Part shown: piece after piece, positions 1-64,000 of the stretch
Layout of the letters: every line of letters starts with the position of its first letter
Position numbering within the stretch: position 1 is the stretch's first letter
Source of the DNA: Picochlorum sp. 'celeri'
Lineage: Eukaryota; Chlorophyta; Trebouxiophyceae
Direction of reading: 5' to 3'
Length of the DNA: 64,000 nt
Assembly (NCBI GenBank): GCA_010909725.1
Contig: JAACMV010000030.1
Location: forward strand, 992,001 to 1,056,000
The notes under the pieces: model-generated
The model's input: only the letters and a program-made list of their open reading frames with translations
What the model was told of the DNA's origin: nothing
Databases searched by the model: none
Program-made: the position numbers and the translations under genes

Positions 1-15
1 CACAAACACACATAC

Positions 16-292
16 CTCCTTCTCCTGGCCTCAAACGCCCCCCAGGGAGCTTGAAGTACGAAGTACCTACTTGAAATAATAAAACATGGGGATGCCCATG
101 TTCATAGACTAGAACCACAGCATCAACAGAGTGCCTCACTCCTTCCTTCCCATATTTGTCCTTCAGCCTCTCCAACCTAGAAGCAACGCTATTATCACGA
201 TCTTTCTTCGCCTCCTTTGACCCAAAAGAATAATTATTGATCGGGTATATTACAATTTCACTCTGTCCAGGATGACGGAGAGCGCTTGCCAT
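16..292 (-). CDS. NUDT21: Cleavage factor Im 25 kDa subunit (NUDT21/CPSF5), 5' exon, truncated by window edge
   Basis: Pre-mRNA 3'-end processing factor that binds UGUA elements upstream of poly(A) sites as part of CFIm. The first exon reads from the ATG at 292 (complement) for 92 codons and shows the family N-terminus: an IYPINNYSFGSKE block, then SVASRLERLKDKYGKEGVR, then VLVYEHGHPHVLLFQVG and the start of the Nudix fold FKLPGGRLRPGEG. It ends at a clear donor (GAG|GTATGTGTG, exon end at 16, phase 1); the rest lies before base 1. The family's Nudix box would follow in the missing exon. A TATA-like ATATAAAT lies about 100 bp upstream on the same strand. Diverges from the TPR/beta-helix gene. 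Family identity is near certain; only the 5' part can be judged. Confidence 0.88.
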
Positions 293-627
293 GATTCGTC
301 TTGTCTTTCTTTTCGAGATGCCCAAGAAAGAACTGACGATTACTCGATCGGCAGAACTACCCCTTTACTATTATGATTCTAAGAACTATTTATATTTTTT
401 AATGAATATATTCGTATATAGCGACGCATCAGTATGTTTCCAAAATAAAAACCATGACGACATTGAAGACAACATGAGCATCCCATTAACCAAATGTTTG
501 ATAGGGCATGTAAATGTGAGATTGATGGACATGCTTGTTCACCCATGAAACGTTCATCGTCTCCACAGTATCGGCCATCCCAGTTATAAATCAGACTTTT
601 ATTGGACACAAGGTGATACTATTGGGT
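293..627. promoter_or_regulatory. Divergent promoter region between NUDT21 and TPR/beta-helix gene
   Basis: No coding feature is supported. A TATAAA at 585-590 lies about 38 bp before the ATG at 628 of the rightward gene, and an A/T-rich TATA-like block near 388-400 serves the leftward gene. Short overlapping ORFs here have no family resemblance. Confidence 0.5.
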
Positions 628-2451
628 ATGGGGTCAAATGCCATGGAGACAGAGCATGGTCAACGCACAGAGGAATGTTTGAAACTCCTCGAGATTCGTG
701 ACAGTGACGACGAGGACGATGCAACCTGCGTTAGTAAGACAAAGGAAGAAGATACTGAAGAGGACCTGCGGTATACGTGGGACAGTAGCAGCATTGGTTC
801 AAATAAGAACGGGCATACAGCTGTGGTGAATCCTTTGGATGGTGCCATGGATTCGCGAATCATGGAGAAGAAGGACAAAGGGAATGAATGCTTTGCAAAC
901 AAGGACTATAGAGGGGCTCTACGGTGGTATCTGGAGGGCATCGAGCTATGCAAAGAGGGAGGAAAGGAGGGCTTGGCCAATCTGCTTGCTGTGCTGAATT
1001 CCAATGCCTCTACAGCGTCATCTCGCCTGAAAAAGACTGACAATGCCATACAATATGCTGAAGAGGCACATCGTATCTTGCCTGAGTGGACCAAGCCTTT
1101 GTCTCGACTGGCTGAACTGTACATGAACAAGGGGGACTATGTCGCTGCTCTGGATGCTTGTGAGAAGTGTGAGCGTCTGTGTCGAGCGAGTTCGACAGGG
1201 AGAACGGAATTCACGGCGCTTCATGATACAATTGTAGTGATGGGGTCACAGATGGGTCAATCAGATGCGATGTTTAGAGGGAGAAGGCTTGAAGTACGGA
1301 GTGCTGGGGAAGAGGCATGGTTGGGCAAGCCTGCTCCACATGACCCTTTACTCGATGGGCCACTGGATGAAAACACGGCGTTGCCTTCTGATGATCTTGA
1401 CAAAGTTCAGGCTCCGACAGCATCGTCACAGGAAGGGTTATTGACGGATGGCACATCTGTCAGGGGAGATGCCTTGGCTGACTGGAACTTTTCCAACACT
1501 GCAGTTGCTATACAGTCTAGAAGAACGAGTTTTCGGTGCGTGAAAGAAGCATATGATGCCGCCAAGGATGGCGACAAGATTGTTCTTTTAAAAGGGACCC
1601 ATAATGGATTGGGAGAGACGGTCTCGATAAAAAAGAGAATCTTGATTGAAGGTGAAGGGTATCTGGGAGAGACTGTTATTGATCAGAGGGCAAATGTGCC
1701 AACATTTAAAATCGAAAGGGGTGGTGTGGTCATTCGCAACATTGATTTGGATCAGACAGGGTTTCGAGAAGCTATTCTCATCGATGGAGATGAGCATGTC
1801 AATCCGCTGATCGAGAACTGTGATCTTAAATGCAGCGGGGATGATTGCATTCACATTGGAGGGCGTAGCAAGCCCATTGTGCGACTTTGTAAGGTCAACG
1901 CCAAGAAGACTGGCATAAAATCTTTTGATACCTCACATCCGACTCTCCATGGATGTTTTATTGAAAAGTGTGGGACACAAGGAATAGAGATTATGGACAA
2001 TTCGGTCATGATGGCAACACGGTGCTCGATCAGTTCTTGTGAGGAGGATGGCGTTGTGGTCATGGGATGTGCCACGGGGACTCTGGTACAGTGTAAAATC
2101 AACGATAACAAGGGTCCGGGCGTCGATTGTTCCGATAATGCTGTCGTCACCCTGCGCAATTGCGATATTCATGATAATGTTGGAGGGTGCTGGGCATGGG
2201 ATTCTTCAGAGGTTCATGCTGAGAGATGCAAATTATCTGGAGGCCCAGCTCATGTTATCTTATCTGGAGGCAATGGTAAAATACACGCAACTCGTTGCGA
2301 TATCAATGGTGTGGCGCATGCACCGGAAAAAGTCTGGAATGATGGCTTGCTACATGGAAACAATACGTTTCATGATCCAGATACATCAGTTGACTTTCCC
2401 ATTGAAGCAGGCGCATTTGTGTGGGAGCCCAGTCCATACACCAGTCTTTGA
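628..2451 (+). CDS. TPR plus right-handed parallel beta-helix protein
   Basis: A 607-residue protein read from the ATG at 628, chosen because it is the first ATG of the frame and lies 38 bp past a TATAAA. The N-terminal 75 residues are acidic. Residues about 79-195 are a tetratricopeptide block (KKDKGNECFANKDYRGALRW, then SRLKKTDNAIQYAEEA and KPLSRLAELYMNKGDYVAAL) of the Hsp70/Hsp90 co-chaperone type. After a low-complexity linker, residues about 320-570 form a chain of roughly 22-residue parallel beta-helix repeats with regularly spaced Cys/Asn/Gly (for example GIEIMDNSVMMATRCSISSC). Beta-helix repeats of this kind occur in FBXO11, SHCBP1 and carbohydrate-active enzymes. No signal peptide or F-box is seen, so a cytosolic scaffold is more likely than an enzyme. 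The combination with TPRs is unusual. Function is inferred from domains only. Confidence 0.8.
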   Translation: MGSNAMETEHGQRTEECLKLLEIRDSDDEDDATCVSKTKEEDTEEDLRYTWDSSSIGSNKNGHTAVVNPLDGAMDSRIMEKKDKGNECFANKDYRGALRWYLEGIELCKEGGKEGLANLLAVLNSNASTASSRLKKTDNAIQYAEEAHRILPEWTKPLSRLAELYMNKGDYVAALDACEKCERLCRASSTGRTEFTALHDTIVVMGSQMGQSDAMFRGRRLEVRSAGEEAWLGKPAPHDPLLDGPLDENTALPSDDLDKVQAPTASSQEGLLTDGTSVRGDALADWNFSNTAVAIQSRRTSFRCVKEAYDAAKDGDKIVLLKGTHNGLGETVSIKKRILIEGEGYLGETVIDQRANVPTFKIERGGVVIRNIDLDQTGFREAILIDGDEHVNPLIENCDLKCSGDDCIHIGGRSKPIVRLCKVNAKKTGIKSFDTSHPTLHGCFIEKCGTQGIEIMDNSVMMATRCSISSCEEDGVVVMGCATGTLVQCKINDNKGPGVDCSDNAVVTLRNCDIHDNVGGCWAWDSSEVHAERCKLSGGPAHVILSGGNGKIHATRCDINGVAHAPEKVWNDGLLHGNNTFHDPDTSVDFPIEAGAFVWEPSPYTSL

Positions 2452-2516
2452 CAGTAGATCACTTTCAAAATTGACGATAGCATATTGATAATAATTTAAG
2501 TACAACAACAAGGCAA

Positions 2517-4945
2517 CTAACTTTTTGCATATTTGACACCTGTTTCATTGTCAATGATTATGTTCATTTGCTCACTCCCACCAGGTGGCAGATATGAAAA
2601 ACTTGAAGAATTGAGCACGTCATCACTCCTGAGCCTGGAATCTGGTGCGTTTTTCTTTCTTTTTTGCAAGAGAGCAGTAACTTCTCTGACGACCAAACTA
2701 CTCAAAAGCAGGCCAGCAGCCAAGGCTGATCCATAGAGCATTGCAAACACATTGTCAAAGCCTCCTTTGAGTTCTGAAATGTACCCAGTTGCCATTGGAC
2801 CTAAAGCTGCTCCAATAGATCCCATACCGTCGATAATGGCGGTGACAGTAGCTAGCGCTTTCTCGCCCTTCTTCTTGACAGATTCAGATGATCCAAGATC
2901 AGCAGAAACTGCTGTTGTGATGAGGGCATATGGTCCATTCACAAAGAATCCGGCCAGCATCATCAGCAAAATATTCACAGAGAAAGAAATGCTTCCATAT
3001 TCTCTATAGAAATAAAGTACAGGGATGGCCACGTACACAAACGAACAAGATACGATGGCCGGTGATGCTGAAGCATCTGAAAGAAATCCAGCAACAATGC
3101 CACCAATCACTCCACCAACATCAAACAGTATTGATAGTTTGCCTGCCTCTTCAGCAGAAAGCGATCTCCCTCCAACTTTCGTGGATGAAATATAATATGG
3201 AAGCCAGTAGAGGAACGTATACGCCACAAGTTTGGCGAAAAACAATGTGAAAGCATATACAGCCACTCCAGGCAACCGCCAGGCAGCAAAAAATGATACA
3301 CCAGATTTCCCTCTCTCTGATGGAGCCGCTGAACCCCCAATAAGAGCAGCCTGCTCATCATCCGATTCGCCCTGCAACATTGGCACAAAAACCTCAATAA
3401 AAAATTCCACCCCAGCAACAGATTCACCATACCATAACGTACATCAATTGAGTCTCTGTCATCATTCACCATAACCAACGTAGATCCCATGGCTACCATA
3501 CCATGTTGAGGTCTCCTAATATGATGGTGCGCTTCCATTGATGCTGCCACCTGTGAAGGGACCATTCCATCATGGGTCTCTGCAATATGGGCAAGCCGAC
3601 GTTCCAATAATTCTTTATCACTTGCAGAAAGTTGGTTGTCGTCCCCACGTGGTGTTCCCGCTTCAGATGCTGCAAAGCTACCAAGATGACTTCCTGACTG
3701 TGGCATGAACCCAATATCTTGTGGTTCTACAACGAGGAAACTAAAGATCAGGATCCCAGCAACAATAATGAGCAGCCCTGGTACAATAAACGACCATCCC
3801 CATCCATATTGAAGCATCGATGCGGCCATCAGAGAACCCAAAATATTTCCAACAGATGTATGAGCATTCCAAACCCCCATGATCAAACCTCTCTTTCCAT
3901 GCCCAAACCAATTAGCCATCACCGTAACAACACTGGGCCATCCCGTCGCCTGAACCAAACCTCCAACCAACTGAATGCTTAGGAAATACGGCATCGCATG
4001 AATATCTGCAAAATACGCCACCCCGAATAAACAGACACACGTGCCACTACCAATCATTCCCCATGTCAGAAACTTTCGAAGATCCAGTCGATCACCCAAA
4101 TGACCGCTGACAAACATGCCAATGGCATATGCTCCTAAAAACGCCACATCAAGGTCTCCCAAAAGAACATTTCCATTCCGAGGATTGTCGAATGGCGCCC
4201 ATCCAGCACCAGAACTGGTATTACTGTGCTTTCCATGATGCTGATTCTCCTCCCACAGGGCATCCCCAATAATCTCTGCCATCAAACGCCTCCCATTCGA
4301 ATCATCACCCATATTTGTAGAATCCTTCATCGTCCCATGAAGCACACTCTTCACAATAGACGGCGGCTTCCTCGATGCATGGTACGACATGTAACACAAG
4401 AATGTCAACACAAGCACAAGCATCCTATTCGCCCTCAACGACAGCCCTTTCCCTCCTCGAACCCATTTCTCTAGTATCCTGTGCCCCAAAGGAGCGCTAT
4501 ACTTCCATTCACTCTCCATCTGTCCCTGCAATAACGTCCTCCTGACAAAATCAGCCTGCCTGTCCTCACTGGTATGTAGCGGTGCAGAATCACCAGTCGC
4601 AAGATCAAACACCGAGCTACTGAATGAAACCTTTGCCTTGTTCGCGCTTCTCTTCAACGGAGTCCTACTCTTCCGCGATCGCTTGGATACTGATGTAAAA
4701 CCCCCCTGCTGTCCTTCTTCTAATACCCTCACAGACGGTGTCTCCACAGAAAAAGGCGCAACCACTCGAGAAGGATCAGACGACGTCCGTGGTATTGAGT
4801 CAATACTACTAGCACCACTTCCACTGGATGATTCTCCGGCACTCGCACTCTGCTCTCGCTGCACTTGTCGCCGACGTGCTCCAAGAGGTCCCGTCCTTTT
4901 AAAAGGGGGCTGGTCGTCGTTGGATTCTCCAGCCAGGGTTAGCGT
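2517..4945 (-). CDS. SLC37-type sugar-phosphate/phosphate exchanger (MFS), two recognisable exons
   Basis: Major facilitator protein of the glycerol-3-phosphate/glucose-6-phosphate transporter (OPA/SLC37) class. Exons complement(3443..4945) and complement(2517..3371) flank a 71-nt phase-0 intron (GTACGT...TTGCAG). The family signature is clear: TFLCYMSYHASRKPPSIVKS at TM1, GMFVSGHLGDRLDLRKF, then GLVQATGWPSVVTVMANWFG and GLIMGVWNAHTSVGNILGS; exon 2 holds TM7-12. A hydrophilic loop (SASDKELLERRLAHIAE) separates the two six-helix halves. The start is uncertain. The first ATG in frame is at 4519 (643 residues), but the frame stays open as a Ser-rich N-terminal tail up to an acceptor-like TAG at 4946-4948, so a small upstream exon probably carries the true ATG. 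In plants such proteins exchange phosphorylated sugars for Pi across ER or organelle membranes; the substrate here cannot be assigned. Confidence 0.85.
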
Positions 4946-4948
4946 CTA

Positions 4949-5658
4949 CTACACTACAATATGTATCAATCTATACGAGTATGTCTATATCTCTTGCTCT
5001 GTGGGTCAGTATCAGGTACGAGGGTGTCTGTTTTCAATGAAAACGAAAGACACGCATAGAGACAGATCACGGGTATTCGCCCTATGCTATCTCTTTTTTA
5101 CCCTTGAAAACTATTTTATTTTTTGATTTATGCGCTGCAGGGTTGGCGTGTGTAGCCTTGACTCGAACATTTTAGTATACCCCGGGGTTGGTCCAGATCC
5201 CACTGGCCAGTGCTAGCGCTAGCGCTAGCACACTCTGTGCTTGCATATATATGGTGGAAATGCGTGCATCATGACCTAGTTTCATGAAAGGAGAGAAGTT
5301 CAATGCAGCTTGGGTGATGATCGTGTCATCCATTTCTATTTGCTTGATGATGACAAAGAAGCCTTCTTCTCTCTCAGGATGGAGAGGAAGAATCCACACA
5401 CACAATGTGGTGATGTGTGCATCACATGGATCAAGAGTCTTCCCTTTGTACATGAGTATGGCAGATTCATTGTTATTCATCATTGTCAAGAGATGGATTG
5501 GGAGGGATGAGATTGTTACATGAGGAGAGTCATGAGAAAGACATATGTAGGACAAGGTGCACATCATCTGCGTCTCAATGTAGGGTGAACATGCATCCTC
5601 TCTTTGTACATGACATTCCAATCGATAACAATCCTGCTGCGATTATCGAAACCCTTAT
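4949..5658. other. Intergenic stretch without a supported gene
   Basis: All three frames on both strands stay open over parts of 5172-5620 (for instance a 149-codon leftward ORF), but none resembles a protein family and there is no convincing splice pattern. It may hold an upstream exon of the transporter and the 3' UTR of the small secreted-protein gene. A short GCTAGC repeat sits at 5212-5230. Confidence 0.4.
5212..5230. repeat. GCTAGC self-complementary tandem repeat
   Basis: Three consecutive units of a 6-bp motif (TGCTAGCGCTAGCGCTAGCA) form a perfect palindrome about 20 bp long. No function is evident; it lies in a gene-free stretch. Confidence 0.7.
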
Positions 5659-5952
5659 TTAATCAAACGTAATGGAATTGCCTGTCGTCTCTGACCCTGG
5701 AGCAGCTGCAACCACAATACAGGTTTTCTCTTCCCCATCCTTGCAGTCAGTGCACTTGCAATTGCCATCCTTGATAATCTCTTCAATTGGCAAACCAGTC
5801 GAGATTCTTCCAATGGAGTAATTTTCTCCACATTCTTTTGGGCAACCAATGGATTTTCCGTTGATTGTCACGGCGGACCGAGCAGCGCCGCTCAAGAGCA
5901 ACGTGGCAAGAAGAAGCACAAAGAATTTGAACACGTAGTTGGACTGCATCAT
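5659..5952 (-). CDS. Small secreted cysteine-rich protein
   Basis: A 97-residue protein from the double ATG at 5952/5949. Residues 1-29 are a textbook signal peptide (basic start, FKFFVLLLATLLLSG core, ARSA cleavage region). The mature part of about 68 residues has six Cys: C-x3-C early (CPKEC), then a CKCTDC cluster and one more in EKTC, suggesting a small disulfide-bonded extracellular or lumenal domain. I recognise no family. The frame is open a further 58 codons upstream, but that extension would bury the signal peptide, so the shorter start is preferred. Diverges from the gene at 6244; the 291-bp space between contains a 16-bp perfect CACGTG-centred palindrome. Confidence 0.6.
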   Translation of the reverse strand: MMQSNYVFKFFVLLLATLLLSGAARSAVTINGKSIGCPKECGENYSIGRISTGLPIEEIIKDGNCKCTDCKDGEEKTCIVVAAAPGSETTGNSITFD

Positions 5953-6017
5953 ACTATATAATTTGCTCGAGATTGTTTTGAAATGAATACAAATACCCGG
6001 GTAGACCCGAAGTGGAT

Positions 6018-6033
6018 CATAACACGTGTTATG
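6018..6033. promoter_or_regulatory. 16-bp perfect palindrome with CACGTG core in a divergent promoter
   Basis: CATAACACGTGTTATG is perfectly self-complementary over 16 bp. It lies 66 bp upstream of the leftward ATG (5952) and 211 bp upstream of the rightward ATG (6244). CACGTG is the core bound by bHLH and plant-type bZIP (G-box) factors; the long symmetric flanks suggest a dimer site. The factor is unknown. Confidence 0.5.
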
Positions 6034-6243
6034 GATGACGCAATCTCTGGAATACTTTGATCCATCCGAGATGCGCCTCAAGAAGAAGCCCCGTCTTGGA
6101 ATCTTCCTCGGATGTGACGATGGCAATCCTTGGGGGTCCAGCGCGATAGCATCCTCAGGCAGCCACCTGTACGAGGTGGACAGAGAATATATTTATCACA
6201 AAGTATTACATACAATTAGTGAGAGAGCCGTTGATACGCAACA

Positions 6244-6921
6244 ATGCTGAAGAACCCAGAAGATGCCCTGCAAACACCCACTGTGGGGAAGGCTGGACTC
6301 GAAAGCAAGGGTGCCGAGGGAGATACTCCTCTGAACATCCCTACCCCGACTATTGAAAAGAAAGGTACTGTGTTTATGATGTCCGAAGACATGTGACGTG
6401 CCCCGTGATGACTCCAAGAATGAACATGGAGCTTTGTCACCATTTTGGTAGTGGTGGTGTCCTCATCTCATTGCTTTTTCTACACATGCGGCACTATTGC
6501 TCTTCGCATAGCGTTTACGATGATACTACCCGTATCAAGATATATATATGTATGTGATGTTGCAGAGCTGAAAGCAGCCGACAAGCCAAACCTGGTTGAT
6601 CTGAACAAGGCTCGCAGAGGCCTCCAATCAAGCATGAATGCCCCAGGACTGCAAACATTTAATAACCAGTACATGCCATTTGCATCCGGATTTGAACACC
6701 AGATTGACGAGATGGTGGCATACAGAAGCTCGCGCAAAACCACAGTAAACCCTACGGCAGCTGTGTCTGATGATGTCAGTTATTACTATGAGCTGGACAA
6801 TGGACGTGTGACTCCTGCAACAGTTGCTGCTGACCCAACCACATATGAGGAATTCGTCAGGAATACATCCACAGCGAGCTATGGAGGATTCTGGCGTAAA
6901 ATGCTTAGACCCATTGATTGA
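6244..6921 (+). CDS. Hypothetical protein, two exons
   Basis: Exons 6244..6364 and 6566..6921 join across a 201-nt phase-1 intron (AAAG|GTACTG, TTGCAG|AGCTG) to give 158 residues. The N-terminal 40 residues are Pro/Gly/Lys rich. The remainder holds a polar, aromatic-rich segment (FNNQYMPFASGFEHQIDEM, DDVSYYYELDN) and ends in a basic GGFWRKMLRP tail. There is no signal peptide, membrane segment or known motif. I do not recognise the family. The frame continuity across both splice sites and the lack of stops support it as a real gene. The intron is long for this genome and contains RTGATGA-like sequences but no box D, so no intronic snoRNA is claimed. Confidence 0.6.
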
Positions 6922-7185
6922 TAGCACCAACAAGCATCCAATCGAGGATGCTCTTCTTCTTCTTCTTGTGTGAAAACACATCATCATCATCCACCAAGAT
7001 GAAGGCCATCAACATGAAGATCCAATGTGTGACCATATTCTATTCAATAATTTGCATGTTATATCAATCATAGTAGTAGATTGAACTTGAATGTAGAGCT
7101 GTTGTCTTGTGACGACACCTTTTTTTTGTTTGTTTTTGCTACTACTCGGGTCCAAAACAATACCTCGGCTTTCAGGAGCAGCAGG

Positions 7186-9557
7186 ATGGGGAGTCTGGAC
7201 CAATTCTCAAGTAAAGATTTTGATCCAAAGACCTTTATTAATGGGTTATGTGAATCAAAACCCGAGGATGCGTCGCTTGATAGGTACGATCGCGACACTT
7301 CATGATTGCTGTCGTCAATCATTATATGCTATGAATACGTGCCCGATGACGATACTATTTGAATATATACACAGATTTCTTACGGATCATGAGATGAAAC
7401 TTCATATCGCGGCAGAGGACCTAGGTCTCTACTTGCACGAGGAGTCTCTTCGTTCCACTGTGAAGCTTCCATCAGCTGCGCGAGAGCTGGCTCGAATCAA
7501 AGAGGAAGTATCTGTTGTCAAGATGGGTGTGGAGTCAGCGTTGCGAGGTGTGGAGTCGAAGAGCCGAGACCACCAGGCGAACGGTGTGTACTTGGAGTTG
7601 CAGCAGTTGGTTGAACTGAAGACACGGATGGAGTCTGCAAGGGATACGTTGCAAGAGGCTGCGAGCTTATCATCCATGTTCAAGACAATAGATTCTATGC
7701 TTCATAGCAATGATTTAGTGCGACTTGCGGATGCGCTGCAGAGATTTAATAGAGGCCTGGCGATTGTTGGGGATTCGCTGGTGGAGTTCAAGCGAGGGAG
7801 GGACAAGGTGGCCAACTTGGAGGAGAGGGTCCTTGATCTTGCCGTTCAAAAATTGGATAATGCTCTTAAAGTACAAAATGGGGATCATTGTCGCACTGCC
7901 TGCAGCGTGCTTGATCAGCTGGATAGAAGTCAGTTGATAGCCCAGCATTATTCCAAAATTCGATCAGAACCTCTTATAGAAGTTTGGGATGGATACTCGC
8001 CAGAGAATCCGTATGTTTCGTGGATACCAGGGTTTTATGACGAAGTGTTGCGTTCTATATCTACAGAGTGCGATTGGTGTGAATCGTACTTGCCAGAGTA
8101 TTACCCTAGTATTGTCTTGGATATGTTGATTAGCTTTTTCAGGCGTATAGAAGTTCCCTGCAAAGCACGTTTGGCTGGGGCGACGTCTCAGTCATCCATA
8201 TCGTCTTTGCAGTCGATTGAAGCTATGGCGCAGTCTGTTGAGTCGACGGCGGATTTTGTTGATGCGCTGTTTGACTGCCTGCGAGATGCACATGCTCTTG
8301 GCAATCAGTTGGGTGAGAAGGATCTTCTCAAAGCTATCATTGTGCCATACGATGATGTGTTGAAGAATTACCCAGCGAAAGAATCGAGTCATATGAAGTA
8401 TACGCTCGAGCATCAAATGGGCTTGGGTATGTTGGTGTACAGATACGTTTGTCCGTGTCTTCCTGATGTTGTTCATGGTTCTTTTTATTTGTCTTGCAGT
8501 TGCGAAATCGCTCGCAGCAGGTGTTGAATCAAAAGAAGAAGTGCTTGAGAAGTCGTTGGAGATGGTATTTGGCATGGTTGTTGACAGTGTTCAGCGTTGT
8601 TTCTCTACAACAAGAGGAACAAGTTTGCCTGAGATTGTCAAGGTTATAGATGGGGTGATTGAGACCTACATCAGTACTTTGGCTAGGACTATAAAGCCCG
8701 AATTGTTCTACTCCAAAGAAGACTCTAAAGCATCTGTAGCGACTAATGACTTTGCTGCAATGTTGTTTTTGCCTCCTCTGCTAGCAAAGATTGAGTCACA
8801 CATGGCAGCGTTGCATGGACAGGTGAAGGACCGTGTCAGGAGCCTGTCGTCTTTGATGGAGAAAGATGTCAGCGGAGAAGTACTACTTCGAGGATCAGAG
8901 TTTCTCAATGTCGCGCGTTTGTCTTGGAACATTGATCTGAAGAGATCAATTGATGAGCTGTGCTCGAAAGATGATGTTGCATTGTTGGGAAAAGCAGAGG
9001 CTTCGCTTCAATCGTTGTCTAATCAAATTGATTTAATGATTGAAAAATCATTCACAGATAAGCTTGAAGAGTACTTTGGAATGTCTCTGCCCAGAGAATA
9101 TTCTGCAGAACCAAAGGCTGCCACAGATACATTATCATTTTCAGCATATCCGCTTCAGTACGTCATATCTGCTGGAGAGCAGCTGATGATGTTACCTCAA
9201 CTCTTTGAGACAGCCTGGGGCTCCAATGAAACTGATGAAAATATGCAAGAAGATATGATTGGAGACTGGATTGACAGGCTTGCAGCTTCATCTGCATCAC
9301 TCTATGCAAAGTATTTAGGGCAGATCACATCGCTGCCCACGGAGAGCTCACGCCAGCTTACAGCTGACATCGAGTATTTTTGCAATATATTGAGCTCCCT
9401 AGGACAGGAAATTCCCGTTTCCCTTAGTGCCTGGCAAGCAGCTTTAGCAGCATCTGATTCTGAAGCAATGAAATCACTAATCAGCAGAATTGATGATAAG
9501 AGTGATGGGCTGGACATTGTCATGCTTGTGTCGAAATTGAGAAATATAGATTTGTAA
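7186..9557 (+). CDS. COG7: Conserved oligomeric Golgi complex subunit 7 (COG7), three exons
   Basis: Tethering-complex subunit for retrograde vesicle traffic at the Golgi. Exons 7186..7283, 7375..8426 and 8500..9557 join over introns of 91 and 73 nt to a 735-residue protein, close to the family size. The N-terminus has the COG7 signature SSKDFDPKTFING followed, across the first splice, by FLTDHEMKLHIAAEDLGLYL. A helical block follows (ARELARIKEEVSVVKMGVES, LVELKTRMESARDTLQEA) matching the part that packs with COG5/6. Later YVSWIPGFYDEVLRSISTE and a long all-helical C-terminal half fit the CATCHR-family rod. Start chosen at the first ATG, which leads directly into the conserved motif. No signal or membrane segment, as expected for a peripheral cytosolic subunit. 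Confidence 0.9.
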
Positions 9558-9583
9558 ATAACGTATCCTAGCAAACCTTTTTG

Positions 9584-12500
9584 TCATGTGAGGGTGTCTG
9601 CTGTAACATGGACTCGAATTTCAGATGGCTCTTGGTTCTGTGAGGTCTCTGGGCCATCATCCTTTGTTCCAGGTTTCTCCTTTGGTTCTCTTGACTGGCG
9701 CCATTTCGAGATCAATCGATACACTCCATATGCAATGAGGGTGACTCCTACAAATACCACAAAGGAGGATAGCAATAACTGCACCGCAGCCAAGGCTCTC
9801 AGACCTGTACTGCTGACATCTGCCCAAGTGGTTGCGCAACCAGAAAGTAGCAACAGATTAATGACTGCACATGTTTAGTACCTGTCAAGCCTTGCACAAA
9901 TGGGAACGATTGATATGCACTGAACCTACCTATTTGAGATGTAATCTCTAGATAATTGTCTTCTCTGGTAGCAAATGGCTGAATCCACACAGTAGCAACG
10001 AGTAAGAACATGGCAATTGCTTGAGCAATGGTGCCCTGAAGGCTTCCGTTCGCATTTGGGCTGACAAATACTGGTATGAAGGCAAAGATGAATCTTCGCA
10101 ACATCTGCACTGTTTCCCAATAGGGTATCCTTCTATTATAAGATCCATAGAGGAAGCCATAAGATTTGGCAATGACGGGATCGTCGAGAGATTTTCGGTG
10201 TCGCCAGATGGTGAGAAAGCAGAAGAGAGGAAAACCCAATGCTAATACAACAAGCAAGATTGCCCCAGGTATCATGTATCCAATGTATGTTTTTGTAAAC
10301 TTCCCGTTATCATTGCGTATTTTAATGGAGAAATCATTGGTTAAGAAAGTGCCGACGTCCAAAGTTTCCCATGAGAACATCTGTAGAGCCAGGAAGCAAG
10401 TGCTTGGATATAGCAATGTTATCAACCAATATGCGTTTTTATAGCACCTTATTTTTAGCCCTTTCAGCCAGGATGTAAATTTGCTTTCGTCTGATGCTTG
10501 CTTTTCTCTAACATCGAGCAACGCGGTGGCTAGTTTATAGACCCCAAAGCACAAGGCCAGAGCTGCAAATGGGAGAGAGATTTGAATAATCCACGCCATC
10601 CAAAAGTTATAGTCCTCTCCAATGATACACTCAGGGGCAATCATGCTTGGACCGAAATCAATAAGAGAGAGCCAAGAAAACCCTTCAGAGGTATCTGGGG
10701 GCCACAGGATATCATATTGCTTGAGCAGAGAGATTATTTGGAAATGCATGAGCAACACCTTGACCTTTGAAAGCAAACCAGGGCCAGCCGGATCCCCAAA
10801 GTCCCAGCTTCGGGCGAAGAGCAAAAATATTATGATCCCGATTGCGAAAATCGATAGCGCTATGAAAATTTTCGACTTGCCATTCTTATTGCATTCTTGG
10901 CATTTGCCTGCAAATTCAAACCATCCATCCTGGCAGACTGCACAGAGAGGACCAGCATGACCTTTCGCACAAGACTCGTCACCGCTTTTTGGACCAGCCT
11001 TGCAAACGTCGGGGAATCTACATGGAAAAAACTCCAAACTATCATTGCCCGATCTCCACCAGTTTTCATCCGACAGTATAGAGTCTCCTCCAGGACAACT
11101 TGCTCCTCTTGGGCATGCTTTGCACTGCTTTCCATCCAAATTGAAGGTACCGTACTGACATCTCAAGCATAAATCTCCCTCGCCAGACTCTGTTGGTGAA
11201 TATCCAGGAGGACAATCGATTATTTGAACGGAGAAAACGGCCGGAGGCAGGTCCCTAAATGCCAAAATTCCTGACAAGTCTTCATTTCGCACTTGGCACC
11301 GTATTTCCAAATCGTATGTCTCGCCTATCTGACCAATCATTTGGAGCTGTGAGAAGTATACAATGCCCGCACTTAGTGGTGACTTGGAACCGACCGCTCG
11401 AATCGATGGCGGTTGCATTCCATCCCGTGGTAGGCCAACGACCTCACACTCCCCATAGTCAGAGGTGCTGACCTCCCCATAATAATCCACAGCGTGTAGC
11501 ATGAGAGGGTCAAACAAACTGCCTGACCGAAGTAACGTCGGTACTTCTGACGCAAAAATTACCTCAATCGCTTCTGTCGCTATGGAAGACGGATCTGAAC
11601 TTGTGGATATGATGGAGTTTAGTTGCAGTGAGACCTGCTGCGATTCAAGCCTCTCCCAATACACATCTAGGCCGTTGTCAGCGACGTTGCTGGACATGAA
11701 AATGTTGTCCATTGATAGAGGTATCATTGAGCTGAAATTAGTGGAAATATAGATGCCTCCTCCAAGCGATGCAGAATTATTCGCGAATTGCACGTATGTC
11801 AAATTTGTACCAGGTATGTCAATGTAGGCTCCACCTCCCAGCCCTCTTGTGGTATCTTTCTTCGCATTATTTCCGACGATATTGGTATTTTTAATAGATA
11901 TCATGCTCAGAGGATTGAGACCCGATAGATATATACCAGCACCTGCTGCTTCAGCTACATTCCACTTAACTTCTGTGTCTTCAAATTTGCCTTCAACGAT
12001 TGAACACATTTGGTCCACGCAGTTCTCTATTATCCCTACCGCGCCCCCTAATCCTCCCCTGAAACCTGGATTGCCAGCAGAATTTCTCTCAAAGCTAGTT
12101 CTATTGACGTATAATTTGCCGGATTCCATGAATATGGCGCCCCCTGTATGCTGTGCAGAATTTGACACGAATGAACTGTCAAATATTTCCATCGTCGCAT
12201 TCTTTGTCACAGCTGATGATGAACACGAGCCTTCCAGAATATACTCTTTTTGCCCAATGACGATAGCGCCACCTTTAAGTGGTATCTGTCGACGATCGCA
12301 GGAGCTCCAGCCATTCTCAACAAAAGCAGATGACCTGATCACCAAATCTGTTCCTTCACCAGCCAGGATTGCTCCACCTACCTCTGCCGCGCCATTTCTA
12401 TGGAACTGGCTTGATGTAACGTGCAATTTGCAGGGATTTGTGGCATAAATTGCGCCACCCTCTCGACCTCTGTTCTCGCCGAAATAGGAATTCTCAAATT

Positions 12501-14350
12501 TTGCTGGGACGCTGGACCTGCACCAAATGGCCCCTCCTCGCGATGCTGCAGAAAAAATTAGTTCAGTAAATGTCAGTTAACCCATTGCACAGATTGCTAA
12601 AGGACATGTTTGTCGTACCTGTGTTATTCCTCATGATTGTCTGGGAGACGAAAACTTCATTCAATTCGTGGAGAAAAAATGCAGCGCCTCGCTCTGCAGT
12701 GTTGTTGGCTATTTCAGAGGCGGAGACGTACACATAGGTCTTCTCGGAGGACAAGGGACCCTGTGTTGTGATATCAAATGCAGCGCCATATTCACTGGCA
12801 TAATTATTTGCAATTTTTGAGGCGTTGACGTAAGCTACCCCTCCAAGAACTTTGATGGCTGCTCCAGCTTTGCCTGCTGAGTTCTTGATGAATTCTGACT
12901 CTGTGACTGTTAAATTTGATGAAGTAACCAAAACGCCTCCTCCAAACACCGTGGAATGGTTCTGCAAATTCATTCGCATCCCTCAGGACTTGACAATATC
13001 AAACAATTAATGGAAAACTTATCATACCTCGATGACGCTTGATTTCGATAATGTCATCGCAGAGCCGAACAAATTGATCCCAGCGCCAGTGTTTGCCACA
13101 GTATTGTTCCTCACAATGACTCCGTTCAAACTGCCAGTACTTGCGTCCAGCATGATACCGCCACCACCAAATGCCGATATACAATTTTTTATAACACTGT
13201 TCTCAATTATAACGCCTGCAGATAAGGCGTAAACTCCGCCACCAAGTCCAGTCCCTGATGCACATATCCCGAGGTCAATAGATGAGTCAGATATTTCCAG
13301 GGTCGCTCCATCCGTGACATGCACTGCTCCTCCTTCATTGGCTCTATTGTAATAAAATAGAGATCCAGAAATGCGAGGTCTCGCCTGTGTACCTTGCACG
13401 TAGATCGCTCCGCCCCTGGCAACGCCAGATGTCGCCTGACATCCAACAAAAGCCATATCGAGCATTGCTGGAGAGGCTCTGTCAATATAGACACAGCCAC
13501 CTTCTGCGGCCACTCCCCCGTAAATTGTGAATCCCTCTATTATAATGTCAGAACTATCGCCAGAAGTAATCGAAAAGGCTCGAGCATTTGATTCGGTACA
13601 GTTGATAACGGTGTACTGTGCTCCATTCGTTGTTGTGATTCTGACTGGGCCTGAACTGAGGGTAATCCCAACATTCCCATTACCGACATATTCACCTGCA
13701 AGCATTCAAAACAGGCAAAATTTCATGTGTAACCTTTCTGAGTAGTTATGGTGACGAATTTTGCACGCACCTGGGGTAGCATAGACTGTCGCTTGTTGGA
13801 TTTGAGCTTGGTTCACCGCATATTGAATTGTCGCGCATGGCCCTGTAAGAAGATTGCCACAGCTCTCAAAATCAAATCCTTGTGGAGAGACGATCACTGT
13901 ATCTTCCTGATCAATGGCTTCCATAGCCAACGACCGATCAAGAAGATTATCATTTTCGGAATACACCTCAACCTTGTAGTACATCGAGGTGCCGTTCCAG
14001 CCATCAGCAACAATGAATACATCTCCTACCCGGGATGATTCATCAAATGGCACTAAATTGTAGTCATCAAATGAGAGTGCCGAAGATTTCAAAACGCTGA
14101 ATCGTAGGTCCGTTACCCCGGACCCGACGCTAGGCCATGAGGCTGGAAAGACAATCTGTACAAGCCAAGACGCAATTATTCAGATTGAACGACAAAAATC
14201 TTGGCACATCAAAAGAGGACTTACGCTCACTAATTGATCTTCTTTTACGGCAAATAGCCAATAACTAGGAAGGTCAAAGTACGTAGTACTCGCTCCAACG
14301 TAGAGCAAGCCCAGAAGCAGGTAGAGAGTGGTTATGGTCTTTGTCATCAT
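9584..14350 (-). CDS. Large secreted/membrane beta-helix repeat protein (Pmp-like) with GCC2/GCC3 and polytopic C-terminus, six exons
   Basis: Exons complement(14225..14350, 13771..14155, 13028..13695, 12619..12961, 9930..12545, 9584..9864) with introns of 69, 75, 66, 73 and 65 nt give 1472 residues in one frame. Order: signal peptide (ITTLYLLLGLLYVGAST); about 100 residues of unknown fold; then roughly 700 residues of repeats with GGAI/GGGV and F-x-x-N motifs like chlamydial polymorphic outer-membrane proteins (EGGCVYIDRAS, GGAIYVQG, NSAQHTGGAIFMESGK), which predict a right-handed beta-helix. A Cys-rich GCC2/GCC3 and EGF-like segment follows (LRCQYGTFNLDGKQCKACP; CAKGHAGPLCAVC), then about seven hydrophobic helices and an acidic/Pro-rich tail. 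Proteins of this plan are known in algae and oomycetes, mostly uncharacterised. Probably cell-surface, with the beta-helix outside. Acquisition of the repeat from bacteria is possible but not shown here. Confidence 0.85.
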
Positions 14351-14575
14351 CAAACTTTTGTGTCCAATTTCACATACTTTTTTCAGGGTGTTGCTATTTA
14401 ATTGGATATTGTAATGTATATTTTGATTTCAATACCAGGGAGGCAGGTAAATAGTCGACTTTTTGGGTGACCACCTGTCTGGTGGTCAAATGTTGGAGAC
14501 ACCAACTGGTGTACGGACATCTGTAATAGATTTCTCATCAGTCTGCGGACAGTTCAAAACCCTCTTCGTTGGAGT

Positions 14576-16446
14576 ATGAAAGTAGATGTTTGTATCGTTG
14601 GGGGTGGGATTTGTGGAGTTCTAGCTGCCCATGGATGTATTGAAAGAGGCCTCTCGTTCGTGTTGTTGGAGAAGAATTCGAGTTTGGGAGGATGCTGGCA
14701 GACTCTGGCAAACGATCACTCGACCCTTCAGGTAGGTCCTGTAAAGATTATAATTTAGTTTTCTTTCTCACGAGTAAACTCAACGTTACACTATCCTCGA
14801 AGGCTTTTGAGCCAAATTACAGGTGGCACGAAGACTACAAGCTGAGCAAAGACCCGTTGACTCGAAATTCAGCAGAAACGGTAGGTTCTCTTGTGTTTGC
14901 GATACTCTGATAACGATGCTTCTCCAACTCACGATGTCATATTGCCCCAGGTGCGGACAACGACGAAAAGATTTGTCGACGACTTTGGTATCAATGAGCA
15001 CACTCATCTCATGACACGGGTGGATAGCGTTGACAGGGACGGAGAAGGCTTCGCTGTATCCGCCACGGACCTGATCACCGGGGACAATCGTCATTATTCT
15101 AGTGACTTTCTGTTTGTGGCTTGTGGAATTTTATCCCATGACCAATGGACCCTTGAAGAACGTGGAATTGATGTCCACCAAGATTTCAATGGGAAAGTCA
15201 TGTACGCTGCGAGGAAAGATGGGAAAGACTGTCCTATCGCCTCGATGGACCTGACAGGAAAACGAGTTCTTATCGTTGGCTCTGGTTCCTTTGCTGCAGA
15301 AGCAATGGAGGCCGCTGAACGGCAAGGCTGTGAAGATATAACAATGATTGGGAGGCCGAGATACCGACTCATACTTCCTTTTTCAAGACAATATACTGTC
15401 AGTGCCATTGCTAATTGTCCTTTGGTGCCTTGGAGTTTGCGGATGAGGATTGCCCTGGTACGACTGCAATACCATATCAAATTACCTTGTCACCTCGCTA
15501 ACATTATTAGCCCAACATAAAATGCAGAGCTACATTAAACGATCATATTATAATCCATGCAATCTGTCCCATTGGGCACCCAAGGGCAAGCCCGATGAGA
15601 TGGATTTTGCGGGACAATGCAATGATGGAATATTCAGACTCTCTCACACCGGTAAGCTCAAATGCGTCGTCGGTCGCTTGAATTCTCTCTCCGATGGACA
15701 AGCGCATCTTGAATCTGGTGAATCAATACAGTGTGATCATGTGATTGTTGCTTCGGGACTGAAGTATAACTTGACGCCTGATTTTCTTCATGCCAACCTT
15801 GGGCTCGGTACGTTGCACACAAAATCCAATGCTTCAATATGAGGCATGTCTTTCACTCAGATTCAATCCTTTGCAGACTTTACAAAGTTGCATAATTTTG
15901 CATTTCTGGGCAAAAACCCTCGTATTGGCTGTGCGGCTGATTTTCTGTTCGCCTATGTCCCATTCGGCCCCATGAAACAGTTGCAAATGTTTTTCCATGC
16001 CGTGGATTGCTGCAAGAAAGGACTAGAAAAGGTGAGTCCCGCGATGATGACCACAAAGCTCGATGGACACGTATACAACCCTTTTCTTTTTCTCACAGGA
16101 GATTACCAACGCCTTGCATCCGACGCCATTACCAAACCATGGAGATGGCTTCCTCAGTGGAGGCCGAATGGCTGGGAGCTATACTTTCTTCGAGTATTCC
16201 CACTGGTGGTCGATGCAAAGCAAAGCTTTAGAGGCGCGCATCAACTCTATGCTTCGAACATTGGACGTAGGCCGTAGTATGCCACAGAGAATCGCCTTAC
16301 GTTTGGGATTCTTGTCTGAGAACCTTGTTGAATGGATTCGCTGCATTGGCAGGAGCTACCGTGAAATCACTCGATTCAAGGTATTCGGACAGAGCAAATC
16401 ACACAATGGCGATGCAAAACGTTCAACTATTCATGTTACATGTTAA
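14576..16446 (+). CDS. Flavin-containing monooxygenase-like protein, six exons
   Basis: Exons 14576..14731, 14803..14880, 14951..15457, 15528..15807, 15877..16031 and 16099..16446 (introns 67-71 nt) give 507 residues. The N-terminus is an FAD-binding Rossmann loop, VDVCIVGGGICGVLAAHG, ending LLEKNSSLGGCWQTL. A second dinucleotide (NADPH) site, GKRVLIVGSGSFAAEAMEAA, lies near residue 175. HVIVASGLKYNLTPDF near the second half matches the ATG/ASG strand of the family. These enzymes use NADPH and O2 to oxygenate N or S nucleophiles or ketones; substrate unknown. The first acceptor (CTCGAAG|GCT at 14803) is weaker than the others but keeps frame and yields the expected AFEPNYRWHEDY segment. Densely intronic compared with its neighbours. 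Confidence 0.85.
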
Positions 16447-16448
16447 CC

Positions 16449-17423
16449 TCATTTGCTAGATTTCTTCTTCGATGTGGTTTCCTTGTCATCTGATCCTAAA
16501 ATCTCTACAGCTGCTTCCAAAGCCTGCCTAAAGGAAGCTGTCGTATCCTTTATCTGCTCCTTCAACACTGAATTCACTGCCTCTACATCTCGAACTGCCT
16601 GTGTGGAATTTATTTTCTCTGCCTCCGCCTTGGCCAAGGCTTGCTTTAATTTCTTTGCCTCGTCTCTGGCGATTCGGGCCTCCTCCTGTGCAGTAACAAG
16701 CTCCATTCTTAATTTGCGCAACTCCTGACGCTGCTGAATCACCTGACTCTCCAAATCCGTCGCCCATGATAGTAACTTCTTTTCCCTCGTCACAGGAAGA
16801 TTGCCTCCAGCCACAACCTTTGCCCCAGGATTCCCTCCCCAGTTATCATGGACTTCCATCTCCTCATCCCCATCAGAAATGGCCAAGACTGAATTATTCC
16901 CACTTTGCCACGCAACAGCATGCCCACCTTGACCAACAACAACATATTTGTACTCGAGTACGCTCGTCGAAGGCAACTCAACCGTAGCATTCCATATATC
17001 CCCCTCAGACCAGGTGAGATTGATCGCATCAGATAAAATCCAGGACCCCAATTCAGGCATGCTCCCAACGAGGCAAATATGCTGCCCATAATCAACATGA
17101 AACTTCAAGAAAAATGTCACGTTGACCATACTGCGAGCAGGAACCATCTCTGCCGGTACCGCTGGACGTTGTGCTGCCCTGGACTGCAGAGCCCCTCCAG
17201 CCTCGGATGCATTCATTTCCTTCACTTGACGCTCCGCCCTCCTCTGAAGAAGCTCTCTCAATGCAGCACTGCTTTTATGAAGTCTATGAAGGCTATGAGA
17301 CGCAGTCTCTGCACCATTCTCTGTTTCAGATACGCTACTACCGTTTCCTTGAACTCGACCTACACCCAACACAAACACCGTGATCAATCCAATGCCCAAT
17401 TTCATGCCCAAATTTTGATTCAT
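16449..17423 (-). CDS. CBM20 starch/glycogen-binding protein with N-terminal signal/anchor and C-terminal coiled coil
   Basis: A 324-residue protein from the ATG at 17423; the frame is open slightly further but without ATG. Residues about 5-27 are a hydrophobic signal peptide or anchor (MKLGIGLITVFVLGVGRVQG). A Ser/Arg-rich linker leads to a CBM20 domain at about 98-195: VTFFLKFHVDYGQHICLVG, PELGSW, the EGDIWNATVELP strand, LEYKYVVVG and a closing VHDNWGG, with the Trp/Tyr residues that stack on alpha-glucan. The last 110 residues are a charged coiled coil (LESQVIQQRQELRKLRMEL...) ending KKKSSK. No catalytic domain. By analogy with animal STBD1 or plant PTST proteins it may tether alpha-glucan or a partner enzyme; that is inference. 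Confidence 0.82.
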   Translation of the reverse strand: MNQNLGMKLGIGLITVFVLGVGRVQGNGSSVSETENGAETASHSLHRLHKSSAALRELLQRRAERQVKEMNASEAGGALQSRAAQRPAVPAEMVPARSMVNVTFFLKFHVDYGQHICLVGSMPELGSWILSDAINLTWSEGDIWNATVELPSTSVLEYKYVVVGQGGHAVAWQSGNNSVLAISDGDEEMEVHDNWGGNPGAKVVAGGNLPVTREKKLLSWATDLESQVIQQRQELRKLRMELVTAQEEARIARDEAKKLKQALAKAEAEKINSTQAVRDVEAVNSVLKEQIKDTTASFRQALEAAVEILGSDDKETTSKKKSSK

Positions 17424-17930
17424 CAAGGTAACCACGCACCCATGAAAGAGGAAAGACTTTGACGGCCTGACCCAATTTGAGAAAGGGGCCTTACCCTCGT
17501 CGTTGATGCCGAGAACCGCATCGAACCAGCAGATGGAAAACCCATATGCATTGTTGATATACTATTGGTTTATCTAGCGAACAAGTCCAACGATGCAGGA
17601 GTTCTAGGGTGAAAACTCTGTTTCTGGCAAGAGTAGAGACGGGTTCGAACAATCGGCTCCAACTCTTGTCAATGCACCTGTTCTGTGCTAAATTTAAGAA
17701 TATGAAATTGATTTTGTTCTCTAGGAGTGCAGACAGATGCAAAGAAGGAGGATGGATGGTTGATCAGACTCTGAGATCCAGGTCGAGATGCTTCAGTCCA
17801 AGACCATGGGCTTTACTTGATCCAAGAGTCAATATAGCGTGACGGTATTTGGACAGAGGGCCATTAAGTTATTTTTATAGATTCTTAGGCACGTATTGAG
17901 GCCATTGCGAGATACTATATTCTTGTGGGT
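17424..17930. other. Intergenic, divergent CBM20 / DPH1 promoters
   Basis: No ORF here resembles a protein and no RNA gene is evident. A GGGTTCGAA sequence at 17640-17650 looks like a tRNA B box, but no T-stem pairing is possible. TTTTTATAG at 17873-17881 is TATA-like and lies about 50 bp before the DPH1 ATG. Confidence 0.4.
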
Positions 17931-19323
17931 ATGGGAGAAGCAAGAGCAGAGGAGCAGCAGGTGGTTGCATTGGCTTCCACATCTGGAGCAACGGATGCTG
18001 TGAATAGAAGAAGGCCTGTTAAGAGGATTGTAGGGCAACAGGTAGGGAATTCATGATTGGTTTGAGTCTTGTATGCGTGAGCAATAGTGTCATGCATGGA
18101 CATGTGTGTTGCAGATACCTGACGATATTTTGAAGAATGAATCGTTGAATAATGCGATTTCTATTCTTCCGTCGAACTATAATTTCGAAATCCATAAGAC
18201 TGTGTGGAGATTGCGACAGGCAAAGGCGAGGAGAGTGGCGCTGCAGTTTCCTGAGGGACTATTGATGTATTCGTGTGTGATTGCAGACATTTTGGAGAGT
18301 TTTGCTGGTATAGAGGGAGCACTCATCATGGGAGACGTGACATTTGGTGCTTGCTGTGTGGATGATTATTCAGCGGAGGCATTGGATGCCGATTTTTTGG
18401 TACATTATGGTCATAGTTGTCTGGTTCCTGTGAATGAAACTCGGATTCCGTGCATGTATGTTTTTGTCGATATTAAGATGGATTTGGAGCATTTTGTGGA
18501 GTCTTTCAAATTGAATTTTGATCCATCGATGCGGATTATCTTGGCTGGGACCATCCAGTTTGCTAGCTCAATGCATGCAGCCAAGACAATGCTGAGTGCA
18601 GAGTACCCTCATATAACCGTTCCTCAGTCGCGGCCTCTATCTCGTGGAGAAACGCTGGGATGCACAGCACCTGTTGTTCCTGGGGAACATGATGCGATTG
18701 TGTTTGTCGCGGATGGCAGGTTTCATTTGGAGGCACTCATGATTGCAAACCCATCAGTCAAGGCATATAGATATGATCCCTATGGAAGGGTGTTCACTGA
18801 GGAATCGTATGACCAGGTGGGTATGAGGAAACACCGACAAGAGGCAATACAGAAAGCTCGAGGTGCAAGACGCTGGGGTATTATATTGGGAACATTAGGA
18901 CGGCAGGGTAATCCAAGGATTCTTGACAAGGTGAAAGGAATCATGGATTCGCTTGGGTATGAATACGTGCTGGTGTTGCTCTCTGAGATCTCTCCACAAA
19001 AGCTGTCCATGATGTCGGATGGGATTGATGCGTGGATCCAAATCGCATGCCCTCGTCTGAGCATTGACTGGGGAGATGAGTTCACCAAGCCAACATTGAA
19101 TCCATACGAGGTATGTTTTGTGAAACATGAATACTTCTTCTTGAAGAAGTTGTTACGTATTGAAATATATGAAAACTTGAATATTGTACAGGCATTTGTG
19201 GCGTTGGGCCAGATTGATGGCTGGTGGGAAGGTGGCAGTGATTATCCAATGGACTATTACGCGTCTTCAGGAGGTGAATATAGCAGTTCATACCATAGGA
19301 AAACACCACAACCAGCCCGTTGA
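17931..19323 (+). CDS. DPH1: Diphthamide biosynthesis protein 1 (DPH1), three exons
   Basis: Radical-SAM-like [4Fe-4S] enzyme subunit that transfers the 3-amino-3-carboxypropyl group from SAM to the diphthamide histidine of EF2, acting with DPH2. Exons 17931..18041, 18115..19110 and 19192..19323 give 412 residues. Exon 1 encodes a basic RRPVKRIVGQQ that joins exon 2 as QQIPDDILKNESLN, the conserved start of the core. Visible hallmarks: LPSNYNFEIHKTVWR, ALQFPEGLL, MGDVTFGACCVDD (first cluster Cys), GETLGCTAP (second), IQIACPRLSIDWG (third), and NPYEAFVAL...YPMDYYA at the C-terminus across the last splice. All three cluster cysteines are present. The second intron (81 nt) is a multiple of three without an in-frame stop, so unspliced mRNA would encode a 27-residue insertion. 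Confidence 0.94.
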
Positions 19324-19332
19324 TGCATTGAA

Positions 19333-21471
19333 TTACTTCAATCCTTTAATCTCTAAATGTGTCGAGGATGCCATGAGCTTCTCCAAAACATAGCATTTGA
19401 TATTTGTATCGCATAGGCACAGCACCTTCAAATGAGGCAAGCTTGACAGAAGCAAAAGACCCGCGTTTGAGATTTGGCATTGTGAAATGTTCAAACTCTC
19501 GAGATTCTTCATTGTCAAAAGATATGTCATCGACCCATCTGCGATTCTGTGACTATATGCCAGAGACAAGTGCTTCAAGTTTGGCAACCTAGCCAACTGA
19601 CGGACACCATACGAGGTGATGATACTTCCACTCACATCCAATGTTCTCAGTGTTTTAATGTTTGATAAAATGGTGCAGACCGAATCTGTCACACGTGACC
19701 CGAATAAATTCAAACTCTGCAAATGTGCAAGCCTTGTCAAGTTTCCAAAACTTGCATCTCCAAATGGCGAGGAGGATTCCAATGAGAGATGCTTCAGGGA
19801 TGAAATTCTTCCAATATATTTCAATCCCAAATCATCAACAAGTGTATATGATACATCCAAGCGTTCCAAGCATGGGAGCTGTCCAAGAACGTCCATGGTG
19901 GTGTTTCCGGCATCAGTGTCTTGGCATTGAAGACTTTTAAGATGCCTCAAATATTGTACATGTACGAGACCAGCATCGGAGACACTGCAGGACTCGACAT
20001 CAAGCTTTTCGAGAGACGTTAAGCGAGGAAGAGCATACTGCAATCCAGCATCAGATATATTTGTAAACATAATACTCAGTCTCTTCAAGCATGCAGATCC
20101 TTCTTGGGCTTTTGCAAGTGCTCTAAGCATACTATTCCCAGCAGAAAAGCATCTTGACGCATTAAAATCTTCAAGTTGTCTCATATCTTCTATACACGCG
20201 GCAATGGATGCATCTTGGACTTTCAAGCCGGATATTGAGAATTTCTTCAATCCTGTCAAACCTCTCAGCTGAACAAGTCCATTATCATTGATCCCAGTGT
20301 TCCTCACATGAAGAACCTTCAGGGTCGACAACTTGCCAATATATATCGCATCAAAGTTCCTGATGGAATGACAACATGCGAGATTAAGTTCTTCAAGGTG
20401 TTTCAAGTATTTCAAATGTTGCATATGTGACACCTGTAAACAGGATTCCATTGACAACTTTTTCAACTTTTTCACTCCTCCAATCAAAGGAACAGACAGA
20501 TGAGTAACCTTTTGACAATGATTTAAACTCAACACCTCGAGATTGGGCAACCTGGACAGAATTATCAGTGAATTATCAGTCACACAATTGCAGCAATCCA
20601 GAAATAGTTCTTTGAGGCATGGGAACCCTGGCAAATTCGTGACAAAGAAATCATCCACAATAGTACGGCTCAGAACAAGCCTTTCCAATGTCTCTCGAGG
20701 AAAGATGCCGAAATCCTCTGATATCAGTAAATGTGGAAGTCCATTGACAAAGAACTCATCCTTGTATCCGTCCAAGTGTAAATCATAAAATGCAGCTCCA
20801 CCCAAGAGCACTGCACTCTTTTCATCCAACCGCTGCTCCATGATAATTTTATCCATAATAAGTTGGATCAGATCAGCTGGCAGGCTTTTGATTTGCTGCC
20901 GGACCAATGCAGCTCGTTTCCTATACCTCCCATCCTCCTCATCCAACTCTCTACAGGAGGCTCCATCGCCACCGTCGGAGGAGCAGGATGCCCTTTTCAA
21001 TTGACGATGAGAAGACGATCCCGCTATACAGTCTTTTGATTGTCCTTTCGAGAACAAGGCCCTCCTCACCATGGTCTTTGATATACACGAATCAAAGGGC
21101 GCACAATCCTGGCTTGGGGACCTAGGATCTGATACCTGGCCATCCGAGCTACTATTGCTCGAGATACTATCCAGTGAGTTGGAAGAACAATGACAATCAC
21201 ATGAACCATGATCGACCGCTGCTCCTAGTTCATCCCAAGTCTCTGGGAAGAGTGTTTGATGACAAATCACCTCCAAACACCGTGCCATCAGTGTATTCTT
21301 CTTCACATGCACCCGTATCCATTCCTTTTCCATCCTCTTTACTCTTTTTGTTCCTCTGCACACGTCATCCCTATTCAACACCATCTGATAATATTCCCTG
21401 GTGGCAAGAGAATCCTGCCCATCCTCCTGACCCCTCACATGCCCCACCACCTTTGATATCACCACTCCCAT
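19333..21471 (-). CDS. Leucine-rich repeat protein of the plant AMN1/F-box-LRR type
   Basis: A single-exon 712-residue protein. Residues 1-195 are polar and Ser-rich. Around residue 195-250 lies SLPADLIQLIMDKIIMEQ, followed by AAFYDLHLDGYKDEFFVNGL, which resembles the degenerate F-box-like start of plant cysteine-containing LRR proteins. From about 265 to the end there are some 17 LRRs of the CC (AMN1) type with L-x-x-L-x-L and C/N at the turn: CLKELFLDCCNCVTDNSLI, LEVLSLNHCQKVTHLSVP, LEELNLACCHSI. Such proteins often act as substrate receptors of SCF ubiquitin ligases, but the F-box is too weak to be sure. A TATATATA lies at 21503-21510, about 35 bp before the ATG. Tail-to-tail with DPH1, stops 9 bp apart. 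Confidence 0.82.
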   Translation of the reverse strand: MGVVISKVVGHVRGQEDGQDSLATREYYQMVLNRDDVCRGTKRVKRMEKEWIRVHVKKNTLMARCLEVICHQTLFPETWDELGAAVDHGSCDCHCSSNSLDSISSNSSSDGQVSDPRSPSQDCAPFDSCISKTMVRRALFSKGQSKDCIAGSSSHRQLKRASCSSDGGDGASCRELDEEDGRYRKRAALVRQQIKSLPADLIQLIMDKIIMEQRLDEKSAVLLGGAAFYDLHLDGYKDEFFVNGLPHLLISEDFGIFPRETLERLVLSRTIVDDFFVTNLPGFPCLKELFLDCCNCVTDNSLIILSRLPNLEVLSLNHCQKVTHLSVPLIGGVKKLKKLSMESCLQVSHMQHLKYLKHLEELNLACCHSIRNFDAIYIGKLSTLKVLHVRNTGINDNGLVQLRGLTGLKKFSISGLKVQDASIAACIEDMRQLEDFNASRCFSAGNSMLRALAKAQEGSACLKRLSIMFTNISDAGLQYALPRLTSLEKLDVESCSVSDAGLVHVQYLRHLKSLQCQDTDAGNTTMDVLGQLPCLERLDVSYTLVDDLGLKYIGRISSLKHLSLESSSPFGDASFGNLTRLAHLQSLNLFGSRVTDSVCTILSNIKTLRTLDVSGSIITSYGVRQLARLPNLKHLSLAYSHRIADGSMTYLLTMKNLESLNISQCQISNAGLLLLSSLPHLKVLCLCDTNIKCYVLEKLMASSTHLEIKGLK

Positions 21472-22262
21472 GTGGACACAGCTGCTCTATATTCACCTCG
21501 ACTATATATACAAGAAGATATTCAAAATGACTCAGATGCAGTCCCTAGACCAAGCAACGGGTGTACACACGACTCAAACCAGAACAACCCTTGCATATTC
21601 AAACAGGGCCATCATCACGTGTCTGCAATCCCTTGGAGCCCAATACCATTCAAACCCTGCAATACACAGTACATGTACTAAATCTGGAATGTACCAATAG
21701 CGTCAATCGACCACCACCCGCTCTTGCGTCGAGCGGACTTGGGTCGCCACAACAACAGTCAGCCGACGACACCGTACCAACCCAACACCAATGTCGACTT
21801 TGGTTTGGTTTCGGAAGATGAATAGTATACCATTATCGTATCTAGTGCATTTGCATTGGATCGAGACCCTTCTATTCCCGTTGAATCCGTCGCATTGCGA
21901 CATCCACGTGGGCACCGACACGACAATGGGCCAAGGGCGGGGTATCTTAGGGTTTTCATGAGATTTGAAAAACCCTAAGATCGTTGGCACACGCTCAGCG
22001 TACGCCTTTGGCGTGTGTGACACACGATGTATCAGTTTGGACCCTATAGAACTGGAAGCAGTAGAATTATTTATTAGTTGTAAAGTATATTTCATTTTAT
22101 GAACGAAACGGTATCGGGAACCACTCCAGACAGACGACGTGTGGTTCTGTGATACCAGGCAGAAAATCCCATTCCTTTCTGTAGATTGTAGAAATCGCTG
22201 CGTGTTTCTATACATGGTTGGGGTGGTCTGAATTTTAGTTTAAACAGCATTGTATTAATTTA
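21472..22262. other. Intergenic stretch with two tandem hairpins
   Basis: The TATA box of the LRR gene lies at 21503-21510. A 170-codon leftward ORF (21703-22215) has no family resemblance and is probably chance. Two inverted repeats at 21944-21981 and 21988-22017 are described separately. No gene is supported. Confidence 0.45.
21944..21981. repeat. 13-bp perfect inverted repeat containing TTAGGG/CCCTAA
   Basis: ATCTTAGGGTTTT (21944-21956) and AAAACCCTAAGAT (21969-21981) are exact reverse complements around a 12-nt loop. The arms contain a telomere-like TTAGGGTTTT. A second, weaker hairpin (CACACGC at 21988-21994 with GCGTGTG at 22011-22017) follows after 6 nt. Confidence 0.7.
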
Positions 22263-23186
22263 ATGGCTTTCGCTGGGATACAGAGTGGGAAGGTGCTGCC
22301 TGTGGTGGTGGACACACAAGGGGTGAGGGCACCCCTGTGCCAAAAGAGGGTTATTCCCTCTTCAGGATGGAGCGTGTCTTCATCGTATGTGGCGACGAAG
22401 AGGCGTATGAATGTTTCGATGAACTCCATCCCCGCCCAAATGAATGTAATGCCGCGTATGAATCATAGTAATACAACTACTAATAAAGGAGATGCCCAGT
22501 ATGAGCACCACACGAGGAATTTGCCATGGTTTCAAAAGGCTGTGGAGGATATTGTACGAAAATTAGATGGGCGAGTCGATACGGATCAGTTTGTTCAAGT
22601 CGTCAAGATGGGTAGTAATCCATGCCAGGCGGATTACATGGCAACATGTGATATCACTGCGTCTGGACACCCAACGTGCAGTGTGGACAATGTGGATGCT
22701 GTGATATTGGTGAAAAGGATAGCGACTGGGGTTGATCTCAAGACGCATTTGGATGTGGATGTGGTGCAGGCTGATGCCGTGACCGAGGAGCCATCGAATG
22801 GTGATGTCCAGATAGCTTGTGATCAGTTGATGCGGTCTGATGTTGGTAGGAGAATACTGCATGGACGTGTGGGTGAATGCTGCGAGAGGCAAATGCCTCC
22901 TGGAGACTCTCCTAGTGCCGCGAGTGTTCTTGTTAATCAAGCAACAAGGCATGCAGCGAGCAGAGAAGCAGTAAAAGCAGCTGCATTACCCAAAAAGCCA
23001 TTCCAAGGATACTGGGGTGTGGTGGTTCAGGCAAAGGAAAAGTCCAGCATAGAAGGATGTTATTTATTAAAAGCAGGATGTTCTGTTGTAGATGGAGGGT
23101 GTTCGTGCACCCATTTTTCTCTGACTCGAGTGCAATCTGAACATGTGAGTGTTCATCAACAGTTTGTAGATTCGTGGAGAGCATAA
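22263..23186 (+). CDS. Hypothetical protein with conserved-looking C-terminal domain
   Basis: A single-exon 307-residue protein. The first 60 residues are poor in acidic residues and rich in Ser, Arg and Met, compatible with a plastid or mitochondrial transit peptide (inference). The middle carries NLPWFQKAVEDIVRKLDGRV and a Cys-containing section. The C-terminal 65 residues (PFQGYWGVVVQAKEKSSIEG, then CYLLKAGCSV, then CSCTHFSLTRV) look like a compact domain of the kind conserved in uncharacterised plastid proteins, but I cannot name a family. A leftward cryptochrome gene follows convergently 122 bp away. Confidence 0.6.
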   Translation: MAFAGIQSGKVLPVVVDTQGVRAPLCQKRVIPSSGWSVSSSYVATKRRMNVSMNSIPAQMNVMPRMNHSNTTTNKGDAQYEHHTRNLPWFQKAVEDIVRKLDGRVDTDQFVQVVKMGSNPCQADYMATCDITASGHPTCSVDNVDAVILVKRIATGVDLKTHLDVDVVQADAVTEEPSNGDVQIACDQLMRSDVGRRILHGRVGECCERQMPPGDSPSAASVLVNQATRHAASREAVKAAALPKKPFQGYWGVVVQAKEKSSIEGCYLLKAGCSVVDGGCSCTHFSLTRVQSEHVSVHQQFVDSWRA

Positions 23187-23308
23187 TAATGAGCGAGTTT
23201 GTTTTTTTCAACGATACTATTGATCGGTATACATAATGATAATAACAAATAAGCGATTACAAAAATGTAATAAGTGTATCCATTCGTTGATGTATGTCAT
23301 ATATTCTT

Positions 23309-25228
23309 TCAACAAAGCCCATCCGTTGATGTATCATCATACGACTGCTTTCTTTTCCGTATCAATCTATTGTTATCGGATGATGTTGAGCATCCATACT
23401 GATTGCATTTCATTTCAATTTGGTCTGCACCTGAAGAAACTTCGCAGCTTCCGAGTAGCATCATGTCATCTCTGATACCATTGTGCTGCTGAATCATATG
23501 GCCTGCTTTGTTGAACGAGGCAATTGAGCTTGCCCCGTGGTTCTCAACCTTTTCCTTTCCTACCCAAACAATACTTGACGATTCAGGTAATGGCACTGTT
23601 GCAGGTCGATATGGCCCAGCCGATTTATCAGGAGATGACTGTACTTCTGCTTGAGCCACAACATCTGCAGCTTTACTCAATGTTCTCTGAGCTTCATCAT
23701 GGTGTACTACAGGAAGAGGATAATCCTCTCCAAGTTCTATACCTGCATCCTCAAGAACCTGCAATGGCGCCGTCCATGGCGCGTGTATATACTGCGTTGG
23801 CAGACGTGCCAAGACTGGCAGCCAGCGTCGAACATATGCTCCCTTTGGATCAAACTTTTTCACCTCTTCTTCCAAGTCCATCACCATTGCAAATTCATGA
23901 CCATCAGACAAGCACCCAGCGCAGTACTGCCAACCGAGCGCATCACATTCCAAATCAGCATCAAGCAGCGCATCCCAAAAATGTTTCAGGCCCCACTGCC
24001 AAGGGAGCAACAGGTTTTTCACAAGAAATGAGGCACATACAACCCTGCATCGATTATGCATCCATCCAGTGGACCATATTTCCCGCATACCTGCATCAAT
24101 AATCGGATATCCTGTATTGCCAGTCCTCCACGCTTTGAACAATGTCTGATCATATCTCCACGGGACAGCTCTCAAGTGCTCCAACATAGAACGTTCATGC
24201 GTGAATGGAAAATGAAACGATAAATATCTAGAATACTCTCTGAATCCCAATTGCTTATAAAAGCTTTGCAGATGCTCTGCCCTCTCTTCTACTGACCATG
24301 AAGCTGTTGCCTCCATAATGGCATGCCGAACTTCTCGAACCCCAATTTCACCAAAGTGCAAATGAGGCGATAACTTTGAGGTAGACATCCGATCAGTTTT
24401 TGCTTTATTATCGCTAAACTCGGACAGCTTCTTCTCCACAAACGCCTCAAGCTGAGACATGGCCCCTTGCCGACCTGGATTCCAATACACCTCCAACTGA
24501 GCATTTGATGCCTCTTCTTGAGGAGACATGACATGCAAGTCATCCACAGACATCGCCCGTTCACTTGGATGTTCCATCACAGGACTTAATTGCAAAGGTG
24601 CCGGGGCAGGTATCGGCGGAGGCTGTGGCAATGACTGATGTGCTTCCCAAAACTTGTCAAAACAGGTAAATGGCAGCGCGCTGCCATCATCCTTCCTATC
24701 AACAACATCCCAAGGCTCCCGTAATGTATCCCCATTAAAACTCTGGCACAGAATATGCTTCATTCGAAACATCCCTTTCACTTCATTGTCCCTCACCATG
24801 GATATTGGGTCATAAAAGTGATTAAAAAACACTGCATCCGCCTTGTACTCCCTCACAAGATGCTCCAACACTTCCTTCGACTCCACCCCTCGATAACACG
24901 CCAAAGACGTATTATACTCTTTCCTCAAACTTGCATCCAGAGACTTGAGACTGCACGACAGCCACCACCGGCTGCATCGCCCAGGCTGAAACTGACCCTC
25001 CTCCTCTGGCGCATAGATATACACTGGCACCACCTGCTCTGCCACAACAGAGGCAGCCAACAGGGCAGGATTATCATGAATCCTCAAGTCTCGTCGAAAC
25101 CACACAAGTATCCGCTTATAAATTTTCGAACCTTCTGGAGCCACTTCCGGCACCGTATTGTTCCCCACCTCCACCCCAGCACTCTCAGAGAGCTGCAATT
25201 GTGTTTTGTTACTCGTCGCCGCTTCCAT
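23309..25228 (-). CDS. Plant-type cryptochrome
   Basis: A single-exon 639-residue blue-light receptor-like flavoprotein. The photolyase-homology region covers about residues 38-505: ILVWFRRDLRIHDNPAL at the start, YAPEEEGQFQPGRCSRWWL (plant-CRY spacing), VFFNHFYDPISMVRD, SKLSPHLHFGEI, WRTGNTGYPIIDAGMREI, TGWMHNRCR, and LLDADLECDALGWQYCAGC in the FAD pocket. The residue facing FAD N5 is Asp (ECD-ALGW) as in plant CRYs rather than the Asn of photolyases. Tryptophans of the electron-transfer triad appear present. FDPKGAYVRRWLPVLARLPT closes the domain. A C-terminal extension of about 135 residues is Ser-rich, lacks recognisable DAS motifs, and ends with a basic RLIRKRKQS possible nuclear signal. 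Signalling rather than repair is inferred. Confidence 0.9.
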   Translation of the reverse strand: MEAATSNKTQLQLSESAGVEVGNNTVPEVAPEGSKIYKRILVWFRRDLRIHDNPALLAASVVAEQVVPVYIYAPEEEGQFQPGRCSRWWLSCSLKSLDASLRKEYNTSLACYRGVESKEVLEHLVREYKADAVFFNHFYDPISMVRDNEVKGMFRMKHILCQSFNGDTLREPWDVVDRKDDGSALPFTCFDKFWEAHQSLPQPPPIPAPAPLQLSPVMEHPSERAMSVDDLHVMSPQEEASNAQLEVYWNPGRQGAMSQLEAFVEKKLSEFSDNKAKTDRMSTSKLSPHLHFGEIGVREVRHAIMEATASWSVEERAEHLQSFYKQLGFREYSRYLSFHFPFTHERSMLEHLRAVPWRYDQTLFKAWRTGNTGYPIIDAGMREIWSTGWMHNRCRVVCASFLVKNLLLPWQWGLKHFWDALLDADLECDALGWQYCAGCLSDGHEFAMVMDLEEEVKKFDPKGAYVRRWLPVLARLPTQYIHAPWTAPLQVLEDAGIELGEDYPLPVVHHDEAQRTLSKAADVVAQAEVQSSPDKSAGPYRPATVPLPESSSIVWVGKEKVENHGASSIASFNKAGHMIQQHNGIRDDMMLLGSCEVSSGADQIEMKCNQYGCSTSSDNNRLIRKRKQSYDDTSTDGLC

Positions 25229-25629
25229 ATAAAATTTATTAAATATACTTCATCTCGAATATACTGTACGAGGCAATATTGCAATGCATACAAGCAGCGT
25301 GAGTTCTTCGCGGTTGCGATGGACGTCCGTCTTCGTCAGTCTCCGATACGTGACACCCTGTACAATTCACGCAAATACTGGAGTCATATAAATTCTCAGA
25401 TGAATTAATTCCGGTGTCGGGTGCTGGGTAAAACAGGGTTTCTATAACAATAACACACGTCGCATTGTCGCAATCCCTCGACAAAATCCGTAAATAGATT
25501 ATTATGTAACGTACTTAATTACGCAAAATGCCTCTCCCGGCGATATATACATGCCTTGTATCGGCGATATATACTTACTGAACAATACCAATAGTTTCCT
25601 CCATAAACTCATAGTTCAGGTATAGAGGC
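25229..25629. promoter_or_regulatory. Divergent cryptochrome / prefoldin 4 promoter
   Basis: A 401-bp space without ORFs. It holds a direct repeat of CGGCGATATATAC at 25538-25550 and 25562-25574, each with a TATA-like core; the second lies about 60 bp before the prefoldin ATG. ATATAAA-like A/T tracts next to 25228 may serve the cryptochrome gene. Confidence 0.45.
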
Positions 25630-26408
25630 ATGGTACGTGTACTATACAGCACTCGAGTCATTTGAAAGCATGTCTCGAGTGTTTTCTCCAAAACAGAGCA
25701 AAGACTGGCCCCACATGGACGATGAATAGATAGATCTATTGGATGAATGATCATTCATGAATGCGACACTCAGTCTGCCCTCTGAGGAGGCGCCGGTGTT
25801 TGACCACATCCCTATACTTCTCTTTGGTCACTTGGAAGACCACAGGGATTGTTGCTTGGCATCTGAATGGACAATCTATCTATGATAATCACGTGTCTTA
25901 TCTGTATGTATGTATATTTGCAGGGTGATCGGCGTCAGGCAGCTGCACAACTCCCTTCTGGGGGTGCTGTTGCAACACCTCAGGTGCATGTCACATTAGA
26001 AGATCAGCAGAATATAAATACGTTTAGCAGACTGAATTCTCAGCTACAGGAAATTAGATCAAAGCTTACTGCGAAGAAGAGGGCGGTGGAGGATTTGGAG
26101 GAGGCTGGAAATGAGGCCATGTTGGTGGATGATGATGTGGTACCGTTTGTGGTAGGCGAGTGCTTTGTTCGGCTTCCACAAGAGGATGTAGAAAGCAAGA
26201 TTGAAGAATGTACGTTGAATATTGATATATAAAGACGGCGTGCATTCTGTATCTGAACATGGTATTGTGTCGTCATGCAGTGAAAGAGGGAGCAGAAGCA
26301 GAGGTGGCATCATGTGAGCGAGAGATGGAAACCATTGTGGCTTCTATGAATGATTTAAAGACCCAATTGTATGCAAAGTTTGGTAATACAATTAATTTGG
26401 AGGAGTAG
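25630..26408 (+). CDS. PFDN4: Prefoldin subunit 4, three exons with an ATG-only first exon
   Basis: Subunit of the hexameric prefoldin chaperone that hands nascent actin and tubulin to the CCT chaperonin. Proposed exons 25630..25632 (only ATG), 25924..26209 and 26281..26408 give 138 residues. Exon 2 encodes GDRRQAAAQLPSG, then VTLEDQQNINTFSRLNSQLQ, the first coiled-coil arm, and LVDDDVVPFVVGECFV, the beta-hairpin typical of PFDN4. Exon 3 encodes the second arm and the family C-terminus LKTQLYAKFGNTINLEE. The second intron (71 nt) is certain from frame. The first exon is inferred: ATG|GTACGT at 25630 is a strong donor, lies 56 bp past a TATA-like repeat and joins in phase. The alternative is the ATG at 25867, which reads through an acceptor-like TTTGCAG and would add an odd hydrophobic start. 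Confidence 0.82.
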
Positions 26409-26627
26409 TAGGTGGGCAATGATATGAAAAAAAGGCATTATTCAATTGATTGCAAAATCTACAAAATCTACAAAATACAGAGAGAGATCCTTGCGGCACA
26501 GCACTAGAAGGATCCCATGAGGATGCAATAATCGTATATTCAAATAGATACATGATGGTGAAATTATCCAATTAATGTAACCATTAATGCGTATATACGA
26601 GTGCTAACCGAGAGAGTGGGACGTAGC

Positions 26628-29600
26628 ATGGCACTGTTTGTGCCATTCCGAGCTCTTGGTCTCGTGACCGAGGATGCTCCGTTTGTTACCCAGAGGAGAG
26701 GTAAAGAAACATTTATAACATTGAGTGTGGGTGACTCATGGCAGGTATGTTTTAATGAGGTGATTCTTCAGAAGACGATCATGAGTGGCATGCATGTGTG
26801 CCAGAGAGAAAACTGCTTCTCACCATTCATTTCCATACATTTAGATTTACAATGCATCAAATCTACGATTGCGGTTAATTGGACCAAAATTGAAGGGAGA
26901 TATCAAGTCTCTGGGGTGTAAAGGCGATTTGACATTTGCTGCCGTCGGGGAACGAATCATTGAGACGCGAAGGGTTCATATTCAGGGGATTTATCGGTCT
27001 TCTGGAGGTACTGTTGAAGAGATCATGGTATTAGGAGATTATATTATCGGTAGGACACGTGCAAGGCAGGTGTTGGTGTGGAGCATTGGAGAGTATGGGG
27101 AGCCAGTGTCAGAGTTGGACCTTGGGGATGATTTTACCCCAACGTGCATGGCTCACCCCCAGACATATCTGAATAAGATTGTGATCGGGTCGAGTGATGG
27201 ACGTATGCAATTGTGGAATTTTGTGTCGGAGAAAAAGGTGTATGAGTTTGCATCGCTCAACTCTGGTGTGTGCTGCGTTGTTCCCTCTTCTGCACTGGAT
27301 ATTGTCGGTATTGGTCTGCGTGATGGCCGAGCTATTCTCAAGGACTTAAGACAAGACAAAGTATTGCTTGAATTTAGGAATGCCGCTGGGTCTGGGACCA
27401 AGGCGGACAGATTTCTGTCAAAGTCTGCAGATGAGGTGTCACACAGATCTGCTCATAGTCCGTGCACATGCATTGCTTTCAGGACAGGGGAAGGCCTTCC
27501 GCTGATGGCGACCGGGGGTACAACTGGAGTAATCTCTGTGTGGAATTTAGAGTCTCAGAGTTTGCATGCCATCATGAGAGATGCTCATGATGGGCCCTTG
27601 ACACGGTTGGAGTTTCTTGGAGGCCAGCCGGTGCTGGTTTCTACTGCACGGGATAATAGCGTGAAGGAATGGATATTCGATGGGACAGATGGACAGCCAA
27701 GACTTCTTAGATATAGAAGTGGCCATGCGTTGCCGCCTACAATCGTGAGGCATTATGCAGATAGCACACGGTTGCTCTCTGGTGGTCAAGACAGGGCATT
27801 TAGGTACTTTTCAGCTATTCAGGATGCACAAAGTAGAGAGATGAGCCAGGGTCACATCCAGCGCCGAGCGAAAAAGTTGAAAATTGCAGAGCAAGAATTA
27901 AAGCTGCCTAGAATAATTAGCCTGGATGCATGCGATGTTCGAGAACGAGATTGGTCGAATGTGATTACGGCCCATGAAGATGATTGTGTGGCCTATGTGT
28001 GGAGGATACAAAAGTTTGCGCAAGGCGAATTTGCGTTACTTCCTCCAAATGTTGAGAAAGAATCCTTGTCTCCAGTATCATGCGTCTGTCTCAGTACATG
28101 CGGGAACTTTGGGTTTGTGGGTTCTTCCTCTGGAAGAATTGATAGATACAACATGCAATCAGGGCTTCATAGAGGGACCTATCGCTGCCCTGGCGGATTC
28201 TCTGCTCACTCGGGAGCCGTTACAGGTCTTGCAGCTGATGGATGCAACCGGTACCTTGTTTCAGGAGCGCTCGATGGTCTATTGAAATGTTGGAATCTCA
28301 AAAACCTCACGCTTGAAGGCCAGGTCGATGTGGGGTCAAAAATTAGCAACATTGCACTCCATCCAACCTCGTGTCTTGTCGCCGTTGCCTGCGATGACTT
28401 GAGCATTAAAATATGCGATGTGGAAGCTCGGACAATCGTGAGACGATATAGAGGTCATTCAGATAGGATCACGGATCTGCAGTTCAGCGAGGACTGCAGG
28501 TGGTTACTGACCTCCAGTATGGACAGCACGCTCCGCATATGGGATGTTCCAGGTACGTTTACGTCAACCTAATATCTATAAACATGGCATAATACACACG
28601 TATCGGCAATGATGGTTTGTCTCGTTCGTCGTAATGCGATTCCTACCAAGATTCACAAGCTTGACGACAAGCATTATATCACCACCCATAAACTGAGCCT
28701 TTACTCTAACCCCATGAACTGTTGCAATGATGTTACACTTTTATTAATACACGTTAGACTACGGATTGGCTTTGCCAAAATGAGTTATAACTCTCTTTCT
28801 GAGCAACATGTTGTTTCCTGGTAGAATTCTGCCCTTGATGCGAACTCGTATGAAAATAATGATGTATTTCATTGCATGCAGGATCCACAATTTTACAAGT
28901 ACTCAAGATGGACTCGCCAATCACATCACTTAGTTTATCACCTGCAATGGATATCCTTGTCACCACACACGTGGAGAAGAGGGGATTGTACACATGGGCA
29001 AATGGACTCATCTTTGGCACAACAGATGCTATTGAGGCTTCTGATACACCGATTTCGATCAAGATTCCAGACATGTCCTCAGCAGATATTCAGCATGACA
29101 AAGCATCACGTCGTAATTCCCAAAGGAGTACCATGTTGCAGCATTCTAGCATGCCACCATCACATCAGGAATCTACTCCAACAGCATCCGAGAATTCCTC
29201 CGAGGAGATTCATCATCGTGTTGATCTCTCGGATGATGCATCGACAAGCTCAGAATCAGAAGTAGATGATGCAATGGAAAGCAATGATACGGTGAGCATG
29301 AATGATCGAGATGCCCATGTCTTGACAGGAACTGCCCCAGTAGCACCAGACATGATCACTCTCTCAATGCTCCCAAGATCACAGTGGCTAAATCTGGTAC
29401 ATATTGACACAATAAAAACTAGAAATAAACCAATAGAGCCTCCAAAAAAGCCAGAAGCTGCTCCATTCTTCCTTCCAACCGTGGCCGGGGCCAATGCTGG
29501 AAGAGACCCAGTATTTGCTGTACCAGATCCTGACAGCGATGGTGGTGATGATGATGATGATCGAATCGCCCAACGAGCCGCGGCTGCTTGGGGAGATGAT

Positions 29601-30116
29601 GATGATACTATTATACAAGAGGAGGATCAGCAGCAAGACGATGCGGGAGAGAACCAAGATGCAGGAAATAAAAAAGAAGACAACAGCAGCAGGGTGAGGA
29701 AATCCAAGCCTGGAAAGAATGGGCACCTGCTCTCCTCTTTACTGGAGACATACACGCAACACAAAACATGGAAACCTTTGCTAGAGCATCTCACATCCCT
29801 GTCTCCATCTCAGCTCGATGTTCAATTGAGAAGTTTGGATTTGTCAGACGAGGGCGAGGACCATGAAACAGACATGCTCAATTTCCTATCCTTTCTCTCT
29901 GATGCAATTGCCTCAGACACCCACTTTGAGTTCCTCCAAGCCCTTCTTAGAGCATTTATTCTCATCCACGGAGAATCAATTGCCCAGTACCCAAGGATAC
30001 AAGAGCGAGCTCAGTTTGTTGAGGAACAAACACACAAAGCGTGGACCAGGCTCGAACAAGCACTCCAGCATACCCTCTGCGTGATTGGCATCTTGGGAAG
30101 CATGCAGCAGACATGA
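26628..30116 (+). CDS. UTP21: U3 snoRNP protein UTP21 (WDR36), three exons
   Basis: Component of the UTP-B module of the small-subunit processome, needed for 18S rRNA maturation in the nucleolus. Exons 26628..26744, 26845..28552 and 28882..30116 (introns 100 and 329 nt) give 1019 residues, slightly longer than usual. MALFVPFRALGLVTEDAPFV at the start and the WQ|IYNASNLRLRLIGP join are family-like. Exon 2 carries two WD40 propellers (GVISVWNLESQS, NSVKEWIFDG, SSSGRIDRYNMQSG, DGLLKCWNLKNL, MDSTLRIWDVPG). Exon 3 has an acidic insert of about 250 residues and the Utp21 C-terminal domain, recognisable from LPRSQWLNLVHIDTIKTRNK through EPPKKPEAAPFFLPTVAG. The second intron is four times the local norm and contains two box C/D snoRNA candidates. 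Confidence 0.93.
28605..28699 (+). ncRNA. Candidate intronic box C/D snoRNA A (UTP21 intron 2)
   Basis: Box C-like ATGATGG at 28609-28615 is preceded by GGC (28605-28607), and box D CTGA at 28693-28696 is followed directly by GCC (28697-28699), so the ends pair in a short stem as in box C/D RNAs. The enclosed length of about 95 nt fits the class. The sequence CTACCAAGAT at 28642-28651 could pair with the conserved large-subunit rRNA ATCTTGGTGG segment (recalled, not aligned). Box C differs from RUGAUGA at the last base, so this remains a candidate. Confidence 0.42.
28721..28807 (+). ncRNA. Candidate intronic box C/D snoRNA B (UTP21 intron 2)
   Basis: GTTGC (28721-28725) pairs perfectly with GCAAC (28803-28807). 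Box C-like ATGATGT lies at 28727-28733 and box D CTGA at 28799-28802, directly inside the stem, giving an 87-nt RNA of canonical plan. A 12-bp palindrome GAGTTATAACTC (28782-28793) occupies the region just before box D, where a guide would be expected. The box C last base is non-consensus. It lies 21 nt after candidate A. Confidence 0.48.
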
Positions 30117-30164
30117 TGATGTATATTTATTGATGATCCAATAGGATTCATTGTAACACAACAA

Positions 30165-30449
30165 TCATTTACCCCACAGGGATTTTCCAGACATTTTTTT
30201 TGTCTTCTTCGAACTCAATTTGGCCACTTTAGTCTCCATACGATCAGCAATCGACAACGCCTTCTCCATCATCTTCTTCTTCTTTTTCTTCTGAGCCTTT
30301 GTCCGCTGACCCCTCGTCCCACCCCCCTTCTTCCTCTTTTCCTTGGTTGCATTGTCAACATCCATGTTGACACCACCACCACCACCACCACCACTCTGGT
30401 GGTTCATCTCATCCTCCATTATTGGAGTAGTAGTAGGAACATTCTCCAT
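30165..30449 (-). CDS. Small lysine-rich protein, possible ribosome-biogenesis factor
   Basis: A 94-residue protein. The N-terminus is acidic; residues 20-26 are seven glycines encoded by a near-perfect ACC/CCA run (30372-30392). The rest is strongly basic (KEKRKKGGGTRGQRTKAQ, then a poly-Lys stretch) and ends KALSIADRMETKVAKLSSKK...GKSLWGK. The helical basic C-terminus is similar in style to small nucleolar proteins, but I cannot name a family. No upstream exon is needed. Tail-to-tail with UTP21, 48 bp apart. Confidence 0.6.
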   Translation of the reverse strand: MENVPTTTPIMEDEMNHQSGGGGGGGVNMDVDNATKEKRKKGGGTRGQRTKAQKKKKKKMMEKALSIADRMETKVAKLSSKKTKKMSGKSLWGK

Positions 30450-31098
30450 TATATATGCAATCCAATCAGTATCTATCTATATCGCCCTCGATCGTTGATG
30501 AACCGAATCCAAGAGATTTAGAAATCTTGTGTGCATGCAAGATGGCCTGTTTTGCAAGTATCGATGTGCAGAATTACCATACTACTACATACCACGCATG
30601 TACTACTTTTGATACAAGGATGGTACAACACACTCGGCCATGACAAACTGTAACGAAGCAACTGGAACCTTTCTTTGTACAGCACAAAGTCCGTATTTAA
30701 AACATTGAAGAAGGCCTAGGCGCCACCAACGAATATTGAGTCTCTCGAACTCAACATTCTTTGAGGTGAGTCCAGAGACTTGTTTTATGACAAGTAACTT
30801 ACCTCTCGTCATCCTCATCTGCACGTCGTCTTTTTCTACGCGGCACTTTATATTCCCATGCATATACATATACTGTCGTAAATTATAATTTCATGGACCT
30901 AAGTCTGATATCCGATCGGATAACTACAGTACAGGTGCTTGTGTGTCGTGCCAGTCAAAAGGCACGTTCATGACAAAACTCCTGTGTTTTATCTGTTCTA
31001 TTCATGTCCAGAGCATGATTGCTTCATGCATTTAGAGAAGTCAGATATATAATTCTACTGTTTCTGTTTATATACAACGTATAGAGGGAGATACTTTA
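30450..31098. other. Intergenic stretch, possible unassigned small exon
   Basis: No confident gene. On the minus strand an 88-codon ORF (30603-30869) contains a good donor (GAGAG|GTAAGT near 30800) and downstream CAG acceptors, so a very small spliced gene cannot be excluded. On the plus strand TTTATATACAA at 31068-31078 is a probable TATA element for the CCCH gene, about 25 bp before its ATG. Confidence 0.35.
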
Positions 31099-31713
31099 AT
31101 GGTTCCAGCATTGACCATGGGTGGGAGCAGAAGTTACGTTCAACCAGAACACGACGGCTCGTATGGGCTCCATCCATCGTCACCACCAAACACATCAGCA
31201 GGATATGGAAGCTATTCTGGGACAAGTCCAGTGCCGGTCATGTATGGGGCCTCCATGATGCCCATGTACATGCCACCAGCAATGATTGCGCCCAGAGAGC
31301 TTCCACCCTATGTGTCGAAGAAAAAGCCCATCCAGGATGATGATGATGATGCAAATGATAAGAATGATGATACGAATGATATGATGTCAAATAAAGATGA
31401 TGCAAATGATAGCAGTATGCCAAAGGAAAAGCCTCCCCAACCATCATCAGATCCAAGAGTGTGCCAGTTTTTTGTCAAGAATGGTTCCTGTGCCTATGGA
31501 AGTTCGTGCAAATTCCAGCATCCGTTGGAGCTTGCACCGCCAGTGTTCTACAATAGCTTTGGGCTGCCTCGTCGGAGTGGAGAGCCTCCGTGTAAATTCT
31601 TCCTAAAATACAGGCGATGTGCTTATGGCCACACCTGTCGATATGACCATCCAGAGATCCGTGGCCTTTTGCCTCATCAGCAGTTTGATCATCGGAATGC
31701 GCTATGGTATTAA
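31099..31713 (+). CDS. CCCH-type zinc finger protein (two fingers)
   Basis: A 204-residue protein. The first 110 residues are Pro/Ser/Met rich, then an acidic Asp/Asn tract. Two C-x8-C-x5-C-x3-H fingers follow: VCQFFVKNGSCAYGSSCKFQH and PCKFFLKYRRCAYGHTCRYDHP, separated by YNSFGLPRRSGEP. The spacing and the L-P-x-R-x-G linker match the plant ZFN/HUA1 subfamily of RNA-binding CCCH proteins. Likely an RNA-binding regulator; target unknown. The TATA element lies very close to the ATG, so the 5' leader is short or the start is at a later Met. Only 43 bp separates its stop from the next gene's ATG on the same strand. Confidence 0.8.
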   Translation: MVPALTMGGSRSYVQPEHDGSYGLHPSSPPNTSAGYGSYSGTSPVPVMYGASMMPMYMPPAMIAPRELPPYVSKKKPIQDDDDDANDKNDDTNDMMSNKDDANDSSMPKEKPPQPSSDPRVCQFFVKNGSCAYGSSCKFQHPLELAPPVFYNSFGLPRRSGEPPCKFFLKYRRCAYGHTCRYDHPEIRGLLPHQQFDHRNALWY

Positions 31714-31756
31714 ATTACATGTAATAATATAGTGAAATTTCATCCAGTAAAAGGCG

Positions 31757-32836
31757 ATGAAGAGGAACGACGAGGATGAACTGGACAAACTGCCAGTGTT
31801 TGATCTGGCACCGTTCCTCTCTGACTCGGGTGGGAATGAGGCAGAGATTCTGCCTTTATGCAAGTCTATTGCTACGACATTGAAAGAGACGGGGGTATTG
31901 GTGGTGCGGGATCCGAGGGTGGATGCGACGAAGAATGATGAATTTTTAAATGTCATGGAGACGTATTTTGCTCGAGCGGATACGATGCGGGATGCTCGGC
32001 CTGAGCTAGCGTATCAGGTAGGGTTAACTCCTGAAGGGATTGAGAAGCCGAGGTGTTTGAATGATGAGTCTATGCGAGAGGTGATTGAGAGGTATGAGCC
32101 AACGCCTGTGAGGCAGGCTGATCCAAAGTGTCGATATTTCTGGCGTTTGGGGGAGCGACCTACGGCCACGAGGTTTAAAGAGTTGAATGCTGATCCAGTG
32201 GTACCTGATGGGTTTGAGAATTGGGAGCAGGTGATGGATGGATGGGGATATCTCATGTTGGAGACGGTTGAAACAGTAGCAGAGATGGTTGCCTTGGGCT
32301 TTGGGTTGGAGAAGGATACGTTTACGCAACGGATGCATCTTGGACCGCACTTATTAGCGCCTACAGGAACAGATTTAGAAAAGTATGGCAAGGTTGGGAC
32401 GGTATTTGCTGGGTTTCATAATGATTTGAATTTTTTGACCATACATGGGAAATCCAAGCATGCTGGGTTGTTCATATGGCTGCGTGATGGGAAAAAGAAG
32501 ATTCCCGTGAAGATTCCCGACGGTTGCCTGCTTCTTCAAGCTGGAAAGCAGCTTGAATGGTTGACGGGTGGCGTTGTGCAGGCGGGGTACCATGAAGTGG
32601 TGTGCACAGAGGACACTCTGGCAGCCATGGCCAGGTGTGGATCCACGTGGAGAGTGTCTTCCACTGTGTTTAGCCAATTAGCGAGCGATGAAGTCCTGCG
32701 CCCATTACCGTGTTTCGAGACTGAAGAGTCGATAGAAAAGTATCCTCCTATGGCGGTGGGAGAGTTTGTGGAATCTGAATTGAAATATATCAATCTGATG
32801 CACGGGGAGGGGAATGTCCCATCCGGGAGGGGTTGA
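31757..32836 (+). CDS. 2-oxoglutarate/Fe(II)-dependent dioxygenase (isopenicillin N synthase-like)
   Basis: A single-exon 359-residue cytosolic enzyme. The N-terminal domain begins KLPVFDLAPFL and includes TGVLVVRDPRVD. The double-stranded beta-helix core shows GFHNDLNFLTIHGKS (Fe ligands His and Asp of the H-x-D pair), IPVKIPDGCLLLQAGKQLEW, the distal ligand His in QAGYHEVV, and the 2OG-binding Arg/Ser in STWRVSST. All ligand residues are present, so it should be active. Family members hydroxylate small molecules or make ethylene, gibberellins and similar compounds; the substrate here is unknown. Close homologues with this spacing occur widely in protists. Confidence 0.85.
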   Translation: MKRNDEDELDKLPVFDLAPFLSDSGGNEAEILPLCKSIATTLKETGVLVVRDPRVDATKNDEFLNVMETYFARADTMRDARPELAYQVGLTPEGIEKPRCLNDESMREVIERYEPTPVRQADPKCRYFWRLGERPTATRFKELNADPVVPDGFENWEQVMDGWGYLMLETVETVAEMVALGFGLEKDTFTQRMHLGPHLLAPTGTDLEKYGKVGTVFAGFHNDLNFLTIHGKSKHAGLFIWLRDGKKKIPVKIPDGCLLLQAGKQLEWLTGGVVQAGYHEVVCTEDTLAAMARCGSTWRVSSTVFSQLASDEVLRPLPCFETEESIEKYPPMAVGEFVESELKYINLMHGEGNVPSGRG

Positions 32837-33142
32837 TCATCCGGTGCGGATCTCAGGGCCTTTGCACGGGGGGCAGGATGCCGTGATGGTCAACTCCCGT
32901 GGCATCTCATGATTCTGCAATGTCAATCACGGTGAAGGGTACTTTAAATTATTATATTCTCATACTAGTAGTAGGAGTATCTGTATCTGTGGCCAGTGTT
33001 GTGGAGACATCGATCGCCACACAGTACAAACTTGTTTGTACCTGGCAGCACAGCAAGCCTCTTTTCTATTCTGCAAGTCAATTGTCTGAGTTGGGGGCGC
33101 ATTGTATCTTCATTATAGTTATTTATATCTTCAAAATATACC
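32837..33142. other. Intergenic stretch before ARM/BTB gene
   Basis: No coding or RNA feature is supported. Short A/T-rich TATTTATA-like elements at 33120-33140 are candidate core-promoter sequences for the following gene. Confidence 0.4.
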
Positions 33143-35556
33143 ATGCTTGGATTTCGCGAGGAGGTACGTCTCTGGTGTCTGCCTAGATGGATTCCTGCTT
33201 CCTGCATTTGTGTGGCATGTCGAGTCGGTATGCCATGATGGAGTATACAGGCTATGCGAGGTTTCATGATGCATATCTATCATGGATTTGAGTTTATAGG
33301 AGGTCGATCTGCTGTTTTAGGCATGTTCCCCTCGTCCTGCACATTCGAACCCCTCAATGAGATCTCTTTTTTGACATGGCTTGATGTGACTTATTTCTGC
33401 AGGTTTTGAGGTATGGGGATACGGATGTGGTTAGAAATCTTCTAAAAATTATAACTGGAAAGTATGAGAGGGATGGTCGCTGTGAGGAGGAGGCGACTCG
33501 ATTCTTGGGGGATCTCTTGGTGACCACTGCTCAAAGTGAGGGAAGCGACGTGGTGCCGTGTCTCACGCTGCAGGCTATTCTTGCATGGATTCAGACTATT
33601 CCACAGTCTAAAGGTCTTTTTATTCGGCTTGGAGTCATTCCTGCTGTTTGTACAGCCTTACAAGTATCACTTCCCAGAGCATGCTGTGATGAGGTTGCCA
33701 TGCACACTGTTTCTGCTGCAGCCAAGGTGATACTCTTCTATTTGCGGGACAGCAATGTCGATGTGATTGTAGAAGATATAGAGAAGTGTGACGGAGTTGG
33801 GATTTTGTTGGAGGCATGTCGAGCGCAAGGGAGCTGTCCCAGGTCTATCTGCATAGGACTTCATGTGCTCAAACACATGACAAAGCGCTCACCTCGCCTT
33901 TTGCGCCGTGCTATGGAGGCACATGGTCCAGAGATTATATGCAATGTATTACGAGAGAATAAAGATGCAGATATGATAAAGTTTGGAGCCCTCACGCTGA
34001 GTAGGTGGGCTGCATCCCCCGGCACACAAGACCAACTGTCTGCCTCTGGTGCATATGAGCAGTTATGGGAGATCCTGAGAACAAAGGAAAAATACGAATC
34101 ATCCGTGTATGCCTACGTCATGTTGGCGATTTGTCTGATGATGGGGAGTCGAATTGAAGAGGCTAGTGATTCATTTTTAGAGAGGCCTCAGGACTTTGTG
34201 AGATTCTGCAGAGCTGTTGATCACTATGATGCCAGTTTCCAGGAACAGGGGGTTGTGCACCATACCCTGGGACTCCTTGTCTGTTCATCAAAGTCATTTG
34301 ATCTGATAATGGAGGCAACCAAGAACGATGTGATTAGTGTTCTTGCAAAGTCAAACGTGCGGTGTGGGTATATTCTTGATATCCTGTATCAGAATAGGGA
34401 CAGAATTCGTGACATTCATGACATACAAGTTCGTCTCAAATTGGCTGTGTTTTTGGTGGAGAAGATGGCATTGTATCCAGATGCATCTCTTGGTGTATTG
34501 TTTTATGGAAAGGATGATGCTTTGATTGAGACATTGGTGGCACATTCATTTGAACACCTCATGGTGGCAAACATGCACATGACTGATGATGAGAGCTCTC
34601 AATCTGACTCTGACGATGAGAAGATGCATCTTACAAAGTTTAGTTGGGAGAGTCAATCAATTATATTCGACAGTCCAGGAGGCTTTCATATGGATGGAGT
34701 ATCTGCAAAGGATGGGGATGACTGCTCCTCCCATCCGCACGAGGCGGAACAACACACAGAGGAAGAGGAACTGCAGTTGGGACAAGCATGCTTCAAAGCT
34801 TTTGCTTCGGAAAACAGTGTATTAGGGTCACTGATACTGTTATGCAAAATTTCATCAAAGATGAGGCAAAGGAATGCGTCGAATGAGAATCTCGTATCAG
34901 TAAAAAAGAGAAAGTGTTTTGGCACGAGGTACGAGACGCCTCAGCAGAAGAAGAAAGCAAAAGCGTCACATCCCACAGCCCAGCCATCCACAGAGCGTAT
35001 GCGCCGTTTCATCGTTGGAGGAGAGCAGTTTGAGATCGAAGAGGCCTCTATCTGTGCAACGTCACACGTGGTAGCATCCATGTGTGAAGATGCAGACTGC
35101 AATGAAGAGATTCATGTACCTTGTTTGCATAATCTCTCTACCTCAGATATGGTCCATTCCTTCACACGGATTCTAGAGTGGTGCCATACCGGTGACCTAT
35201 CAAACTTGAGCACGATGGAAGAGATACAGGCATGTTGGATTGTCGCAGATTATCTGGGAATGCCCTCTCTAGAAAGGCACATTGGCCAGCAAATTAACAA
35301 CCTCGTGGAATCTCCAACCTGTGACCGTACACATGTTTTTGCAAAGCTTCACGAGCTGCATGATGCGTTTTATGGCTCGTATACTCTTGAATCAATCATT
35401 GCTGAATGCATCGTGACTGAACTCAGCACGTTTGGGCCAGGAGATGACACCATTTCAAATGGTGTTGAGTTCCTGAAAGACTTTGTCCTCCACCCAACGA
35501 TTGCAGACAGAGTCGCCGAGGTGTTGCAAAAGACATTAGTAGCGAGCGATATTTGA
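33143..35556 (+). CDS. Armadillo-repeat plus BTB/POZ protein (ARIA/ABAP1-like)
   Basis: Proposed exons 33143..33163 (seven codons, MLGFREE) and 33403..35556 join in phase 0 over a 239-nt intron (GAG|GTACGT, TTTCTGCAG|GTT), giving 724 residues. The exon 2 frame has no ATG near its 5' end, which supports an upstream exon. Residues about 10-400 are helical armadillo-like repeats (CTLQAILAWIQTIPQSKGLF, GALTLSRWAASPGTQDQLSA). A polar linker with a KKRK motif leads to a BTB domain near 545-650 (RRFIVGGEQFEIEEASICAT, WIVADYLGMPSLERHI). Plant ARM-BTB proteins of this layout bind transcription factors or serve as CUL3 adaptors; here that is inference. The seven-residue first exon is less certain than the rest. 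Confidence 0.78.
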
Positions 35557-35676
35557 CCAAAACAATTTATTTATTTATTCAACGACAAAAACTACAGAAT
35601 TGTAAGCGCGGTGTACTCTGCATATTTGCTCAAAGTTTAGTATCTAGAAGCCAACGGCGCTGTTCAACTCGGTGGT

Positions 35677-37119
35677 ATGAACGTTTATCCTCTCAATAGT
35701 AAGCCTTTATCACGAGGTATAGCATCGGAACAACTGTGTACACGGGGAGGTGCGTGAATCCTAAACTGCTCGGAACAGTTCGGAGAATGTGCCTGCGATT
35801 GTAATCTGATGCTTGCGTTTGCAGTGTACCTGAGCCATAGAAGATCATTAAAAATCACTGCGATGAGCAGCAGAACTGAAGATGGGCTTGCTGTTGATAC
35901 CACGCTGAATCCAAGGGTGGCAGCTGTGAAGCCTTCCAAGACAATGGCATTGACTGATTTGGCATCTTCACTGCGAGAGCAAGGAGTCGATATTATCGGG
36001 CTTGCTGCGGGGGAGCCAGATTTCGATACACCAGAGCCCATTATTGAGGCAGGAATCGAAGCTTTGAAAACTGGGGTGACGCGGTATACCCCAAATGCAG
36101 GTACTGCCCAATTACGCAGAATGATTTGCGACAAGCTGCTCGAAGAGAATGGATTGCAGTATAGTCCAGATGAAATAATTTTAAGCAATGGTGCCAAGCA
36201 ATCTGTGTGGCAAGGGCTTTTAGCCGTGTGCTCTCCTGGGGACGAAGTTATTATTCCTGCACCGTTTTGGGTCAGTTACCCAGAGATGGCAAGAATGGCA
36301 GGAGCAGAGCCCGTTATCGTTTCGACAGACGCTGAGCAGGGATTTTTAATGACACCAGATCAATTAAAAGCATGTTTGACACCCAAATCTAGACTATTGA
36401 TCTTGTGCTCCCCGTCAAATCCATCTGGGGCAGTGTACTCTGAAAGTCAGTTGAAGGCCATCGCTGAGATTGTGCGGGAGCATCCCAGGCTCATGGTGCT
36501 TTCCGATGAAATTTATGAGTATATTATATATAATCCAGCTCGTCATGTGAGTTTTGCGGGGATCCCAGGCATGTTTGAAAGAACTCTGACAGTCAATGGG
36601 TTTAGCAAGGCATATGCAATGACGGGATGGCGTCTGGGATACCTTGCGGCCCCACAGCATTTCGCAAAAGCATGTGCCATCATTCAAAGTCAGAGTACAT
36701 CTGGAGCAAGCAGTATAGCGCAGCATGCGGCTATGGCAGCTCTACGGATGGGCAAGCATGGCGGCCCCATTGTGGAGGATATGGTGGCAGCCTTCCAGAT
36801 GAGAAGGGACTACGTTGTGGACCGCCTCAAGGGAATGAAGTATATCAAGATCGTTGAGCCACAAGGAGCATTCTATGTTCTTCCTGATATCAGTGACATG
36901 TTTGCGAAGGGGTGTTATGCGGATGATTTTGGACCCATAGCTGACTCTGACACATTTGTCAAGTACCTGATTGAAAAAGCAAATGTGGCCACGGTGCCTG
37001 GCCAGGCTTTTGGAGCCCCGTCTTGTATTCGCATCTCATACGCAGCGTCCATGGAAACATTAGAAAAAGCCCTTGATAGAATTGAACATGCTATAGATTT
37101 GCTTAAAGAACAGAAGTAA
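35677..37119 (+). CDS. Plastid-type aspartate/prephenate aminotransferase, two exons
   Basis: PLP enzyme of the class Ib aspartate aminotransferase type which in plants also transaminates prephenate to arogenate for Phe/Tyr synthesis. Exons 35677..35716 and 35825..37119 (108-nt phase-1 intron) give 444 residues. The first about 35 residues are basic and hydroxylated without acidic residues, consistent with a plastid transit peptide. The core begins NPRVAAVKPSKTMALTDLAS and shows GLAAGEPDFDTPEP, SNGAKQSVWQGL, IIPAPFWVSYPEM, SPSNPSGAVYSE, the PLP lysine in NGFSKAYAMTGWRLGY, and the carboxylate-binding Arg in SCIRISYAAS. Full length, with all catalytic residues. Exon 1 is inferred from frame and splice sites. 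Its stop is 10 bp from the convergent LEO1 stop. Confidence 0.9.
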
Positions 37120-37129
37120 CGTTATTGTA

Positions 37130-38347
37130 TTATTCGCTGTCACTTTCCATGACAACAGCTCGCCTTTTCTTTGGCTGCACATTCATCTCTTCGTCACTTT
37201 CCTCTACAGGCTCTGCAGGCTCTTTGTCCTCTATCTTTGGCATATCGTTTCCTTTCTTAATCTCTTCTAATCGTGCTGCACCCTGTTCCTCCTGATCTTC
37301 ATCAAACACATCTTGCACATCCTCAATGTCCTCCTCATCTACATCCTCGACTCCTTCATCATCGTCAGGAACAATGAAACCATCGTCTTCTTCACCTTCA
37401 TCTAGTACATGGCCCTCGTGTGGCATATCGTCATCCTCTTCCAAAAACGCAGCACTAAGGTAACTTTGTCGCCGCGGTGGAACTTTTGCCTGCATAATCG
37501 AGCGCCTCATATGCTGCTTCTGTTTCTCCTGCAATTTCTCCTTATCCTTGATTCGAGCTTCTTCCATCTTCTCTTTCATCTCTCTCTCTTTCACTGGATC
37601 CACTAAAGTTGCCGTCTGCTTCACTTTCACCTTGGGCCCACCGCTATCTCTTGGCCGAACCTTTGGCCTATCCGCTCTACTAATACCAATAGGGTTGAAC
37701 AAAAACTTTTCCTTGAACTTTCCTTCACACTGTACCAGATTACCATGCCGAACATACAAGAACGTATGGTCCCCTTCCACATCAACGCCCCTCACTTGAA
37801 ACACATCCTTTCCCACAGAGAGTGTCTTGCTCCCATCCGACCACGTCACAACGCGAGCATTACTCTCCTTGATTAACTTTCCATCTGCATTCAATTCATA
37901 CCGCCACCGAATCACCGGACCATTGAAGTCATCTCCCTTGAAATCCTCCCGTTCAAATGCATCAGGTTCAATACGAAGCGAGTTGGGAAGCTTTGCAACC
38001 CGCAGCTGCGACAATGGCAATGCATCCCGCAACTCCACCTCAATATGCATGGGCCCAACCTCATCCCGTGTACCTCCCTCCTCCTCCGCCTGTTCCTTGT
38101 CTGCCGCTACTGCTGCACCACCACCACCTTGTTCTCCCTCTTGCTGCTTGGGTGGTCCCTCCCCCACAATATCCTCATCATCGCTACCAAACAATTCCTT
38201 CATATCAACATCTGATGTCTGTTTATTCAATTCTCCATTCTGATCATCGCCTTCGCTATCGCTCCCAAATAATTCTTTGAGCATTCCTGAAGTATCATCA
38301 GCAGGAGCCTGTGCCTCCCCCGAGGTGGCCTTCTCCTCTTCCATCAT
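37130..38347 (-). CDS. LEO1: PAF1 complex subunit LEO1
   Basis: RNA polymerase II elongation factor subunit. A single-exon 405-residue protein: an acidic N-terminal third containing repeated ELFGSD motifs (characteristic of LEO1 and related elongation factors), then the LEO1 core at about 98-265: HIEVELRDALPLSQLRVAKL, LRIEPDAFEREDF, RWRYELNADGKLIKESNARV, WSDGSKTLSVG and FLYVRHGNLVQCEGKF. The C-terminus is a basic-acidic helical region (EREMKEKMEEARIKDKEKLQ) and a long acidic tail ending with basic KKRR. Size is within the family range. Either Met of the MM start could be used. Confidence 0.92.
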   Translation of the reverse strand: MMEEEKATSGEAQAPADDTSGMLKELFGSDSEGDDQNGELNKQTSDVDMKELFGSDDEDIVGEGPPKQQEGEQGGGGAAVAADKEQAEEEGGTRDEVGPMHIEVELRDALPLSQLRVAKLPNSLRIEPDAFEREDFKGDDFNGPVIRWRYELNADGKLIKESNARVVTWSDGSKTLSVGKDVFQVRGVDVEGDHTFLYVRHGNLVQCEGKFKEKFLFNPIGISRADRPKVRPRDSGGPKVKVKQTATLVDPVKEREMKEKMEEARIKDKEKLQEKQKQHMRRSIMQAKVPPRRQSYLSAAFLEEDDDMPHEGHVLDEGEEDDGFIVPDDDEGVEDVDEEDIEDVQDVFDEDQEEQGAARLEEIKKGNDMPKIEDKEPAEPVEESDEEMNVQPKKRRAVVMESDSE

Positions 38348-38577
38348 AATAAATAGACTCTTTTTTTACTTTAATGTATGACCATATACAGGACAAGCGT
38401 GTCTTTTGCTTGGAGACAGGGGCTCTCTACATCAAGGATATAGATGTACCGGTCAAAGGAATACTTCGACCGTGCCCCTTGTAAAAATGAATCTCTCAAT
38501 CTTCTTGGAGATCCGTTATACCCTGCATCCGGTCTCTGACCTTGTCCAACGTATTCAAAAATAATACTGGTGAAAAT

Positions 38578-39042
38578 ATGAATGCGATTGCCACTGGTAC
38601 GCGTCAGCTGTCGGTCTGTCGGCAGACCATTGCTGCCATGTTTTCAACGCAAACAGGGAATACTCTCGCCACAACGCAGGACCAGATATCAAAAGTGGCT
38701 CATGAACTGACTCAGTCAGAACCTCAGATTACTGTACCAGGGCAAGCATTCTCGGGGGACTATAGGTCGACATCGGCTCTCGGCACAGGGGATGGCCTCT
38801 CGAATCACACAGCGAAATGGTGGCAGCCAGAGATGGGTGGAACACAGACGAGTCCTTTGGAGTATTGCCAGGCTGCGGAGCCAATCAAGGTGGATTCTAT
38901 GGTGGTAGCGAGCACGGGTAGCGATGATCCTTCTCTGGGATGCCCAGTAGAGTATATTAGTCTGAAGGGCACAAGCAAGGAGAACCCTGCAGTGTGCAAA
39001 TATACGGGTCTCAAGTATTACAGTGATGCGTGGAGGCATTGA
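38578..39042 (+). CDS. NDUFS6-like mitochondrial complex I subunit with altered zinc site
   Basis: A 154-residue protein from the ATG at 38578. The first about 30 residues are basic/hydroxylated (ATGTRQLSVCRQTIAAMFST), fitting a mitochondrial presequence. The segment NHTAKWWQPEMGGTQTSPLEYCQAAEPIKV followed by VEYISLK and PAVCKYTGLKYYSDAWRH corresponds to the C-terminal half of plant-type NDUFS6 (13-kDa subunit at the base of the Q module). Canonical NDUFS6 binds Zn through Cys, His and a C-x2-C. Here the aligned residues are Ser (VVAS), Cys (LGCP for GHP), Cys (CKY) and Thr (KYTGL), so only one original ligand remains plus a Cys in the His position. The protein is otherwise intact and uninterrupted. 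Confidence 0.72.
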   Translation: MNAIATGTRQLSVCRQTIAAMFSTQTGNTLATTQDQISKVAHELTQSEPQITVPGQAFSGDYRSTSALGTGDGLSNHTAKWWQPEMGGTQTSPLEYCQAAEPIKVDSMVVASTGSDDPSLGCPVEYISLKGTSKENPAVCKYTGLKYYSDAWRH

Positions 39043-39085
39043 TTGATTTATCCTCTTTTGATATGTATTAGTATTGTTGTTAGTC

Positions 39086-39850
39086 TTATTTCCTACGTTT
39101 ACTCAGCCTTGATTCGTCCACATCCCTCTCACCCAGGGCCCCCTGCTTTGGAGCCAATTTCTTGCTCTCAGCAACCGACGCGAGCACCTTTTCTCGCGCC
39201 TCCTGAACCTTTTCTTTCCTATACGATTGCACACTATCACGCTTTTCCTGCGCAGAGTCGATATTGTTGGCCTGCTCCTCCAGAAAGTAGGCCACCTTTC
39301 CAGCCTGCTCGAGCCACACATCCAACGACTGAATCATACCCTCAAACTTCTCTGGCGACACATCTCGAGGGATGGCGCTCAACACGTGTATCCTACCCAT
39401 CTGCTGATCTAAACGCCCCTCGACAAGACCAGTGTAGATGCACTGATGCACCACAAACGACTCCAGCTCCTGAACACTGTGCATATCCAGGACATTCATA
39501 ACCTCCTGATACTCTAGATACTTTGTATTCTCACACATCGATACCAGGGTGAGACATTTTAATTTCATCTCCTGATTCTTGTCCAGTGTAATGTACTTGT
39601 TTGTTCCTTGCGCACGTACATAGTCCGGCCAGGTCCCATGAGCAAACAGTGCCAATGTCTGTAGCCAACAAGTGCCCTCTTCGCTTCTAATGACTGACGC
39701 TAATCCGCCATCAGAAGAACTCGTCGTTGCATGTTGATCCATATCAGTGGCCCCATTGTGTAACAGAGATCCGAAATGAAACCTAGTTGGTTCTGAAATT
39801 GCCTGACTAATTAACTCAATCGCTTGGGCTTCTTCTTCTACAGGCGCCAT
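39086..39850 (-). CDS. CSN7: COP9 signalosome subunit 7 (CSN7)
   Basis: PCI-domain subunit of the COP9 signalosome, which removes NEDD8 from cullins. A single-exon 254-residue protein. The PCI core spans about residues 60-170: ALFAHGTWPDYVRAQG, then LDKNQEMKLKCLTLVSMCEN, TKYLEYQEVMNVLDMHSVQE, and VVHQCIYTGLVEGRLDQQMG, whose R-x-LDQ is the CSN7 signature in the winged helix. The C-terminus is a long charged helix (LEEQANNIDSAQEKRDSVQS...) with a basic KRRK end, as in other CSN7 proteins. Start ATG at 39850 lies in a CCATGG, so an ATG is also read on the opposite strand, but that ORF is not credible. Confidence 0.9.
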   Translation of the reverse strand: MAPVEEEAQAIELISQAISEPTRFHFGSLLHNGATDMDQHATTSSSDGGLASVIRSEEGTCWLQTLALFAHGTWPDYVRAQGTNKYITLDKNQEMKLKCLTLVSMCENTKYLEYQEVMNVLDMHSVQELESFVVHQCIYTGLVEGRLDQQMGRIHVLSAIPRDVSPEKFEGMIQSLDVWLEQAGKVAYFLEEQANNIDSAQEKRDSVQSYRKEKVQEAREKVLASVAESKKLAPKQGALGERDVDESRLSKRRK

Positions 39851-40067
39851 GGCGTCTATACATAGACAGGTATATGTGTCTAGGATTTTGATATCTAGTC
39901 TCGAGAGTATTCTTATTTTTGAGCGAGAAGATTCAGCTTTTTTGAAGAGAATTCAAGACCGTGGATGTTTTTCCTTAAAGTTTTATACAAGGAGTTCCAC
40001 TAGATTCAAAACCAATGCTTGGTTCGCAGAACGTTCCAGATATTATGAATGAGGTAGATGTAATTCA

Positions 40068-40943
40068 ATGGCATTACTAGGTACCGCTCTTGCGCAACAG
40101 CGCGTGTCTTTGACGAAACCACTGTCTCGACGTTTGGTCGTCTCTAGAAGTATTCAACGACGGAAGGGCAAATATCCCTTGGTGATAGCATCGTCACCTC
40201 TAGATAAAAGTAAATTTCATGAATCTAGCAATGGGAGCGGGTCGATCAGTCCGGCGTCGAAAGCAAGTGGGCAAGGAGACTACGATACGTCCTTGTCGTA
40301 TCTGAAGGAAGACTATCCCACCGGATTGAATGCCCACGGTGAAACTAATAGCACCAAGAGTCGTGCTGGGATGGGCAATGGCGTATTTCTGATGCTCATG
40401 GTCAACTTTGCCTTGCACACGGTTGCATACTTTTGGAATCCTACCTGGGTTCATTCCCTGGCACTCTCTCATTCAAGCCCAAAGATTTGGCAATTTGTGA
40501 CGGCTGCATTTGTGCATGCAAACTGGGATCATCTGTTTGGTAATGCCTTCTCACTCCTTGTATTTGGGCGTATGGTGGAGGAAGAAGAGGGAGCTTTGGG
40601 ATTGTGGGTGACGTACATTATTTGCGGGATTTCTGGAAATATAGCATCATACTTGTCCAGTCCTGGATCTGCGACGATTTCTTTAGGTGCTTCGAGCGCG
40701 GTGTTCGGCCTCTTCATGGTTGGTGTGCTCACCAAGCTCAGGCCAAGTGTGAAGCAGCTGTTGGAAGCTGCTATTCTGGGAAGCTATGTGGTGAAGCAAG
40801 TACTACAGGAGGTACAAATGGTGGCATCCGGGGCGTCAATCGTCGCGGGCCAGATGACGGTGGGACATATGGCTCATTTGGGCGGTGCTGCTGGTGGGGT
40901 ATTGCTCGTGATTTTATTATCTCGTTTGCCCCCAGTTCCGTGA
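40068..40943 (+). CDS. Rhomboid intramembrane serine protease, probably plastid
   Basis: A single-exon 291-residue protein. Residues 1-70 lack acidic residues early and are rich in Arg/Ser (LSRRLVVSRSIQRRKGKYP), fitting a plastid transit peptide. Six to seven membrane segments follow. Catalytic features: WDHLFGN (His155 and Asn159, oxyanion/stabilising), the serine in LGASSAVFG (Ser209) and the histidine in GHMAHLGGAAGG (His270). The serine motif is GASS rather than GxSG but the Ser-His dyad is intact, so activity is expected. Similar plastid rhomboids in plants process envelope or lipid-related substrates. Diverges from CSN7. Confidence 0.84.
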   Translation: MALLGTALAQQRVSLTKPLSRRLVVSRSIQRRKGKYPLVIASSPLDKSKFHESSNGSGSISPASKASGQGDYDTSLSYLKEDYPTGLNAHGETNSTKSRAGMGNGVFLMLMVNFALHTVAYFWNPTWVHSLALSHSSPKIWQFVTAAFVHANWDHLFGNAFSLLVFGRMVEEEEGALGLWVTYIICGISGNIASYLSSPGSATISLGASSAVFGLFMVGVLTKLRPSVKQLLEAAILGSYVVKQVLQEVQMVASGASIVAGQMTVGHMAHLGGAAGGVLLVILLSRLPPVP

Positions 40944-41614
40944 ATTGCATCATCTCAAATGCCTCTCCTGCGATATCTAATGTATTTCATAGTTATTGAA
41001 TATGTTCGAGGCGTATCGTATGCCTCAAACAAGGCTTCATTGGTCAACTCAGGAGGAGCAATGAGCAGCTGGGAGACCACAATGATGCAGTGGCAACTGA
41101 AGGCTCCTAGATTGTAGGTAGAACCGACCCCAATTATGTTTCGTAGTATTTGTAAAACAGTGGAAATTCTAAAAAGAATGAATCTTTCCATATGAGATAG
41201 CCAACGCATCATTGGTATGATCAACCTGCCCTACTATGTATTTAGGAGATTGCTCTTGACAACGTTGTCTGTTGTAACAGCCGTAGTCATCAAGACTAGA
41301 TTACCTAAGATGGTAGGGTGCCAGCCAGGGGTCCGGGATCTTTGAAAACAGCCATAGATGCGTGAACCCTACTCTACCCATCCCTCGAATAAATATTGTC
41401 TGCAATATATACAGACTTTGGAGCCCGCGCATATCGCAAGAAATTGGAAAACACTGATATCTATCCACCGTGGAAGATTCTGCAGTACTGCGCATCAGTG
41501 TTGCAAATCGTATACACCGGTGGGGTAATTGCCATATTTTTAAAACTCTTTACAAATCTTAAGAGGAACCCTCTGGAAAGTGCAAAGGTGATCCGCCCCC
41601 CAAGTCCGCGTTCA
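40944..41614. other. Intergenic stretch before the aminopeptidase gene
   Basis: The aminopeptidase frame stays open to about 41396 without an ATG and with an acceptor-like ATATATACAG at about 41400-41410, so part of this may be an upstream exon or leader. A small inverted repeat GAGGC...GCCTC lies near 41008-41026. No other gene is supported. Confidence 0.4.
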
Positions 41615-44410
41615 ATGTGTCTACTACACTTCGCTGCAACACTGCTGTGGCTGATTGGCGCCATCAGAGCTGCTACAGGTCAATCTATATGCTCTTGGCA
41701 AGAATTTGATCTTCCTGCGAAGGGAACTTGGGTAGAGCCCCTGGTGTACAAGTTACAACTTGATGTGCTCATGCAAGAACCATGGACGGTCACAGGAGAG
41801 TCTGCTATTGACGTCATTGTGCATCAGCCGACAAAGTGTGTGGTTCTCAACTCTGTTGGAATCAATATCACAGAAGCAGGGGCACAGGATCTTGGTTCTG
41901 CTGCCCTTTCATATGAGGAACAGATGGAGCAGGTGACTCTAAGTTTTGACAGGCCTTTGCTGGCTGGAAATCATACTTTACTGTTTCAGTTCAGATACGA
42001 GATCAAGAAAGACCTAAATGGATTTTATAGGAGTACGTACGTGCAGGATAGAGAGGAAAAGACCATAGCAGTCACTCAGTTTGAACCAGCGGCAGCAAGG
42101 AAGGCTTTTCCATGCTTTGATGAACCCAGTATCAGGTCTGAGTTCGAAATTTCTATTACGACTAATAAAAAGTACACAGTACTATCTAATATGCCACCTG
42201 CTCAAGTAATGGAGTCAAAAACCCACAAAGCATGGTTCTTTGAAAGGACCCCTCCCATGTCAACATACTTGGTTGCATTTTTGGTTGGGGAACTCGGCAC
42301 TAGGATGACCACCATCCCGCCCTATGACAATCAAGTTGGTGTGAAAAAGACTCCAAAATATTGGTTTGGTGGACAAAGTCCTCGAAACCTCTCTGTTTCC
42401 GGAAATCCTGATCAGTCAAAAGACACTGAGTATGGCTTGGACAGTGCCACTCAGCTGTTGCTTGCCATGGAAGACTCTTTCAAGATAGCATATGCCCTTC
42501 CAAATATGAAACTGGTTGGTTTGGCTGACTTTGCTGCAGGAGCAATGGAAAATTGGGGTCTCCTCACGTATAGGGCAAGTCTCATTCTCGCTTCAAGCAC
42601 CACATCATTTCTTGGGAAGCAGGATATATTGACAACGATAGCTCATGAGATTGCACACCTGTGGTTTGGAAACCTCGTCACCCTTGAGTGGTGGAATTCT
42701 TTATGGTCCAAAGAATCATGGGCTACTCTGTTTCAATATCTTGCAGCAGACGTTGTCGACCCAGAAGGAGGCACCATGATTGATTTCCAAGCAGGTGTTT
42801 TGAGAGGAAGCTTCAGTGAGGACCTCAAGGAGTCAATTGCTCCCTCACGCAATGCAATAAATTCTTCTGATGATATTTGGGCTCTGTATAATACTGTTGT
42901 ATATGAGAAGGGTGCCAGTATCGTATATATGCTTCGCCAGTGGGTTGACCGCAATGGATCATCTCAGATTCTGAACCCCATGCTTGATTCTAGCTCTTTG
43001 TTCATGGATGCGGTGAGGACATATCTCTATAATTTTAGCTATGAGGCTGTATCCTCAGAGCAGCTGCTGGAGAACTTTGGAGAATCCTTGGAAATGGACA
43101 TCCCTGGAATGATGCAGACTTGGTTATATGAACCTAGCTATCCAGTTGTCTTTGTGCGCAGAGATCAAGAGACCGGGCAGGTGTGGCTAGTCCAGAGACC
43201 AATGCTGGATAATGCTACATTCGGCAACTCATGTGATGAGAACAGTCTGTGGTGGATTCCTGTGGCGTTTAGAACCAGCATGGCTCCTGAACAGGTTATG
43301 TGGACAGAGTTTGAAACATGCCAATCCTCTGTACCTATCACAACACTGCCGGACGATGCATGGATCTATGTGAACACAGGATCATATGGTCATTACCGTG
43401 TGATCTACGACTCTCACTTGATGGGGAAATTAATAGAAGCTATCCCTGTTCCCGGAGCTCTCCCAGATATTGATCTTCTCTCGTTGATGCAAGATGTTAC
43501 AGCCTTGCCGGCAGATGGTCGAATTGGGGCGTTCATCACATTGACTCAGATTGTGAAGTCTAGGCCAATAACAGACAATTTATCTTATGCTGAGGCATTG
43601 CGTGGTATGGTGATGCTTGCACGTAGATTGAATTGCTCTGAGGATATTGGCAGGTATTCAAGAAGGTTCATTTATGAACCAATGCTGGAGTTGCCGGTGC
43701 CTGGTTATCCGAATCTCACAGGCCGGGATGTTTTTGGAGTCCAAAACTTGAGTGAAGATGTTCCAGTCAACATTCAAATATTGAAATCAAAGCTCTTCGG
43801 CTTGATTGGAGACCTGGATGGACCCACTGTACCAGAGACCGATTTCCAGGGGTACTTTGATCAGATTTTAGATGGCAACATTGAGCAGGACATTGATCCA
43901 TCCTCGTATTTCTTCATCATGAATCAAGTGATGAGAACAGGACGCCAGGAGGCACTTGATAAAGCCGTCGAAACGTTGCAAATCACGAATGATGCATCCC
44001 TCAAGGTTGAGATATTGAGGGCAATTCCATATTTCCCAAATCAAACCCGCATATTGGAGCTGGCTCTCTCTCCATCGATTCGTGGACAAGATAGCTTCAG
44101 TTTGATTCGAGGCACAGCAAGGAACCCATCTGCTGGGTTGACCTGTACTGAATGGTTGGCCGAAAATTTTGAACAAGTCTCTGCAAAGATTGGCCCTACT
44201 TTTGGCAGTGGATTGGAGTCGGTATGCATAAACTTTGTCACCGATGAACGCGCCATTTCCGCGCTGGAGAAAATTTCTAATGCCTTTCCAGACTCTTTGA
44301 AGAATGTGGAAAACGCAATAGCAAAAGTCCAGCGTAATAGAGCTTCAATCAAACAGATCCAAGGTGTGTGTTCCATGGTGTCTGATATTTTGGTCAGCAG
44401 GATTGAGTGA
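41615..44410 (+). CDS. Secreted/membrane-lumenal M1-family zinc aminopeptidase
   Basis: A single-exon 931-residue protein from the first ATG of the frame at 41615, chosen because it starts a signal sequence (LLHFAATLLWLIGAIRAATG). The M1 fold is complete: N-terminal beta domain with PCFDEPSIRSEFEISI; the substrate-binding GAMENWG near residue 309; zinc site HEIAH (344-348) with the third ligand Glu in LWSKESWATLF, 18 residues later; and the catalytic Tyr region VVYEKGASIVYMLRQW. The C-terminal half is the helical ERAP1-like domain. Several N-x-S/T sites fit passage through the secretory pathway. It removes N-terminal residues from peptides; specificity is unknown. No C-terminal anchor is seen. 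The open upstream frame could add residues if a spliced exon exists. Confidence 0.9.
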   Translation: MCLLHFAATLLWLIGAIRAATGQSICSWQEFDLPAKGTWVEPLVYKLQLDVLMQEPWTVTGESAIDVIVHQPTKCVVLNSVGINITEAGAQDLGSAALSYEEQMEQVTLSFDRPLLAGNHTLLFQFRYEIKKDLNGFYRSTYVQDREEKTIAVTQFEPAAARKAFPCFDEPSIRSEFEISITTNKKYTVLSNMPPAQVMESKTHKAWFFERTPPMSTYLVAFLVGELGTRMTTIPPYDNQVGVKKTPKYWFGGQSPRNLSVSGNPDQSKDTEYGLDSATQLLLAMEDSFKIAYALPNMKLVGLADFAAGAMENWGLLTYRASLILASSTTSFLGKQDILTTIAHEIAHLWFGNLVTLEWWNSLWSKESWATLFQYLAADVVDPEGGTMIDFQAGVLRGSFSEDLKESIAPSRNAINSSDDIWALYNTVVYEKGASIVYMLRQWVDRNGSSQILNPMLDSSSLFMDAVRTYLYNFSYEAVSSEQLLENFGESLEMDIPGMMQTWLYEPSYPVVFVRRDQETGQVWLVQRPMLDNATFGNSCDENSLWWIPVAFRTSMAPEQVMWTEFETCQSSVPITTLPDDAWIYVNTGSYGHYRVIYDSHLMGKLIEAIPVPGALPDIDLLSLMQDVTALPADGRIGAFITLTQIVKSRPITDNLSYAEALRGMVMLARRLNCSEDIGRYSRRFIYEPMLELPVPGYPNLTGRDVFGVQNLSEDVPVNIQILKSKLFGLIGDLDGPTVPETDFQGYFDQILDGNIEQDIDPSSYFFIMNQVMRTGRQEALDKAVETLQITNDASLKVEILRAIPYFPNQTRILELALSPSIRGQDSFSLIRGTARNPSAGLTCTEWLAENFEQVSAKIGPTFGSGLESVCINFVTDERAISALEKISNAFPDSLKNVENAIAKVQRNRASIKQIQGVCSMVSDILVSRIE

Positions 44411-44761
44411 TGTCTCGTGCTGACGAATAGTACACAACTTGTATACGTCGTATGTATGCAAATACTATTTTTTTTTCATATGTTTATATCTGTTTATACA
44501 TAATAAGGTATTACCTTAAAGGTATGTCTCTAGTTGCCTGGACCAGACCATCCACACTCGATGGTGCCGCTACCAGGCATCAATTCCGTGTCAGCCACAT
44601 TCTCTAACTTATATATGCATACTGGGCTGTATAATCTCGCTCGTATAAGCCTCAAAATCCCTGGTATAGGCCAAAACCCGATTTCAATATGTTTATATTC
44701 TTGAAAAAATTCACAATTGTCAATCACGTAGTTTCTCGCGCATGTCCCATGCGGTGTAGCC
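44411..44761. other. Intergenic stretch with a nested hairpin; leader of the permuted tRNA
   Basis: A 99-codon leftward ORF is not family-like. A nested hairpin is listed separately at 44535-44579. The last bases (44753-44761) form the leader strand of the tRNA bulge-helix-bulge. Confidence 0.45.
44535..44579. repeat. Nested hairpin (7-bp outer stem, 6-bp inner stem with 7-nt loop)
   Basis: TGCCTGG (44535-44541) pairs with CCAGGCA (44573-44579). Inside, ACCATC (44547-44552) pairs with GATGGT (44560-44565) around a 7-nt loop. It resembles an acceptor stem plus one arm, but the loop is not a T-loop and there is no D or anticodon arm. It could be a 3'-UTR structure of the aminopeptidase mRNA. 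Confidence 0.6.
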
Positions 44762-44866
44762 ACCAATAGGTCCCCCGTTCGACTCGGGGTGGTCGGACTG
44801 TTGACGTCTCCATCATCTGATGGTTTCACCGACCATAGCTCAGTTGGCTAGAGCGATTGGCTGTAA
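44762..44866 (+). tRNA. Permuted tRNA-Tyr(GTA) gene: 3' half precedes 5' half
   Basis: The 3' half (44762-44797) is A38, anticodon-stem CCAAT, variable AGGTC, T-arm CCCCG-TTCGACT-CGGGG, acceptor TGGTCGG and discriminator A. After 31 nt (44798-44828) comes the 5' half (44829-44866): acceptor CCGACCA, TA, D-arm GCTC-AGTTGGCTA-GAGC, G, anticodon-stem ATTGG and loop CTGTAA with anticodon GTA at 44863-44865. Joined 37/38, all stems pair perfectly (acceptor 7/7, D 4/4, anticodon 5/5, T 5/5). The leader and trailer can form a relaxed bulge-helix-bulge: CTGT (44861-44864) pairs with GTAG (44756-44759), with 3-nt bulges CCA and AAA whose cut sites fall exactly at 37/38. T5 and T7 runs at 44875-44879 and 44886-44892 are pol III terminators. 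No conventional order of these halves exists here. Confidence 0.9.
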
Positions 44867-44874
44867 ACTTCATC

Positions 44875-44892
44875 TTTTTGCGTCGTTTTTTT
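44875..44892 (+). terminator. Pol III oligo-T terminators after permuted tRNA-Tyr
   Basis: TTTTT at 44875-44879 and TTTTTTT at 44886-44892 follow the tRNA 5' half by 8 and 19 nt, the normal position for RNA polymerase III termination. Confidence 0.6.
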
Positions 44893-45363
44893 GATTCATG
44901 ATGCACCGCAGTATGTGCACACACGTGTGGCCAGCAGGAGACTGCTGCTGCAAGACTGCCTCAGTCTTCTACAAATGTTGACTTCTTCGATGATGTTTTG
45001 CATCGCACACACATACACACACATTTATTGAGAGAGAGAGAGAGAGAGTAAAATCTATAGCATTCTGGGATATAAATGTGTGTGTGTGTGTGAAGAGAGA
45101 GCGAATCGAGACTGGTGTTGTTTTGTATTGAGAGCCAGCTCTTGGGATTTTGGGCGCGACTCGTGATCATCCACCTCGAGGTGGTTGGTTGGTCGGTCGA
45201 TACCCTTGATGCAACGATAGATGGATGGACAAGCATGCTTTGCGCATGATAAGAATTAAATATTACATTTGGAATATTTGACAGGTATAGAACGTGGTAT
45301 CGAGTCTGCCGGTGTGTCAGTGGTCACAGCGACGAGGTGGATTTTTCTCTTGGATACTAGACA
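44893..45363. other. Intergenic stretch with microsatellites
   Basis: No gene. It contains (AC)n, (GA)n and (TG)n tracts described separately and, near its end, the upstream region of the KEN-box gene. Confidence 0.5.
45006..45100. repeat. Inverted microsatellite cluster (AC)n-(GA)10-(TG)n
   Basis: An AC tract (about 45006-45022) followed by ATTTAT, then about ten GA units (45029-45048), then ATAAAT and a TG tract (45077-45092) and GA units. ACACACATTTAT and ATAAATGTGTGT are complementary, so the flanks can fold into a hairpin with the GA tract in the loop. Confidence 0.75.
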
Positions 45364-46641
45364 ATGACAGACAACCATAGCAAGCTTGCTCTTAGAGATC
45401 TTAGCAATATTCAACATGGAAATAGCATTGTGGGGAAGAAAGGGGTGTCGTTGGACTCGGTGTCGTCGGTTGGTGCGTGGTTGTCATGTGGATGGGTACT
45501 TGCGGTGTACTACTGCTACTGACGTATGTGCAATATTGCAGATATCAGTGCGCTGATGAAGAAAGCCATGTCTACGCAGCAGGATAATGCATGTCGGCCT
45601 CGAAAGGAAGCGACGGTGGCTGTGTATCAAGATTTTGATGACAAGGAAAATGCAGTGGGACAACGTACGTCTGGTGGCAATGGGAAGAAAGGGCTTGGTC
45701 ATCGGCGCCCAGAGACGAGGAACAGTATGGTTCAGAGGCCGGCACGATATGGTGATTGGTTTGATGGGGATGATGCTGAACTGGAAAAGATGGTTGATGA
45801 ATTCAATGACGAGCAGGTACAACAAGGGAACAAGAAGGATGGTTCGGATGTGGCTCGTCATGTGAGGGAAATAGCGGATGGATTATGCAGTCAGTTGGAC
45901 TCTTTGATTGATGAGAGTGAGCTGGAGGGCAGTGCTGATGAGCAGAGTTTGCGGGACAAGTTGTTGGAGTCTTGGGAGGGCAAGAGTTATTACGATAGGC
46001 TGCTGCAAATGACTGGTAGCAATGAGACGACTAGTACATTGATTCAAAAATCGCTGGAAAAACAAGGGAAGGCACGCTGCCAGCAAGATAAGGCGGGGAG
46101 TCCATCAGATTCTTCTGATAGCATGCACTCCACAGAGCCGCTCCTTTCTCCTCCAAAAAGGAGGGGCCATAGATCAAAGCAACAAAGCCTTGAAGTGAAA
46201 ATACCAGACCATCCTCTGATTCCAGAGGAAGCATTGACTGTAGTAGACAAGAATAAAAGGAGCACAACTCAAAAGCAGCAACCGACTGGGCCAGGGCTAT
46301 TGAAAGTGTCTGCTCGTGGGTCAAAAGCGGGAATGGCACCGTGGGAAACAAAACAGGACAGTACGATGTCTCGCAAAGCCCAGGCTGCGAGGAAGCAGCT
46401 TCGCAGCCATCAAGGAGCCTATGCAAGTGCAGAAGGCAGTGCCAAAGCCCTTGGGATGAAATTGTCCAGCCTCAAGGAGAAGCCGGTATCGTTGAAACAT
46501 GCGACAGAAATAAAAAAGGAATACGACGCAATGCATTCAGAGGTACAATCTTTGCTCGCAGCCGTGACCAACCTTGCCAGCAGCATCTCTGCTGGCAGGG
46601 CTCAGATTGACACTGTTGTGACATCACTTCAAAAGGACTAG
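45364..46641 (+). CDS. KEN-box-containing hypothetical protein, two exons
   Basis: Exons 45364..45472 and 45542..46641 join over a 69-nt phase-1 intron (TTG|GTGCGT, TTGCAG|ATATC) into a 402-residue protein. The choice of donor is fixed by frame; the alternative GTACTT donor leads to a stop. The N-terminus contains ALRDLSNIQ, reminiscent of the A-x-x-L-x-x-I/N segment near destruction boxes of mitotic proteins, and residues about 65-70 contain a clear DDKENAV KEN box. The middle is acidic (DDAELEKMVDEFNDEQVQQG) with short Ser-rich PPKRRGHRSK, and the last 90 residues form a coiled coil (EIKKEYDAMHSEVQSLLAAV). I recognise no family. An APC/C-regulated cell-cycle protein is a reasonable guess only. 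Confidence 0.65.
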
Positions 46642-46757
46642 GCCTGTATTTTCCTCTCTCTTTAACACAAACTAACACTTGTTCTTCTTAAACTTTCGTT
46701 ATCAAAGGGCATGTCATTGAAAATCCAACATAGTAATGTACATACATCCTGCATTGT

Positions 46758-48002
46758 TTAAAACTCTGGAGGCAATGTGTGTCTTCGGAGGCACCGACCA
46801 GATGCTTGCTTCTGCTGAGGAGGCTCCATATCCTCGTGAGTATCCTCATGCATATGTAATGTTGATGCGTGCATGTGGACTGTATGCCTCCTTGTTAGGC
46901 GCCTCTCCGCCTTGTCCATGTACGGCACAGAGTACACCCCCCCAAGAACTGATACTTTGGTTTCCACTGGTATTACCTTGCTCGGCGTTGATGCTGTCGT
47001 GATGAGATAGACTCCACACAGCAAAATCACAGTCCCTACTGCAAACATCACCTTCTCAACAACATTCATGTTTTTGATCTCTTCAAAGTAGATTGATCCA
47101 CATGCCATTGACAGAATAATCCATCCAACCTGAAGAGTGGGCATGATGATGGAGACTGGAAACATTTTGAGACCCTTGTTAAACCTTGACACCCAAAAAA
47201 AGGCCGTGCCCAGGAAGAGAACGACCACGAGCCATGTATACCAATGACCAGCTTGAGAATCTCCAGATATTGTTGTTCGTAAAAGCAAACTCATACTCTT
47301 TCCATACAACACGCTCTGAGTGCCTATTGTAGCAGCATATAGCATGTACGCTATAGGAAGCCATCGGTACCACTTTCCCATCTGTTCAGGGGTCCTGTCC
47401 GCATGGCGTGGAACGCGAGTTTTCCCAAACTTGTACAACACATAGGCCATCAGACACACAACGCTGGCCACGGACAAATAGACAATATACGCCGGGTTAC
47501 TATAGAGGTCTAGCAGTTCATCTGCGGTAAATGATGGACTCTCATGCGACCCAAATGCCACGAGCAACACGCATCCGGCCACCACAACCAAGGTTCCAAC
47601 AACAATATACCGATTCAAGCGTTCCTTGTTCACCAGTCTCGAAAACACGACATTGCTCACAAATTGTACACTACCAAGAGCTGCAAGTAAAGACTGAGCA
47701 GCAAATGCAAAACTTGCAAAATTGGCGACATTCGCAACGACAAAGACGACCATGGATGCAAGCCACAACCTGTTGGGTTTGACCTTGAACCAAGCACCTG
47801 GACTCTTCAACAACCTCGGCATAGGCTCCTCCGACTTTTCCTTTATCCCATTAAATCTCGTATGAGCCAATTTAATGCAGTTCGTAGACAAATTAATGCA
47901 TAATGACCCCAGCAGATTGATCACAACGCCAGCCACCCACAAGGTATTACTGGAGGATGACGCCGCATCTTCTTCTTGAGACGTCGATATTCCATCATCC
48001 AT
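46758..48002 (-). CDS. NIPA-type magnesium transporter family protein (DUF803)
   Basis: A single-exon 414-residue membrane protein read from the ATG at 48002. About nine hydrophobic helices are seen, with the family motif sequence in order: NLLGSLCINLSTNCIKLAH (TM1), LWLASMVVFVVANVANFASF, AAQSLLAALGSVQFVSNVVF (the Ala/Leu/Gly-rich TM typical of NIPA/drug-metabolite transporter folds), ERLNRYIVVGTLVVVAGCVL, and later ATIGTQSVLYGKSMSLLL and FPVSIIMPTLQVGWIILSMA. The C-terminus is cytosolic, His-rich (RRHTVHMHASTLHMHEDTHE), perhaps metal sensing (inference). NIPA proteins are implicated in Mg2+ transport in animals; selectivity here is not established. Confidence 0.85.
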   Translation of the reverse strand: MDDGISTSQEEDAASSSSNTLWVAGVVINLLGSLCINLSTNCIKLAHTRFNGIKEKSEEPMPRLLKSPGAWFKVKPNRLWLASMVVFVVANVANFASFAFAAQSLLAALGSVQFVSNVVFSRLVNKERLNRYIVVGTLVVVAGCVLLVAFGSHESPSFTADELLDLYSNPAYIVYLSVASVVCLMAYVLYKFGKTRVPRHADRTPEQMGKWYRWLPIAYMLYAATIGTQSVLYGKSMSLLLRTTISGDSQAGHWYTWLVVVLFLGTAFFWVSRFNKGLKMFPVSIIMPTLQVGWIILSMACGSIYFEEIKNMNVVEKVMFAVGTVILLCGVYLITTASTPSKVIPVETKVSVLGGVYSVPYMDKAERRLTRRHTVHMHASTLHMHEDTHEDMEPPQQKQASGRCLRRHTLPPEF

Positions 48003-48735
48003 CCTATTTCTAGATTCTATTGATTCCAATTAATGGGTGGAAATCAATACACAGCCTCGCCCATGCTCTCGGTACCATATCAGAATTCCGCCTCGTCAAC
48101 AGAAAGTTTGTTGTAACGACGGGCTCGCACAGATTAAATCAACCATCCAGAGCCTCCTCCGACCGGACAAGGGCAACGCACACTTCAGGCAGACAACACA
48201 TCACCCACGTCGTCTTTTTCGACGCCATCTACCGCAATGTATGCATTCTTCGGAGAGAAGACACTGCTCATAGAAGAGTACGCGTGCATGCAGGGTGAAT
48301 TGCCTCTCTGTGCAAGGGCAATGAGATGGATATCCAGTATGACATCCACAGCAGTGGATCAACACCAACAATTTTACCACCATGAAAAGAATTTGCTAGA
48401 CGTCCCTATACTCGCCTGTTCTGCCTCCTAACTCATGCGTTATTTTATTGAAAAGAATATTTCACCAAAGTAATAAACAATGTGTGAGGTTTGATAGCGA
48501 TACGAATTTCGAACCCCTGGATTTCTTCGTAACCACGTTGAGAAGCTTTGAAAACGAATGTGATCTTAGAATGGTGCAGCATTTGTTTTACTAATACTAA
48601 CAAGGCTGGTTGTTCAGATATCAAAGGATTTGAGGGCACTGAAGAGGTTCAGAAGGAGTGACGAGAGACTTTTGTGCTCCAAGTGTTGTCCTTGTTGCAT
48701 TCATAGAATTGACTGTTGGCACCGATCAGCCCCCA
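48003..48735. other. Divergent NIPA / ATG13 upstream region, possible 5'-UTR intron
   Basis: No ORF is convincing. TACTAAC followed by GTTGTTCAG at 48596-48617 looks like a branch site and acceptor, so the ATG13 gene may have a 5'-UTR intron ending there. A GGGGTTCGAA (complement, about 48516-48526) mimics a tRNA B box without a pairing T-stem. Confidence 0.4.
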
Positions 48736-50241
48736 ATGAGTGCAAGTAGCAGCAGTGGTTGTAGCAGTCGAAAAAGTGCGGAGCAGGTGGGAGTGACGCA
48801 CGAACAGCTGGTTGGCCAAGCATTTGTCAAGGCTGCTCACATTATACTGGATGGTCGTGTGAGTCGCCCGGATGCTGATCACAAAAAGACACGAAAGGGT
48901 AGGTCTTGGTTTAATATACATGTGGAAGAGATGTGTGATGCCAAAGGGCGGCTAGAGCAGTGGAAGTCAGAGGCAAACCTGGGATTGCCTCTTGTGTTGG
49001 ATATATATGTGTGCCCTACGTCACTGAAGCATCCTCTATCTACGTCGCCGTCAGATGAGTCTAAAATGACGTTGGTCGAGCGATGGTGTATAGGGTATGT
49101 CCCTATTGTAGCAAAGCCACCACTGTTGGGCCAATCATATCGCAGGTCCAGCCCTCGGGCATTATACAAGAGAATGTCGCTCATGATGAGGTCCCTGTAC
49201 TCTTTACTGCGCATATTGCCTGCACAGAAACTGAGAAGAATGGCAGAGAGAAACGAGTACGAGGAGTTTGTGCTGGATTACAGAATTCATTCCAGTGTTC
49301 GCAAAATAGATGATCATGCCGAGGCATATGAATTTGCCCCAGTTGAAACAGCAGATGGTAGATTTACGGTCAAAGTTATGTATGTGGATAGAGAAATAGA
49401 GTCTGATTTTATACCATGTTCTGCTAGGCGGGGTATACTGAGGAAAACGGGAGATTGTGTCAAAGTAACAGATGAAGCTGGTGGTGGAAAGGGGCGATTG
49501 CCCAGTTCTCCCATGGCCATCCCTGATACCAGCGGAAATAGAATGGAGATATCGAGGAAGTTGAGCCTTCCATTAGATTCAAGAATGTCTTCATACAGAC
49601 GGGCATATGCTCATTCTCCTGGTTCGTCGAGAGAGGGCTTTTTCATGTCTGCAAGCCCTGACTTGCCATTTGCATTCACGCCAACGCGGCAGTATGTAGC
49701 CACGTTTCCTAAATCGAGTCCGAGGACAGATGGAACTTATGGGTCGTCTATAGGTAAAGATTTACAGATAACCACCTTGCGGAGAGATTCGAGTACTAGG
49801 TCATACCAGATGTCAGAGGAAATGTCAAGTATTGGTTACTCGGTGTCCCCTTTACAGGATCAATTGTTTGGAGTCGAGTACTCTCTACCAGATACGCCGA
49901 CATATCTGCGACGGAAAAGTCCGCGACATCGAATCTCTCCCAGGCCCGCGCCAATGCTGCTCCAATCATCACCCTGGAACGAAGATTCTTCCTTGGGGGA
50001 CAGAACCACTACATTTGTTGATTCAAAGGAGGATGAGCTACCTTTTGCTTTCAATGATGATTCAATACTAGAAGAAGGAGTATATAGTACGGATGATATG
50101 TGTGCCAAAAAGAGTCTCGGTGTGCAGTTGGGTATGTTCACACAACTCATGAAGGAACCATCTCGTGGGAAAAGTAGCAAGCCGTGTATGAGTCTTTCGA
50201 AAGCTGAGAAACTCATCGATGACACGTTGCACAGATTTTGA
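48736..50241 (+). CDS. ATG13: Autophagy-related protein 13 (ATG13), HORMA-domain
   Basis: Regulatory subunit of the ATG1/ULK kinase complex that starts autophagosome formation. A 501-residue protein from the first ATG of the frame. The HORMA domain spans about residues 20-215: EQLVGQAFVKAAHIILDGRV, SWFNIHVEEM, LVLDIYVCP, LVERWCIGYV, and ALYKRMSLMMRSLYSLLRIL with PAQKLRRM, the most conserved ATG13 segment, then FVLDYRIH. The remaining 285 residues are Ser/Pro-rich and probably disordered, with several SP sites (SPSS, SPRH), as expected for a phosphoregulated tail, and FGVEYSLPDTP-like blocks. Red algae of the cyanidiophyte type are generally reported to lack autophagy genes, so this gene is a clue to lineage. 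Its stop is 5 bp from the convergent ELP2 stop. Confidence 0.88.
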   Translation: MSASSSSGCSSRKSAEQVGVTHEQLVGQAFVKAAHIILDGRVSRPDADHKKTRKGRSWFNIHVEEMCDAKGRLEQWKSEANLGLPLVLDIYVCPTSLKHPLSTSPSDESKMTLVERWCIGYVPIVAKPPLLGQSYRRSSPRALYKRMSLMMRSLYSLLRILPAQKLRRMAERNEYEEFVLDYRIHSSVRKIDDHAEAYEFAPVETADGRFTVKVMYVDREIESDFIPCSARRGILRKTGDCVKVTDEAGGGKGRLPSSPMAIPDTSGNRMEISRKLSLPLDSRMSSYRRAYAHSPGSSREGFFMSASPDLPFAFTPTRQYVATFPKSSPRTDGTYGSSIGKDLQITTLRRDSSTRSYQMSEEMSSIGYSVSPLQDQLFGVEYSLPDTPTYLRRKSPRHRISPRPAPMLLQSSPWNEDSSLGDRTTTFVDSKEDELPFAFNDDSILEEGVYSTDDMCAKKSLGVQLGMFTQLMKEPSRGKSSKPCMSLSKAEKLIDDTLHRF

Positions 50242-50246
50242 GCAAT

Positions 50247-52971
50247 TTACATGTGTATATTCCATATTTTAACCGAATGATCATCACCTACACTGGAAAT
50301 CTGGTGTTGCCCTGGTCGCCACTGGACACGTCGTACTGCAGCAGCATGCTTCATGTGTGCTGGAGATGCATAAACCAATTCAATACACTCCGACGCGTCT
50401 ATACCCTCTTTGAATCTATAGACATGAACATGCCCGTTCTCTAGTCCTGCCGCTATGAGCATAGATTCTCCATCTTTCTGGCACGACACACTGTGCACGC
50501 TTGACTCACAGGACATCTTTCCAACAGACGTCTCATCCGCGATCCCTTGTGCATTGACTTTCCAAACTTTGATTGTGGAATCTCGAGACGCTGTCACTAT
50601 GTATTTGGAGTCTGGACTCCATGCTAAACCCCATATGATCCTTGCGTGAGCCTTCACCAGACACGCTCTTGAAAACTCAATCCCAGAGCCCCTTGTAAAG
50701 ATGCACATCTTCCGATCCCTCCCCGCAGATGCCAAAAATTCCCCACAAGGAGAAAATTCGAGATGCGTGACGGTCAAAGTATGGCCGTCCAATGTTTCTG
50801 AAAGAGTCCAGGATTCTGTATTCCAGACAATAATACCTGCAGTGGAAGCAGATTGAGCCCTGCTCGCTGAAGCAACACAGTCACCCCTTGGGCTTGCCGC
50901 TACACAATACACATCATTACCATGACCATAAAGCTTGTGAGTTTCAGGCCATAGTGTATTCTGAGATAAATGCTCCTCGAGTGGGGGGCAGGTAACCACA
51001 GATGGTGCTGACGTTGGGGCCAAATCAGCTCCATCGTCATACCCACCACCAGACTGCTCTCTATCACCTTGATCCTCTTCAAACAGCACAGCTTTATTTG
51101 ATAGTCCAAGCGCCGGCAAGGTGGCCCCCAAAGCTCCACCAGCCTCCTCCTGTGAGAGGGCAACATCGTGTCCTTGTGCTGCCATCAATGTGTCCAAAAA
51201 TGCCCTTGGGCTTTCAAACACTCGTAAAACCTTCTCTTCACTCCCACTGACGTACTTATATTTCGATGCATCACCAGGCGCAGATACCATCGCGGCACAA
51301 CTGAAATCATGTCCATGTATTTGCGGACGGGCAATTTCACACCACTCTCCCTGCGCCCCTGGCTCTGGCCGACTCTCTGTAAAAATTCTCGCGGTCTGAT
51401 CTTCACTCACGGTCAAAAGAAACAAACCATCTCGAGACCAGGATGAGTCAACAACCGGTCCCATGTGACCACTCCCAGCAGTCCTTGGAATGAGAGAGCC
51501 ATCCACACGATCCCACACATGGAGAGCACCAGTGTACCCGTGAGCAGCAATAGAACTCCCATCACAACTCCACGTGCACGTATAATATCCCAAGTGATTG
51601 ATTCCAGCATCCCCAACAACTTCCGACGACAGCCAAACCCCTATACAGAATGATTACAAAGAATGTCATGCATCATGCCAAACCTCGACACACATTACGA
51701 TATATACATGACGAGAAGAACAGCATAGCACATTATTATTCTAGCATTGCTTTTGACACCGCATGCCACGACATATATCGACAATGAGGTGCTTCGAACA
51801 ATGCACATTCCACCTTTCAGCATTCAATCACCACACACCTGATTGAACATCCTTCTTCCAAAGGATCATGGTTCTATCCATCGACGATGACAAGAGCGTG
51901 AGATCAGAAATATCACTACACCTCTTCATATTCCACGCCACACGCATCACCCAGTCCTCATGCCCCACGAGCAATGCTTCCAAAATCACAGTGTACGCTG
52001 GCCTACCATTGACTCTGATTTGAGGCTTTGGAGCATACTTTGTAATACCCAATTTGCTCAGCATCGAATCACCTTGACTCTGTTCACTCGATGAATCCTC
52101 AATAGACCACAGTCGAACATATCTATCCTGACTGCCAGTCGCCAGCATAAGCTTTTTGTTTGCCACATGTACAAAATCAACTCCCCGAACCCAATTCTGA
52201 TGACCAGACAGAACGCACGCCAGCGTAAAGGAAGACAACGATCCTTCCTCATCCATATATAGCTTCACCAATCCATCCACACATCCCATCGCCACCAACA
52301 CAATACCATGATCACGAGCACTGGGATGTGGCAGCATGCCAATGGCAGCACAATGAACCAGCTTTGTCCCAAAAGACAGCCGCTGTGTCTCCTTACAAGA
52401 CACCACATCATCCACAATATCCACGCCATACACCACAGCATCTCCATCCCCGCCTCCACTCACCATCACAAAGCCACCATGCCCCATACACTCCACTGCA
52501 AGACACGTCACAGGCCCACCATGCCCCTCCATCTTCAGGCACAACTCCCATCCACACTTCTCATGGACCTTCCAAACACAAATACACCCATCCCCTCCAC
52601 CTGACACCAGAAATCGGCCATCAGTACCACGACGACCGTCAGGCAACCACACCACATTCGTCACCACATCCTCGTGACCCAACAGCGTCCCCTCTACCCT
52701 TCCATTCTGCAGATACCATGGTATATAGTGGTATTATATGCACATATATACGTCTGTAAATAAGATACCAGTCCCATCCCACCGCAACAGGGGGCATGTC
52801 ATGCAGCCATGCAGCAAAATTCAGACTGCAAGAATAGCAAGAAAAAGCTCGCACCTGAATATTGTACAGTACAACTACCCTATGAGATCCAAATGCAACA
52901 ATTCCTTCGTCATTCCATGCGATATTCCCCACGCATCGGTTGCAACCAGCACTTGTATATTCCAACTCCAT
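50247..52971 (-). CDS. ELP2: Elongator complex subunit 2 (ELP2), three exons
   Basis: WD40 scaffold of Elongator, which makes the 5-carboxymethyl modification on wobble uridines of tRNA. Exons complement(52855..52971, 51839..52706, 50247..51640) with introns of 148 and 198 nt give 792 residues, the usual length. The start MELEYTSAGCNRCVGNIAWN leads into IVAFGSHRVVVLYNIQ, then GTLLGHEDVVTNVVWLPDGR across the first splice. Two seven-bladed propellers follow: LACVLSGHQNWVRGVDFVHV, LLVGHEDWVMRVAWN, SSSMDRTMILWKKD, then VWLSSEVVGDAGINHLGYYT across the second splice, HGHDFSCAAM, YVSGSEEKVLRVFESPRAFL, KLYGHGNDVYCVAASPRGDC and SRDSTIKVWKV, all in the family order. Both introns are phase-consistent but longer than average. 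Confidence 0.93.
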
Positions 52972-53895
52972 GGTTTTTTGGTGATTCTCATTCTACAGTG
53001 GAATCAACAACAATGCGGTAGTCCTAGGAATGATTTCCTATCCATAATCTCTGTTTCAAATAATAAAATCAAATCAATCACCATCTTCTGCGCAGAACAC
53101 ATTCTAGGAATGTGTTCCCAGGGGACGAGAGGAGGATCTCCAAAGTGGTTCGGTCGAGGGTGATGCTTGAAGGGTAGGAGTATCCAATGCCATGTTCTCT
53201 CGGTCACTGGACATATTTGATGGGAACATAGCCAATAGAGAGAGATTGCAGTGCTGTCGGACACAGCCGTCCTCTTGTGGAACCGCTGCCCCCTGCAGTA
53301 AACCTCTTCCAAAGCACATATTTGATTCACCAATTGGAAATTTTTTCACGTTCGGACGAGACAGCCTGCAGGTACGCGTGCAGTTGGGAATGGGTGCAGT
53401 GAACACGGAACGGGGCAGTCGTGCGATTGTTAGTTACCTGACAGCCTCGTTCACCCAATTGAATGGTTCAATATATTTTTCAATAGATATGGGTTGCCGA
53501 TTTGGGGGTGAGGGGTGGTATGCTGGGTCGAATGGTGGCTCCGAACATGGGCGTTGGAAGCATCAAGATGTGACGCCGATGCCTTGAGCGTGGCGTTTCT
53601 GGCATTGGGTTGGATGCGAGTATGGGGTGGCCATAGTATCTAATGGATATTTATTAAGTAAAATTGTACCTTGGTTGTGCAGTTACCCCCGTGTGCGGTG
53701 TCGACGTGTGAGTGTTGTGAGGACGTGTTTCAGAGTCGGAGCTTGTCAGGTATCTTCGGTAGAGGAGGTTGATTTGAGTATTTTTGATCAGGATATCCTG
53801 GAATTAATCGATTGACGACACGAGTCGGCAGTGGTACGTATTTCGGTGGAACGAACGACAGCGGCGTGAGGGCTTTTTATTTTTTTCCGAAGGAC
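52972..53895. promoter_or_regulatory. Upstream region shared by ELP2 and receiver-domain gene
   Basis: A 924-bp space, long for this genome. ORFs present (for example 53192-53587, rightward) show no family resemblance. It contains two near-identical dyads TAGGAA-N4-TTCCYA at 53025-53040 and 53105-53120. The receiver gene may have a long 5' leader, possibly with a UTR intron (GCAG near 53683). Confidence 0.4.
53025..53120. promoter_or_regulatory. Paired dyads TAGGAA-N4-TTCCYA
   Basis: TAGGAATGATTTCCTA (53025-53040) is a perfect 6-4-6 dyad; TAGGAATGTGTTCCCA (53105-53120) is a second copy with one mismatch, exactly 80 bp away. Symmetry and repetition suggest a dimeric transcription-factor site between two divergent genes. 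Confidence 0.4.
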
Positions 53896-55227
53896 ATGAC
53901 ATCTCATATGAAGCATCAGGCGACGAATCTGCCAGCGGGTTTCCCGAAAGGATTGCATGTTTTGGTTGTGGACGAAGAGCAGAATCTCCCCGGTATCGAG
54001 GCGCAGCTGCGGCAGCCAGAGTTGCAGTACAATGTGACCTGTGCCTGTAATGCCATGGAGGCTCTGGAGTTGTTGCGATATGCTGGTAATGGGCAAGGAG
54101 GGCGGCATAATTACATGTCATCGTTGGCTAATTGTACCTATGACATCATATTGGCGGATGCCAGGCTGGTCGCCATGGAAGACTCTACGGGAAAGGCATT
54201 TGTTGATGCCTGTGAAGAGCTTCCAGTTGTCTTGATGGCAGAGCATGGAAGTCCAAAGGATGTGATGAGATCCGTGCAGCTTGGTGCTGTGGATTTTTTG
54301 GACAAGCCTCTGTCCATGTTGAAATTGAAAACTATTTGGCAGCATGCTGTGAGGAAGATGATGAGGCAGAATTCCCTCTTGTCTTTCCGTGATGCAGCTA
54401 CAAGACCATGTTACTCAGCTGTTGATGAGCTGGGTATACAACCCAGTTCTATCAGTGGATGCGTTCCAAGCTCCATGACGGCTCCAATTGTGCCCGGTGC
54501 GAGCACTGGGTATGTGTGCACTGGCATTGCAGGATATGCTGGTGCCTATGGAAGCGTCGGTAATCTGAATAGCTTGGCTGAGACAAAGCAAGGAAACCAA
54601 AAGCAGGCGTGGAGATCATCTGTCGATTCCCCCCAGACACCTTCCGGAAGTGACGTGGAATTGGCAGGTGAGAGTACAAGCGCGGCGAGTGCACATAATA
54701 CGCAGCCTGGACAGACATCCACAGACGTCTGCGTCCAAAGTGCAGATGGCCAGACCGACCAAGGAGGGGCTGCCATCAAATCGTCTGGAGGTGCGTCTCG
54801 CACCAAGCGCTATGTGAAGAGACAGTCATCCCCCCAGTTGCCACCCATGGCGTGCAAGCAAGGTAATGCGCCTGCATGTTTACCTTTGGGCGTGTCTGAA
54901 TGGCCTCCCCTCGAACCTGGATGCACCTGGGGAACGCCAGTGGGAGGGTCAGTTTTACCACCACCGCTTACGGTTGGCTACTCTGTAGCACCAAAGCCGT
55001 GCATGCTCGAGGCTGGTGTGACTCCACAAAAATACCTGATGAAATCGAGCGTGTCGAGTCAGTCCCAAGGTCAGAGTGGAAGTCAGGGTCTGGATGGTGA
55101 GATTGTCTCGGGAGAGTTCTTCAAGAGCTCGAACAAGGCGCAATGCCCTGGCCCGATCGGATTGAAACTGAAGAAGAGTGACAGTCTGTTGGACTTGATC
55201 AACTCCACTCTCACCAAGGCGCATTAG
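53896..55227 (+). CDS. Receiver-domain protein resembling plant response regulators
   Basis: A 443-residue protein from the first ATG of the frame at 53896. Residues about 18-150 form a CheY-like receiver: LHVLVVDEEQ (acidic pair D-E), CACNAMEALELLRYA, YDIILADARLV (phospho-acceptor Asp), LPVVLMAEHGSPKDVMRSVQ, GAVDFLDKPLSMLKLKTIWQH (conserved Lys and the IWQH-VRK helix typical of plant type-B and PRR receivers). All three key positions (Asp, Asp, Lys) are kept, so phosphorylation is possible. No Myb (GARP) or CCT output domain follows. The tail is Ser/Gly/Gln-rich and ends in PIGLKLKKSDSLLDLIN, a short hydrophobic-basic motif like ones seen at the ends of several plant regulatory proteins. A signalling regulator with an atypical output is inferred. 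Confidence 0.78.
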   Translation: MTSHMKHQATNLPAGFPKGLHVLVVDEEQNLPGIEAQLRQPELQYNVTCACNAMEALELLRYAGNGQGGRHNYMSSLANCTYDIILADARLVAMEDSTGKAFVDACEELPVVLMAEHGSPKDVMRSVQLGAVDFLDKPLSMLKLKTIWQHAVRKMMRQNSLLSFRDAATRPCYSAVDELGIQPSSISGCVPSSMTAPIVPGASTGYVCTGIAGYAGAYGSVGNLNSLAETKQGNQKQAWRSSVDSPQTPSGSDVELAGESTSAASAHNTQPGQTSTDVCVQSADGQTDQGGAAIKSSGGASRTKRYVKRQSSPQLPPMACKQGNAPACLPLGVSEWPPLEPGCTWGTPVGGSVLPPPLTVGYSVAPKPCMLEAGVTPQKYLMKSSVSSQSQGQSGSQGLDGEIVSGEFFKSSNKAQCPGPIGLKLKKSDSLLDLINSTLTKAH

Positions 55228-55700
55228 CCTCTTGTGCTTTTATGGAGCACAGCCAGTTGAAATGGATCTTACACCTACTTCAGGAGAGTTGCCAGAGGAA
55301 TGCACATTGGTTCTGTATGCATGTCTCTGAGCTCCTTTTTGTTCTTTTCCAACATTGGTTTCCGATGCAGGAGTTTTAGGCCATTTGTTTTTTCCCACAC
55401 AGCATATCAGCAAATACTTTTTTTTCCACAAGAGGCGCTATTGCTGGACCTTTTCCTTTTCCCAATTCAGGGCAATCCTGAAATTGATGTCCCTTTTCTC
55501 TCTGTTGTGAGAGCTACTCATGACATCAATTTTGAAGCCACGCACTCACTGCTGTGGCTGTAATTCATGAAATTTCATACTTTTATTCATGAGCAACACG
55601 AACCATTGCCAAGAAATGCAGTTTTAGTGTTTTTTGTTTTTTTTTAGCGAATGAACATGTAATGAACACACAATTACACATGTGAAATCATATTTCATTT
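55228..55700. other. Convergent 3' flank between receiver gene and GRP94
   Basis: No gene is supported; ORFs are short and unlike proteins. A/T-rich tracts (poly-T near 55420-55430 and 55630-55647) fit 3' UTRs of both genes. Confidence 0.45.
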
Positions 55701-58160
55701 TCAAAGTTCATCATGGCCTGCTTGTTCCTCAGCCTGCTTGATCAAATCCTCAATCTCTTCAGCAGACTTGTCTTCACCTGCACTCTCTTTCTTTTCCTCC
55801 TTCTTTTCTTCCTTGATTTCTGGGTAGTCAATCTCTTCGCCAGGACTGAGGTCAGAGACCTTCATGTCCTCTCCAAGGAGGGACAAGATTCTGGCATTGT
55901 GGGATTTGACATCATCCAAAATGTACCCAGACTCCATCAAACAGGATTCGTAGAGGAGCTTGGCATTGGCAATTAAATTTTCATCTTCTGGGTTTTCCTC
56001 CCATTGTTTTCTGATTTCTTTGATCAAAGGATGCCTTGGATTGACCTCCAGAATTCTCTGGCTCTTCATGATGTTTGCCTTGTCTGAATCTCCAAGAGCC
56101 TGGACGCGTGCAATCCTCTCCATGGTGGCCGACCACCCATACTTGCCCGAAACGACAACACATGGTGCACTGGACAAGCGCCTAGATACTCTAACTGAAG
56201 AAATATCCTTCACATTCTTCTTCCACCAAGAGCCAAGACCCTTGAAGTATGCTGATGCACGCTTGTTCTTCTCCTTCTCCTCCTTTTCGTCATTCTCTGG
56301 GAGCTTCAGATCATCCTTGGAAACGTTGATCAGCGTTTTACCTTCATACTCTGTGACATGACTCGTCACATACTCGTCCAATGGGTCGGTGAAGAAGATC
56401 ACTTCGTATCCCTTTGACACAAGCATTTCGACAAAAGGAGAGCGCTTGAGCTCATCTGTTCCAGACGTTCCAACAAGGTAGTAAATACCGGTCTGGTTTT
56501 CTTTCATTCTAGACACGTATTCATCCAAGGTTGTGACATTGCCATCGGTGGCAGACGTCTCAAAGCGCAAGAGACTCAAAAGGCGCCTTCTATTCGACTG
56601 ATCCTCAATCAATCCCATTTTCACAGCCTTGCCATACGACTTCCAGAACTTGTCATACTTGGAGGTAGCCTCCTCCTTTGCTTTTTCGATGGCACTTTCT
56701 TTCTCACCCTCTTCCGGAGCTGGCTTGCCTGTGAGCTTGGAAAGCCATTCATCCTCAGATTCGTCCTCCTCTGGACCCTTGCGAGCCCTCACATCTGCAT
56801 CACTGAGTTTCTTCATCATCTCAATGGCCTTGCGCACAATCTTCTTACGAATCACTTTCAGTCCTTCGCTCATCTGCAGCATTTCTCTGGAAACATTCAA
56901 AGGCAGAGAGTCAGAGTCCACAATGCCCACCAGGAAGGAGAGCCATTTTGGAAGCAAATCTTCAAACGAATCAGAGATAAACACACGTCTCACGTAGAGC
57001 TTCAAACTTGCTTTCTTGCTTTGGAAATTCTCATAAAAGTCAGCCGCCAGACTTGATGGAAGATAGAGAACAGACTTGAAATCCACATCTCCCTCTGCAC
57101 TGAAATGGGAATGGGCCAGAGGAGAGTCATATGGGTTCTTGCTCAAAACCTTGTAGAACCCGTCATGCTCCTCATCCGTCACATTAGATGGAGGCCTCAG
57201 CCACAAAGCCTTTGCGTCGTTCAACACCTCCCAATCCTGGACAGTTTCAGTCACAGTCTTGGTCTTTGGCTTGTCCTCTTCAACCTCCTCCTCTTCCACA
57301 TCTACACCATCAGATGATGCTGTCTCGTCCTTCTTCTTGTCCTCCATATCAGCATCGATATCATCCACTTCCACCTCTTTTTCGATTGTCTTCTCCGTCC
57401 AGAGAGAGATTGGGAAGTTGATGAATTCAGAGTAGGTCTTCACAAGCTCTTTAATCTTGGACTCCTCCAAGTATTCTGAGGCATCCTCTTTCACGTGAAT
57501 TCGGATCTCTGTACCCCTACCCAATTTTTCTCCCTCAGTGTCAGCACTGATTGCGTACTTTCCAGATGCAGAAGACTCCCACACCCACTGTGTGTCATCA
57601 GAAGCATGTTTGGTCACCACCTCCACATAATCCGCAACCAAGTACACAGAGTAGAAACCGACACCAAACTGACCAATCAGGTTCAAATCACCTCCCTTCT
57701 GCATCTGCTCCAAGAATGCTGCAGTCCCAGACTTGGCGATCGTACCCAGGTTCTGAACCAGGTCCTCCTTTGTCATGCCGATTCCTGTATCCCGAATGGT
57801 CAACAAGCGGTTCTCCTTATCAACCTTCATCTTGATCTCAAAAGGAAGCTGCTGCGTCTCTGCATCACTGCCAATGGCAGAAATGTTGGTCAAAGATACG
57901 AAACGTGCCTTGTCCAGGGCATCAGCTGAATTGGACACCAACTCCCTCAGGAAAATGTCCTTGTTCGAATACAAGCTGTGCACAATGATATCCATCAACC
58001 TGGATACCTCGGCCTGGAACTCCCTCGTCTCCGCCCCTTTCCTAAACTCCCTCACCGGCTCCTCATTCACAGGAGCCTCGTCCTCCCCCCTGATGCATGT
58101 CGTCGTCAGGCAGAACAAGACTGCCACCAACCACAAACTCGTTCTTCTAGAAACACCCAT
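55701..58160 (-). CDS. HSP90B1: Endoplasmin (GRP94), ER-resident HSP90
   Basis: ER-lumen HSP90 chaperone. A single-exon 819-residue protein from the ATG at 58160. A signal peptide (SLWLVAVLFCLTTTCIRG) is followed by the GHKL ATPase domain: IVHSLYSNKDIFLRELVSNS, ADALDKARF, IRDTGIGMTKEDLVQNLGTI, AKSGTAAFLEQM, and IGQFGVGFYSVYLVAD. A charged linker rich in Asp/Glu/Lys comes near residue 280-320, then the middle domain (WLRPPSNVTDEEHDGFYKVL, VRRVFISDSFEDLLPKWLSF, PLNVSREMLQ) and the dimerisation domain. The C-terminus is an acidic tail ending HDEL, the ER retrieval signal, instead of cytosolic MEEVD. All catalytic residues are present. It diverges from BiP, so the two main ER chaperones share one promoter region. 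Confidence 0.96.
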   Translation of the reverse strand: MGVSRRTSLWLVAVLFCLTTTCIRGEDEAPVNEEPVREFRKGAETREFQAEVSRLMDIIVHSLYSNKDIFLRELVSNSADALDKARFVSLTNISAIGSDAETQQLPFEIKMKVDKENRLLTIRDTGIGMTKEDLVQNLGTIAKSGTAAFLEQMQKGGDLNLIGQFGVGFYSVYLVADYVEVVTKHASDDTQWVWESSASGKYAISADTEGEKLGRGTEIRIHVKEDASEYLEESKIKELVKTYSEFINFPISLWTEKTIEKEVEVDDIDADMEDKKKDETASSDGVDVEEEEVEEDKPKTKTVTETVQDWEVLNDAKALWLRPPSNVTDEEHDGFYKVLSKNPYDSPLAHSHFSAEGDVDFKSVLYLPSSLAADFYENFQSKKASLKLYVRRVFISDSFEDLLPKWLSFLVGIVDSDSLPLNVSREMLQMSEGLKVIRKKIVRKAIEMMKKLSDADVRARKGPEEDESEDEWLSKLTGKPAPEEGEKESAIEKAKEEATSKYDKFWKSYGKAVKMGLIEDQSNRRRLLSLLRFETSATDGNVTTLDEYVSRMKENQTGIYYLVGTSGTDELKRSPFVEMLVSKGYEVIFFTDPLDEYVTSHVTEYEGKTLINVSKDDLKLPENDEKEEKEKNKRASAYFKGLGSWWKKNVKDISSVRVSRRLSSAPCVVVSGKYGWSATMERIARVQALGDSDKANIMKSQRILEVNPRHPLIKEIRKQWEENPEDENLIANAKLLYESCLMESGYILDDVKSHNARILSLLGEDMKVSDLSPGEEIDYPEIKEEKKEEKKESAGEDKSAEEIEDLIKQAEEQAGHDEL

Positions 58161-58651
58161 TCCTACCACTCGCCCCTATACAATTCTTCTTACTTGTGTA
58201 TCAACAGCAAAATGTGTAGCACACAAAGCCAATGTCTCGAGAATGTACGGACAGATCACCCAAATCGAATCAGTCCACGGACAAACGAACGAATCCTTCT
58301 CGTCGCACTCACAATCTCACAATGGACGAATGATGAGAAATCTTCTTCTATTAAGAATACTGAAATCAAATGCCTCTGCAGAATTCTTCAGTCTCCACAT
58401 CTGCCTGGCCATCATGCAGACTTTCTTTTCTCGATGACTCGGTCATTTTCTGACTTTCTTGAATGACTCACGCGCGCGTCCTTTGTCCATGTGTACCATC
58501 CAATAGAGCCTTGGATGGGCAAATGAGGTATTGACGATGGCGACGACTTTCTCATCCCACGTGGTGGTTGGTGCCAGTCTGAACAAATAGACGCGTCACA
58601 CTCAGCCACACCTACATTCAATACAAGTAAATTGTGTTTAGAAAAGGAAAA
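58161..58651. promoter_or_regulatory. Shared GRP94/BiP divergent promoter with ER-stress-like motifs
   Basis: A 491-bp space without credible ORFs. CAAAT-N9-CCACG at 58261-58279 differs from the ER stress response element CCAAT-N9-CCACG at one base. CCACGTGG at 58557-58564 is a perfect G-box palindrome containing CCACG on both strands. TGACTCA (58464-58470) is a bZIP (GCN4/AP-1-type) site, and palindromes ACGCGCGCGT (about 58470-58479) and GACGCGTC (about 58590-58597) are also present. These are compatible with bZIP control in the unfolded-protein response; sequence similarity only. Confidence 0.5.
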
Positions 58652-60763
58652 ATGCGTGGATTCACGGCATTGTTTTTGCTAGGTACGTGAATAATGCCAG
58701 CCAATCTGATGTTGATCAGGTTGGTCAATGCACCTTGAGACAGTCTGTCATTGAGTCTCATTCCCATACCAACGACTATTATATGCATTGTAGTGACTGT
58801 TCTTTTGGGCTTTGGCTCTCAACAGGGACAGTATGCAATTGGTGTTCATGGAGCTGCCGATCAGGATGGGAAAGACGGCGATAAATTGGGTACTGTGATT
58901 GGAATCGATCTTGGAACGACCTATTCTTGTGTTGGAGTGTATAAGAATGGTAAAGTCGAGATCATTGCCAACGATCAGGGAAATAGAATCACTCCCTCGT
59001 ACGTGGCGTTTACTGACTCTGAGCGTTTGATTGGAGACGCTGCAAAGAATCAGGCCACGTCCAACCCAACTAGAACTGTGTATGATGTGAAGAGATTGAT
59101 TGGAAGGAACTTCAAGGATGCAGAGGTGCAGAAGGACAAGGATTTGGTGTCTTACAAGATTGTGGACAACAAGTCAAAGCCGTATGTTAGGGTGGACGTG
59201 AACAAGGAGGACAAGACATTCTCGCCCGAGGAGATTTCTGCCATGGTGTTGACAAAGATGAAGGAGACTGCCGAAGCGTATCTGGGTAAGGAAGTCAAGC
59301 ATGCTGTGGTGACTGTGCCAGCATACTTTAATGATGCACAGAGACAGGCCACCAAGGATGCAGGTACTATTGCTGGTTTGAACGTGGTGCGTATTATCAA
59401 CGAGCCTACTGCGGCTGCAATTGCCTATGGTTTGGACAAGAAGGGTAAGGAGCAGAATATCTTGGTGTTCGATCTCGGAGGTGGTACATTCGATGTGTCC
59501 ATTTTGACCATTGACTCTGGAGTCTTTGAGGTGGTGTCCACTGCCGGAGATACCCACTTGGGAGGAGAGGACTTTGACCAGCGTATCATGGAGTACTTCA
59601 TCAAGCTGATCAAGAGGAAGTACAGTAAGGATATCAGCAAGGACGCAAAGGGCTTGCAGAAGTTGAGACGCGAGGCTGAACGTGCCAAGAGGGCTCTGTC
59701 TTCTCAGCACCAGGTCCGTGTGGAGATTGAGTCACTCATTGATGGAGAAGACTTCAGTGAGCCATTGACAAGAGCAAGATTCGAGGAGTTGAATGCTGAT
59801 TTGTTCAAGAAAACCCTTGGACCAGTGAAGAGAGCTCTTGAGGATGCCGGCATGAAGAAGGATGATATCCATGAAATTGTCTTGGTCGGAGGATCCACTC
59901 GTATTCCAAAGGTGCAGCAGCTCATCAAAGATTACTTCAACGGAAAGGAACCAAACAAAGGTGTCAATCCAGATGAGGCTGTCGCATACGGAGCAGCTGT
60001 CCAGGGAGGAATCCTTGGAGGAGATGGAGGTGATGATGTGAAGGACATTCTCTTGCTTGATGTGTGCCCATTGTCCATGGGAATTGAGACTGTCGGAGGG
60101 GTGATGACCAAATTGATTCCACGTAACACGGTCATTCCAACCAAGAAGTCTCAGGTCTTCTCCACGTACCAGGACAATCAGCAGACTGTCGGAATTCAGG
60201 TGTATGAGGGAGAGCGTGCCATGACCAAGGACAATCACAGATTGGGACACTTTGACCTGAACGGCATTCCACCAGCTCCTCGTGGACAGCCACAGATCGA
60301 GGTCACTTTTGAAATCGATGCCAATGGAATCTTGAACGTCCAGGCCGTCGAGAAGGGAAGTGGCAAGAGTGAGAAGATCACCATCACCAATGACAAGGGT
60401 AGACTGAGCCAGGAAGAAATCGATCGAATGGTCGAGGAAGCTGAAGAATTTGCCGAGCAGGATAAGAATGTCAAGGCCAAGGTGGATGCTCGTAACAACC
60501 TTGAGACATTCTGCTATTCCACGAAGAACCAGCTGAATGACAAATTGGGTGAGAAACTTAGCGATTCGGACAAGAAGACCGTGGAGGCTGCACTGGAAGA
60601 AGGCCTGGAATGGCTTGATGCCAATGCTGATGCAGAGAAGGAAGAGTACGAGGAGAAGCTCAAGGAAATTCAGGACACATGCCAGCCAATCCTGGCCAAG
60701 GCCATGGCCGAGTCTGGTGCCGGTGGTGATGACGAGGACCTTGGCGGACATGACGAGTTGTAA
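58652..60763 (+). CDS. BIP: BiP, ER-resident HSP70, two exons
   Basis: ER-lumen HSP70 chaperone. Exons 58652..58682 and 58794..60763 (111-nt phase-1 intron) give 666 residues. Exon 1 plus the start of exon 2 encode the signal peptide [20 protein letters not shown]. The ATPase domain shows [76 protein letters not shown] and [18 protein letters not shown]. The [20 protein letters not shown] linker and substrate-binding domain ([20 protein letters not shown]) are intact, and the protein ends HDEL. Frame and splice sites fix the short first exon, because the uninterrupted frame has no suitable ATG. Divergent from GRP94. The next gene starts only 26 bp after its stop. Confidence 0.96.
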
Positions 60764-60789
60764 ATTCAAAGAAATTTTAATAATTGTGC

Positions 60790-61806
60790 ATGATTTTGTG
60801 TAATACAGTACCCCTCAAATCGAGTGTGGTGGGGGCCTACGCTGTTGGGCAATCTCTGACCAAGGCCTCTCACGGAAACCCACGCGAGCATGCCAGGCTG
60901 TCATTGAAATGCGCAGCATTTTCATCTGATCCGTCACCGGTCGCTCGGAGAGTGGTTTTGGTTTCACTCACCTTGCTGCAACTCAGTACTCCAGATGCCA
61001 ATGCTGCTTCTCTTGAAGACGTGGAACCCCCTAAGATTGATCTGTCCTTGGCACCCGACCAAGCACAGTATGACAAGTATGACCCTGAGCTCAGACGGGC
61101 TGCAAACATGATTCAAGAGGGCCTGAATGCAGAAACGGTTGAGGAAGAGGAGAGGGTGTGGACAAGAATTATCGATGAATTCTCAACTAGCAAAGCGAAT
61201 TGGAGGGATGATGTCGTTGGAAGAGCCCTTGGGAACCGAGGTAATGCTCGATCGAGGCAAGGAAAATTTAGATTGGCTTTAGAAGACTACAACGAGTCTA
61301 TTGCAACCTGCCCATGGTCAGTTGACCCTGTGCTTAATCGAGGCGTACTGCTCGAAAATCTAGGGCGTTTCGATGAAGCGAAGCGGGATTATAGAGCAGT
61401 CATTTCTGTAGATCCATTAGATCCTGCAGGTTGGAATAACCTGGGGAATGCATGTGCTGGAGCAGGGGAATTTGAAGAGGCGGTGAAGTACTACGACCGT
61501 GCAACTCGCCTAGCACCAAAGTTCTCCTTTGCTGCAGCAAATAGGGCCTTAAGCACGTACCAAATCGGACGCGACTCGGAAGCACTCAAAGAAATGGAGT
61601 CGCTGGTGAGACGGTATCCCGATTTTAGCGATATACGGGCAGCCTTGGCAGCAGCATACTGGGCAAGTGGTAAGCAAGCAGCTGCTGAGGAGGCTTTCCA
61701 GCGCGTTGATGATATTCGATACAGAGACGTCAATTGGCTTCGTTTAGAACGCCGATGGCCTCCCCGTTTGGTCAAAGAAATGGAATCATTTTTGAAATTG
61801 CAATAA
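60790..61806 (+). CDS. Lumen-targeted TPR protein (plastid)
   Basis: A 338-residue protein from the ATG at 60790. The first about 72 residues look like a bipartite transit peptide: Ser/Ala/Lys-rich without acids, then VARRVVLVSLTLLQLSTPDANA-A, with a twin Arg before a hydrophobic stretch and an A-x-A cleavage site, suggesting thylakoid-lumen delivery by the Tat route. The mature protein has conserved PKIDLSLAPDQAQYDKYDPE, WTRIIDEFSTSKANW and four TPRs (GRALGNRGNARSRQGKFRLA, PVLNRGVLLENLGRFDEAKR, AGWNNLGNACAGAGEFEEAV, FAAANRALSTYQIGRDSEAL), ending in a conserved RWPPRLVKEMESFLKL. Homologous lumenal TPR proteins occur in cyanobacteria, algae and plants; the function is not established. It lies just 26 bp behind BiP on the same strand. 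Confidence 0.85.
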   Translation: MILCNTVPLKSSVVGAYAVGQSLTKASHGNPREHARLSLKCAAFSSDPSPVARRVVLVSLTLLQLSTPDANAASLEDVEPPKIDLSLAPDQAQYDKYDPELRRAANMIQEGLNAETVEEEERVWTRIIDEFSTSKANWRDDVVGRALGNRGNARSRQGKFRLALEDYNESIATCPWSVDPVLNRGVLLENLGRFDEAKRDYRAVISVDPLDPAGWNNLGNACAGAGEFEEAVKYYDRATRLAPKFSFAAANRALSTYQIGRDSEALKEMESLVRRYPDFSDIRAALAAAYWASGKQAAAEEAFQRVDDIRYRDVNWLRLERRWPPRLVKEMESFLKLQ

Positions 61807-61823
61807 TAATAATCAATAAGAAA

Positions 61824-62852
61824 TCACAGTGGCGAAGAGAAAAGGTTTGGACACGGCTTATCCAGCCCCATCATCCTCATGACACCCATATCATCAAATA
61901 TCTGAAAGAACGCATCATGGAAATCTAACGAGGCGCGATGGCAGTCTTCCGAGAGGTGGACGTCTGTTTTGGCATGGGATGGGGCTTTGATCATCATGAA
62001 GGGAACAGTAAAGGGATTCGGTGTCTGAATGCCCTTCTCCTGCGCCACCAACAGAAGAGGCAACGGAGCATCTTGATTCCGAAGAATAAGATTTGATAAA
62101 CAGAATAATTTAGTTGCCGATTCAGCATTCGATGTCAATTGCCCCTGCACCTGTTCTACAAGCTCATCTCGTTTCAAACGCAATCTCTCTAGGTTTGATC
62201 TCGCAGCAATTCTTTTATCGTTCCGTTCGGTGGGCCAGCCCACCCACCGTATAGATTTTGAAGATTCTTTATGAACCACTCCAATCGCATCCAACACATT
62301 CAACGCATCGTACACGCGCCTTCTCACATTCTTCTCTTCCGGTGGCACATCCAAGACACCCACTTGATATTCCTGCTGCAGTTCCTTCACCAGCGCATCT
62401 GCGATCTCATTATATGTCACACAGCGACGAGTCTCAATCAGTTCGCACAATCGCACGGTGAAATGCTTTAAACCGGTTTGACTCGCTGCTCCCGCAGCAG
62501 CAGCTGTAGGACTGGTCGAAGGCTTTGCTGCCACGTCACCCATACTTCCATCTCTCGGGCCATCCTGCCCTCGGAATCCCTTGACAACCTCCAATTCGGA
62601 CTGAACTTTTGGTACGTCGTGGTACACCTTGGATGCCAGTTCGAGACCCTTGGAGACAGACGCATCCCCGTCTGCCAGCCTGGACTCGGTAATTCCAAAT
62701 TGATCGTACACCCGTTGCACGAGCTCTGTATCTAGTCCAATAGGACGTGCTGTTTTATCCTGAAATTGCATCGTAACTTGAAAAGTACCCCCCTCTTGGT
62801 TATTACGGATGGCGTCAGTCAAACCTCCTCCCGCGCAAGATGTGTGTTCCAT
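61824..62852 (-). CDS. DP: Transcription factor DP (E2F dimerisation partner)
   Basis: A single-exon 342-residue protein. The DP DNA-binding domain lies at about residues 127-210: GLKHFTVRLCELIETRRCVT, YNEIADALVKELQQEY, EEKNVRRRVYDALNVLDAIG and SKSIRWVGWP, including the RRRVYDALNVL signature. The dimerisation region follows (RIAARSNLERLRLKRDELVE, LFCLSNLILRNQDAPLPLLL, then VPFMMIKAP and VHLSEDCHRASLDFHDAFFQ), matching the DP rather than E2F pattern. It works with an E2F to control G1/S genes. The first 125 residues are variable and Ala/Ser rich. Its 3' end is 17 bp from the convergent TPR gene. Confidence 0.92.
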   Translation of the reverse strand: MEHTSCAGGGLTDAIRNNQEGGTFQVTMQFQDKTARPIGLDTELVQRVYDQFGITESRLADGDASVSKGLELASKVYHDVPKVQSELEVVKGFRGQDGPRDGSMGDVAAKPSTSPTAAAAGAASQTGLKHFTVRLCELIETRRCVTYNEIADALVKELQQEYQVGVLDVPPEEKNVRRRVYDALNVLDAIGVVHKESSKSIRWVGWPTERNDKRIAARSNLERLRLKRDELVEQVQGQLTSNAESATKLFCLSNLILRNQDAPLPLLLVAQEKGIQTPNPFTVPFMMIKAPSHAKTDVHLSEDCHRASLDFHDAFFQIFDDMGVMRMMGLDKPCPNLFSSPL

Positions 62853-63083
62853 GCTCCGTCAGATCTACCCTTCTCTGGAATACTATCTGAGCAATAAATT
62901 GTTTTGCTTTTGCATAGAGTCCAATTTCTGTATCGAATCGAGAGTATCGCTGTAGGGCCGCTCTCCGTAATAAAAAAGTACGAAACGCTTGTCGTAATTG
63001 GATATATTATAAAAACGGTTGATCTCCTTTAGGACAAGGGTACCTCTGCCTGCCTCTTGTCATGATGACAACAAACAAATAAT
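62853..63083. promoter_or_regulatory. Divergent promoter DP / coiled-coil gene
   Basis: A 231-bp space without ORFs. TATATTATAAAAAC near 63001-63014 is a candidate TATA element for the rightward gene, about 75 bp before its ATG. Confidence 0.35.
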
Positions 63084-64000
63084 ATGGAGTTTGAATCCTT
63101 GCAAGAAAATAGACCACCACTTGGTGGAGATGCGAGGGGAATGCATCCTGCCGTTAGAGAACCGGTAACAGAGAGTTCAGCTTCCCATCTTCAGTTGACA
63201 CATTCTCTCGAACAATCCAAGCAAGGCATGAATAGAGGCAGGGCATTCGGAGATAGTATATCAAATACGGTGAATACGAGGAGGGGCACAGGCCTGAGCG
63301 ATTTGCACGATGCGATACGTTCTTTGAGGAAAGGGGGTCCCGCGCAAAACTTGCAGGAGACCCGGCCCGGCCACGCACATGCATACGTGGGCTCTAGGGG
63401 TGCAGTTGAGAAGGCTCGGACGCCATCAGCGCCCATGTTTGATTCTCAGGGGGATGTTGTGATGGGGGATGCAGTCATTACACCTGTTGTGTTGTCTGGG
63501 AAGAAGAATGATGTCGGTAGAGAGGATGTCTTCCAAACTCCAAAGGAAGGGTACGAGGGGAGTGATCCTGCAACAGAGGGGAAGAGATTAGCCCAGCAGA
63601 TGCAACGTGTGGCAGAACAATTAAGCAATTCACCCGTGGTGAGGCAATCAGAAGAGGAGGATGCAACAATCGTCATTAGAAATAGAGTGGTGCAGCAGCA
63701 TCCAGTGAGGCGGTTGGATTCTGCATCGACGGAGGAAAGGCCCAAGCCAGTGGCTCGTCGATGCTCTATTTTAGCAGATGGGGTGGCTCCTATATTGGAT
63801 CTGAATGGGTTCGATGCACATGGAGACCAGCGGAGAAACAGCATAGCAACGCCAGTGATTCGGTCCAAATTGTCGCCTGAGAATGAAAGGCCGATGCCAA
63901 AGGCGTTAGATGCTACAGCAGGAAATTTGGAGAAGCTTCAAAAGCATATACAAGAGTTAGAAATGGAAAAGGAGGAGGCCACGTCCTTGTTGGAAAGTTA
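63084..64000 (+). CDS. Hypothetical protein with emerging coiled coil, truncated by window end
   Basis: The frame from the ATG at 63084 stays open for 305 codons to the window edge, with no stop or clear donor. Residues 1-275 are polar and probably disordered, with regularly spaced Arg/Ser (SNTVNTRRGTGLSDLHDAIR, TPSAPMFDSQGDVVMGDAV, VARRCSILADGVAPI, RRNSIATPVIR). RRxS sites resemble phosphorylation motifs. From about residue 278 a heptad pattern starts (LEKLQKHIQELEMEKEEATS). No family is recognised; structural proteins of the spindle, centrosome or Golgi have similar layouts, but that is not evidence of function. Confidence 0.7.
   Translation, partial: MEFESLQENRPPLGGDARGMHPAVREPVTESSASHLQLTHSLEQSKQGMNRGRAFGDSISNTVNTRRGTGLSDLHDAIRSLRKGGPAQNLQETRPGHAHAYVGSRGAVEKARTPSAPMFDSQGDVVMGDAVITPVVLSGKKNDVGREDVFQTPKEGYEGSDPATEGKRLAQQMQRVAEQLSNSPVVRQSEEEDATIVIRNRVVQQHPVRRLDSASTEERPKPVARRCSILADGVAPILDLNGFDAHGDQRRNSIATPVIRSKLSPENERPMPKALDATAGNLEKLQKHIQELEMEKEEATSLLES

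Follow-up and report, generated by a model that had tools for sequence, protein, structure and literature searches.

The tRNA-Tyr locus in the window

Can a tRNA gene whose 3′ half lies upstream of its 5′ half be a working gene, and is such a gene an oddity of its genome or typical of it? These questions are raised by a locus in a 64,000-nt stretch of DNA from Picochlorum sp. 'celeri', analysed as a whole and referred to below as the window. Both halves lie on the same strand in reversed coding order, a 3′ half of 36 nt being followed by 31 intervening nt and a 5′ half of 38 nt. Joined between positions 37 and 38, the halves form a 74-mer which ARAGORN identifies as tRNA-Tyr(gta) and in which our permuted-tRNA finder counts 21 of 21 standard stem pairs. 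The neighbouring frames are a peptidase M1 frame ending at 44410 and, on the other side, the next frame of at least 150 codons at 45523. The features of the locus, in window coordinates, are as follows.

44707–44712, + strand: AAATTC, putative external promoter element, common to other permuted and conventional tRNA genes
44756–44762, + strand: leader arm of the bulge–helix–bulge (helix GTAG 44756–44759, bulge 44760–44762)
Between 44761 and 44762, + strand: leader-side cut predicted from the bulge–helix–bulge register
44762–44797, + strand: 3′ half of tRNA-Tyr(GTA), positions 38–73 (position 38 is A44762)
44773–44789, + strand: T arm, within the 3′ half
44776–44786, + strand: B-box region (positions 52–62, by position assignment), upstream of the A box
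44790–44796, + strand: acceptor strand, within the 3′ half
44797, + strand: discriminator A; CCA is not encoded
44798–44828, + strand: intervening sequence of 31 nt, between position 73 and position 1
44829–44866, + strand: 5′ half of tRNA-Tyr(GTA), positions 1–37
44836–44847, + strand: A-box region (positions 8–19, by position assignment), downstream of the B box
44861–44867, + strand: loop arm of the bulge–helix–bulge (helix CTGT 44861–44864, bulge 44865–44867)
44863–44865, + strand: anticodon GTA, within the 5′ half
Between 44866 and 44867, + strand: loop-side cut predicted from the bulge–helix–bulge register
44875–44879, + strand: T5 run, probable RNA polymerase III terminator
44886–44892, + strand: T7 run, possible back-up terminator

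The original prediction had described the half order with its 31-nt separation, a perfect cloverleaf with a GTA anticodon on joining at 37/38, A and B boxes in reversed order, and polymerase III terminators downstream. Its letters and coordinates are correct to the base, and the cloverleaf, the box order and the T runs, as probable terminators, are borne out by the features above. Read in native order, the DNA yields no tRNA: ARAGORN reported 0 genes across the window, and Rfam gave 0 matches at gathering scores. An ordinary intron-containing tRNA-Tyr was also considered and rejected; with introns allowed, ARAGORN found none in the window or in loci L009 and L010.

Chance and model controls

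The finder demands a T arm, an acceptor, a D arm and an anticodon stem in permuted order. The Tyr locus was its sole match in the window, even at the lowest bar of 17 of 21 pairs. When the window was shuffled 200 times under a first-order Markov model (12.8 Mb in all) and searched with a bar of at least 19 pairs, three matches had 19 pairs, two had 20 and none had 21. A permuted-tRNA covariance model (R1), whose 12 training rows are tRNAs of the Picochlorum genome in a form rotated at 37/38, gave 77.5 bits at the Tyr locus and 8.6 bits at the second-best place in the window; because the Tyr gene is one of these rows, the former score is partly due to construction. Folding is a point against the permuted reading. 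Left unconstrained, the precursor reaches its minimum energy (−54.8 kcal/mol) in a structure that differs from the permuted cloverleaf with its helix, into which it can be forced at −47.2 kcal/mol; the permuted cloverleaf gains no support from this. Unmodified tRNAs often have a minimum-energy fold other than the cloverleaf. The best reading of the locus is a type II (37/38) permuted tRNA-Tyr gene.

A set of permuted tRNA genes

Counted per haploid set, the genome contains no fewer than 19 permuted loci, the one in the window among them, with 18 anticodons including that of Tyr. They comprise Tyr (GTA), Cys (GCA), Met (CAT, read as elongator), Ala (AGC, CGC, TGC), Thr (CGT, TGT), Val (AAC, CAC), Arg (CCT, TCT and TCG, the last twice), Leu (AAG, CAG, TAA) and Ser (AGA, GCT). 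Loci besides Tyr are, for example, L038, L042, L054, L057, L058, L071, L075, L079, L080, L084, L085, L086, L089, L090, L098, L105 and L120. The 18 others lie mostly on other chromosomes than the Tyr gene, which, as one of at least 19, is ordinary for the Picochlorum celeri genome.

The census used A-box, B-box and variable-loop patterns, followed by the covariance model and the finder on the resulting loci; the permuted tRNA-Cys(GCA) gene turned up as a match with mismatches in the pattern search for Tyr 5′ halves. Since the patterns are short, 19 is a lower bound, and the search for conventional copies was directed at Tyr alone. All 19 loci join at 37/38, the sole junction sought by model and finder. 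Twelve of them have 21 of 21 stem pairs and seven have 20 of 21, at a background of about 0.04 matches with at least 20 pairs predicted from the window shuffles for the 127 loci examined (284,300 bases). Model scores range from 26.8 bits for Ser(AGA) to 77.5 bits. Conventional genes reach up to 29.1 bits under the same model (L043, L069) and so outscore Ser(AGA), which is therefore accepted on the finder's count of 21 of 21 pairs. With introns allowed, ARAGORN reported no tRNA at the loci of the further permuted genes. Twenty further regions that were examined included three with permuted genes (L105, L106, L120), three with an ARAGORN tRNA (L104, L113, L114) and 14 with neither. Two kinds of candidate were rejected: the B-box pattern matches L065, L066, L067 and L077, in which neither the model nor ARAGORN found a tRNA and which on inspection are coding-like or unrelated DNA, and L096 and L097, where neither ARAGORN nor the finder called one.

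Intervening stretches measure 11 to 128 nt (130 nt in one copy on the other haplotype), compared with a longest stretch of 74 bp in the table of a 2014 review (PMC3978253). The 128-nt stretch belongs to Arg(TCG), of which two permuted copies lie on one chromosome. At L075, permuted Val(CAC) (+ strand, C5:52592) and Val(AAC) (− strand, C5:52994) genes face each other about 400 bp apart. Two pairs of apparent alleles, L089 and L101 (Ala CGC) and L098 and L106 (Ala TGC), have strikingly different D arms and intervening stretches; the acceptor, the anticodon loop and, nearly, the 3′ half are conserved between them.

Predicted splicing signals and the endonuclease

A strict bulge–helix–bulge for cutting at 37/38 calls for pairing between bases −6 to −3 of the leader and bases 32–35 of the loop. 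The original prediction had placed a relaxed form of this motif, with cut sites exactly at 37/38, at the Tyr locus, and the central helix indeed pairs at four of four positions, two of them G–U, while the outer helix is weak on inspection. A single gene's helix proves little, because 105 of 306 pairings of leaders with the loops of other genes also reach three pairs or more. The motif is borne out at the level of the set. Across 18 genes, one per anticodon, the central helix averages 3.17 of 4 pairs (three or four pairs in 16 of 18), against 2.22 for leaders paired with other genes' loops and 1.2 to 1.8 in seven shifted registers, and none of 20,000 shuffles reached the observed sum. With all 21 unique genes the mean is 3.19, again with none of 20,000 shuffles as good. 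Cys (2 of 4 pairs) and Ser(GCT) (1 of 4) have weak helices. This shared register is the strongest evidence for the predicted processing of the permuted set at 37/38.

Matches to PF01974 (splicing endonuclease) in the genome are of two kinds by score, and the nearest solved structures to these genes are Sen34 and Sen2, the two catalytic endonuclease subunits. The Sen2-like subunit has seven equal-scoring matches, on C9, C10, C12, C16, C21, C25 and C26. Three of these matches have the same position within different contigs (C12 measures just 25 kb); the multiples are either a duplicated segment or redundant assembly pieces.

Haplotypes and alternative explanations

Matches to tRNAs in the assembly mostly come in pairs, on two contigs each, and the homologous contig of the other haplotype bears the same permuted tRNA-Tyr gene. 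Identity between the haplotypes is 93% across 674 matched query bases. Over 44715–44895, differences are confined to the intervening stretch (three substitutions and one indel, giving 32 nt instead of 31), with 0 of 74 tRNA bases, 0 of 47 leader bases and 0 of 29 trailer bases affected, a distribution that fits a constrained gene with a free spacer.

The original prediction had called for a genome-wide search for a normal tRNA-Tyr gene that could account for the mature tRNA-Tyr. The search found none, and the permuted reading was not refuted by it. The joined tRNA-Tyr matched only the two alleles of the Tyr locus. Patterns for the tRNA-Tyr 5′ half, with two D-loop lengths and up to three mismatches, matched these two alleles and halves of Phe, Lys and Cys, with no further GTA half in the genome; a strongly diverged tRNA-Tyr gene would evade such patterns. 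None of the 34 RF00005 matches (from 63 scored of 866 candidates) lay at the Tyr locus, and ARAGORN labelled none of the 18 RF00005-matched loci examined as Tyr.

These results bear on the possibility that the locus is a dead remnant, in which two adjacent halves are left over from a disused tandem array of ordinary tRNA-Tyr genes. Duplicated tRNA genes are seen by Soma (2014) as a plausible intermediate toward permuted genes. Yet the haplotypes, which do differ in flank and intervening stretch, agree at every tRNA base, the searches made found no other tRNA-Tyr gene, and 19 loci share the same anatomy with the endonuclease helix in register. We therefore consider a remnant very unlikely. It is extremely unlikely that the halves come from two transcripts and are spliced to each other in trans, like archaeal split tRNAs. 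The splicing signal would be identical in that case; the halves, however, lie 31 nt apart on the same strand, and no run of four Ts separates them, T runs occurring only past the 5′ half. The chance that an assembly error swapped the halves of an ordinary gene is close to nil: long reads alone were used to polish the published Picochlorum celeri assembly, and L084 and L100, copies of Arg(TCG), differ by apparent homopolymer indels, but the reversed order recurs in both haplotypes with different intervening sequences and at 18 other permuted loci, most of them on other chromosomes. The Tyr locus is a real permuted tRNA-Tyr gene and almost certainly a functional one.

Candidate transcription signals

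A run of four or more Ts occurs within 40 nt downstream of all 19 permuted genes and of 21 of 22 conventional ones, at a background of 14%. Upstream, the motif AAATTC was first spotted by eye and then scored against all 4096 hexamers and as its reverse complement. It is the top enriched hexamer in the stretch from −70 to −15 in each gene set separately, being present in 11 of 19 permuted genes (0.37 expected, corrected p 4e-11) and 9 of 22 conventional genes (0.43 expected, corrected p 6e-7). The reverse complement was found in 0 of 19 and 0 of 22 genes, respectively. In five further 55-nt upstream stretches, AAATTC occurred in 4, 0, 2, 2 and 0 of 19 permuted genes and in 0, 2, 0, 0 and 0 of 16 conventional genes. 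The hexamer counts leave out L040, L059 and L092 among the conventional genes and, among the permuted ones, all second alleles; those of the reverse complement and the further stretches leave out L099 as well. L092, possibly an allele of L024, carries AAATTC, and L040 and L059 lack it. Overall, about half of the tRNA genes found, permuted and conventional alike, have the motif at a distance of about 20–55 nt upstream, and it is missing from the rest.

The U6 gene (L122, L123) served as an independent test. AAATTC is absent from the roughly 300 nt that flank this gene on each side, a result that speaks against a general polymerase III element; inspection showed a TATA-like sequence nearby. Soma (2014) argues that A and B boxes in reversed order do not suit TFIIIC and that in algae upstream sequences may stand in for them. 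The presence of AAATTC upstream of both architectures suggests that transcription is driven by sequence external to the displaced boxes. The motif is a concrete candidate for an upstream promoter element, a role proposed from its position and enrichment.

Conventional tRNA genes

The 22 conventional genes counted are Lys (CTT, TTT), Ile (AAT, TAT), Asn, Val (TAC), Glu (TTC, CTC), Met, Asp, Pro (AGG, TGG, CGG), Phe, Trp, Arg (CCG, ACG), Leu (CAA), Gly (TCC), Ser (CGA, TGA) and L114. Five ARAGORN labels were overridden by reading the loop, namely L023 as Arg(CCG), L025 as Leu(CAA), L026 as Pro(TGG), L104 as Ser(TGA) and L113 as Arg(ACG); Rfam alignments put the stems in the same places. Among the genes found, and leaving L114 aside, the only anticodon common to the permuted and conventional lists is CAT, and the conventional Met gene is presumably the initiator, judging from its anticodon stem. 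L114 (C14, − strand, locus 491–592) is an intron-bearing Ser(aga) gene according to ARAGORN, whereas the Rfam alignment makes it a shorter tRNA whose anticodon loop has 4 nt; it is possibly a pseudogene. If the ARAGORN label is right, Ser(AGA) would be the second anticodon in both lists. The patterns used did not locate genes for Gln, His, Gly(GCC/CCC) or Thr(AGT), and a 5′-half pattern of the His/Gln type yielded Asp only.

Pieces resembling tRNA 3′ halves also occur elsewhere. At L005, L033 and L040, the same 3′-half-like piece, which contains a B box (AGGTCCCGGGTTCAAA), directly abuts the 5′ end of a conventional tRNA-Asn or tRNA-Phe gene; L040 reads GGGTCCC. This arrangement may survive from a stage in which the gene was duplicated or permuted, or the piece may serve as an external B box. 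In addition, GGGTTCGAGCCCC is present at nine places about 4–20 kb from contig ends, on C4, C14, C15, C18, C27 and C30. Its copies in L107 and L121 lie inside a tRNA 3′-half-like piece (GGTGGTCCGGGGTTCGAGCCCC), with no tRNA called around them.

Comparison with known permuted genes

Permuted tRNA genes had been said in the original prediction to be known from Cyanidioschyzon merolae and some prasinophytes, and Table 1 of PMC3978253 lists both. Picochlorum belongs to Trebouxiophyceae (NCBI) and is not a prasinophyte; one protein encoded in the window shares 98% identity with a protein of Picochlorum sp. SENEW3. The review table contains 34 permuted genes, comprising 11 from C. merolae, 19 from four prasinophytes, two from a nucleomorph and two from an archaeon (PMC3978253).

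Prasinophytes (Ostreococcus, Micromonas) and chlorarachniophyte nucleomorphs are like Picochlorum in that the junction lies nearly always at 37/38 (type II) and is marked by an hBH motif, with intervening stretches of 5–64 bp, compared to 31 nt in the Tyr gene described here (PMC3978253, PMC4494063). They differ in number, with up to six genes per genome in the table and no tRNA-Tyr (PMC3978253), whereas Picochlorum has at least 19 loci. Cyanidioschyzon merolae shares with Picochlorum a nuclear location and a large number of permuted genes. Its 11 genes have several junction positions, in contrast to 19 loci all joined at 37/38, the sole junction sought, in Picochlorum; a circular intermediate and aminoacylation have been reported for the red alga and an upstream promoter suggested (PMC3978253). 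The sole permuted tRNA-Tyr in the table, also with a GTA anticodon, is that of the archaeon Thermofilum pendens, which has a 59/60 junction (type IV), a 1-nt intervening stretch and an extra intron at 37/38 (PMC3978253).

A further parallel comes from Auxenochlorella UTEX 250-A, likewise a trebouxiophyte with reversed halves, in which the tRNAscan-SE set was incomplete and permuted genes were detected afterwards (PMC12633428, PMC12636532). This 2025 work reports permuted tRNA genes in a trebouxiophyte, and those of Picochlorum are not mentioned in the portions available (PMC12633428, PMC12636532). In the Picochlorum SENEW3 paper, tRNAs were annotated by tRNAscan-SE, and the stem 'permut' is absent from the main text. 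Among the literature matches listed, whose coverage leaves out most subscription journals and supplementary files, none described a permuted tRNA-Tyr from a eukaryote, a set of this size or permuted genes of any kind from Picochlorum. The Tyr gene is thus of a kind already known, and the set to which it belongs is unusually rich, its 19 loci exceeding any in the 2014 review table as available (maximum 11, in Cyanidioschyzon merolae; PMC3978253).

Proposed pathway and implications

The locus is very probably a nuclear tRNA-Tyr(GUA) gene of Picochlorum, circularly permuted at 37/38 and processed via a circular pre-tRNA. Transcription, cleavage, circularisation and charging are taken over from the model that has been published for algae of the red and green lineages. 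On that model, a single RNA polymerase III transcript would comprise the leader, the 3′ half, the 31-nt stretch, the 5′ half and the trailer, and would stop at the T run. The acceptor strands of the two halves would pair across the intervening stretch and the strands of the anticodon stem with each other, bringing leader and trailer together as a bulge–helix–bulge. The tRNA splicing endonuclease would then cleave on the 3′ side of position 37 and the 5′ side of position 38, and these two positions would be joined by a ligase into a circular pre-tRNA, from which RNase P and RNase Z would excise the intervening stretch; CCA would be added afterwards.

Picochlorum celeri is described as a fast-growing marine green alga, and transformation and gene editing have been reported for the genus. 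The set makes it testable how RNA polymerase III transcribes genes with reversed internal boxes and why some lineages accumulate permuted genes. Standard tRNA annotation of such algae can overlook a large part of the tRNA set. For Picochlorum, a wider proposal, which we regard as having an even chance of being correct, is that nearly half of the anticodons, apparently including all those of Ala, Cys and Tyr, are carried solely on permuted genes, and that this was enabled by the shared external AAATTC element replacing ordered A and B boxes. If this is true, permutation would be neutral and would advance like a ratchet through the tRNA gene set once the internal promoter has become irrelevant.
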